Shown one piece after another: positions 1-40,639 of a stretch of DNA of 40,639 bases; the first letter of the stretch is position 1, and every line of letters starts with the position of its first letter. The notes under the pieces were generated by a model. The model made no database searches, had not been told where the DNA came from, and was given only the letters and a program-made list of their open reading frames with translations. Made by a program: the position numbers and the translations under genes. This DNA comes from Clostridiales bacterium DTU074 (GTDB lineage: Bacteria; Bacillota; Clostridia; Caldicoprobacterales; Caldicoprobacteraceae), in the NCBI GenBank assembly GCA_001513075.1, contig LFSE01000123.1, positions 1 to 40,639 on the forward strand, read 5' to 3'.

Positions 1-281
1 CCGGAATATCCGTGAAACTGTAAAACAGCCGGATGGGGTTTTGTAGCATTCTTTGGACGTATGTACTTGGCATATACCCTGGAGCCCCCTACACCTGTAA
101 AATACAAATCAAAACACTCTGCAAAGGGCACCTGAAATTTGCTCGGTATCAATTCTACGCAGGGATCAAGCTGTTTCATCTCATCAATGGAGCGATCCCA
201 AAATTCATCAAAATCCGCAGGCCGGGGATTTATCCCCTGATATTCTTTCAGCTGTTCCAGTGGCATATCAATTATTGGCAT
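1..281 (-). CDS. Acetyl xylan esterase / cephalosporin-C deacetylase family (CE7), N-terminal part, cut by the window edge
   Basis: The first 93 codons read MPIIDMPLEQLKEYQG, then NPRPADFDEFWD, and end in VLQFHGYS at the window edge. This is the typical CE7 opening: a helix, the P-A-D-F-D-x-F-W segment, a beta sandwich, then the oxyanion HGY loop. CE7 enzymes remove acetyl groups from xylo-oligosaccharides and related acetylated sugars, and are usually cytoplasmic hexamers. The catalytic Ser, Asp and His lie beyond the window and cannot be checked. The ATG at 281 is preceded by GAAAGGGG at good spacing. The gene lies downstream of the metallophosphoesterase on the same strand but has its own likely promoter at 314-342. 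The family call is by recognition. Confidence 0.85.
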   Translation of the reverse strand, partial: MPIIDMPLEQLKEYQGINPRPADFDEFWDRSIDEMKQLDPCVELIPSKFQVPFAECFDLYFTGVGGSRVYAKYIRPKNATKPHPAVLQFHGYS

Positions 282-300
282 TGTCAATCCCCTTTCAACA

Positions 301-342
301 ATATTATGATAATATTTTATATCCTAACGATATATATTTCAA
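301..342 (-). promoter_or_regulatory. Likely sigma-A promoter of the CE7 esterase gene with an overlapping AT-rich dyad
   Basis: On the minus strand TTGAAA (342-337) and TAAAAT (319-314) are separated by 17 bases. A perfect 7-1-7 dyad, ATATTAT-G-ATAATAT, occupies 301-315 across the downstream edge of the -10 and the expected start site, which is where a repressor would sit. A near-identical dyad lies at 36844-36857. The promoter call is from consensus only. Confidence 0.5.
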
Positions 343-346
343 TTTT

Positions 347-1213
347 TTATTCGCATGCACATTGATTGCCCTTTGACAATGTCAAAACGACTATTTCGGG
401 GCGATTGAAAAGCCTTTGAGGGAAGAGGCTGTTTCCCAACCCCCTGCTTACAACCATAACACTGTTCCACAGTTTGTATTTCCCTGATGTATATCTGGGG
501 AAAAAACCCTGATTGGGAGCAAAAAGCCCGCCTATAAAGGGAAGCCTTATCTGACCTCCGTGGGCATGGCCGGAAAAAATCAAATCAAAACCGTACTCAC
601 TGTATAAAGGGAACATATCCGGCCTATGGGCCAATAGGATCTTAAACCCATCATTCTCTTGCGTCTCATTCACCATCCGCTCTATTTCCCGTTTTGCTAT
701 TCCCACTTCCATAAATCTTTCCTGAGATACAAAAGGATCATCTATTCCCATAATATAGATCCAGTCCCCGTCCCTGCTGATTCTGTCATAGGCATTTTGC
801 AGCACATGAACACCGGTTTCCTTCAAAGCATTAACAAAAGTTTCAAGCTGTCCCGACCGCATTTCATGATTCCCCGTTACATAGTAGACCGGAGCACTAT
901 TGACAATCTGCCTTATCAGCTCCAGACTGGCCTCAGCATCAAAGTGCCGGCTGTCAATCAAATCACCGGTAATTACTATTATATCAGGCCGTGCATCTTT
1001 AATTTTCCTGACAAGGGCCTCCTGTTTCCTGCCGAATCTTTTATTGTGTAAATCCGACAAATGAATTATTCTATATCCGTCGAAAGCATCGGGCAATTTA
1101 GAAGATTTGACATTAATTTGAGTAGTGACTATATGGTTGTTTTCAAAATATAAAAATACCCCTGTGCAAATAATGGCTGTAATTATAACCTTTGTTTTAT
1201 TATTCATAAACAT
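347..1213 (-). CDS. Membrane-anchored calcineurin-like metallophosphoesterase (YkuE/YaeI type)
   Basis: A 288-aa protein with one N-terminal hydrophobic segment (about residues 8-23), so probably anchored with its catalytic domain outside the cytoplasm. The metallophosphoesterase motifs appear in order: DLH (54-56), GDLID (from 83), GNHE, and GHAHGGQI near residue 215. These bind the two metal ions. Relatives of the YkuE/YaeI group hydrolyse phosphodiesters or pyrophosphates, some of them on lipids; the substrate here is unknown. GGAG lies 4 nt before ATG 1213, and a second ATG at 1207 is also possible. A promoter is visible at 1241-1269. The last codons overlap nothing. The neighbouring esterase is not obviously functionally linked. 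Confidence 0.85.
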   Translation of the reverse strand: MFMNNKTKVIITAIICTGVFLYFENNHIVTTQINVKSSKLPDAFDGYRIIHLSDLHNKRFGRKQEALVRKIKDARPDIIVITGDLIDSRHFDAEASLELIRQIVNSAPVYYVTGNHEMRSGQLETFVNALKETGVHVLQNAYDRISRDGDWIYIMGIDDPFVSQERFMEVGIAKREIERMVNETQENDGFKILLAHRPDMFPLYSEYGFDLIFSGHAHGGQIRLPFIGGLFAPNQGFFPRYTSGKYKLWNSVMVVSRGLGNSLFPQRLFNRPEIVVLTLSKGNQCACE

Positions 1214-1240
1214 TTTTCTCCATTCACAAGCTTATGGTGT

Positions 1241-1269
1241 ATTATAATCTCATTATCATTGCGTGTAAT
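1241..1269 (-). promoter_or_regulatory. Likely promoter of the metallophosphoesterase gene
   Basis: Minus strand: ATTACA (1269-1264), a 17-base spacer and a perfect TATAAT (1246-1241), about 28 bases before the start codon. Confidence 0.45.
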
Positions 1270-1340
1270 TAATGGCCTAACCATCTTACCTTTACCTGCA
1301 TCGTCATAAAACCATTATAATCAATTACTCGTTTAAAATC

Positions 1341-1367
1341 CATCAGGAATTATAATTACTCCTGATG
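1341..1367. repeat. 8-bp inverted repeat between divergent genes
   Basis: CATCAGGA (1341-1348) and TCCTGATG (1360-1367) form a perfect 8-bp stem around an 11-base AT-rich loop. It lies between the divergent metallophosphoesterase and GntR genes, about 60 bases upstream of the GntR -35 box. No T-tract follows on plus. It could be an operator or an incidental palindrome. Confidence 0.35.
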
Positions 1368-1426
1368 TCATGTCTCACATCATTATCAGAATACGGCAAA
1401 AGATTTCTATAAAATTTAAAAAACTA

Positions 1427-1455
1427 TTGACAGTAAAGTATAATATATGTATCAT
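1427..1455 (+). promoter_or_regulatory. Promoter of the GntR-ABC operon
   Basis: A perfect TTGACA (1427-1432), a 17-base spacer and TATCAT (1450-1455). The -10 box lies inside the left arm of the operator dyad at 1448-1483, so a bound regulator would block RNA polymerase. Confidence 0.7.
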
Positions 1456-1483
1456 TGTATTAGGTGCTTAATACAATGATACA
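1448..1483. promoter_or_regulatory. GntR/YtrA-type operator: perfect 15-bp inverted repeat
   Basis: TGTATCATTGTATTA (1448-1462) is repeated in perfect inversion at 1469-1483 around the 6-base centre GGTGCT. The dyad covers the -10 box and ends just before the ribosome binding site. The position and TGTATTA...TAATACA symmetry fit operators of YtrA-subfamily GntR repressors, which usually control their own ABC operon. Binding is inferred. Confidence 0.75.
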
Positions 1484-1496
1484 AAGGAGGGAGCTA

Positions 1497-1874
1497 ATGC
1501 ACTGGGATATAAAAACCGACCGACCCATTTATACCCAGCTGATAGAACAAATACAGCTTAAAATCTGTTCAGGCGTATATCCACCGGGTTCAAGATTACC
1601 TTCTGTACGGGATCTTGCCCGGGAAGCTTCGGTTAATCCGAACACCATGCAAAGGGCCCTTGCAGAACTTGAAGAAGCCGGATTGCTGTACACCCACCGC
1701 ACAAGCGGAAGATTTGTAACGGAGGATACCGATATGATCAAACATGTTAAAAACAGTCTGGCTGAAAAACACGTACAGGAATTTCTCAAAAAAATGATAG
1801 AACTCGGTTTTGATTCCAGTGAAATAATGTCAATCATATCTGAAATGATGAAAAGGGAAGGAGATGAAACATGA
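1497..1874 (+). CDS. GntR-family transcriptional regulator, YtrA subfamily
   Basis: A 125-aa DNA-binding repressor. The winged helix-turn-helix spans about residues 10-78, with the characteristic P-I-Y-x-Q-L opening, PGSRLPSVRDLA and NPNTMQRAL recognition helix. Only about 45 residues of helical C-terminal region follow. This short tail is diagnostic of the YtrA group, which lacks the large ligand-binding domain of other GntR proteins. The ATG at 1497 is chosen because AAAGGAGGGAGCTA precedes it; an upstream GTG at 1464 lies within the operator and has no ribosome binding site. The stop overlaps the ABC ATPase start by 4 nt (ATGA). It probably represses its own operon through the 1448-1483 dyad. 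The inducing signal is unknown; in relatives it is often a cell-wall antibiotic. Confidence 0.92.
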   Translation: MHWDIKTDRPIYTQLIEQIQLKICSGVYPPGSRLPSVRDLAREASVNPNTMQRALAELEEAGLLYTHRTSGRFVTEDTDMIKHVKNSLAEKHVQEFLKKMIELGFDSSEIMSIISEMMKREGDET

Positions 1875-2572
1875 ATAATATTATTCTGGAGTGCAGAAAT
1901 TTAACCAAAATCTTTGGAACGGTAAAAGCCCTTGACAATGTTACCTTAAGCATCCCCCGGGGGAAGATTGTAGGTTTACTGGGGCCTAATGCCAGTGGAA
2001 AAACCACCTTCATTAAGCTTTGCAACCAGCTCCTAACCCCTAACGAAGGAGAAATATTGATCGGAGGCATGAAACCAGGGATTGAGACCAAAAAGATAGT
2101 ATCTTACCTGCCGGAGAAAAATTACCTGAATGAATGGATGAAGGTATCCGATATAATAAACCTTTTCAGTGATTTCTACGCTGATTTCAATACGGAAAAA
2201 GCCTATGATATGCTAAAAAACCTGGATATCCGGCCGAAGGACAAGCTTAAATCAATGTCAAAAGGAACGAAGGAAAAGGTTCAGCTCATCCTGGTTATGA
2301 GCCGAGAAGCCCAGCTCTACCTGCTGGATGAACCTATTGGTGGCGTAGATCCGGCTGCTAGGGACTATATCCTGGATACCATACTTGGAAACTACAATGA
2401 AAACGCAACAATCATCATATCCACCCATATTATTTCGGACATAGAAAAAATTCTTGATGAAGTTATATTTATCAGGGAAGGACGAATTGTATTGACAAAT
2501 ACAGTTGACGAGATCCGTGAGGAATATGGAAAATCAGTGGATTCTCTTTTCAGGGAGGTGTTCAAATGTTAG
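1871..2572 (+). CDS. ABC transporter ATP-binding protein (YtrB/BcrA-like)
   Basis: A 233-aa ATPase subunit. Walker A is GPNASGKTT (38-46), Walker B is LYLLDEP (149-155) followed by the D-loop, and the H-loop is in ISTHIISD. The signature is MSKGTKEK, not LSGGQ, which is common in the BcrA/YtrB-type exporters. It would energise the permease encoded next, to which it is coupled by a 7-nt overlap, and it overlaps gntR by 4 nt. Three-gene GntR-ATPase-permease operons of this kind respond to cell-envelope stress or antimicrobial peptides in some Bacilli; the substrate here cannot be read from the sequence. Confidence 0.92.
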   Translation: MNNIILECRNLTKIFGTVKALDNVTLSIPRGKIVGLLGPNASGKTTFIKLCNQLLTPNEGEILIGGMKPGIETKKIVSYLPEKNYLNEWMKVSDIINLFSDFYADFNTEKAYDMLKNLDIRPKDKLKSMSKGTKEKVQLILVMSREAQLYLLDEPIGGVDPAARDYILDTILGNYNENATIIISTHIISDIEKILDEVIFIREGRIVLTNTVDEIREEYGKSVDSLFREVFKC

Positions 2573-3354
2573 GTAAACTTATAAAATATGAAATCAAGGC
2601 AACCGTACGCCTGTTTCTGCCGCTGTATGCAGCTCTGCTGTTGTTTTCGCTGATAAACAGATTTGTAAATCCATTCGCTATAAACGAACCAGTAAATATC
2701 AATTTGCAAATGATTCTAAGAATCATCAGCATGACGGCATATTATATACTCCTGGTGGGTACGCTGGTTATGACGCTAGTCATCATGATCCAGAGGTTTT
2801 ACAAAAACCTGCTGGGAGATGAAGGGTATCTGATGTTTACCCTGCCCGTCAAAACATGGCAGCATATCATAAGCAAGCTCCTTGTCTCCATGATGTGGAC
2901 CATTGTGAGTTTTGCAGTGGCCGTCAGCTCCATTATCATCATAGCAAATATTGGAAATTTGACGAACAAGCTTGCTGAAATGATAAAGGCAGTAAGGAAT
3001 TTTACAGGCGATACAGCATTTTTCTTAATCCCCGTCTTTGCCCTAATGGGGATTGCCTTCTATACCGTCATGATTTATGCCGCCATTGCTCTGGGCCATC
3101 TGTTTCAAAAGCACAAGATAATTGCTTCATTTGGAATGTTCTGTGTCCTATACTTTATCTATCAACTGTGTGCAGTCATAGTTCTTATTATTCTGGCAGG
3201 TCCGGTTATCGGAGCCATTACCCCTTCCTGGGAACCAACACAGCACCAAATAAGTGTATTTTTACTGAGCTTTTTGATTCTTTCCGGAGCACTAACTGCA
3301 GTAAATTTTGCCGTAACAAACACCATTCTGCACAAAAGACTGAATCTGGAGTAA
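2566..3354 (+). CDS. ABC transporter permease
   Basis: A 262-aa integral membrane protein with about six hydrophobic segments (near 15-32, 55-75, 105-128, 153-178, 188-215 and 230-250). It lacks recognisable soluble domains. Position and overlap with the ATPase gene make it the membrane subunit of the same transporter. It opens with MLGKLIKYEIKAT, a helix typical of ABC-2-like permeases of YtrB-type systems. A strong terminator begins 25 bases after its stop, so it is the last gene of the operon. Confidence 0.85.
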   Translation: MLGKLIKYEIKATVRLFLPLYAALLLFSLINRFVNPFAINEPVNINLQMILRIISMTAYYILLVGTLVMTLVIMIQRFYKNLLGDEGYLMFTLPVKTWQHIISKLLVSMMWTIVSFAVAVSSIIIIANIGNLTNKLAEMIKAVRNFTGDTAFFLIPVFALMGIAFYTVMIYAAIALGHLFQKHKIIASFGMFCVLYFIYQLCAVIVLIILAGPVIGAITPSWEPTQHQISVFLLSFLILSGALTAVNFAVTNTILHKRLNLE

Positions 3355-3378
3355 ACCAGCCTGCAGGTAAAAAGCAGG

Positions 3379-3429
3379 AAAAGAGGCATAATGCCATAAG
3401 AGCGGCTTCCATGGTATTATGCCTCTTTT
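3379..3429 (+). terminator. Strong rho-independent terminator of the GntR-ABC operon
   Basis: A 19-bp stem (3379-3397 with 3411-3429, one G-U pair) around a 13-base loop. The stem ends in an A-run on the left and a T-run on the right, so it may work on both strands. Confidence 0.92.
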
Positions 3430-3668
3430 AATATCTTATAGATTGAAGCTTTTTTGCCTGAGACCAGAATATTATAACTGTTAAGCGATGTATGATACCA
3501 ACATCAGAAATTTGCTTTTGTAAAATATCCTTTACCGGTTCCTTTAATCCTGAAACAAAAGTGGATGCATAAACAGCTCTAACCTAAGTTTTTACTATCC
3601 ATATGCTCCATAAGCTGTATAGTTGGGGTAAGCTTTGGCAATACCGATGTAATATGAGGTATATACAT

Positions 3669-3767
3669 GTCCAGGATAAGGAAGTAATTAAAATTAAATG
3701 CATAAACTGCGGTAAATTAAATGACGAGGATTAAAAATTCTGCAAAAAATGCCAAAAAGCACTCTAG
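3669..3767 (+). pseudogene. Decayed zinc-ribbon coding fragment with an in-frame stop
   Basis: One reading frame gives IKCINCGKLNDED, a TAA stop (3732-3734), then KFCKKCQKAL and TAG. The two CxxC pairs with G-K and F-C-x-x-C spacing are those of the small zinc ribbons found at protein ends in Firmicutes. No start codon or ribosome binding site supports a working gene. The rest of 3430-3890 shows no gene, only two TTGTATTAT direct repeats near 3772-3799; the first lies within a 12-base match to the GntR operator. Confidence 0.45.
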
Positions 3768-3890
3768 CATCATTGTATTATTATAGCGTTGTATTATCAG
3801 AAGCTTGTAACCTGTTTTGGGGGACTTTAAGAGCATTAAACTCACCTCAAATATACAGCAGCGTCCCCTATCCCGGCTTTTAAACAGACT

Positions 3891-4868
3891 TTAAACAGGA
3901 AAGCCGTTTAGTTCATACCCTGCATCTTCAAGCATTTGTCTTACAGCTTCTACGGTAAAACCACGACTTTTTTCCGTATTTGAAACGTCATCCCTTGGAT
4001 TAGCTCCTACCTCAGCATATAACTGGTTTACTCCGCAAATCAAACTCATCTGAACCGGTTCATGTACGTTCATTGCTCTGTGCGGTCGGGTGACCAACCT
4101 TGCAACTGCTGCGATTTTGGAAAGCTCAAGAGGTGAGATCTGGCCCTTTTTGTATAAAGGAGTGCCCTTTACCGGTATTCTTCTCATTACTGCCATAACT
4201 CCCACATTATATTCCCTTGCCCTCAACATTTCGTCTGCCATTTCTTCATAGGTATGTTCCGGGCCTATGGGCTCTACACAATAATATAATTCCAAACCTG
4301 CCTTTTTAATTGCATTAAGTGTTTTTATCCTCGTTTCCGGTTTTGCACCTGTATTAATTCCCTCTCTCAGACGTTTGATATGATATGCTCCGGTAAAACC
4401 AATTTCTTTTAACTTCAGCGCCGTATCATAATCGAAATCTCCTATATTGGCCACAAACCTTACACCACCGGGCAGAATTTTTCTAACATGTCTGGCCACA
4501 TCCATGAACTCTTCTATTGGATAATCGGCAGTTGTCATCAAAAACAAGTCATGGATGCCGCTGTCGATAAGGGTTTTGGCTTCGGATACCACCGCATCTA
4601 TATCCTTTTTCCATATTCCATCCATAGCGTAATGCCCTTTGCCCATAGAACAGAACTTGCAGTTGACCGAACATGGTTCTGCATTTAAACCAATCTGCGC
4701 AAATACAAATCCCTTGTTATTAAATTCGGAACGGGTCATTTCGTTGGCCAACGATATTAATTTATAAAAATCATCGGAGATATTATTGATATTTAGCAAT
4801 GATACCGCCTCTTGTCTGTCAAGCAGTTTCCCTTCTCTTACACTGTTTAGAATCCCGTCTATTTTCAT
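3891..4868 (-). CDS. Radical SAM protein, biotin synthase-like
   Basis: A 325-aa enzyme with the iron-sulfur motif CSVNCKFC (C66, C70, C73), which binds a 4Fe-4S cluster and S-adenosylmethionine. A TIM-barrel core follows, and then a C-terminal BATS-like segment (ICGVNQLYAEVGANPRDD) as in BioB/HydE relatives. The length suits this group. Exact chemistry is not evident: it is neither a clear BioB nor a clear HydE, and no biotin or hydrogenase genes are nearby. The ATG at 4868 is chosen because GGGAGGAAGCAAT precedes it; the frame is open 21 codons further up without a ribosome binding site. The gene appears monocistronic, with 248 bases upstream in which I see no clear promoter. Confidence 0.85.
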   Translation of the reverse strand: MKIDGILNSVREGKLLDRQEAVSLLNINNISDDFYKLISLANEMTRSEFNNKGFVFAQIGLNAEPCSVNCKFCSMGKGHYAMDGIWKKDIDAVVSEAKTLIDSGIHDLFLMTTADYPIEEFMDVARHVRKILPGGVRFVANIGDFDYDTALKLKEIGFTGAYHIKRLREGINTGAKPETRIKTLNAIKKAGLELYYCVEPIGPEHTYEEMADEMLRAREYNVGVMAVMRRIPVKGTPLYKKGQISPLELSKIAAVARLVTRPHRAMNVHEPVQMSLICGVNQLYAEVGANPRDDVSNTEKSRGFTVEAVRQMLEDAGYELNGFPV

Positions 4869-5116
4869 ATTGCTTCCTCCCTGCAGACTCTTTTCTCTCT
4901 TAACCACCTGAGATCCTTCTGAGCCCATCAACTTATTACCAAGCTAACGGTGCACTGCCATTTCCTCTTTTTCAGGCAAAAAAAAAACAAACAAGCCTGG
5001 CCGCGCCAAGGTATAATATGTCCGCATTTTTCAACAGTTCATCAATATATATCTGTTTGTATAATAGTGACTTTATCACATGAATCCTCATAGACCATGA
5101 ATATATCACAAATTTT

Positions 5117-5620
5117 TCATTCCCCTATAATCTGCACAATAACCGTGCGCTCCCTGGCGCGGGTATGATCAAAGTCCACAAAATATATATGTCCGAAATC
5201 CCCTAATTCCAGGTCACCATCGATAATGGGGACAATCTCGCTTCTCCCCATAATCGAAGACCTTAGATGGGCATCGGTATTGAGGGTCCCGGGCTTATCC
5301 TCCCCGTGCCGGGCTGCAAATTCCGTCAGTTCGGGACCGGGATGCATATATTGCCCTTCCTTTCTGCAGGTGGGGATTATTTTTTCAAAAACATCCACCA
5401 GATCCTGCTGCAAATATGTAAGCCCTGTATAAGCCTTGTCAAATGAATCCCCTTCTATCATGACAGCGCACGTGGTATGGCGGGAATATACAACGCAGAT
5501 GCCGGATTGAATATTCGAGCGTTTTACTATTTTCCTTACCTTTTCAGTAACCGTGTGAAAAGTCGGCCGCATGCCCGTAGAACGCACTTTGAAAGACTCC
5601 CAAATTGTTTTCACGTTCAT
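5117..5620 (-). CDS. YjbQ / UPF0047 family protein (secondary thiamine-phosphate synthase family)
   Basis: A 167-aa single-domain protein that aligns by eye with the YjbQ family: SRHTTCAVMI near residue 46, a conserved LNTDAHLRSSIMG stretch near 113, then GDLELGDFGHIYFVDFD. The conserved His residues in HTTCA and DAHLR are the family's likely active site. Some members have weak thiamine-phosphate synthase activity, but the physiological role is not settled. It overlaps the preceding isomerase gene by 4 nt, and GGGGAGGA supplies the ribosome binding site, so the two proteins are translationally coupled. Confidence 0.9.
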   Translation of the reverse strand: MNVKTIWESFKVRSTGMRPTFHTVTEKVRKIVKRSNIQSGICVVYSRHTTCAVMIEGDSFDKAYTGLTYLQQDLVDVFEKIIPTCRKEGQYMHPGPELTEFAARHGEDKPGTLNTDAHLRSSIMGRSEIVPIIDGDLELGDFGHIYFVDFDHTRARERTVIVQIIGE

Positions 5621-6333
5621 TCCTCCCCTGTTTTACTCATTTTGGCCAGATCTTCTTTTGCCTTTCTAACGTGATATATCATTTCATCCAGCAAAGCAAA
5701 GGGATCGGGGGACTTGAGTATCCCCGAAGCCGAGCCTGCCCCGTCATTTCCTGCCATTATAAACTCGTATACCTGGCTGGCCTTGGTAATCCCAGCCGCT
5801 TGCTCCACAAGGATATCGGGAGCTATGCTCTTTATTGCAGCCAATGTCTCTTTCACATAACTCATATCGCTGGCTTGATCGGTCCCGATTAATTCCGTTG
5901 GTTCGGGATTGATGATATCCGGATGAAACTGAGCTATGGCCTTTGCTTCAGCTACCGAATCGGCACACGCAAAAGTAATCAGATCCAGTTCATTTGCCCT
6001 CTCAATTGTTTTTTTGATGGCTGCAAGGGTCATCGGCTTCTCACAATGGTTTAGCAGCACACCCTTGGCACCCGCACACTTTATGGCTTCAGGAAGAACA
6101 TCGGCTATTCCCCGCCCGGGCCGAATCGGATCCATATAAGGGGCAAAGACAATAAGCCTCTCCGTGTTTTCACATATTCTCCTGATTTCGGTATATGGGG
6201 CAATGAAGAGCACATCAATATCATACTTCTTTGCGGCTTCATCTGCAGCCTTTGCGTATTCCAGCACCGCATCACCGTAAATATAGTTCTTTACACTTGT
6301 TTCGAAGAATGGCGTTCTTGGTAATACTTTCAT
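5617..6333 (-). CDS. Triosephosphate-isomerase-like protein (short, archaeal-type TIM fold)
   Basis: A 238-aa protein of the triosephosphate isomerase superfamily. Visible features are an N-terminal KNYIYGDAV segment, APYMDPIRPGRG, the LNHCEKP motif holding the catalytic His, and NPEPTELIGTD holding the catalytic Glu, followed by the phosphate-loop region (GNDGAGSASGI). It is shorter than standard bacterial TpiA (about 250 aa) and resembles archaeal TIM and the TIM-like isomerases of four-carbon sugar phosphates. A housekeeping tpiA is therefore not implied. The ATG at 6333 follows AGGAGGGGTGTAGCA; the upstream frame to 6369 lacks a ribosome binding site. It is the first gene of a two-gene operon with yjbQ, with a promoter at 6462-6491. 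Confidence 0.85.
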   Translation of the reverse strand: MKVLPRTPFFETSVKNYIYGDAVLEYAKAADEAAKKYDIDVLFIAPYTEIRRICENTERLIVFAPYMDPIRPGRGIADVLPEAIKCAGAKGVLLNHCEKPMTLAAIKKTIERANELDLITFACADSVAEAKAIAQFHPDIINPEPTELIGTDQASDMSYVKETLAAIKSIAPDILVEQAAGITKASQVYEFIMAGNDGAGSASGILKSPDPFALLDEMIYHVRKAKEDLAKMSKTGEE

Positions 6334-6461
6334 TGCTACACCCCTCCTGATCATAATTACGGCGTTCAACTGTGATGACGAATTATTCTCGTTTCAGACT
6401 AAAACAAGCATGCGATAGTTTACCTAAAACTTATGTGCCCAAATAACCTTGCCTTTTAATT

Positions 6462-6491
6462 ATTATAGCAGAAATTAAGTACTTTTGTCGC
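6462..6491 (-). promoter_or_regulatory. Extended -10 promoter of the isomerase-yjbQ operon
   Basis: Minus strand: GCGACA (6491-6486), an 18-base spacer ending in TGC, then TATAAT (6467-6462). The expected 5' leader is about 120 bases. The rest of the gene-free stretch 6334-6653 shows nothing further that I can support. Confidence 0.55.
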
Positions 6492-6653
6492 AATTCTTAT
6501 AAATTTTATGAACTTGGAAGGGTGTAAACAGTTATGTGTTTAAAGCAAACCAGTTGAACCAGTAATCACAAGCATTTTTATGGTTCGAAATCCAGTGTCA
6601 ATCATCATTACTTACAATTTTTCAATCAATACCATCTCAAGCATATTTTATTG

Positions 6654-7328
6654 TCATCCAATTTTATTCCTATTCATATAGAATATCGCCCCTATGCTTA
6701 TAGCTATAAGAACTGGCCGTATATGTATCAGATAAGGTGAAAGCTGCATCAGAGGTCTCATGGCAGGATTTCCGGGCATGACTACCAAAGCCAGAACGGC
6801 AATGACTACGGGCAAAAAAGCAACCACTAGAAAAAGAAACGCAACAGACATCCCGACAAATCTGCTTCCGGGACTTAGCTTTTTGCAGAAGGCGAACAGT
6901 ATCATCATTATAAAACACGGCAGGGCCATCAGAATAGCCGTCACAGCTGATGCAATTACGCTACCAGCTCCCATGGACGGCAGCTGAAAAATCTGAAATA
7001 ATATGGTAGTAGACAGCGCACCAAATACAGGTGCCAATGAAGAGAAAGAACCTATAATAAAGCCGGCTCGCCGGATCCCGCTGGCTCCCAGGACAGCAAA
7101 AATAAAGAATGCTGCCAGTAAAACAGATGCAAGTATTCCTACTATCAGTTGAAAATTAAATATTGCGCCCTGATAGGAGGCAATGTCCATTTTTCCCGTC
7201 AGAATCATTGTGGACAGGATCCTCTGTCCAATAAAAGACACAAGCCCGAAAAGCGTAAAAGTGATTAATAAACCCGGCACAGCCCAATGATATTTATCAG
7301 TTAATGGTCCCTGAATTGTGTCCTTCAT
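6654..7328 (-). CDS. Yip1-family integral membrane protein
   Basis: A 224-aa protein with about five hydrophobic segments (near 18-40, 60-83, 95-112, 120-148 and 158-185, plus a weaker one near the end). The pattern and the repeated F-x-x-x-x-G and small-residue helices fit the bacterial Yip1 domain. Function is unknown in bacteria. The ATG at 7328 has GGGGGAAAGAGAAT in front. It is the last gene of the carbohydrate-transport operon, 15 bases behind the GH172 gene, so it is likely co-expressed with the importer and may act in membrane handling of the same substrate. Confidence 0.7.
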   Translation of the reverse strand: MKDTIQGPLTDKYHWAVPGLLITFTLFGLVSFIGQRILSTMILTGKMDIASYQGAIFNFQLIVGILASVLLAAFFIFAVLGASGIRRAGFIIGSFSSLAPVFGALSTTILFQIFQLPSMGAGSVIASAVTAILMALPCFIMMILFAFCKKLSPGSRFVGMSVAFLFLVVAFLPVVIAVLALVVMPGNPAMRPLMQLSPYLIHIRPVLIAISIGAIFYMNRNKIG

Positions 7329-7343
7329 ATTCTCTTTCCCCCT

Positions 7344-8654
7344 TTATTCTTCCTGGGATAAAGCTCGCTCCTGATTAGTCAGGACAGCTACAACAACGTT
7401 TAACGCTTTGCTCAGCTCCCTTAGTTCATCCAGTTCCAATTCATGAAAATTGGCTATATACTTCTTTATCAAACGTATCTGAGGCAGTTCATTGTTCATG
7501 TCATACAACTCCTTTTCATCAAAATCCGGTATAGATTTTACCCGTTCCAGCAAATCTACATGGACCGGCAATTCATTTTCGGGCTTATCCAGGTAGAAAT
7601 AACAGCAGCTGGTCCAGTAATCCGATCGTTCAAACAAGTCAAAATCCGGAAGGTCCGGATCGGAAAAATCAATAGGCTCCACAGACTCCTTAGCAAAAAG
7701 ACCTGCACGTGGTACCTGAACTCCGTTTTCTATAAAATAGCGGATAAGCTCACTGTTCCAGCTTCCTATCTGTTGAATGGTAACCCTTATATTCCTGTGA
7801 AAATAAACAGGGTCCGGAATATGGAAGCGATAAAAGCAGAGCTGCATCCTTTCCTCATCTGCTACGGTACATCCCTGATACCGGTGGCTGTATACCCCTT
7901 GGCACCAGCCCGTACCTATATAATCCTCTGTTCCGGTACCGCATAGTGTCGGATATTCATCATCATCGTCCAGGTAAAATTTTACCTCGCCTTCACCTCC
8001 CCAGGAATGGGCGTATTTTTCCTTATCCATAAACACTCCGAAGGATACCCCTAAAAAACGTCCCTTACCGTTAACCCGGGGCAGGATGGTATAATCCCTG
8101 CGCAGGGTGGTAGGCAGTTCCTGATTGTACCAGGCATGAAAGTACAGAGCATCTTCGGGAATGCTATCCCCGATAGTATAGTCAACGTCATAATACAGCA
8201 TATTGGCGGTAGTAAAACCATCGTTGACAATCCTTATCTTCATTCCCCTTTTAAAAGGCATGGGTATATGGCAGTTCACCGAACGGCCTTCGGGACTGGA
8301 AAAGCATGCATTTTCAAAAGCCGTCATCCTTCCCAGTCCTATACCGAAGAAGTCGCCCAAGGGGACATTGACGGCAGGCCGGCTTGCTTCATCCCAATAT
8401 ATTTCCAGGCGAAGCTGCTTCAGCAGCCTGGGACACAGGCCATGGAGAGTCATCCATATGCGATGAACTATCCCGCTGTTGTTCTTAACCTCCGCCAAGG
8501 TTAATGCTTCACCTGGCCGGATAAAGAGATAGGGGGAGCCTTTCCTTCCAAAAGAACTCTTTCCTCCTCCACCTTTTCTCCCCCACACATTTTCAGGGCT
8601 GGCCCATCTGGTATGTACACCTTCAGGTACTCTGTAAAAATCATGATCTGTCAT
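7344..8654 (-). CDS. DUF2961 family protein, glycoside hydrolase family 172
   Basis: A 436-aa protein of the DUF2961 family, now GH172. Members act on difructose dianhydrides and on D-arabino- or fructofuranosides. Hallmarks seen: the N-terminal SPYLFIRPGEALTLAEVKN and GIVHRIWMT segment, the central VPLGDFFGIGLG, and GTGTEDYIGTGWCQG, which carries a strictly conserved Glu. No signal peptide, so it is cytoplasmic and would act on imported oligosaccharide. The ATG at 8654 (MTDHDFYRVPEG) has GGTGAT in front; the open frame upstream to 8729 lies inside the permease gene. It follows the permease stop by 8 bases. The preferred sugar cannot be told from the sequence. Confidence 0.88.
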   Translation of the reverse strand: MTDHDFYRVPEGVHTRWASPENVWGRKGGGGKSSFGRKGSPYLFIRPGEALTLAEVKNNSGIVHRIWMTLHGLCPRLLKQLRLEIYWDEASRPAVNVPLGDFFGIGLGRMTAFENACFSSPEGRSVNCHIPMPFKRGMKIRIVNDGFTTANMLYYDVDYTIGDSIPEDALYFHAWYNQELPTTLRRDYTILPRVNGKGRFLGVSFGVFMDKEKYAHSWGGEGEVKFYLDDDDEYPTLCGTGTEDYIGTGWCQGVYSHRYQGCTVADEERMQLCFYRFHIPDPVYFHRNIRVTIQQIGSWNSELIRYFIENGVQVPRAGLFAKESVEPIDFSDPDLPDFDLFERSDYWTSCCYFYLDKPENELPVHVDLLERVKSIPDFDEKELYDMNNELPQIRLIKKYIANFHELELDELRELSKALNVVVAVLTNQERALSQEE

Positions 8655-8662
8655 ACTATCAC

Positions 8663-9547
8663 CTATCCTTTTATTCCGCCAACTATCAGACCCGTTGTAA
8701 AATATTTCTGCAAAAAGGGGTAAACGCATATAATTGGTATCATGGCTATAAACAGCTGTGCGGATTTTGTGGTTTTATCGCTTATTATCTTCAATAAGTC
8801 CAGATCCCGCTCCGTCAGAGTAGTTGGATCCCGGCTGATCACTATGGTCTGCATATAGCTCTGTAGGGGATACTTATCCGGATTGTTCATCAGAATTAAA
8901 CCGTCAAACCACGAATTCCAGTGATTAAGCATGGAAAACAACGTGACTGTGGCCAAAGTAGGAACGGATATGGGCAGAAATATCTTCCACAGGATACACC
9001 AGTGGCTGGCACCGTCCATATACGCCGCCTCTTCCAGTTCAGCGGGAATACTCCTGAAGTAGTTTACCAGAAGTATGACGTTAAAGACCGGAACCGCTCC
9101 CGGTATTATCATAGCCCAAATGGTATCCAATAGGCCCGTCTCCTTAATGACCATATACCAGGGTATCATTCCCCCGCTAAACAGGATTGTAATTAGGAAA
9201 AACCAGGTAAAGAACGTTTTCATCCTAAACTGCTCTTTTCTGCGCGATAAAGGATAAGCGGATAAAACCGTCAGAAGCATATTTATGGGCACACCCAGTG
9301 CCACCCTTTCAGCCGATACCGCAAAGGCCTTTAAAAACGCATTGTTCTCAATGACATAGCGGTAAGACTGCAGGTTAAATTCCACCGGCAGAATCAGCAC
9401 CCGGCCACTGGATGCAGCCGTACTGGAGGACATGGAAAGCGCCAGTACATGCAGGATCGGGAAAAAACAAGTGGCCGCCAGGAAAAACAGCACCCCATAA
9501 TTCATTATCAAAAACAAAATATAACCCGGACTTTTTTTGAACTTCAA
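8663..9547 (-). CDS. Carbohydrate ABC transporter permease, LplC/YtcP type
   Basis: A 294-aa membrane protein with about six helices. The binding-protein-dependent permease EAA loop is clear: EEAAYMDGASHWCILWKIF near residue 180, which contacts the ATPase. The opening FFLAATCFFPILHVLALS and ending YFTTGLIVGGIKG are typical of LplC/YtcP permeases for oligosaccharides. It pairs with the LplB-type permease 12 bases upstream. No ATPase gene is in the operon; such systems usually share a single MsmX-type ATPase encoded elsewhere. Confidence 0.93.
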   Translation of the reverse strand: MKFKKSPGYILFLIMNYGVLFFLAATCFFPILHVLALSMSSSTAASSGRVLILPVEFNLQSYRYVIENNAFLKAFAVSAERVALGVPINMLLTVLSAYPLSRRKEQFRMKTFFTWFFLITILFSGGMIPWYMVIKETGLLDTIWAMIIPGAVPVFNVILLVNYFRSIPAELEEAAYMDGASHWCILWKIFLPISVPTLATVTLFSMLNHWNSWFDGLILMNNPDKYPLQSYMQTIVISRDPTTLTERDLDLLKIISDKTTKSAQLFIAMIPIICVYPFLQKYFTTGLIVGGIKG

Positions 9548-9559
9548 ATTGTAACCTCC

Positions 9560-10480
9560 TTAAAATACCCTGTATCCTCCTATCTTCTCAGCCGCCTTAT
9601 TGGATGCGACTATAAAGATAGTTGCAACTACTGATTTTATCAGTCCTATGGCTGTAGCCACCCCAAACTGGTAATTCTGAATCCCCATGCGGTATACAAG
9701 GGTATCAAGAATATCTCCCGTACTGTATACCATCGGGCTGTAAAGATTAAAAATTTGTTCAAAGCCTGCATTAAGGATGTTCCCTACGCTTATCACCGAC
9801 AGCAGAATAATGGTTGTGGATATTCCGGGCAGGGTAATATGCACGGTCTGCTGCCATCGATTGGCTCCATCTATTAGAGATGCCTCATACAGGTTCGGAT
9901 CGATAGACGTTAACGCCGTCAAATAAACAATAGTTCCGAAGCCAAAGTTCTTCCAGACATCGGTAACCACAATCGTATAGGGAAATATCTTCTCATCCCC
10001 CAAAAAGAATATGGGCTCAATTCCTATGTACCCCAGCAGTTGATTCACTATACCATCGGAAGGAGACAGTATGGTTATTATAATCCCCGACAGTATAACC
10101 CAGGACAGGAAATAGGGCAGGTATATGATCGTCTGGACCGTCCGTTTAAATGCAATATGGTGCACTTCATTCAGCATAAGGGCCACCGTCACCGGTACTA
10201 TAATGCCCAATACGATCTTCATACCGGATATAAACACCGTATTATATACAACGCTCCATATGTTGGGCATTTTAAACATGTAGACAAAATTCTCCAGACC
10301 TATGAATTCGGATCCGAATAAGCCCTTACCCGGTAAAAACCTTTGAAAAGCGATTACATTTCCAACCATCGGCCCATAGGCATATACCAGCAGAATAACC
10401 ACAGCAGGCATAAGCATTATATACAGAGGAATTTCACGTTTCAGCTGCTGAACTTTCCTTGATCTCATTGCAGATTTCAT
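9560..10480 (-). CDS. Carbohydrate ABC transporter permease, LplB/YteP type
   Basis: A 306-aa membrane protein with six predicted helices. The EAA loop reads YEASLIDGANRWQQTVHITLP, and the N-terminal region has LPAVVILLVYAYGPMVG, both typical of LplB/YteP. The ATG at 10480 is chosen because AAAGGAG lies just upstream and does not overlap the binding-protein gene; the frame is open to 10516, which would overlap that gene. It forms the heterodimeric channel with the next permease and works with the lipoprotein encoded before it. Confidence 0.92.
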   Translation of the reverse strand: MKSAMRSRKVQQLKREIPLYIMLMPAVVILLVYAYGPMVGNVIAFQRFLPGKGLFGSEFIGLENFVYMFKMPNIWSVVYNTVFISGMKIVLGIIVPVTVALMLNEVHHIAFKRTVQTIIYLPYFLSWVILSGIIITILSPSDGIVNQLLGYIGIEPIFFLGDEKIFPYTIVVTDVWKNFGFGTIVYLTALTSIDPNLYEASLIDGANRWQQTVHITLPGISTTIILLSVISVGNILNAGFEQIFNLYSPMVYSTGDILDTLVYRMGIQNYQFGVATAIGLIKSVVATIFIVASNKAAEKIGGYRVF

Positions 10481-10503
10481 TGCAGTCCCTGCTCCTTTCA
10501 GCT

Positions 10504-12153
10504 CTAGTTCCTCCACCAGTCGTTAACCTCCCTGGTGATTTCTTCTCCTCCCAGCTTATACCATTCCTCGACAAAAGTATCAAAGCTCTCCAATGGCTCC
10601 CCCATGATAGTTTTTATCATCATTTCATCTTCCATGGTATGAAGAGCGGCCATCTTTTCTGACATAACCCTGGTAGGAGCGCCATAGAACCGATTGACCA
10701 TACCGCCCCCCTGGGCAATATTCTTTAGGATGCTGACCGAACCATTTTCACCATAGGTTGCAACCTCCACCCAGGCCTCTTTTATACCCTGATCAAAATA
10801 TGCGGATATAATCTGATACCTTTGCCATTCATCATGGTTTAAACCATCGGTGTTCCGGCTTGCCAATGCTTTTTTCACATTCTCATAAGTTCTCAGTATG
10901 GAATTGGGTTCCCACAAATGAAAATCAGTATATTTATATTTCACCACATCCGGATTGTCCAGGGAGCCAAGGTAGGCGTCCCTTAACTCTTTGTCATTGC
11001 TGAACAGAAAATTATCGCACCAGAAGTTAAGCAGCTTAAATACGGCCTCAGGATGGGGATAACCCTTCCGCACAACGATAATGGAACCAACGGCTGCAGA
11101 ATACTGGCTCTTTGCAGGCGTATCATCAATGGAAGGGATGGGGTATGCCTGCCAATAGGCATCGGGATAATTTGCCTGACTCAGGTACAAGGGACTGTAA
11201 GGGTTCCACCACACCCCAAATTCTATACCGCATTTGTTGTTTGCTATGGTTTCAGCTACCTTATTGATGTCCTTTACGCCAAATTCCTTATCAATCTCCC
11301 CGTTCTTATACATTTCCTGCAGAACAGCCAAAGCCTGCCTGGCTTCCGGCTGTATTGTACCGTACACTAATTCTCCATCCCTTTCAATCCATATCCGGGG
11401 GTATGCGTGGAAACCATTGAAAAAACCCTGCAGTCCGGCATAAGCGCCCCAAAGCTCTTTAGAGACGGCCAGGCCGATGGTATCTTTTATACCGTTTCCA
11501 TCCGGATCCCCCTCCACAAATCTTCTGGAGATTTCCATAAGGTCCTGCATGGATTCAGGGGGATCAATATTCAGTTTTTTCATCCAGTCCTGTCGTATCC
11601 ATAAAAGGGGTGCATTGGCTATAGACGCATCAGTTATGGGGACACCCATAAGCTTACCATCAATGGTGGTACAGGGGAGAGCCAGCTCATCCTGCTCCAG
11701 CACCATCCTTGTAGTCTCCGAAGCATGGGTCTCGTATATTTCACTGATATCCTCTATCAGATCACTGTCGTATAACATTTTAAAAAGCAGAGGATCGCAG
11801 ACAAATACGTCCGGTATATCTCCCGACATAATGGTGGCGGTCAGTTTTTGTTGGTACTGGGAATTATCCACTACCCACATATAGGATAGATTAATGCCCA
11901 GCTCCTCGGCATATGTGCGGGTCCAAATATTGTTGTATATATCTTCTCCTTCGAGAAATTTCACCGTAGCATCTACGGATTTTACGGAAACAAGCTCAAT
12001 GGCCGGACTGTATTTCTCTTCAACAATAAACTTAAAACCGGATGTAGTTTGTTCCGTTTCCGTATTCTCTGAACTAGTGGATTTACAACCATAGACAAAA
12101 AAGGCAAAGCAAATCAATAACACGACAATTACACACTTTTTATATGCAGGCAT
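10504..12153 (-). CDS. Extracellular sugar-binding lipoprotein (LipO/YtcQ type)
   Basis: A 549-aa solute-binding protein. An N-terminal signal (residues 5-22) ends in a lipobox with VYGC, so Cys23 would be lipidated and the protein anchored outside the membrane. The size, the RQDWMKKLNIDPPESMQDL motif and the DPDGNGIKDTIGL calcium-loop-like motif are typical of large LipO-type binding proteins paired with LplB/LplC. The ATG at 12153 follows GGGGGATAAACAT; two upstream Met codons lack such a site. It lies between the alpha/beta hydrolase and the permeases, in one run of minus-strand genes. It probably sets the substrate range of the importer. Confidence 0.92.
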   Translation of the reverse strand: MPAYKKCVIVVLLICFAFFVYGCKSTSSENTETEQTTSGFKFIVEEKYSPAIELVSVKSVDATVKFLEGEDIYNNIWTRTYAEELGINLSYMWVVDNSQYQQKLTATIMSGDIPDVFVCDPLLFKMLYDSDLIEDISEIYETHASETTRMVLEQDELALPCTTIDGKLMGVPITDASIANAPLLWIRQDWMKKLNIDPPESMQDLMEISRRFVEGDPDGNGIKDTIGLAVSKELWGAYAGLQGFFNGFHAYPRIWIERDGELVYGTIQPEARQALAVLQEMYKNGEIDKEFGVKDINKVAETIANNKCGIEFGVWWNPYSPLYLSQANYPDAYWQAYPIPSIDDTPAKSQYSAAVGSIIVVRKGYPHPEAVFKLLNFWCDNFLFSNDKELRDAYLGSLDNPDVVKYKYTDFHLWEPNSILRTYENVKKALASRNTDGLNHDEWQRYQIISAYFDQGIKEAWVEVATYGENGSVSILKNIAQGGGMVNRFYGAPTRVMSEKMAALHTMEDEMMIKTIMGEPLESFDTFVEEWYKLGGEEITREVNDWWRN

Positions 12154-12178
12154 ATGTTTATCCCCCTTTTTATTCATA

Positions 12179-12940
12179 CTAAACAAATCGCTTCATCCAT
12201 TCGGAGAGCTCAAGATTCATTTCTGTCGTGTCGCTGTGGCCTACCCCGGGATACATGGAATATTTAAGCGCGCTTTTATCAAAGAAAATCGGTCTTAACA
12301 TTTCATAAAGTTTTTTTACCCCTGCCGGCGGGGTCACGGAATCCTTCTCTCCGCATAACATCAACAGCGGAGTATCCTTCATAGCCTCATACCGATTGAT
12401 GGGCTGGATTGTTTCCGCTATTTTTAAATATTCTTCAACCTGCGATTCATGGCTTAATATGCCCCGGGCTTTCAGATCTGCCATCATTTCATCGGTTTTT
12501 AAGCGTTCTACTATCGACACCCAATCCGGTGTACTTATAACCGGTACCGCTGCCTTTATTTTTTTATCCATTAACGTAATATAGGAAAAAGTTATACAGC
12601 CTCCCATAGAGTAGCCGGCAAGTCCCACCCTGGTATAATCAACTTCTCGGCTGTCCTTATAGCTGTCAATTATCATATTTATCTCAGACACGCTTTTCGT
12701 AATGCTGGTGAAAAGATCGACAATTTGTCCACTGCTTCTTTCTCCATGTCCATATGCATCGGGAACAACTACAAAAAAACCATTAACTGCCAACAGATAT
12801 GCCTGAGGGAGGATAAATTCCTTTCTTCCCAGGTATCCGTGATAAACAATAATCATTGGCTTTTTTAAAATCTGATCCATTCTGAACAATTCCAGCAGGG
12901 GAACACCTTCTATATTGTTATTTCGAACAATAATCTCCAT
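12179..12940 (-). CDS. Alpha/beta-hydrolase (esterase or acyl-hydrolase, prolyl-oligopeptidase-like)
   Basis: A 253-aa cytoplasmic hydrolase. The nucleophile elbow GYSMGG places the catalytic Ser at 111. The acid is likely in CGEKDSVTPP and the His in PGVGHS near the C-terminus. The oxyanion region is YHGYLGRK (33-40). The fold resembles YitV/YjfP-type esterases. The ATG at 12940 follows AGGAGAGAGCTGGG. It overlaps no coding sequence but starts 20 bases behind the amidohydrolase stop, so they are co-transcribed. In this operon it could remove acyl groups from an imported glycoside; this is inference. Confidence 0.85.
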   Translation of the reverse strand: MEIIVRNNNIEGVPLLELFRMDQILKKPMIIVYHGYLGRKEFILPQAYLLAVNGFFVVVPDAYGHGERSSGQIVDLFTSITKSVSEINMIIDSYKDSREVDYTRVGLAGYSMGGCITFSYITLMDKKIKAAVPVISTPDWVSIVERLKTDEMMADLKARGILSHESQVEEYLKIAETIQPINRYEAMKDTPLLMLCGEKDSVTPPAGVKKLYEMLRPIFFDKSALKYSMYPGVGHSDTTEMNLELSEWMKRFV

Positions 12941-12960
12941 CCCAGCTCTCTCCTCCCCGC

Positions 12961-14019
12961 TCAAAGATCTCGTATAAGTTTTACGGCATTGTCATGGTAT
13001 ATTTTCTTAAGTATGGAATCCTCCAGGCCAATCCCATATGTAGGCCACATACCGCCGGTAATATACTCATCCCAGGTTTCCAGAAAGCGGAAGTACGGTT
13101 CATACTGATAGCCAAGGTTATGGGTGTAGACATCGGTACCAAATAAAATGCGATCCTGGTACCGGATAAAGAATTTACGGGACGAGTAGGGCTGCCGTCC
13201 TAATTCATTGATCCTGGCAGCTATGTCAATATACATATTTGGATATTTGTCCAGACATTCGCCTACAAATTTTAAATTCTCACTGTTGGAACCTACATGA
13301 GCGATGATAAAGGTGGTATCGGGATTGTTGGCCAGAAGGTTCTGCTGAGCCTCCATCAGCTCCTCAAATGTGTAAGTCCCGGTATTGTAATAGGACCATT
13401 CCGGATGCGCTTTTAACTCAAGATACCGCTCGTTGTATTGATCAACCGGATCAAAAAAAGCTTCCGGATCGGCAATATGAGCCAAAACCGGCATTTTTAA
13501 CTCTCTGGCGGTATCCCAGATAACAGCCAGCCTTTTATCATCTATCCGGATATTTCTCCCGGGCACATACACCCCCGGCTCTTTCTCAATCATGAGACTG
13601 ACATGCTTAAAGAGTTTTATGCCTTTTGCTCCCAAATCACGGGCCTTTTTTAAATGCTTTCTGACGTGCTTTTCAAAATTCGGTTCATTTACCAGATTGG
13701 TATTGACGGAAACAAAAGTTATGAAAAAATCCCGGTGCCTTTCAAAGGCAGCAAATATTTCTTCCTGCGTCAAGCCAAAAAAGCCATCCCAAAACCCATC
13801 CAGGTTTACCACCCTAATGATACCGTGCTGACGAAAGGTATCAACTATCCTGTCAATATCGGGCTTTACCCATCGGCCGCTGTCTGCATACAGGCTGCAA
13901 TAAAAGTCTGCAAAATGCCCGTGAAAATCAATGGCAGGATATCTCGACCTGGTTACCCTGTGGGATTCCGTCTTAAGCTTATGTTTCGGGCAGTATTCAT
14001 GAAGATAAACAGACTCCAT
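12961..14019 (-). CDS. Amidohydrolase-superfamily TIM-barrel hydrolase (COG2159-like)
   Basis: A 352-aa protein of the amidohydrolase superfamily. Metal-binding signatures are seen in order: H-x-H in DFHGH (H33, H35), AHIAD, FIIAHVG and FGTDVY with the conserved Asp. This matches COG2159 decarboxylase/hydrolase-type enzymes, which act on aromatic acids or lactones. No signal peptide. The ATG at 14019 is preceded by GGGAGAGGGGTCTT. It is the first gene after a 109-base gap behind the response regulator, where an extended -10 promoter is seen. It opens the transport operon, which suggests that the substrate or its breakdown product contains a lactone, ester or aromatic group. Confidence 0.85.
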   Translation of the reverse strand: MESVYLHEYCPKHKLKTESHRVTRSRYPAIDFHGHFADFYCSLYADSGRWVKPDIDRIVDTFRQHGIIRVVNLDGFWDGFFGLTQEEIFAAFERHRDFFITFVSVNTNLVNEPNFEKHVRKHLKKARDLGAKGIKLFKHVSLMIEKEPGVYVPGRNIRIDDKRLAVIWDTARELKMPVLAHIADPEAFFDPVDQYNERYLELKAHPEWSYYNTGTYTFEELMEAQQNLLANNPDTTFIIAHVGSNSENLKFVGECLDKYPNMYIDIAARINELGRQPYSSRKFFIRYQDRILFGTDVYTHNLGYQYEPYFRFLETWDEYITGGMWPTYGIGLEDSILKKIYHDNAVKLIRDL

Positions 14020-14048
14020 AAGACCCCTCTCCCATTTTGTTTGCCTTA

Positions 14049-14057
14049 ATTATAACA
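14049..14057 (-). promoter_or_regulatory. Extended -10 element before the amidohydrolase-transport operon
   Basis: Minus strand TGTTATAAT (14057-14049), about 30 bases before the start codon at 14019. No good -35 box is seen. It would fit a promoter activated by the adjacent YesN-type regulator. Confidence 0.4.
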
Positions 14058-14128
14058 GGGCTCATGTAGGGGTTCTATATAAGAGTCTTTACTTATATTT
14101 ATAAATTTTTACATATTGAATATCACCA

Positions 14129-15424
14129 TTATCTGCACTTTGTCCGAAATTCCAATGGAGTCATGCCGGTGTGCTTTTTGAACGCCTGGTTAAAGTAGGA
14201 GGGGGAAGCAAAACACAGCTCGTCAGCAATTGCAGCAATTCTCTTGTTTGTATTTATCAATAGTTCCTTAGCCTTCTCCATTCTCATAGCTGTTATATAA
14301 CCTGTTAGATTCATCCCAGTACTTTTTTTGAACAGCCTGGACAAATATGATGCGTTGTAATAGACTTCATTGGCCAGGCTGGTCAAGGATATGGGGCGTC
14401 CCAGGTTTTCTTTAATATACTCTTTGACCAGTTCTATAGCATGACTGGTGCTCATGGAATATTGCATCCTGCTGTTATGGGGAGAAGAAATTGTTTCCTT
14501 ATCCAGTACAATAAGCCCCATTCCATGGATTTCACTGTCCTTTAGCATATTTTCAATTCTTCTGTAATAGTATCCCAGATCTTTCATATATACGGTTTCA
14601 TCATAAATAATAAAAGACATGACAACATTTGATTCCTCGGAAAAACCATTCTGCATCATTTCCGCCAACCCTTTCATTTCGGTCACTGGGCTGGGAAGAT
14701 CTGCACTGGCCGCCCGGCTTCGATGGCTATCATGGGGCTGCAGGATCATTACAAAGGTATTCGGTTCCCGCTCGTCCAAAATCACATTGTAGCGGGGCAG
14801 GATATATCTGCAGGTCATTTCATTCAGTACAGAATACAATTCCGATCGCTGTCTGAAATCCATATCATTGCTATGAGAAAAACGTCCCAGCATCATATAG
14901 ACGGGAATTTCTGAACTCATTGGTATGTTCATATTTGATAAAATATGATCAAGATCCTCCGGCTTCACCGTTTGCTCCCCCAGGATAAAATCGACAAACT
15001 TGTGGGAGAATTCCAAGCCGGACCTGTAGGGCTGGCTGAGTTTGGCTTCCTTTTGTATCCTATTCACAGCACTGTGCAGGCTTTCGGCTATTTTTTCATA
15101 CCCCTCTGTTTTCAGAATATAGTTTACAGCCCCCAGCTGATTGGCTTCATATATATAATCGAATTCCGGATAAGCGCTTAAGAATATAACCTGGCACTCA
15201 GGCCACCGTTCTTTAACCAGCCGGGTCATCTCCAGCCCGTCCATACCCGGCATGCGAATATCACTCAGTACGATGTCAATCCTTTCCGAATTGAGTATCT
15301 TAATGGCATCATAGGCAGAATATGCCCTGAAAATATCCAGTTCCAGACCTTCATAATCGTAAAATGCATTATAAAGCCCTTCCACTATATCGGGTTCATC
15401 ATCCACGATAAGTAACCTGTACAT
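14129..15424 (-). CDS. Response regulator, YesN type (receiver plus AraC DNA-binding domain)
   Basis: A 431-aa regulator. The receiver domain spans about 1-120, with the acidic pair in VDDEP (8-9), the phospho-acceptor D55 in SDIRMPG and a conserved Lys near 105. A middle region of about 200 residues follows, then a C-terminal AraC-type double helix-turn-helix from about 335 (ISLTSLANEVYYNASYLSRLF and IAAIADELCFASPSYFNQAF). The partner is the YesM-type kinase whose gene ends 9 bases upstream. YesM/YesN pairs in Firmicutes switch on sugar importers and glycosidases; here the target is probably the amidohydrolase-transport operon. Confidence 0.94.
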   Translation of the reverse strand: MYRLLIVDDEPDIVEGLYNAFYDYEGLELDIFRAYSAYDAIKILNSERIDIVLSDIRMPGMDGLEMTRLVKERWPECQVIFLSAYPEFDYIYEANQLGAVNYILKTEGYEKIAESLHSAVNRIQKEAKLSQPYRSGLEFSHKFVDFILGEQTVKPEDLDHILSNMNIPMSSEIPVYMMLGRFSHSNDMDFRQRSELYSVLNEMTCRYILPRYNVILDEREPNTFVMILQPHDSHRSRAASADLPSPVTEMKGLAEMMQNGFSEESNVVMSFIIYDETVYMKDLGYYYRRIENMLKDSEIHGMGLIVLDKETISSPHNSRMQYSMSTSHAIELVKEYIKENLGRPISLTSLANEVYYNASYLSRLFKKSTGMNLTGYITAMRMEKAKELLINTNKRIAAIADELCFASPSYFNQAFKKHTGMTPLEFRTKCR

Positions 15425-15433
15425 CTCTGACCC

Positions 15434-17218
15434 TCACAAATCCCTTTTTTCATTATCTTTATTTAACTGATCAGCAATCGCCAGTTTTAACACAACCTTC
15501 AGCCCGCCCATTTCGCTGCGTGAAACAAACAGACCGCTATCCCTGCCCAGGCTTAAAATAATTCTCCTGTGTATATTTATAAGACCGGTACACTGCATAT
15601 TGTCTTCATCCCCGGCCAGCTGGGTTTTCAGCTTCTCAATATCCTCATCACTCAGTTCTCCCCCGTTATCCTCCACTATTATATTTACAAAGGGATTATC
15701 AGTTTCGAATCGGATCCTCAACATGCCATTCTCTACGGTGTTTTTCAGCCCATGTTCAAAGGCATTTTCGACTACCGGCTGGAGAATAACCTTCGGGACA
15801 AGACAATCATGCAGTTCTCCCGGAAGCTGGTCGAATTCCATTGTTATGCGATTTCGAAAGCGGTGAGCCTGAAAATTGGCATAAATCCTGGCATGCTCCA
15901 CTTCATCGTACAGCCTGGATAAATGGCTTGAGCTCCTTGTAATATATTGAAAATAAGTTCCCATATGCCTAGCAAAATCTGCAAGGTTTTCATAATCTTC
16001 ATTTATTGCCATATCATAGAGTACAAAATAACTGTTATAAAGAAAATGGGGATTTATCTGAGATTGGAACTGCTTTAACTGCGACTCCTGATATAGAATT
16101 TTTTGCTTATACACCTGATCAATCAGGTTACTGATTCGATCAAGCATGGAGTTAAAGGATAAATAGAGATATTTGAATTCATTATCACCTGTATAATATA
16201 TTTTATTGCTGAAGTTTCCTGATTCAACCTGGCGGAATGCACTAACCAGCCTGTCCAACGGCTTTTTTATCTGATTGTTTATTATATAAAGAAATAGCAG
16301 GGCCAAAATAGCCGTGAGCGCCGTAAATATCCAAAAATACGGTTTATATCTGCCGAGTGGCCTGTAAATCTCCTGAGCAGATGTATAATTTACAAGGCTC
16401 ATTCCGGTATATTGGTCATGATAAACCGTTACTATATACTGGCTATCCCGGTATTTCACCGTTTTTGTAATGGCGCCGGCTGTCCTGTCCGTATTTTCAT
16501 CATGGTTAAATGCCGGATGGGATGCAAAAAATATTGCTGCTTCCTCATCTCCCACACCAACGATTGAAACTGACCTTTCTTTGTTTATGAAAGCAGCTCC
16601 TCCCCTGGATTTCCCTTTTAGCATATTAAGCGCACTTCGTATTTTTACCGATGAATACTCCGCTTCAATAATATAGGCAGGAAATTCCCTGTTGTCCCTA
16701 TACTGCTGAGGTGATGTCACAATGGATATGGGAGTTTGCCCGTTAAACAGCAGCTGTCCGTCTCCTCCATAAGCAATTCTGCTTATCGCATGATAATGTT
16801 CGAGGGATATGTGGGAAATGCTTCCAACGGCATGAATACTCCTGCCAATATTCATCAGATGCACGGATACGTTGCTCAACATATCACTGCTACCCAATAT
16901 TGCGGTCAATCGGGTTTGCACCCGATTGACCGCAAAGACTCCTTCTATACCGGTATCGGCATCGCCAAAAGCTGACAGCCTGACTATGTCCTTGTCCGTC
17001 AAGAGAGTAGATTGTTGCTTTATTATGTTTTGGATCTCCGAACGGAACTTATCCAGATAGTACATTGTCTGAGTGCTCTGTGAGGAAATAAGTTCCTGCC
17101 GAAGCTGTGCAACAGCCCAATTGTATACTATAAAGCCTGCTGCATATACCGGTATAACCACAATCAAGAATGCCGTAAGAATATTGGCAAAGATGGATTT
17201 CCCCAGTTTAAGCATCAT
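15434..17218 (-). CDS. Sensor histidine kinase, YesM type
   Basis: A 594-aa membrane kinase. TM1 lies at about 10-32, an extracellular sensor region runs to about 290, TM2 lies at about 293-315, and a HAMP linker follows. The His_kinase core motif is QSQINPHFLYN, with phospho-acceptor His near residue 391, and the N-box is VVENAFEHGL near 485. The H-box with F-L-Y-N is specific to the LytS/YesM class. ATG 17218 is used; the frame has a GTG at 17224 and an ATG at 17215. The start overlaps the end of the GH116 gene by 11 nt, so glycosidase and sensor are translated together. The sensor region would recognise an extracellular saccharide. Confidence 0.93.
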   Translation of the reverse strand: MMLKLGKSIFANILTAFLIVVIPVYAAGFIVYNWAVAQLRQELISSQSTQTMYYLDKFRSEIQNIIKQQSTLLTDKDIVRLSAFGDADTGIEGVFAVNRVQTRLTAILGSSDMLSNVSVHLMNIGRSIHAVGSISHISLEHYHAISRIAYGGDGQLLFNGQTPISIVTSPQQYRDNREFPAYIIEAEYSSVKIRSALNMLKGKSRGGAAFINKERSVSIVGVGDEEAAIFFASHPAFNHDENTDRTAGAITKTVKYRDSQYIVTVYHDQYTGMSLVNYTSAQEIYRPLGRYKPYFWIFTALTAILALLFLYIINNQIKKPLDRLVSAFRQVESGNFSNKIYYTGDNEFKYLYLSFNSMLDRISNLIDQVYKQKILYQESQLKQFQSQINPHFLYNSYFVLYDMAINEDYENLADFARHMGTYFQYITRSSSHLSRLYDEVEHARIYANFQAHRFRNRITMEFDQLPGELHDCLVPKVILQPVVENAFEHGLKNTVENGMLRIRFETDNPFVNIIVEDNGGELSDEDIEKLKTQLAGDEDNMQCTGLINIHRRIILSLGRDSGLFVSRSEMGGLKVVLKLAIADQLNKDNEKRDL

Positions 17219-19667
17219 TTTCACCTGAATGGCCGTTTCCCGCTTTTACCTTTATTCCCTCAAGGCTTCCGTATAAAACCTTTACATCCGTTTCAAGCTT
17301 GCCGGTAACCTTGTCACGCTTTTGTGAGTATATGCCCCATGCCTTGCCACAGCTGAAGAAACAGGAAAAGTCATCCTTATTGATCACGGGATCGAAAGAA
17401 ATTTCGCCTTTTACAAGGTCAAACTTATAACCGCTCAGGGCAGGGATAAGAGCCCAGCTGGCTAACGATCTGGCATAGTGGTTGCCGCATTCCACTTCAT
17501 TCCAGGGATTTCGTCTGATTCCGTCGTGCCTGTCCCTGACCGCCTTGACTATTGTTAAACCTTCATCTATAAAACCTTCATAGATGAGATGGGCAGCAAC
17601 CTGGTATTCAATACCTGTCCATACTTCATCCGAATAAACGAAAGGAAATTTGGGCCTTCCACCGTAAGGCCAGGAACAAAGCACCAGGCCTTTTTCGTCA
17701 TTCAATGCATAGGTACGCTGTGTATTGCAGTGATCGTAAAAGTTTTCGAAGAAGTTATATTTGAACACCGAGTATATGGCTTTTTTGATATGATCCTCGG
17801 GCAATATATAACCCAGTCCTGCTACATGGGACAGCAGCTGGCCAAGAATCTGATCGGACAGACATCCCTTCCCGTATTGATACTTATACTCATTAACATT
17901 GTCTATTGCCTGGATATAGTACTCGCCGTTCCACAGCATTTCATCCATTCTGGCCGAACCAAGTTCCAAAGCCTTTCTGTATCTTTCGGCACTTTCCGTA
18001 TCACCAAGAGTTTCCGCCATCTCCGCACCGGCCTTCAACGCTCCGAAAAACATGGAGTTGACCAGGCTGTTGGGACCATAGAATTCAATATCATATGTAT
18101 TGTGCTGCTGGCTGTCCAACACAAAATCCCCGTCCGAGTCCCAGTGGGTAAAAGCAAAGTCCAGTGCCTTTTTAGCATTGGCCCATACCTGTTTCAAAAA
18201 ATCGTTATCGCCGCTCAACTTCCAATCGCGATATAGCCGTATAATACATCCCAACTGTCCATCAGCGGCAGGATGATAATCAAACATATCACCAAAAAGC
18301 CTCTTTGTCCTGAATGCCATTTTCCCATCGGCATCAGTTTCCACATTGAACTCAGTAAGCCTGAAGTCCCTCTCCAGTGAAGGGAACAAAAAAGCCAGAG
18401 TCTGGGTATAATTCCATACATGTGTACAGTTGCCCTCACAGCAGCCGGCTCCGTCAAAACAGCCCTCCCAGCCAAAGAACTTGCCATTTTCCAGCCAAAA
18501 ACAGGTAGTGCTCCGTATGACGGTTATATTGCTGGCGACTGCATCTATAACGTAGTCGGGAAGAGTGCTGTTAAATAACGCATCGTGGAAATCAACGGTG
18601 CTTTTATAAAGCCTGTCGTAATTGCTCATAGTGTATCTAGCCACATCCCAGGCATCTTTAAATCGCACAGCATAGTGGTTTCTCGTCATTTGACAATCGC
18701 AGGCAGATCCGCAACACTCCTGAGACCAGTTATTGATGCGATTGGGGAAATACCAGGTGAGTAAAAACAAAAACTCCTTTTCGCCATGAGCATCTATAGT
18801 ATCGTAAGCACCTATACTGCCAAATCTGTAGGAATGGTCGGCCGGTGGAAAACCGGTATCGCTTTCATACTCAAACCTACCGTCATCCGAGAAATCGTCC
18901 CACATATCCTGAAAAGAATCAAACCAGTTGCCCACATACCAGTTCGGTTTTACCGTTACGTTGGGTGCCGTAGTTGAAAGCGACAAATTTCCATATCGGA
19001 GATGTCGCTTGTCAAGCTCAGCCCCATAGAAATAAATCCCGGAAAACCCCTTATCCTGCCTGTATTCATTCGTGTTTCCTTTCATAAAATCCATTTTGGG
19101 ATATATAAACACCCCAAGACCATCGAAACCCGCGGGGTTCATCAGAGAGCCGGCTATGGATACGTCAACGGGCTTATCAGTCAGATTCTTTACTTTATAT
19201 TTCAGCACAGCACAGGGAATCCCCGAATCATCGGGATTCAAAGGAATGAAAGGTGTGAAAGCTTCCAGACAAACTTCAACCGGCATACCTTTATCCTGCA
19301 GCTTCACCCAGACGAAGGGATACTCCCCTCGAAGCTGGGACTTTTCAAACCTGGGCATCCCAGCAACCTGACCCGGATTAAGGCCATGGGAGTCGGAATA
19401 AGGCGGGCTGATGCGACTTTCCAAAACCTTTGTTACAGGGGCCTCCCCCTCTTCCTTAACCCAAATAGCGAAAAAGGAGTAGGGCAGCACACAGCCTTTG
19501 TTCGGTTTATTGAAAATTTCCCAGTCCCTAAATTCGCCCCTGGCGCCTATAGAAACGTTGCCGGTCCCAATCCCTCCAAGCAAAAAGGCTGCCTCGTTCA
19601 TTGTTCTGTCAAAGCTGCGAAAGTTACCATAAGAGTATAGTTCTTCCTTTGGGAATACCTTTGACAT
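17208..19667 (-). CDS. GH116-family glycosidase (glucosylceramidase/GBA2-like; beta-glucosidase or beta-xylosidase)
   Basis: An 819-aa protein matching family GH116. An N-terminal beta domain carries GGIGTGNVSIGARGEFRDWEIFN. A catalytic (alpha/alpha)6 region has CTHVWNYTQTLAFLFPSLER and HNTYDIEFYGPN. Near the C-terminus are WTGIEYQVAAHLIYEG and ARSLASWALIPALSGY. Length is close to characterised bacterial members (about 800 aa). No signal peptide, so it is cytoplasmic. The family cleaves beta-glucosides or beta-xylosides; I do not assign catalytic residues by number. The ATG at 19667 has AGGAGGTTTTAGC, among the best sites in the window. It heads the kinase/regulator operon. Confidence 0.92.
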   Translation of the reverse strand: MSKVFPKEELYSYGNFRSFDRTMNEAAFLLGGIGTGNVSIGARGEFRDWEIFNKPNKGCVLPYSFFAIWVKEEGEAPVTKVLESRISPPYSDSHGLNPGQVAGMPRFEKSQLRGEYPFVWVKLQDKGMPVEVCLEAFTPFIPLNPDDSGIPCAVLKYKVKNLTDKPVDVSIAGSLMNPAGFDGLGVFIYPKMDFMKGNTNEYRQDKGFSGIYFYGAELDKRHLRYGNLSLSTTAPNVTVKPNWYVGNWFDSFQDMWDDFSDDGRFEYESDTGFPPADHSYRFGSIGAYDTIDAHGEKEFLFLLTWYFPNRINNWSQECCGSACDCQMTRNHYAVRFKDAWDVARYTMSNYDRLYKSTVDFHDALFNSTLPDYVIDAVASNITVIRSTTCFWLENGKFFGWEGCFDGAGCCEGNCTHVWNYTQTLAFLFPSLERDFRLTEFNVETDADGKMAFRTKRLFGDMFDYHPAADGQLGCIIRLYRDWKLSGDNDFLKQVWANAKKALDFAFTHWDSDGDFVLDSQQHNTYDIEFYGPNSLVNSMFFGALKAGAEMAETLGDTESAERYRKALELGSARMDEMLWNGEYYIQAIDNVNEYKYQYGKGCLSDQILGQLLSHVAGLGYILPEDHIKKAIYSVFKYNFFENFYDHCNTQRTYALNDEKGLVLCSWPYGGRPKFPFVYSDEVWTGIEYQVAAHLIYEGFIDEGLTIVKAVRDRHDGIRRNPWNEVECGNHYARSLASWALIPALSGYKFDLVKGEISFDPVINKDDFSCFFSCGKAWGIYSQKRDKVTGKLETDVKVLYGSLEGIKVKAGNGHSGENDA

Positions 19668-19729
19668 GCTAAAACCTCCTTAGTTTTATATAATAAAATC
19701 AAACGGCTCCGGAAAGTTCGTTCTCCAAC

Positions 19730-20175
19730 TTATTTCCCATGCCGTCTGTCCCTATACCTATGACATAAGCCTTTTCTCTGCTCACAAATTATTTCACCTG
19801 AACCACAGAAAGGACAGGCATACCTATCCTGCCCATAGTTTTTGTTATAAATTTCACCACAATTCAAACACCTGAATTGGCATAAACCTATAATATAATT
19901 GCCTCCGCCTATGTGTATTGCATTGCCCTGTATAAGTGCCATTGCCACCTTTTTTCTGGCGCTGTCTATGATATTCTGAAATGTCTGTCTGGAAATCTGC
20001 ATCCTCTCGGCACATTCTTCCTGATTGAGCCCCTCAATATCCTTCAATCTCATGGCTTCAAGTTCTTCCACCTTGAGATTAATTTCTTTAACCTCATGCC
20101 TTTTTTACCCAGCGGTATGAAATAAGTGTTTTTCGGAAAGAACTCAACCCTTGTGCATTTTATTGGTCTCGCCAT
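19730..20175 (-). pseudogene. DUF134/UPF0251 DNA-binding protein gene with a frameshift
   Basis: Two frames together give a full UPF0251 protein. The first begins at ATG 20175 (MARPIKCTRVEFFPKNTYF, RBS GGGAGG). The second carries VEELEAMRLKDIEGL, the helix-turn-helix (ECAERMQISRQTFQNII) and a C-terminal zinc ribbon with CLNC and CPFC. The frames change at a run of six A (20101-20106 on the minus strand); seven would restore one reading frame. It is either a real inactivating deletion, phase variation or a sequencing error. The intact family is about 130-150 aa and is thought to be a DNA-binding regulator. The downstream frame alone has an internal ATG at 20071. Confidence 0.75.
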
Positions 20176-20365
20176 TTGTTTGCCTCCCTGCATTTTTTGC
20201 GGTTTTGTTCAACCTCAAATATTCTACAGCAATTTTCTTTTCGTTGATACCTATTATATCATTACACTTAACGCATTGGAAATGAAAATGTAGGGGTTTT
20301 TTACTGTGGCTCTTCAACTCATAATAACTTACCCCATCCTCTTTTTTGCTGTTTTTTTTTGCAGG
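20144..20365 (-). pseudogene. Remnant of a Fur-family regulator
   Basis: A 73-codon frame opened by a TAG reads YYELKSHSKKPLHFHFQCVKC then IIGINEKKIAVEYLRLNK. This matches the second half of Fur/PerR proteins: the Y-E-L-K strand, His-rich metal site, CxxC structural zinc pair and dimerisation helix. It lacks a start codon and the DNA-binding half. Its 3' part runs into the DUF134 ribosome binding site and start, where the match ends. Identification is by motif recognition only. Confidence 0.6.
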
Positions 20366-20484
20366 CTAATGTGCACGACCGAAAATTTTAAGCACGCCAT
20401 AATATAATTAGCAGATGCGAATTATATTACACATCCAGATTATGTTATTCTCAAATTCCGATTACTTATGGTCTTGTTAATAAC

Positions 20485-20532
20485 AAAAAACCTTACGGCA
20501 AACGAGATATCCATGCATTTACCGTAAGGTTT
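20485..20532 (-). terminator. Rho-independent terminator on the minus strand
   Basis: A 15-bp stem with one mismatch (20488-20502 with 20518-20532) is followed on the minus strand by six T (20490-20485). It lies downstream of the DJ-1 gene and the phosphoesterase remnant. Confidence 0.85.
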
Positions 20533-20587
20533 GCATCCCGTTTATAATGATAATAGAGAATCGCACACCAAATCATTCACTTCAAAA

Positions 20588-20746
20588 CTATAAAGCATGT
20601 GTTGCAATATTGTAATCTCTTACGTTCAAAGCCTTCTCAACAAATTCCAATCCCGGTTCAGCTTTTCTTCCCTCTATGGAACACACATGATTTGCCTTGC
20701 CGATATAATGAATATCAGTAAAAATTAATACATTTATACGCTTCAT
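20588..20746 (-). pseudogene. 52-codon remnant of a metallophosphoesterase
   Basis: The product would begin MKRINVLIFTDIHYIGK and continue GLEFVEKAL, the N-terminus of a calcineurin-like phosphoesterase with the first D-x-H metal motif. It then ends NVRDYNIATHAL, which looks like such a protein's C-terminus. All the middle motifs (GD, GNHE, GHTH) are missing, so it cannot be catalytic. It retains a ribosome binding site (GGTGAT) and starts 52 bases after the DJ-1 gene; a terminator follows. An in-frame internal deletion explains it best. A bona fide small protein is the alternative. Confidence 0.55.
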
Positions 20747-20798
20747 TTAATCACCACACAACGACTCAATTATGAAAAACAACAGGCTGCTTCAGAAT

Positions 20799-21350
20799 TC
20801 AAGCCTTATACAGAATACGCTTCTTTAATTCATCGGCCTTTTCCTGTCCTAAAAGGTATTCGATTATAGTTATAGCAAAATCTACCGCCAAAGCAGGTCC
20901 TCTTGCAGTGATAATATTTCCATCCCTAACCACACCCTGCTGCTGATATATACCACCCGACAGCTGGTCTTCAAAGCCCGGATAGGAGGTAATACTTTTA
21001 CCTTCTATCACCCCGGCCTTTTTTAGAACTATAGGTCCGGCACATATTGCAGCTACAAGTTTATTTGCTCTGGCCATATCCTTTACAATTTCTATCACCC
21101 TGGAGTTATCCCTAAGATTGGTTGCACCCGGCATCCCTCCCGGAATAATCACTCCATCATATCCATCTATGCTGTCAATCTGGTCTATGGTCTTGTCGGC
21201 CATTACCGGGATATCATGTGATCCCTTCACCTCCCTGTTTTGAGTAATGGATACCATATCCACCGTTACATCCACCCTCCTTAAGTAATCCACCGTCGTC
21301 AAAGCTTCCACTTCTTCAAAACCATCAGCCAAAAATACTATGATTCTCAT
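20799..21350 (-). CDS. DJ-1/PfpI family protein (YajL-like)
   Basis: A 183-aa cytoplasmic protein of the DJ-1 group. The nucleophile-elbow Cys is C103 in AAICAGP, the conserved Glu lies in ADGFEEVEA (8-16), and GVIIPGGMPGA is the family glycine-rich loop. The sequence is closest to the YajL/ThiJ branch, which has been linked to deglycase or chaperone activity; the exact role is debated. The ATG at 21350 has GGGAGGTTTAAAAT. A phosphoesterase remnant follows on the same strand. 250 bases upstream are gene-free. Confidence 0.93.
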   Translation of the reverse strand: MRIIVFLADGFEEVEALTTVDYLRRVDVTVDMVSITQNREVKGSHDIPVMADKTIDQIDSIDGYDGVIIPGGMPGATNLRDNSRVIEIVKDMARANKLVAAICAGPIVLKKAGVIEGKSITSYPGFEDQLSGGIYQQQGVVRDGNIITARGPALAVDFAITIIEYLLGQEKADELKKRILYKA

Positions 21351-21606
21351 ATTTTAAACCTCCCTCAATTATTATTTTGTTATTCGGCATCTTTATGAAC
21401 TTATTCGTCTTTTTATCTTTGTTGCGCTGTTTCAATGACATTTGACAATTATGAAGAGTTTCAAATGATTGTTGAGACTTTACAAAAGCATATCGCTTTC
21501 TTGTCCCAAAACATGGGATTATTTGATTCGGGAATGAAAAGTATGTAATTCATGGGCCAGCCTTGCCGGTTCAGTTAAGAGTATATATTCATCGTTATCA
21601 GTATGA

Positions 21607-21987
21607 TCATTTCTTCCAATTATAGGGCAGAAGCTGTTCGAGGGTGACTACCCTGCCCTCTGCCACCATAACCTCCGCCTTAATATTTTCGTCGTGTAGC
21701 TGGCTTATAAATTCCCGACAGCGTCCGCAAGGAGGCAAAATACTTCCGTCCCAATCAACAGCAACCATCTTTAATACGCGGTTCTGGCCTGCGGTAATCA
21801 TGGCAGCGGCAGCGGCATGCTCGGCACAAAAACCCATTGAACACGCCGTATCTATGCACACCCCCGTATAAACATTTCCCCCTTCGGAAAGTATGGCAGC
21901 CCCCACTCCGCCGGCTTCTGCATATTCCGAAAGCTTTCGAGGATTTAATACCGCTTTTGCCCTTTCATATAATTCATCAAAACTCAT
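21607..21987 (-). CDS. Cytidine deaminase family protein
   Basis: A 126-aa zinc-dependent deaminase. The active site has CAE (C54, E56) and PCGRC (C87, C90), the pattern of the short homotetrameric Cdd/blasticidin-S deaminase group. It would convert cytidine or deoxycytidine to the uridine form for pyrimidine salvage. The sequence differs from classical Cdd, with GGVGAAILSEGGNVYTGVCID where Cdd has its substrate loop, so another nucleoside or analogue cannot be excluded. The ATG at 21987 has GGAGGAATTGTAT; an upstream ATG at 22002 overlaps this site. Confidence 0.88.
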   Translation of the reverse strand: MSFDELYERAKAVLNPRKLSEYAEAGGVGAAILSEGGNVYTGVCIDTACSMGFCAEHAAAAAMITAGQNRVLKMVAVDWDGSILPPCGRCREFISQLHDENIKAEVMVAEGRVVTLEQLLPYNWKK

Positions 21988-22194
21988 ATACAATTCCTCC
22001 ATATCGGATAAAAATATCTTTCAATTATCCTGGAAAGTCCGTTCCTTACCGGCAATTTTATTCCGTAAACCTCTTTTTATCCCAAGCCATCTACCGTATC
22101 TATACGTATTTATTATACATTAAATTCCTCTATCACAACAGCCCCAACCGCTCCTCTGCCCCTCAAATCCTTTCATCTCTATGCCTGTTTAAAC

Positions 22195-22229
22195 AAAAAA
22201 GGCTCCATACTTCTGTATTGAGCCTTTTT
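22195..22229. terminator. Bidirectional rho-independent terminator
   Basis: GGCTC-C-ATAC pairs with GTAT-T-GAGCC (one mismatch) around TTCT, flanked by A6 and T5 runs. On the minus strand it lies about 60 bases after the small membrane protein gene at 22287, which it probably ends. Confidence 0.85.
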
Positions 22230-22286
22230 AGCCTTGTATTTCCATAACTCTCACCTTTTCACTTAATTATTTATTCGTTTTATTGC

Positions 22287-22445
22287 TCAACTGTTACTGT
22301 AAATTCTGTCATACTCATTCTCTTGTATATTAAATTGGCGCACCATAAAGCCATGGTAGTTATATTTACGACATCCTACTAGAAGAACAAGGACTACGCT
22401 TGCCAGAACCAGGCCGACTGCAGTGAAGAAAAACACACGCAACAT
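22287..22445 (-). CDS. Small single-pass membrane protein of unknown function
   Basis: A 52-codon gene reading MLRVFFFTAVGLVLASVVLV, then LLVGCRKYNYHG and a polar tail with QENEYDRIYSNS. One transmembrane helix covers about residues 4-24, with a Cys at 25 that could be a lipobox-like or cytoplasmic-edge residue. It has a ribosome binding site (GGGGGTGTCACT before ATG 22445), a candidate promoter at 22526-22554 with a leader of about 75 bases, and a terminator at 22195. This gene architecture supports a real small protein. I do not recognise the family. Confidence 0.65.
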   Translation of the reverse strand: MLRVFFFTAVGLVLASVVLVLLVGCRKYNYHGFMVRQFNIQENEYDRIYSNS

Positions 22446-22525
22446 AGTGACACCCCCCTGCTATTTGTTTTAGTACCGATTGCTTCTAAGAATACAACAC
22501 TACGATTATTTCTACCGGCAATTAA

Positions 22526-22554
22526 ATGATATCAGAATTCAACGACAATTGCAA
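22526..22554 (-). promoter_or_regulatory. Candidate promoter of the small membrane protein gene
   Basis: Minus strand: TTGCAA (22554-22549), a 17-base spacer and TATCAT (22531-22526). Confidence 0.5.
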
Positions 22555-22625
22555 GTATAGTTATTTTTATTGCAATTTTGTTTCAGAATGGTATCCTTAT
22601 TTGTTGCGTAAATATCAACAATCTA

Positions 22626-22679
22626 TGCGCATTTCGGACATCTGCAAGCATAAATAATGCTTTTTGCCCGAAATGTGCA
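22626..22679. repeat. 54-base imperfect hairpin
   Basis: TGCGCATTTCGG (22626-22637) pairs with CCGAAATGTGCA (22668-22679, one G-U pair), and inside it AAGCAT pairs with ATGCTT around AAATA. There is no T-tract on either side, so it is not a standard terminator. It lies between two minus-strand genes, and its function is unknown. Confidence 0.6.
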
Positions 22680-22754
22680 GGATTTATCCTCTATAAGCGT
22701 CATTTAGTTCGAACATCAATTGAATTCTATTGTGAAATATTTTGCAGTTTTCAG

Positions 22755-23150
22755 TCAGTTATTTGTTTGGTTTTTGGCAGATTGCCGATATCCCTTTATT
22801 TTTTCTGCTGACAGCTTTTGATATTCTTCACCTGGCATACCAATCTCTTTTACCATTTTAACCTTTAGCTTTCGCTTTGTTAAAAACTCCAAACCTTTGC
22901 CCATGGTCGTTCTTGGATGAGCGTAAATATCCACATCAATCTCAATAGGTTCATCGACAATGTATAGATAGCCATATTCCCTTCCATTATGGAAAATCGA
23001 ATTGTCATCCTCAATTGCAAGTATCGTCGGTTTATGAGAAAATGCCTCTGCAAGCTGCTTCCACTGCGTAATCGTACTACCTTCTTCAAGAACTTCAAAT
23101 ACTTTATTTGAACCATGATACCAGATTCCTTTTGAGTTAACAAATTGCAT
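22755..23150 (-). CDS. Hypothetical protein with a YHGS motif (possible ADP-ribosyltransferase-like fold), probably N-terminally truncated
   Basis: A 131-aa protein with IWYHGSNKVFEVLEEGSTI, then AEAFSHKPTIL, GYLYIVDEPIE and HPRTTMGKGLEFLTKR. The Y-H-G-S-x-x-x-F opening resembles the NAD-binding start of ADP-ribosyltransferase-like folds, but I cannot place the catalytic Glu, so the role is unknown. The ATG at 23150 has GGAGGATAAA. The same frame is open upstream to an ATG at 23339 except for a single TGA (23244-23246), and the upstream part looks coding (YDDESKLWWLQQKRIFAADG). It may therefore be a truncated form of a longer protein. It lies directly downstream of the GH78 gene. Confidence 0.6.
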   Translation of the reverse strand: MQFVNSKGIWYHGSNKVFEVLEEGSTITQWKQLAEAFSHKPTILAIEDDNSIFHNGREYGYLYIVDEPIEIDVDIYAHPRTTMGKGLEFLTKRKLKVKMVKEIGMPGEEYQKLSAEKIKGYRQSAKNQTNN

Positions 23151-23355
23151 TTTATCCTCCGTATTTTCAATTTCTTTTCCATCCGCAGCAAATATCCTCT
23201 TCTGCTGAAGCCACCATAATTTGGATTCATCATCATATATGTATCATACAGCCATGCCTTTCCCAAACTTCATTGACATGCCCGTCTTAATTTTTACAAC
23301 CATATCCCTGAACAAACATGCAAGGTTTGACACCGTCATGAGGTATACAACACCA

Positions 23356-25914
23356 TTAGCCGGTGCACTCCATCTCCTTGGACCAGTAATGAAATCCTCC
23401 CTCAACAATCTGCATACCGTCAGGAGTCATAACTTCCGCGACAACGCCAAATGGAATGGTTACATACAGATGAATACGTCCAAATCTTTTGACCCATCGA
23501 ACGGTAATGTCACCCCTCACCGTTTCCAGGGTAGCCTGCACCGACATCAGATTTTCGGGCATATATGGGCGTATGGACACCCGCCGGTATCCCGCTTCCA
23601 GAGGTTTAATCCCGGCCAGGTAAGCATAGAACCAATATCCTACCGCACCGTACATCGGGTGATTGTGCGAATTCATTCCCGGGTTCTTTTTCAGCTCAAA
23701 CCGTTCCCAAACTGTGGTAGCCTCCTGCTGAATCATAAAACCAAAAGAGGGATATTCTTCCCTGGTTATAAGCTTCCAGGCATCTTCCAGATAACCATAC
23801 TCGGTTAAGACATCCATCAAATATCTTGTACAAAGATTGCCGGTTGTAAAGCGATAATTGCGGTTAACCAAATCATTGCGAAGCACGTCAGCAGCTTTCT
23901 GCCTGCCTTCTTCAGGAAGAATCCCAAGCCACAAGGCAAAGGCCTGACAGGCCTGAGAACCTGTTCCCACTTCCCCGGTCTCAGGATTCCACCATTTGCT
24001 CAAGAAAGCCCGTCTGATACATTCGGCTTTTCTTCTGAATTTCCGCCCTTCCTCATGTTTTCCCAAAACATCCGCCATGCGGGCAAGCAGTTTGGTATTA
24101 AAATAATAATAGCCCGTCGACATGAATATACCGGGAGTTTCGGATGAAACCGCTCCGTCCTCACCTATACATGCGTATGCCGGACTTGCCCAATCTCCGT
24201 AATAGCTATATTGAACAATGTGGTTTTCGCTTCTGCTTTCCAAAAATGCATTCCATGCCTTAAATCCCTCATATCCCTCGGCAATGATATCAGCGTTGCC
24301 CGTATGCATATAAGCTTCCCAGGCTGCAATCAGAAATGACGAGCATACCGGATCCGCAGGTCTTGATCCAAAGGCAAAGGGCGCAGTACAGGTAATGCTG
24401 CCATCCTCGGCCTGTACATCCAGAATATCCCTCACCACCTTCGGAAAAATTCGCCCAATATCAAAGTTATAAGGGGTTTCCTCAAATCTAACCGTTGCAT
24501 CATTCATCCAGCCCATTCTTTCATCCCGCTGGGGACAATCCGTCAGAATGCTGTGTATATTCGCCTTTTCCGTCTGAACCACATTCTTCTGAATCGCATT
24601 TACCAGGGCATTGCCGCATCGGAAATAGCTTCGGGTTGCAATATCGGTATATAAGCTGACGGCACAGATATCTTCTTTGGTCAGCGGTTCGCCATAACCG
24701 GTAATCTGAGCATAGCGAAAGCCATGATATGTAAATTTCGGCTGCCAGTATTCCATATCCTTCCCGTCTCCAATGGCTATATAACGATCGGTACAGGCGG
24801 CATATCTCAGATTCGGTAAATAAAGGGTGCCATCATCATCAAGGAATTCCATATGGGAAATGGTTATGGTCTGACCGGCTTTCATGGTTCTTGGAATGCG
24901 AATCCTGCATACTCCCGCAATGTTCTGTCCAAAATCCACCACATATACACCATCTTTTACCTGGCTGACCGCTATTGCCGGATATACTTCCTGAGCGCGT
25001 ACCGGTTCCAGCGTCTGTACCGCCATTTTACCTCCCGGCCCGTCAACTATCTTAACCGGCATTGCATTTTCCTCTGGGGAACCGGGTATGGTCCAGTCAT
25101 GAATCTCCATAGACGCATCATAGGTTTCACCCATAAAGATATTGCTGTATGTAATTCCACCATATTGGTATCTCCAGTTTTCATCGGTATACAGCCACTC
25201 TTCCTCACCATTCCTGTATCGTATTTTTAATGCCGCTGTCAACTGGCTAATGCCAGCATACTCCGGAATGCGTTTTGAGTGTTTATAACATACATTATAA
25301 GGAGAGCGCCAGCCGGCAGCCACCTGTACGCCAATCCGGTTCTCACCCTTTTGTATCATGCCTTTTACGGGGATCACCGAATAATAGCAACGTTTTTCAT
25401 ACTCTGAAAAGGCCGGGTTCATATATACAGATGGTTCCAATTGCCTGCCGTTTATAGATACACTGTGATACCCGATACCACATACGAACAGGCAAGCAGT
25501 TTCAACTTCGTCTTTCGCTTCAAATGTTCTGCTGAAATAAATGACTTTATCCTCCTGGGGTTGTACTTCTCCTATCCATTGGGCCGGCCAGGGATCCAGC
25601 GTGCCGTAATAAAAGCGCCTCTTTTCCGGCGGGCTCACATTGCCAAGGCTGTCCTTCAGTTCCAGCACCAGTACGTTTTCCTCTCCGGGGATAAAAGCTT
25701 CTCCTCCATACACTGCTTTTTGTTCATCGGTCTCAACCCAGTTGGTATCCCACAAAATGCGTTCTCCGCAGATAACCCTGAGCCTGTATGCTGCCTGCGG
25801 AGCTTTACAGGAATCTACCGCCCATGTAATAACAGGTTTCTTACTCTCAATAACACAGTAGCCATCCTCGTAAGTCCTTCCATATTCCAGGCGAATCCGA
25901 TTTGCCTTTATCAT
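23356..25914 (-). CDS. GH78 alpha-L-rhamnosidase
   Basis: An 852-aa protein with the bacterial rhamnosidase layout: N-terminal beta domains including WPAQWIGEVQ and YHSVSINGRQLEPS, an (alpha/alpha)6 catalytic barrel, and a C-terminal beta domain. The family's catalytic-acid region is seen as ILTDCPQRDERMGW, followed by MNDATVRFEETPYNFD. Another conserved segment is FELKKNPGMNSHNHPMYGAVGYW. There is no signal peptide, so it acts in the cytoplasm on imported rhamnosides such as those from rhamnogalacturonan, gums or flavonoid glycosides. The ATG at 25914 has AGAAGGAGGTTATTATC, and a promoter is visible at 25956-25983. The gene stands alone apart from the short YHGS gene behind it. Confidence 0.94.
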   Translation of the reverse strand: MIKANRIRLEYGRTYEDGYCVIESKKPVITWAVDSCKAPQAAYRLRVICGERILWDTNWVETDEQKAVYGGEAFIPGEENVLVLELKDSLGNVSPPEKRRFYYGTLDPWPAQWIGEVQPQEDKVIYFSRTFEAKDEVETACLFVCGIGYHSVSINGRQLEPSVYMNPAFSEYEKRCYYSVIPVKGMIQKGENRIGVQVAAGWRSPYNVCYKHSKRIPEYAGISQLTAALKIRYRNGEEEWLYTDENWRYQYGGITYSNIFMGETYDASMEIHDWTIPGSPEENAMPVKIVDGPGGKMAVQTLEPVRAQEVYPAIAVSQVKDGVYVVDFGQNIAGVCRIRIPRTMKAGQTITISHMEFLDDDGTLYLPNLRYAACTDRYIAIGDGKDMEYWQPKFTYHGFRYAQITGYGEPLTKEDICAVSLYTDIATRSYFRCGNALVNAIQKNVVQTEKANIHSILTDCPQRDERMGWMNDATVRFEETPYNFDIGRIFPKVVRDILDVQAEDGSITCTAPFAFGSRPADPVCSSFLIAAWEAYMHTGNADIIAEGYEGFKAWNAFLESRSENHIVQYSYYGDWASPAYACIGEDGAVSSETPGIFMSTGYYYFNTKLLARMADVLGKHEEGRKFRRKAECIRRAFLSKWWNPETGEVGTGSQACQAFALWLGILPEEGRQKAADVLRNDLVNRNYRFTTGNLCTRYLMDVLTEYGYLEDAWKLITREEYPSFGFMIQQEATTVWERFELKKNPGMNSHNHPMYGAVGYWFYAYLAGIKPLEAGYRRVSIRPYMPENLMSVQATLETVRGDITVRWVKRFGRIHLYVTIPFGVVAEVMTPDGMQIVEGGFHYWSKEMECTG

Positions 25915-25955
25915 GATAATAACCTCCTTCTATATCATACATTTCAAAAAAGTGT

Positions 25956-25983
25956 ATAATATTGCCGGCCCATTCCAGTCCAA
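25956..25983 (-). promoter_or_regulatory. Candidate promoter of the rhamnosidase gene
   Basis: Minus strand: TTGGAC (25983-25978), a 16-base spacer and TATTAT (25961-25956), about 42 bases before the start codon. Confidence 0.45.
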
Positions 25984-26119
25984 GCAGTACTACTCCAGCT
26001 TTTCACACTTCTTTCCAGACACAATATAACAATAGATCCCTCCAAATTTTATCTTGTAACCTTCTAAATTTGTATCAACTAATATTTATATACCCCCTGA
26101 TTTCCAGAATGCTCATTGT

Positions 26120-29100
26120 CTATAAAATCACAGCCAGATTAATACTCAACAAATACAGTATTTTTTCAACTACAGGCTTGGCGGTTATCTTTTCAAGGGC
26201 TTCAGCATATAAGTCAATTTGTAATCGGTAGCGATCTACAATACTCTTTACAGCAGGCGGCATTTCTTCACTGTAAGTTATCTCCCGCTTACCCGGGTAC
26301 TCAAAAGCTCCATTCATGCCCCAAACATAGTCCGTTTTGTAGTCCACCAATACCCAGCCATCGTCTTCCTCAAAATAGCAGTCAATTACGCCTTGAACAA
26401 GCAGTTCCTCTCCTTTAATGTCCAGACTCTCTATTACTTCAGAGGCATCTTTACGATAGTTAAAGGAAACCTCCCTATATACCTTTGGTGCGTTAAGTAT
26501 GCGCCGCCCAATATCACTACGATAGAAGTCCATAATCGTATCGATATTAACAACCTCTTTTTCTTCCCGGGTCAGCAACTCTTTTTCGACCATTTCATCC
26601 AGCTGTTGGCTTATCATCTTGGGGCTCTGTACCCTTTCCAAATCTAAGTGCTGTAATACATAGTGTATAATTGTACCAATCTCCGCCGCGGTAAATCGCT
26701 TGGTACCTTCCATGAATTTTGGCCTTTCTATAAGTACGGGTTCATTTAGCAGATAGGTATTGCTGCCATGGGGCAGGCTGACTCCAATACTGTTTATCTG
26801 TTTCAGCTCCGTAACGGCCACCTTTGAGGGTATGTTAACAGCATATCCATAAGCATACTCCCAACTAAACCTCTCATCTATCAGCTCTAAATATTCATCA
26901 GCGGTATAAGCTGATGGATCATGCAAAAGCTCCATCAGTTCCTGCTCTGATTGGGAAGCGGTGGTTTTTACATCAGCTAGTTCTTCACGGCTGTGGATAA
27001 ATATACTCCAACAGGATGGATCCTCAATAATGGGTATGTCGGCACCCTTACCTTCCAAAGATAATAACATTCGCAAAGGTATACAGTCTATATGCCTCAT
27101 AAGTACTGGACAGATCCAATCCAAATAAGTTTTACCACGGGAAAGAATATAAGGCGTAATCCTTTGCGACCACCTTACTGCTGCCTTATTCAAATCTTTT
27201 ACTGAGCCCACGAGAATGAGCTTGTCCTTTGGTCTTGTAAGAGCCACATAAAGAATACGCATCTCTTCAGACAGGTTTTCCAGCTTTATGACCTGCTTCA
27301 TTATGGCCTTTGATATCGTATCACAGGCCTGACGGGTGTCAGGATTGACATACCGCGGTCCTAATCCCAAATCCTTGTGAAAAAGCACAGCCGCGCTAGT
27401 ATCCTGCAGGTTAAATTGCTTTCCCAGCCCTGCAACTATAACTATAGGAAACTCCAATCCCTTACTTTTATGAACGCTCATAAGCCTGACTACATTATCA
27501 TTTTCATTTAAAGTCTTTGCCACTCCCATATCCCCGCTGCCACTGCGCAGCTTGTCTATAAACTGAATAAATTGGAATAAACCCCTGATAGAGCTCTGCT
27601 GGAACTTTGCCGCTCTATCCAACAAAACTTTTAGATTCGCCTGCCTTTGCTTGCCCCCAGGCATCGCACCTGCATAGTAATAATAACCCGATTCCATATA
27701 CAGCTTCCACAAGAATTCTTCCATAGGGAGGTATCTGGATGCTTCCTGCCATTCTTCGATTTGACGGTAAAAATCTCGTAAACGACTGGCCAAATCATCA
27801 TCAAAACTGTTCATATAGTCAGCTGTTGCCTCATAAAACGTTTTATTCTTACTGTTGATGCGAATTTTTATAAGATCCTGAACATCAAAGCCCCCTATTG
27901 GCGAGCGCAATACACTCAGAAGTGGTATGTCCTGGTATTTGTTGTCTATTATCTTAAGCAGGTTTACTATTGTTTTTACCTCTATAGCTTCAAAATAGCC
28001 GGTATCAAAATCAGCGTAAACCGGAATTCCCATTGAGGTAAGCACTTCCTGGAACACAGATGCATAACCCTTGGTGCTACGCAATAAAATGACTATATCT
28101 CTATAGGTGACCTTCCTATAGCCGCCCTTGTTGATATTTTCAGCGCTATCTGAACTTGCTCCATTCCCCGATTGTTCATTTGATGAAACGTGCTTCGGAA
28201 CAAGTCTGGGATCGTAGATATCGGTATCCAGCAACTCCTTTATCCTTTGGGCAGTCATCATAGCTTCTACTTCTATATCATCCAGACTTTCCAGCTCTAA
28301 GCCGGCTTCTTCCATATCATCCCGGGTGCTCTCATCCGTTTCCGGGCCGGCATTATCATCTGCCATCTCAGTATTCATGTTATCATAGGTTTCGGATTTC
28401 TCAGCCAAATCTATTAAGTGAAGCTCAATCTCAGGGTGCTCAATCGGTTCAAAATCGCTTCCCTGATAAAGGGCCGCCTTTTCGTCATAGTCAATCTCTC
28501 CAAAACTTTTGGACATAATATGCTTAAAGATAAAGTTAACACCATTCAAAATCTCCGGTCGGCTTCTAAAATTTTTGTTCAAATCGATTCGTCTGTTTAA
28601 CGCTCCAGGTTCATGCCGGAATTTGTCATACTTATCTAAAAATATGGAGGGATCAGCCAAACGGAACCGATATATGCTCTGCTTTACATCCCCTACCATA
28701 AACATATTATCTTTTCTGCAGATTTTATTTAATATGGTCTCCTGTATAATATTGCTGTCCTGGTATTCATCAACGAAAATATAGTCATATTTTTCCCTTA
28801 TCTCCCCGGCTATCTCTTCATTTTCCAGTATTTTCAGAGCAAAATGTTCCAGATCATTAAAATCAATTATTCCACGCTCTTGCTTATGCAGCATGTAGTC
28901 GTGTTCCAATTCCACTACCAGCCTGTACAGACATTCCATATATGGATGGAGTTCATTAAGCCGTCGGATGCTGATTTCAAATCCGGGACCAAAAAGCTCG
29001 CTCAGTTCCTTATTAACAATATCCTTTGCCTGCTCTCTCAGATTTTTGACCTCTTCTTTCAGCTCATCGTCCACATCCTTACCGCATCTCTTAAGTGTCG

Positions 29101-29935
29101 AAAATTTAATAAGGGAGAGTTCATCACAAAAAGCAACCAGGCCTTTGTTATGTAATACAGCAAGCAAGTTTTCCAACTTTAGTATGTCGCCATTTATATT
29201 CTCCTCATAGGGTTTGGGCCCGCAAGGCGCCTGACACAGCTTTAAAGCGTTCTCCAATAAAGCTATGGCACCCCTTAATTCCAATTCTATATGATTTACC
29301 AAAACCTTATACCAGGGCGCATCTTTTATATTATCCACAGAAACCAAAAAGTCTTCCACACGCAAACTTAGCCATTCTTCAGGATTTGGCTTGCTTTTGA
29401 TAAAATTGTGCAGCCTTAAAATCAAATCCCGTACGGAAGTATCGTGCCTGTTATTCCCAAAACGATCCACTAATCCCAAAAATTCGCTGCTTCCTTTTTG
29501 GTACTCTCTTTCCAAAAGCGCATCCAATGCCTCCAGCTTTATAATGTTACATTCAGCCTCATCACCAATACGAAAACCAGGGTCAAGATCTATGGCATAA
29601 AAATATTTACGAACAATGTTCATGCAAAAGGAATGAATAGTGCTGATAGATGCTCTGGACAAAAGATTTATTTGCTGCCTCAGGTGATCATCCCAGCCTT
29701 GCTCCTTCTCCATAGCTTCCATAAGGGCGTTGCCTATCCTCTCCCTCATCTCTCCAGCTGCTGCATTTGTGAAAGTAACTATTAACATCCTGTCGATATC
29801 CACACCATCTTTTATTATAAGCTGCAGTATTCTCTCTACCAGCACCGCAGTCTTGCCTGAACCTGCTGCAGCAGATACCAAAAGGTTTGAGTTTCTGGCC
29901 TCAATTGCGGCCTGTTGTTCCGCAGTCCACTTCAT
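26120..29935 (-). CDS. addA: ATP-dependent helicase/nuclease subunit A (AddA)
   Basis: A 1271-aa UvrD-type helicase with a C-terminal nuclease domain, slightly longer than typical AddA. Walker A is in SAAAGSGKT (21-29). The DEAD-like box is in VDEYQDSN, followed by GDVKQSIYRFR, LMSVHKSKGLEFPIV and LYVALTRPKDKL (motif VI). The nuclease motif is near the end: VQGVIDCYFEEDDG and WVLVDYKTD. With AddB it processes double-strand breaks for RecA loading. The ATG at 29935 gives the family start MKWTAEQQ; it overlaps the end of addB by 35 nt. The region 25930-26119 behind it shows no clear terminator. Confidence 0.97.
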   Translation of the reverse strand: MKWTAEQQAAIEARNSNLLVSAAAGSGKTAVLVERILQLIIKDGVDIDRMLIVTFTNAAAGEMRERIGNALMEAMEKEQGWDDHLRQQINLLSRASISTIHSFCMNIVRKYFYAIDLDPGFRIGDEAECNIIKLEALDALLEREYQKGSSEFLGLVDRFGNNRHDTSVRDLILRLHNFIKSKPNPEEWLSLRVEDFLVSVDNIKDAPWYKVLVNHIELELRGAIALLENALKLCQAPCGPKPYEENINGDILKLENLLAVLHNKGLVAFCDELSLIKFSTLKRCGKDVDDELKEEVKNLREQAKDIVNKELSELFGPGFEISIRRLNELHPYMECLYRLVVELEHDYMLHKQERGIIDFNDLEHFALKILENEEIAGEIREKYDYIFVDEYQDSNIIQETILNKICRKDNMFMVGDVKQSIYRFRLADPSIFLDKYDKFRHEPGALNRRIDLNKNFRSRPEILNGVNFIFKHIMSKSFGEIDYDEKAALYQGSDFEPIEHPEIELHLIDLAEKSETYDNMNTEMADDNAGPETDESTRDDMEEAGLELESLDDIEVEAMMTAQRIKELLDTDIYDPRLVPKHVSSNEQSGNGASSDSAENINKGGYRKVTYRDIVILLRSTKGYASVFQEVLTSMGIPVYADFDTGYFEAIEVKTIVNLLKIIDNKYQDIPLLSVLRSPIGGFDVQDLIKIRINSKNKTFYEATADYMNSFDDDLASRLRDFYRQIEEWQEASRYLPMEEFLWKLYMESGYYYYAGAMPGGKQRQANLKVLLDRAAKFQQSSIRGLFQFIQFIDKLRSGSGDMGVAKTLNENDNVVRLMSVHKSKGLEFPIVIVAGLGKQFNLQDTSAAVLFHKDLGLGPRYVNPDTRQACDTISKAIMKQVIKLENLSEEMRILYVALTRPKDKLILVGSVKDLNKAAVRWSQRITPYILSRGKTYLDWICPVLMRHIDCIPLRMLLSLEGKGADIPIIEDPSCWSIFIHSREELADVKTTASQSEQELMELLHDPSAYTADEYLELIDERFSWEYAYGYAVNIPSKVAVTELKQINSIGVSLPHGSNTYLLNEPVLIERPKFMEGTKRFTAAEIGTIIHYVLQHLDLERVQSPKMISQQLDEMVEKELLTREEKEVVNIDTIMDFYRSDIGRRILNAPKVYREVSFNYRKDASEVIESLDIKGEELLVQGVIDCYFEEDDGWVLVDYKTDYVWGMNGAFEYPGKREITYSEEMPPAVKSIVDRYRLQIDLYAEALEKITAKPVVEKILYLLSINLAVIL

Positions 29936-32900
29936 CCTGAGCCATCCCCCTTTCTTCATCTCTGGTTAATCTCTCTATAATATCCTTCTTTTTCAGCCTG
30001 GGGACAGTTCTGTATCTATTATCTCTAAATTTACTATCAAATTGGCAAATACCGGTGTAAGAACAATACCTGCAAGCAGTCTCCTTCCCTTTTTTTACAG
30101 GCATTATATCAATATGGCCACTTAGTAAGCTTTCTCCAATTTCCTTTATAAGGTTTTTGACATGAGCCAAGAGATTAATAAACTCATTTTCAGACAGTAA
30201 TGATGAAGAATCATAAAATGTCTCATCTTTCTTTATTCTTACCGGCAACACCTCTGAATATCTTTCTATAGTCCTATCCATTTTACGCACTATATTTATA
30301 TCTTTAAGAACCAAACCCTTTAGCTTTAACTTTTTTCTTATCTCTTTTTTAATAGCTTCCTCATCCAGCTGCTCCTGGCTGTTTATCAGAGGATCATCTA
30401 TTTTAAAGTAAAAGATGCCTCCTGGCCTGGCCCTACCCTCTATTGACTGCTGCTTAAAGTTAAGCAATGCCTCCAGATATACAAGCAACTGAAGGTTTAG
30501 GCCGAAATATGCATCGGACAGATCAAAGTTTTGATTACCCGACTTATAATCTATTACATTTATATATACATCCTTACCATCTATGTATATGTCCGCCCTA
30601 TCTATTCTGCCCTCCAGCAGTATCTTCTCACTATTAGTTAACTCAATTTCGATGGGGGGATAGGTACCCCTAGTACCAAAGCTCACCTCATTGCCCAAGG
30701 GGGAAAAACTGCTGCGCCTTATGTGATCCGTCAGCAACCACACAGCTCGCTTGCTTACGCGCTTCAGTCTGTTGCATAAATATTTGTAACGGCCGGTGCT
30801 CAGTAAAACACCATGTTTGTGTTGAGGAATCAATTCCTCCATAATCTCTTCTATAAGCTCTTCACATTTATCATCATCTACACTGCGCCAGTCTACAGCT
30901 TCTTCCTCCAGCTTTTTTACAAAACTTTCTATGGATAGGTGAAAAAGTTCACCTACATCGGGAGCTGCTACCTCGTAACGATTTTGTTCCCTGGGCCTTA
31001 AGCCATATCTTATGAAGTGAGCGAAGGGACATCTTATATATTGCTCCAGGCGCGATACGCTGGCACGTATAGGTGAGGAGTAAAGCTCTTTGGCCATACA
31101 TCTGCCGATAGGCTGTACTTGGTTGCGATAGAATAGCGCCCTCTTGAGCTCGTCTCTTTTCTCCTTCCATTCGTCTTTTTGGTGGTACCAACTGTAAAGC
31201 TGAAGCCACAGTTTTGAAATCGGCTTGCCATCAGCATACTGACGCATATTAGCAACCATGTATTTATAGGTACTGTCAGGTGTAGCTATCAGATGTTTTT
31301 CTATCTCTTCGTTCCATATTACATCACTAGCTATTTCAAGATTTTTAAACAGTTTTTTCAATCGGTCTATCAGTATAGATGGCCTTAAAGCTTTGCCCTC
31401 CATATCAGCCAAAGCATAACTAACCCAAAGATAATCAGATGGCGTGCTAAAAGCCGTGTATATACTGAACTTTTCCTCTGAAGAGCGCAAAATGCTGTTG
31501 CTGCCAAGCTCCATCCCCCGCTCCTGTAATAAATCCCTTTCCTCTTCAGAAAGAAGATCATGCTCAGGCATAACCGAAGGCAGAACCTCATCGTTACAAC
31601 CCAGTATAAATAACGCCTTTACATCATGATTTTTTGAGCGCTGAATATTGCCTACCAATACCTGATCCAGTGTTGTCGGTATGATACCAACCTCTAAGGA
31701 GGAGAAGCCGGCCTCTAATATCCTCATAAATTCCTTCAATGATACCCTTTGATCACCTAATATCTCGACCAACTGTTCAAAGGTTTCCATAACTATATTC
31801 CAGATTTGTGCGTTTTCATATACCCGGTCAAATAAGCCTTTTTGCTTTAATTCATCAATCCGAGCCTTTATTCGTTCCTGCAGATTGATAGCGGTCAGGT
31901 ATTCGTAAAGTGCTTTGACCATATCTGCTATATTTTTTTCACCTCTGACCCCCTTTTCAAGAGCCAGAAAGGACGTCATAATTTCCTTTCTCAATCGGTT
32001 TAAGCGGGAAAGATCATAAACATCTCCGCCCAAGTTAAACTCCTCATGCCATCTTTGGCCTCGTATTCCAAACTCCAGGCAATAGTTTTCCAGCAGCTCT
32101 ATATCCGAAGCATCGGCTTGGAAAAAGCCGGTTTTCAGGAGTCGGAAAACATCTTCAAAGGAATAGTGGTAGTATACCACACGCAAGCTGACCAATACGA
32201 CGTCAATTATGGGATTTTGAATCACCGGCCTTTTCTCATCCATGAAAAATGGTATCCCATATTCGGAAAATACCCGTTTTATTATGCTGCCGTAGCTCTC
32301 CATATCTGCAGTTACTACAGCTATCTGATTAAAGCGCCAACCCTTTTCCCGGACAAGTGAAATGATTTGGGCTGCAAGCATTTCTGTCTCGGATTCCAAA
32401 TTATTAGCGGCAAACACCTTAAGATTCTCCACTTTTCCACTATACTGCCGGTATGGATATTTATAGATTTCCTGCTCCAGATGCCTTATTTCCGGTGCTT
32501 TATTAGCTATATATTCCTCATTGCTGTATGGAGAAAGATATGTAAACTGCTCCTCTATCCTTCTTGCCTCTGCCAAAGCGCGAATCTTTTTAAGGGACAA
32601 CTGGTGGGACTTAAAGATGTCCAGATCTGTATCCGTTTCTTCATCACCTATAGTAAAGGTAATGGTTAAGCTTTTTACCAGCGCTAAAAGCTTGTCTATC
32701 ACCCTTATATCCCGTGGTGTGAAATAGTCAAAGCCATCCAGCCAAACTCTGGCACCTTTTAAGAAATCGGCCTCTTCCATCCTTTCTATCAAGACATTTA
32801 TTTCATCTTCAGGATCAAGATATTTATCCGCAAGATATTTATTAAAGCTGTCATAGACCAGCGCTATATCTTTAAGCTTATCCGGAAGTAAGCCCGAATT

Positions 32901-33338
32901 GCCCTCCTTTTCCGCCTGTTCATAGAGCATTTGCGGTGAAATATCATGCCTTTTCAACTCCACCAGCAGATCATTAATCTTTTCTATAAAACCATCTCTG
33001 GCAGATACACTTCTGTAAACTCTCAAATCATCTCTCAGCTCATCCAGAAGCTTTCGCAAAATCATATGCCTGCCCTGGTTATTAATACGTGTTTTGGCTA
33101 TTCCACCCACTGTATTAAAAACCTTGTAAGCAAGCCTAGAAAAACTTAGAACCTCTGCATCCAGTATACCGGGCTGATCCAGCTTCTGTATCAGAGTTCT
33201 TTCAGCCTGCAGAGTAAAATGCTCCGGAACAATAAGGATTAACCGCTTCTCCCCATTCTCCAGAGCGGTCCGTATCTCCTGATACACCCTTTCGGTCTTC
33301 CCCGCACCAGATCTGCCGGTAATATAATGAATCCTCAC
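29901..33338 (-). CDS. addB: ATP-dependent helicase/deoxyribonuclease subunit B (AddB)
   Basis: A 1145-aa protein of normal AddB length. It starts with a UvrD-like Walker A, GRSGAGKT (8-15). The C-terminal nuclease domain has VINVIDYKSG. The iron-sulfur cluster Cys residues are in QYIRCPFAHF (near residue 800) and ACRYCSYTGIC near the end. It forms the recombination complex with AddA. The start codon is GTG at 33338, with GGGGGTTAGGCC in front. It is the first gene of the addB-addA operon; upstream 33339-33516 holds no other gene, and I see no convincing promoter hexamers there. Confidence 0.97.
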   Translation of the reverse strand: MRIHYITGRSGAGKTERVYQEIRTALENGEKRLILIVPEHFTLQAERTLIQKLDQPGILDAEVLSFSRLAYKVFNTVGGIAKTRINNQGRHMILRKLLDELRDDLRVYRSVSARDGFIEKINDLLVELKRHDISPQMLYEQAEKEGNSGLLPDKLKDIALVYDSFNKYLADKYLDPEDEINVLIERMEEADFLKGARVWLDGFDYFTPRDIRVIDKLLALVKSLTITFTIGDEETDTDLDIFKSHQLSLKKIRALAEARRIEEQFTYLSPYSNEEYIANKAPEIRHLEQEIYKYPYRQYSGKVENLKVFAANNLESETEMLAAQIISLVREKGWRFNQIAVVTADMESYGSIIKRVFSEYGIPFFMDEKRPVIQNPIIDVVLVSLRVVYYHYSFEDVFRLLKTGFFQADASDIELLENYCLEFGIRGQRWHEEFNLGGDVYDLSRLNRLRKEIMTSFLALEKGVRGEKNIADMVKALYEYLTAINLQERIKARIDELKQKGLFDRVYENAQIWNIVMETFEQLVEILGDQRVSLKEFMRILEAGFSSLEVGIIPTTLDQVLVGNIQRSKNHDVKALFILGCNDEVLPSVMPEHDLLSEEERDLLQERGMELGSNSILRSSEEKFSIYTAFSTPSDYLWVSYALADMEGKALRPSILIDRLKKLFKNLEIASDVIWNEEIEKHLIATPDSTYKYMVANMRQYADGKPISKLWLQLYSWYHQKDEWKEKRDELKRALFYRNQVQPIGRCMAKELYSSPIRASVSRLEQYIRCPFAHFIRYGLRPREQNRYEVAAPDVGELFHLSIESFVKKLEEEAVDWRSVDDDKCEELIEEIMEELIPQHKHGVLLSTGRYKYLCNRLKRVSKRAVWLLTDHIRRSSFSPLGNEVSFGTRGTYPPIEIELTNSEKILLEGRIDRADIYIDGKDVYINVIDYKSGNQNFDLSDAYFGLNLQLLVYLEALLNFKQQSIEGRARPGGIFYFKIDDPLINSQEQLDEEAIKKEIRKKLKLKGLVLKDINIVRKMDRTIERYSEVLPVRIKKDETFYDSSSLLSENEFINLLAHVKNLIKEIGESLLSGHIDIMPVKKGKETACRYCSYTGICQFDSKFRDNRYRTVPRLKKKDIIERLTRDEERGMAQDEVDCGTTGRN

Positions 33339-33516
33339 GGCCTAACCCCCTCTTTTAAACCCTCAGCCTATATTGTACAGTTAATATTAATAATTACCGG
33401 GCAGTAATGTTGTATTTCTCTTTCACGCAAAAATTCCCGCACTGCAATATAGTGTAAATTACATTCTTTATTAGTGATGATAAAAAGTCCTTGGCGTGTA
33501 AAATCAGTATACCCCC

Positions 33517-34138
33517 CTACTCTAACGCTCTGCAGTATTTATGAAGTATATAATTCTTATAATCACTTTTGCCGAACAAACGCTGGCTGCCTGGATTTTT
33601 AGATTGCCCAAACACCAAAGAGGCGATGGAGTTGTGTGATTGGGATACGCGTTAAAATCCTTGTCTATAAAAAACACGGGTTTATTTGTTACAATACTCT
33701 CTGTGGAATCATCCAGAATTAACTGATTGTATAGCTCCTGTTCGGTATCTCCCAGCACATCTCTGATATGCGATTTTCCAAAATGTTTCAATGTAAAATC
33801 GATTAGTTTATGGGGTATCCTGTCGATGTCATCGGCTGTAATCCAAACATCGTAAAACTGCTCATTTTCGCCATCGCAGGAACCCTGATGCAGAAAAAAA
33901 TCGAATTCTCTGCCTATCTCGGCACAACGTTTCTCCAGATTCAATGTTTCAATTAGATGTTGAATATATAGCGAACAGTAACTTCAAGATTATCCGTAAA
34001 CGGGCGGAATTGCTCAGCAACAAATATCAGGTCATCAATCGTCAAATTACCGTTTGGTGTATGCCCGGGCCAACAATGTTTGCATCTGTTGGGACAGCCG
34101 TACATGTCCAGACAGGCAGTAATCTTTTCAAATTTCAT
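33517..34138 (-). pseudogene. Radical SAM gene with internal deletions and frame breaks
   Basis: Pieces of one radical SAM protein remain in order. The N-terminal piece starts at ATG 34138 and has ITACLDMYGCPNRCKHCWPG, the C-x3-C-x2-C cluster motif. A later frame has YIQHLIETLNLEKRCAEIG, FFLHQGSCDGENE and YPNHTTPSPLWCLGNLK. A third frame has NPGSQRLFGKSDYKNYILHKYCRALE, which looks like the natural C-terminus. The junctions near 33955-33975 and 33590 each lose sequence and change frame. The intact family is roughly twice as long. It cannot make a working enzyme. Family name and deletion sizes are judged from memory of relatives. Confidence 0.75.
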
Positions 34139-34151
34139 CTGCCAAACCCCA

Positions 34152-34673
34152 TTATATTTTTTTGTATTTATTTCCAAATCTCTCAATTATAAAGGCTTTG
34201 AAGGCATCAAGATCATCTACATCCGTTTTTCTTATCAATGACGCTTGGTTTATTGTTAAATAAAAAATAAGATAATCTTTACTTTCTATTAAAGTATAGA
34301 ATTGGTCATACTTTAATTCTCCCGTCGCCTTAAGCGCTTTATTCTCGATAACAACTCTATCGTCATAAAACTTCAGAGTATTTATGCTGTCAAATGCACC
34401 CGTTTTATCCGTCTTTATTCGCTGTACTTTTTTAGTTTCGATTTTAATTACAGCAACGGCAATTGCCAGTGCAAACAATAGAATCCAACTTATCACAAGT
34501 CTTGCAAAATCTATGCTGCCTCCATCCCAGCTGATTATTATGCCGCCCAGCAAAGAAATCAACCCCAGCACGGGAATTATGGTCTTATTTCTTCTGAAGG
34601 TTGCAATGTATAAAAACTTCCTGTAATCTTCCTTAGTCATGGTTGTATTAATCACAAATTTGGGTTGTTCCAT
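34152..34673 (-). CDS. YcxB-like membrane protein
   Basis: A 173-aa protein with a short cytoplasmic N-terminus (MTKEDYRKFLYIATFRRNK), two adjacent transmembrane helices (about 32-50 and 58-78) and a soluble C-terminal domain of about 90 residues. The layout and the C-terminal pattern (LKFYDDRVVIENK, YTLIESKDYLIFYL, RFGNKY) fit the YcxB-like family, whose function is unknown. The ATG at 34673 has GGAGGGAGAAAA. It ends 14 bases before the radical SAM remnant, so the two may have formed an operon. Confidence 0.75.
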   Translation of the reverse strand: MEQPKFVINTTMTKEDYRKFLYIATFRRNKTIIPVLGLISLLGGIIISWDGGSIDFARLVISWILLFALAIAVAVIKIETKKVQRIKTDKTGAFDSINTLKFYDDRVVIENKALKATGELKYDQFYTLIESKDYLIFYLTINQASLIRKTDVDDLDAFKAFIIERFGNKYKKI

Positions 34674-34970
34674 TTTTCTCCCTCCACTGGTTTTTAATTA
34701 TTATGCTGCTTATCTAAGAATGCAAAAATTCCCGTCTTGCATCTGCTGTATATGAACTATCATTTTCACACACTTGAAACATAAGAATTGTTCCATACCG
34801 TGTATCCAAAGAATTTTAATAATCAAGCCCGTTTCTTTGGACACATTTCCATAACGTGCTTGCATAAACCATTATATATCATTCTCAAAGTATGCTCCAT
34901 AGCTATTTCCAAAATTCTTATCTTATCTTCCCGCTATATGCATCAATTTCTTAACATCTGACAAAAACAG

Positions 34971-35156
34971 TTAAATTTGGGCTAAATATGTGGGTATTGT
35001 ATCGTACCCTTGGTTAGTCAAGTCATTATTTTGGTCATCATTTTGGTCATCGCTCCATTCATTATTCTGCCCAGTACTGGTTTTACCCTTCCTATCTGAT
35101 GTAACAAATGGAATTCTAAACTCTGCCGCCAAAAGATAAAGATTACTGCTGTCCGA
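34971..35156 (-). other. Open reading frame continuing past the symporter stop, with a 12-bp repeat
   Basis: After the TAA of the symporter (35157-35159) the same frame stays open for 61 codons to TAA at 34971. It would read SDSSNLYLLAAEFRIPFVTS, then an Asp/Asn/Gln-rich part made by a 12-bp direct repeat (35023-35046, TCATTATTTTGG and TCATCATTTTGG on plus). It has no start codon of its own, and I recognise no family. The remaining gene-free part, 34674-34970, shows nothing I can support. Confidence 0.3.
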
Positions 35157-36611
35157 TTAGTCTGTCAGAATTAACTTCCTTTCTTTTATTTCTTTCTGTT
35201 CTCTGTCAATTACCTTCTCGATGGTCAGGAATGCTAAAAGAATGATAAGAATTATTGCCGTGATGACTTCCAATCCCAGAAAACTAAAGATAATTGCATT
35301 CTGTATAGCAAGGTTCTGCGACGCAGCTACAGTTTTACCATCTACCAATGTAGGAGCAACATATCCGGTCCGGGCCAGCAACATATTGAACAAACCATTG
35401 GAAAGACCATAACCGGTAGTTATAATAATGGTTTGCACCGAGGCTGACAAACCATCAACACGAAAACCCGCCTTCCATTCCATATGGTCCAATACGTCAG
35501 CAAAAAGAGCCAGAAATATATAAGCTTTGGGCAAAGCCCCCATACTTTTGATGAACTGACCTATTAGCACCACTGTCATATTACGTGGATCGAGTAAGCA
35601 TATAATCCCACCAATGGCATAGAGGATATAACCTGCTATGGTCACATTTCTTTTTCCAAATCTTTTGGCCAGCGGCCAAACGGTAAAGATGCCGAGCCCC
35701 ATGGGCAATCCGCCAATAACGTTTATCTTGCTCTGAGTAATACCGTCGTTATAACTACCAAGTACATAGTTACAATAGTAAACAAGGGATATATTTTTCA
35801 GGTTGGTTCCAAATGTGTGTATTAAATAGTATAAGATAATAATAACCCAGTATTTGTCGGTAAACACTGCCTTGAGCTGCTTTTTCACGGACATGGTCCG
35901 CTGCTCTCTTCCATCGCCTTCTTCCGTTACCCGCTCTCTGGTAAAATAATATTCTATCAACGTAAGGGGCAATACCAAAATGGATATAATTGACATTACG
36001 TTAACCCATCGATTTTGATCCACCCCCAAAGCCGGCAACACTACCATAGGGAAGATTAAAGCAACAAAAAAGCCGGTAACCGTAATAGCAGCTACATTGT
36101 TGAAGACAGCCAACACCCCGCGCTGGGTAACATTCCTTGTCGACAGAGGGACCATCAGTGTATGGCTCATGTTATAAATAGTATAAGCAAAGGAATAAAA
36201 CAGGTTGTAACTCAAAATTACCCATACTATCTGCACCGTTTCACTGCTTGCTGGTACAGTAAACAGCAGTATACCCGTTACAGCCATAAGTGGTGCACCA
36301 ATTAATATCCAGGGCCTGGCCTTACCCTGCTTTGAACGTGTTCGCTCAATGATCTGCCCCATTATAACATTGGTAATGGCATCAATGGTTTTGCTGACAA
36401 TCGGAAATACGGCCAAAAAAGTACCGCCCCACGCGTGGGTTAACTTTAGTACATCGGTATAATAAACGTTTAGATAAGAAGCCAGCACCGCATTGAGCAG
36501 AAGTGCACCTGACGGCCCAACAAGGTATCCCAGCCATTTTTCACTCCTTTGTACCCTGGCGCTGGTAATGCGAGAATTGAAGTATTCCTTGTCGAGCGCA
36601 GTGAGCTGCAT
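35157..36611 (-). CDS. GPH-family sugar:cation symporter (MelB-like MFS)
   Basis: A 484-aa membrane protein with about 12 helices. The glycoside-pentoside-hexuronide family marks are seen: YYTDVLKL, then [27 protein letters not shown] in the loop between helices 2 and 3, and later [18 protein letters not shown]. It would import a sugar or uronide with a cation. The ATG at 36611 is chosen because GGGAGGGAGCAGGCT precedes it; the open frame to 36671 has no ribosome binding site. Substrate unknown. It has no obvious operon partner and is divergent from the UPF0489 gene. Confidence 0.92.
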
Positions 36612-36788
36612 AGCCTGCTCCCTCCCGGGGAATAAGTATTGGCGCAGTTGATGCCCAACCAAGTCTAACATGGAATTATTATTATACCGGTGTGTTTCTT
36701 TATAGTTACTATGCAGAAATCAGACCCACCGACAGACAGAAGATACATAATGAAAACATAAGGTAAGCAACATTTGTTTCTTAATTCT

Positions 36789-36857
36789 ATTATAGAAAAA
36801 TACACGAGCCTTTTCGTTCCAGCATTTACAACTGTCTGACAATATATTATCATAATA
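36789..36857. promoter_or_regulatory. Divergent upstream region with TATAAT and an AT-rich dyad
   Basis: Between the symporter (minus) and UPF0489 (plus) genes, 36612-36958 holds no gene. A TATAAT lies on the minus strand at 36794-36789 without a good -35. At 36844-36857, ATATTAT-C-ATAATA almost repeats the perfect dyad in the CE7 promoter (301-315). Confidence 0.35.
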
Positions 36858-36958
36858 ATATGAATAATGGAGACTGAAATCAATACGGAAGTAAAAACAA
36901 ATATATCCAAAGCCGATGCACACAAAGACATTTGCCATTGATTGCAAGAGTGATCTGT

Positions 36959-37660
36959 ATGAGTAAATGTCTTTTAAGCATCGATTGGGATTATTTTATA
37001 TGTTCAAAAGAAAACAGGTTTTCATATGCTGAAACCCCGAGGAATATTGTTGATTCATGGTATAAGCGGTATTTTTTGCTTAAGATGCAGGGAAAGGACG
37101 CCAGAAATTTATATGCTTTATCTCCGGAGGTAAAGGATTTCTGGGCGAAGATTAGTCAAAAATTTATTATAGGAAGGGATATAACGGCTTATATTTCTGA
37201 TTCCCACTCCCTTTCCTATCATATTGCTCAAAATACTGGATGCAGCAGCGTTTATCTGTTCGATGCCCATTCCGATCTGGGATACGGCGGCCTGTCCTCC
37301 CTAAATTTTGAACTGAACTGTGCCAATTGGCTGGGAAAACTTTTGAAAGACGGAATTGTTGTAAAAGCAAATATCATATACAGTCCTTATACTGCAGAAA
37401 AACCTCAGGATTTTGAAGAAATCAACAACGCCTTTAGCGTGGAATATTTAACATGTAGAGGGATTCCCAAGGGAATTGTTGTAGCCGTGATTCACATATG
37501 CAGGTCGGGAGCCTGGACACCGCCCTGGTATGATCATGAATTTCTGAAATTTATCAAGAACTCCGGCTTGCACAATATGGAATTTATAGATTGCATTCCG
37601 AGAAAATGGGATATCCGGAATATAGACTTATCCCAACAGATTAATTATATGCTGGCATAA
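36959..37660 (+). CDS. UPF0489 family protein (arginase/deacetylase-like fold)
   Basis: A 233-aa cytoplasmic protein. The metal-binding residues of the arginase/deacetylase superfamily are suggested by SIDWDYF (7-13) and FDAHSDLGYG (101-110, D102, H104, D106), plus HICRSGAWTPPW late in the protein. UPF0489 has no settled function. The ATG at 36959 gives the usual MSKCLLSIDWDYF start; the frame is open to a TTG at 36932, and neither start has a strong ribosome binding site. It stands alone, divergent from the symporter gene. Confidence 0.8.
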   Translation: MSKCLLSIDWDYFICSKENRFSYAETPRNIVDSWYKRYFLLKMQGKDARNLYALSPEVKDFWAKISQKFIIGRDITAYISDSHSLSYHIAQNTGCSSVYLFDAHSDLGYGGLSSLNFELNCANWLGKLLKDGIVVKANIIYSPYTAEKPQDFEEINNAFSVEYLTCRGIPKGIVVAVIHICRSGAWTPPWYDHEFLKFIKNSGLHNMEFIDCIPRKWDIRNIDLSQQINYMLA

Positions 37661-37838
37661 ACCTTTGGCTTTAACAGCAGCTTATCGCAATTTGTTTTTC
37701 AGCTTCCATAATTTATCTGGACAAGTACTTCTTATTTGATAAAATATTGTGAGACGCTCCTAACGAGTGGGCGGGAAAAAAGAAAGCATGGCCTTTATCC
37801 GGTGCAGCAAGCAAATGAATATGGCAATATTTGTTTGA

Positions 37839-37844
37839 TATAAT
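37839..37844 (+). promoter_or_regulatory. Candidate -10 box of the DUF554 gene
   Basis: A perfect TATAAT lies at 37839-37844. The -35 is poor (around 37816). The expected start site, near 37851, is just before the tandem repeat, which suggests a regulated promoter. Confidence 0.4.
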
Positions 37845-37856
37845 GAAGCGTATATA

Positions 37857-37896
37857 GGACTTGTTACATCCTATTTGGACTTGTTACATCCTATTT
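37857..37896 (+). repeat. Perfect 20-bp tandem repeat in the DUF554 leader
   Basis: GGACTTGTTACATCCTATTT occurs twice without a gap. The first copy with its flank reads ATAGGA-CTTGTTACA-TCCTAT, a 6-bp dyad. The third occurrence is only a partial GGAC. The gene-free stretch is 37661-37966; this is its only structure I can support besides the -10 box. Confidence 0.85.
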
Positions 37897-37966
37897 CGGA
37901 CCTGGTGACGAAAAAGAAAGCTTAATTCGTGATAAAAGACAAATATAAAATTAGATGAGGTGGCAA

Positions 37967-38692
37967 ATGATCGGGCTAGGAACCATAATTAATACGGCAG
38001 GCATACTTGTTGGCGGCATATCAGGAATGCTCTTTGGCAAATTGTTAAAGGAGCGTCATCAGGAATCTCTGAAAATAGCCTGCGGAATCAGTTCATTGTT
38101 TATAGGGATTGCCGGAGCAATGCAAGGAATGCTTACCATCAATAACGGAGTTATTAGCAGCGGCCAGACGATGCTGGTAACTCTTTGCCTTACTCTTGGT
38201 ACTCTAACTGGTGAAATCATCGATATTGAATATTTTTTTGAAAAATTCGGAGAATGGCTGAAGCAAAAAAGCGGTAATTCAAAGGACAGCGAGTTTGTCA
38301 ATGCCTTTGTAACGGCCTCATTAACCGTCTGTATCGGAGCTATGGCGATTGTCGGCGCTATCCAGGATGGTTTAACAGGCAACTGGTCGATTCTTGCAAC
38401 CAAAGCAATACTGGACTTCATCATCATTATGATAATGACCTGTTCCCTTGGAAAAGGATGTATCTTTTCTGCCATTCCGGTTTTAATGTTCCAAGGATCG
38501 ATAACGGTCCTTGCATCATTACTGAAACCGATAATGACGGATTTGGCTATGAACTATCTTTCGCTCGTTGGCTCCATCCTTATTTTTTGTGTTGGAGTAA
38601 ACCTTGTATGGGGCAAAAGAATAAAAGTTGCCAATATGCTCCCGGCAATTGTTTTTGCTGTAATAGCTGCTTTTTTACCGGCTTTATTTTGA
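37967..38692 (+). CDS. DUF554 family membrane protein
   Basis: A 241-aa integral membrane protein with about seven helices. It opens IGLGTIINTAGILVGGISGMLFGKLLKE and later has ACGISSLFIGIAGAMQG, both typical of the DUF554 (YdfK-like) family. A conserved FVTASLTVCIGAMAIVGAIQDG segment follows. Function unknown; transport is suspected. The ATG at 37967 has GAGGTGGCAA; the frame is open 12 bases further up. No partner gene is adjacent. The upstream tandem repeat may be its operator. Confidence 0.9.
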   Translation: MIGLGTIINTAGILVGGISGMLFGKLLKERHQESLKIACGISSLFIGIAGAMQGMLTINNGVISSGQTMLVTLCLTLGTLTGEIIDIEYFFEKFGEWLKQKSGNSKDSEFVNAFVTASLTVCIGAMAIVGAIQDGLTGNWSILATKAILDFIIIMIMTCSLGKGCIFSAIPVLMFQGSITVLASLLKPIMTDLAMNYLSLVGSILIFCVGVNLVWGKRIKVANMLPAIVFAVIAAFLPALF

Positions 38693-38910
38693 CAAAACCA
38701 TAATTTTTTGTGATATACAAAGGGTACACGGATTGCCAAACAACGTGATTCCAAATAATATATCAATGCTTTCATCATCTGATAGAATCTGATTGTTCTG
38801 AATAATCCCTGGCCAGTTGCAAGCATTACATTTCGAGCATCTTTTTTATTCACTGTGTATGGTACACTTCTCCCATTTGCCAGGACTTCTCCAATTTATC
38901 TTTCGAAATG

Positions 38911-38946
38911 AAAAGCCGGCATTGTATCAAGCTTCCACTGCCGGCT
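38911..38946 (-). terminator. Probable terminator of the sugar-isomerase operon
   Basis: AGCCGGCA (38914-38921) pairs perfectly with TGCCGGCT (38939-38946). On the minus strand the stem is followed by TTTTC. It lies about 38 bases after the stop codon at 38984. The gene-free stretch 38693-38983 shows nothing else convincing. Confidence 0.65.
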
Positions 38947-38983
38947 ACATTATATTCTATGATATAATAGATCTTCCGTATTT

Positions 38984-39781
38984 TTATCTTAAAGCGTTTT
39001 TAATATAATCCATTGATTTTATCAAGCCCGGTGCTGGATCTTCGTGATGCTCAAACTCCACCGATATCATATACTGATAATCCGTATCGCGAAGATAACG
39101 CAATAATTCTGCTAACGGTGCATCACCATCGCCGATGGGCAGACAACCCTCGCCTCCGACAACGGTATCCTTAAAGTGAACATGATATGTTTTATCCCTC
39201 AGCAGCCTGGCGGCTTCCATCACATCATATCCCTGCATGTTATATATCCCTGTATCCAGGTTTGCACCTATACATTCAAACTCATCTATTGCTTTACGTA
39301 TATCTTCAGGTTTCTCAAAATTGGGTTCGGGATGATTTTCAATGGCATATAACATATCGTATTTCTTGCAGCACCGCTCAACTTCGGCCAAAGTTTTTTC
39401 ATAACCGTCCTTTAAAATACAGCCCGTTACGACTTTAGCCCCCAGAGCCCGGGCAAATCGATAGGCAGCTTCTATATCCGGGATATCGTTTACTCCCCAG
39501 CCGCCAATACAGTACGCCAGAGTTTCAAACCCCATTGATTTTAAATCCTCAGCTAATTTAACCGCCTGCTCTTCGCTATACACCTTGTATGAAAAGGTGG
39601 GTTCCCAGATTTCCAGGTTGGTATACCCCATTTTACGGATCTCATCTGCCAGCTTCATGAAATCATCATATTTAAACTCTTCACGATATTTGGCGCACAT
39701 CACCGGCCAGCTGAAATTTTCGGGTGTTTGGTAATTGTAAATCCTCATGAAATAATTACAGGTAATCATACCTATATACAT
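38984..39781 (-). CDS. Sugar phosphate isomerase/epimerase-like TIM-barrel protein
   Basis: A 265-aa protein of the AP-endonuclease-2-like TIM-barrel family (COG1082). Likely metal ligands are seen in order: Glu in AIENHPEP, Asp in ANLDTGIY, His in YHVHFKD and Glu in SVEFEHHED. The family includes sugar and inositol isomerases and epimerases. The ATG at 39781 has GGAGGTAATATT. It is co-transcribed with the gene before it, 17 bases upstream. Substrate unknown; a role in an unusual sugar's breakdown fits the neighbourhood. Confidence 0.88.
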   Translation of the reverse strand: MYIGMITCNYFMRIYNYQTPENFSWPVMCAKYREEFKYDDFMKLADEIRKMGYTNLEIWEPTFSYKVYSEEQAVKLAEDLKSMGFETLAYCIGGWGVNDIPDIEAAYRFARALGAKVVTGCILKDGYEKTLAEVERCCKKYDMLYAIENHPEPNFEKPEDIRKAIDEFECIGANLDTGIYNMQGYDVMEAARLLRDKTYHVHFKDTVVGGEGCLPIGDGDAPLAELLRYLRDTDYQYMISVEFEHHEDPAPGLIKSMDYIKNALR

Positions 39782-39798
39782 AATATTACCTCCATTCT

Positions 39799-40633
39799 TT
39801 AATACAATCCTTTTAGCACCTTTTCCAGGTGTTCTTTTGCCTGCTGATTGTAACGCCTTGGGTTGTGGGTAAACTCAACTTCAACAGATATAATTCCATC
39901 ATACCCTACATGTCTGAGTGCATCTATTACCAGCGGGTAATCGATTATACCGCACCCGGGAGGAAGATTACCGCGCGTCATCCCGTCATTGTCCTTAGCG
40001 TGAACATTAAAAATCCGATCCCCCGTCATATATATGGCAAATACCACGTCAAAACGCTGCGTTACCAGGTGGGAAGTATCCAATTGTATGCCCAGATTCG
40101 GCGCTCCCACATCTTCAAACAGCCGCAGCCATGCATGGGGAGTGGAACAGATTGTACCGGCGAAACACTCCAGGGATAACTTCAATCCCTTGCTGCCAGC
40201 TAAGTCTGCACAATACTTAAGTGAATCCACATAGGTACGCCAATCCTTCTTAAAATCGTAGCCTTCGGCCATAATATATGAAACCTTGTCCGCTGAACCG
40301 CTCGTTACCGGAGTCTGAGTGCTTCCCGCAGGCCTCGGAGCGGTAATATTTATATGGGAACAGCCTAATGCAGCTGTAATATCAACACCGCGGGCAAAGT
40401 CTTCCAAAACCTGCTTGCGCACAGCCGGATCCGGATGGTTGATGTCTGGTGTTGAACTGACGAAGGTTCCGATCTCCAATCCAAGACCTTCTATGTGTTT
40501 CCGGAGTTTTTCAATGGTTTTGGGTGTATAATACTCCTTCATGGATTCAGGTGTACCTATAAGATCAATACACTCAAAACGATTAAGTCTATATAATGGT
40601 GTAAAAAGAAAAATAAGTTGAGCCAAAGCTCAT
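39799..40633 (-). CDS. Second sugar phosphate isomerase/epimerase-like protein, 5' end frameshifted or cut
   Basis: The main frame (to TTG at 40626) carries family motifs LSLECFAG, GIQLDTSHL, VHAKDND and SVEVEFTH with the metal-ligand pattern of COG1082. Before TPLYRLNRFECIDLIG the frame gives a poor start (AQLIFLF), whereas another frame from ATG 40633 gives MSFGSTYFSF, a natural start for this family. Loss of one T from a five-T run (40603-40607 or 40609-40613 on minus) would join them. It may be a real mutation or a sequencing error. The gene would start 7 bases from the window edge, so any upstream operon partner is unseen. Confidence 0.75.
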
Positions 40634-40639
40634 GCCTCG

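Follow-up and report, generated by a model that had tools for sequence, protein, structure and literature searches.

The ten minus-strand genes lying between positions 6654 and 19667 of the window (the whole stretch of DNA analyzed, 40,639 nucleotides) probably form a system that senses, imports, and degrades short oligosaccharides of D-arabinofuranose (D-Araf), that is, pieces of the D-arabinan of arabinogalactan and lipoarabinomannan (LAM) or of a similar D-Araf glycan. D-Arabinose is a rare sugar, occurring mainly in mycobacterial-type cell walls. The outline given by the initial annotation, in which a glycoside containing furanose units is sensed, imported, and degraded, is retained here, together with its gene order and content, for which Pfam confirmed nine of the ten genes.

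Organization of the operon

Read from position 19667 downward, the set begins with a GH116 glycoside hydrolase (17208 to 19667), followed by a YesM-type sensor histidine kinase (15434 to 17224; Pfam His_kinase and HAMP), kept in five related operons, and a YesN-type response regulator with AraC output (14129 to 15424; Response_reg and HTH_18). Downstream of these lie a PF04909 (COG2159-type) amidohydrolase (12961 to 14019; Amidohydro_2, 8e-20) and an alpha/beta hydrolase (12179 to 12940; Hydrolase_4/DLH/AXE1), a putative esterase acting on the imported glycan, which is kept in five operons including that of the window. The importer consists of a lipoprotein solute-binding protein (10504 to 12153; SBP_bac_1) and of LplB-type (9560 to 10516) and LplC-type (8663 to 9547) permeases, both matching BPD_transp_1, and the set ends with a GH172 (DUF2961) enzyme (7344 to 8654; Pfam 7e-69) and a membrane protein with six predicted helices (6654 to 7328). 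The starts of the GH172 (8654), solute-binding protein (12153), and esterase (12940) genes were chosen by ribosome-site spacing. Since adjacent genes overlap or are separated by 9 to 16 nt, with the single exception of 109 nt before the amidohydrolase gene, the ten genes are likely to constitute one operon, transcribed as a single unit. Promoter and terminator scans gave nothing clearly exceeding shuffled sequence.

The solute-binding protein resembles in its sequence the AlgQ-type oligosaccharide-binding proteins and carries the lipobox V-Y-G-C, read by eye; by the same kind of inspection, no export signal is apparent on the hydrolases of the operon. The operon contains no ATPase gene for the importer and no kinase or isomerase gene. 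Between the operon and a radical-SAM gene, a pair of genes for a TIM-like isomerase and a UPF0047 protein (5117 to 6369) was noticed; the sister genome G002 has no such pair at the corresponding place. The pair was considered for membership in the operon and discarded, since in G002 the radical-SAM gene directly follows the membrane protein gene.

Conservation of the operon and its removable modules

The initial annotation had made its single-system reading depend on conservation in other genomes, and such conservation is seen in the gene neighborhoods of related genomes. In Clostridiales DTU092 (L007), the same ten genes occur in the same order, on a contig that looks identical to G002:C248, where the membrane protein gene comes after GH172. 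The second locus (L020) has the arrangement GH116-YesM-YesN-solute-binding protein-LplB-LplC-GH172-membrane protein-esterase and lacks the amidohydrolase, and the third (L237) reads YesM-YesN-esterase-solute-binding protein-LplB-LplC-GH172-membrane protein, without GH116 and amidohydrolase. Two further copies, both cut by a contig end, preserve LplB-LplC-GH172-membrane protein-YesM-YesN (L236) and YesM-YesN-amidohydrolase-esterase (L199). Genomes without GH116 in the operon carry one elsewhere, and it was through this GH116 match that they were found. Since GH116 and the amidohydrolase are present in some relatives and absent from others, the core of the operon excludes both: it is made up of YesM, YesN, esterase, solute-binding protein, LplB, LplC, GH172, and membrane protein, to which GH116 and the amidohydrolase are added as removable modules.

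Predicted specificity of the GH116 and GH172 enzymes

In the GH116 protein, the Pfam search recognized both the N domain (2e-64) and the catalytic domain (2e-51). Its best relative among the solved structures is ExoMA2 (8ic6; 706 bits, E=6e-211, 46% identity), compared with 122 bits and E=3e-34 for the best beta-glucosidase structure. ExoMA2, the one characterized member of GH116 subfamily 4, is an exo-beta-D-arabinofuranosidase with the catalytic residues Glu431 and Asp557 and the specificity residues His446 and Arg483, in place of which the beta-glucosidase has Asp452 and His507; it is inactive on pNP-beta-D-Glcp (PMC10509167). The equivalents of E431, D557, H446, and R483 are retained in the window enzyme (E, H, R, and D at the aligned columns) and also in all 24 other GH116 relatives checked, so that they are to be read as a mark of the subfamily, which neither proves identical specificity nor separates subclasses. 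On the basis of these features, we predict the protein to be a cytoplasmic exo-beta-D-arabinofuranosidase of the ExoMA2 type (subfamily 4). The assignment to beta-glucosides or xylosides in the initial annotation, a natural misreading of a GH116 enzyme, is thereby corrected. The source genome encodes a second GH116 (L137:10678-13323, on G000:C93), 41% identical to the first and with the same four diagnostic residues, whose gene is followed by one for a URO-D-like protein and has no importer alongside.

These results also bear on the proposal that the locus serves a plant phenolic or iridoid glycoside, with GH116 as a beta-glucosidase or xylosidase, GH172 acting on a furanoside, and the amidohydrolase and esterase acting on the aglycone. 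A GH78 alpha-L-rhamnosidase gene (23356 to 25914), located upstream and outside the operon with several genes between, speaks for such a substrate, whereas the closeness of GH116 to an enzyme inactive on the aryl beta-glucoside, and its His/Arg pair at the glucosidase-type Asp/His positions, speak against it.

For the GH172 enzyme, the nearest PDB entry is the exo-alpha-D-arabinofuranosidase ExoMA1 (8ic8), with 36% identity, and the identity to DgGH172c is 33%. The residues described for subsite -1 of the difructose-anhydride enzyme alphaFFase1 (PMC8605356) have their equivalents in the window protein (W267, E270, E291, D292, W298, and Y187 in alphaFFase1 numbering), and both catalytic glutamates are retained. 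At the position of alphaFFase1 Gly299, which makes room for fructofuranose (PMC8605356), and of the fructofuranose-excluding Asn253 of ExoMA1, the window enzyme carries a Cys; the same Cys is found in DgGH172c, an enzyme with activity on alpha-D-Araf (PMC10115798). We thus predict, from the residues of the active site, a cytoplasmic exo-alpha-D-arabinofuranosidase, with a specificity less certain than that of GH116 because of the low overall identity (33 to 36%). Of the activities previously named for this enzyme, that on furanosides agrees with an alpha-D-Araf active site, and that on difructose anhydrides finds no support, a Cys standing in place of the Gly.

An import locus for alpha-fructofuranosides or difructose anhydrides, with GH172 working as alphaFFase1 does, has in its favor the membership of alphaFFase1 in the family and the ABC importer that adjoins the alphaFFase1 gene too. 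It appears scarcely probable to us, given that a clash with fructofuranose was deduced for the same Cys, at the Gly299 position, of BACUNI_00161 (PMC8605356) and that the GH116 linked to the window enzyme is of the D-Araf type. Three more GH172 genes occur in the source genome (L138:8069-9151, L139:1322-2428, and L140:3220-4338): one of the products shares 60% identity with ExoMA1 and carries Asn at the position governing specificity, another has a fructofuranoside-like Gly there, and the remaining one again has Asn.

Linkage of GH116, GH172, and GH183 across genomes

With the window GH116 as the query, 80 genomic loci were retrieved, and their 10-kb flanks were examined by tblastn. GH172 lies within 10 kb of GH116 in 21 of the 80 loci, compared with about 0.8 GH172 genes expected from their density in 41 of these genomes (127 genes in 215.5 Mb); a greedy ORF caller undercounted GH172, finding it in 11 of the 80. 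The endo-D-arabinanase GH183 was found within the flanks of 10 of the 80 loci, all 10 of which also have GH172. Furthermore, the search for GH183 (PF13810) returned no match in the source genome, which is 96% complete, or in the two genomes with the fullest operon copies, and was positive in 19 of the 41 related-locus genomes. Thus, of the elements of a complete D-arabinan locus, the window holds GH116, GH172, and the ABC importer and lacks GH183. Because the genome gives no GH183 match, we read the operon as that of a scavenger, which would take up D-Araf oligosaccharides set free by other organisms.

The same missing match can be taken as a sign that the enzymes and the importer, unchanged, have as their natural substrate another glycan built of D-Araf or of a look-alike furanoside; pilin glycans, exopolysaccharides, and archaeal glycans would be examples. 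This reading, which we consider rather unlikely, fits with the occurrence of subfamily-4 GH116 in Chloroflexi, Bathyarchaeota, and Paenibacillus, where in most cases no GH183 adjoins it, and with the cleavage of D-Araf pilin oligosaccharides by GH172 enzymes (PMC10115798). Against it stand the Actinobacteria and Cohnella, where the same type of GH116 is grouped with GH172 and GH183, and a genome of the same order with GH183 and GH172 beside an importer (L182:4714-14055, on G023:C108). The latter probably represents a more complete clostridial locus for D-arabinan.

Amidohydrolase, esterase, and membrane protein

The amidohydrolase has the invariant residues H33, H35, H181, H241, and D296, which correspond to the expected metal ligands (H-x-H, two more His, and an Asp). 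By sequence, it has no match among the solved structures, while the fold search placed it in the TIM barrels of the amidohydrolase-2 superfamily (Foldseek, 1.5e-11), with matches that are 9 to 16% identical. No single reaction could be named for it, since the fold matches mix decarboxylases, hydratases, and lactonases. Many of these relatives are aromatic-acid enzymes, e.g., 2,6-dihydroxybenzoate decarboxylase, LigW2, and LigJ, which is the second point in favor of a plant glycoside; their low identity weakens it, and elsewhere the amidohydrolase gene is often found in the vicinity of genes for sugar kinases, sugar isomerases, or class II aldolases (neighbors named from sequence motifs). This context and the fold argue for a sugar-linked reaction, and we regard the plant glycoside, with its phenolic or iridoid aglycone, as improbable. 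Two near-syntenic blocks (L174/L196 and L175/L197, on G000:C137 and C126) join an amidohydrolase paralogue to genes for an isochorismatase-like protein, a sugar isomerase, and an FGGY kinase; they reflect either a duplicated segment or a mixture of strains in the metagenome-assembled genome (MAG).

Close relatives of the amidohydrolase are rare (7 of 391 genomes of the class at E<=1e-70), and in three loci besides the window its gene lies near GH172. In the first (L176:1-13029, on G023:C112), the operon comprises ABC permeases, NHL, Yip1, DUF5696, LplB, LplC, the amidohydrolase, a large divergent GH172 (620 amino acids) that the amidohydrolase gene overlaps, and another alpha/beta hydrolase, an Abhydrolase_7 esterase; it is the same enzyme trio as in the window with a different GH172 type. 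In the second (L177), the amidohydrolase is 1.5 kb from GH172 on the opposite strand, and in the third, from Massiliimalia timonensis (L205:8868-11001), a gap of 53 nt separates it from a divergent GH172 downstream, after which come LacI-like, PfkB-like, and aldolase-like genes. Since the divergent GH172 proteins of L176 and L205 have altered subsite -1 residues, the common theme is GH172 generally and no single substrate. What really remains of the earlier reading is that GH172 is accompanied by the amidohydrolase and the esterase. Moreover, D-arabinan bears succinyl esters (PMC10503756), which are therefore a plausible target for the putative esterase.

The membrane protein had been labeled Yip1, a label that its sequence does not support: a Pfam search at E<=1 returned nothing for it, Yip1 (PF04893) included, and the hhalign comparison of the protein to a true Yip1 of a relative gave a probability of 0.3%. 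The AF2 model shows six helices at moderate confidence (pLDDT 70), and the fold search with this model returned no significant match. Full-length homologues occur in 4 of the 391 genomes of the class, all in this type of operon, and in L020; from these comparisons, the protein appears to be its own small family.

Proposed function

Direct sequence tests support the enzyme assignments, and the remaining steps of the following scheme are those that we infer. A signal sensed by YesM would lead YesN to activate the operon; the oligosaccharide would be captured by the lipoprotein and imported via LplBC, with an ATPase presumably encoded elsewhere. In the cytoplasm, the alpha/beta hydrolase may strip ester groups, e.g., the succinyl esters of D-arabinan, GH116 is predicted to trim terminal beta-D-Araf and GH172 to trim alpha-D-Araf, and the free D-arabinose would pass to a FucI-type isomerase, the gene for which lies at C90 in the source genome. 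The amidohydrolase could be an add-on acting on the sugar or on a decoration. It is possible to hypothesize, more tentatively, that the esterase, amidohydrolase, and six-helix membrane protein are responsible for steps not yet described in the import and utilization of decorated D-arabinofuranosides, the first two stripping substituents that block GH116 and GH172 and the third aiding import or signaling.

Should the proposed function be correct, the uptake of D-arabinose oligosaccharides, for which biochemical descriptions so far come from Actinobacteria and gut Bacteroidetes, would extend to uncultured anaerobic Clostridia, and the operon would provide an importer under YesMN control as well as candidate enzymes for the de-esterification of D-arabinan. 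Scavenging by an organism that has no endo-enzyme of its own would imply that it is cross-fed from the cell walls of mycolata. The named close relatives are, we presume, MAGs from anaerobic digesters, where mycolata biomass arrives with sludge.

Comparison with known systems

The import loci of the LplBC/YesMN type in Bacillota are made up of YesM/YesN, a lipoprotein, and LplB/LplC, with no ATPase in the operon. Their glycoside hydrolase cargo is different from that of the window, which is GH116 and GH172. In the alphaFFase1 locus of Bifidobacterium dentium (PMC8605356), GH172 likewise adjoins an ABC importer and is cytoplasmic, but its fructofuranoside-accepting Gly corresponds to Cys in the window enzyme, and GH116 is absent. 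PUL42 of Dysgonomonas gadei (PMC10115798) shares with the window GH172 alpha-D-arabinofuranosidases, one of them with the same active-site Cys, and a GH116 candidate in the cluster; different from the window operon, it is a Gram-negative polysaccharide utilization locus and has GH183.

The initial annotation knew of no described system of this kind, whereas the combination of GH116, GH172, and an ABC importer was published in 2023 as the set for the D-arabinan of mycobacterial arabinogalactan and LAM (PMC10509167). The D-arabinan locus of Microbacterium arabinogalactanolyticum reported there contains homologues of the window enzymes, ExoMA2 (GH116) and ExoMA1 (GH172), an ABC importer, and cytoplasmic exo-enzymes. 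Compared to it, the window operon lacks GH183, the isomerase, and the kinase and has YesMN, the amidohydrolase, the esterase, and the membrane protein. The GH116/GH172 pair is thus already known, and the new part lies in the two extra enzymes and the membrane protein that travel along with it.
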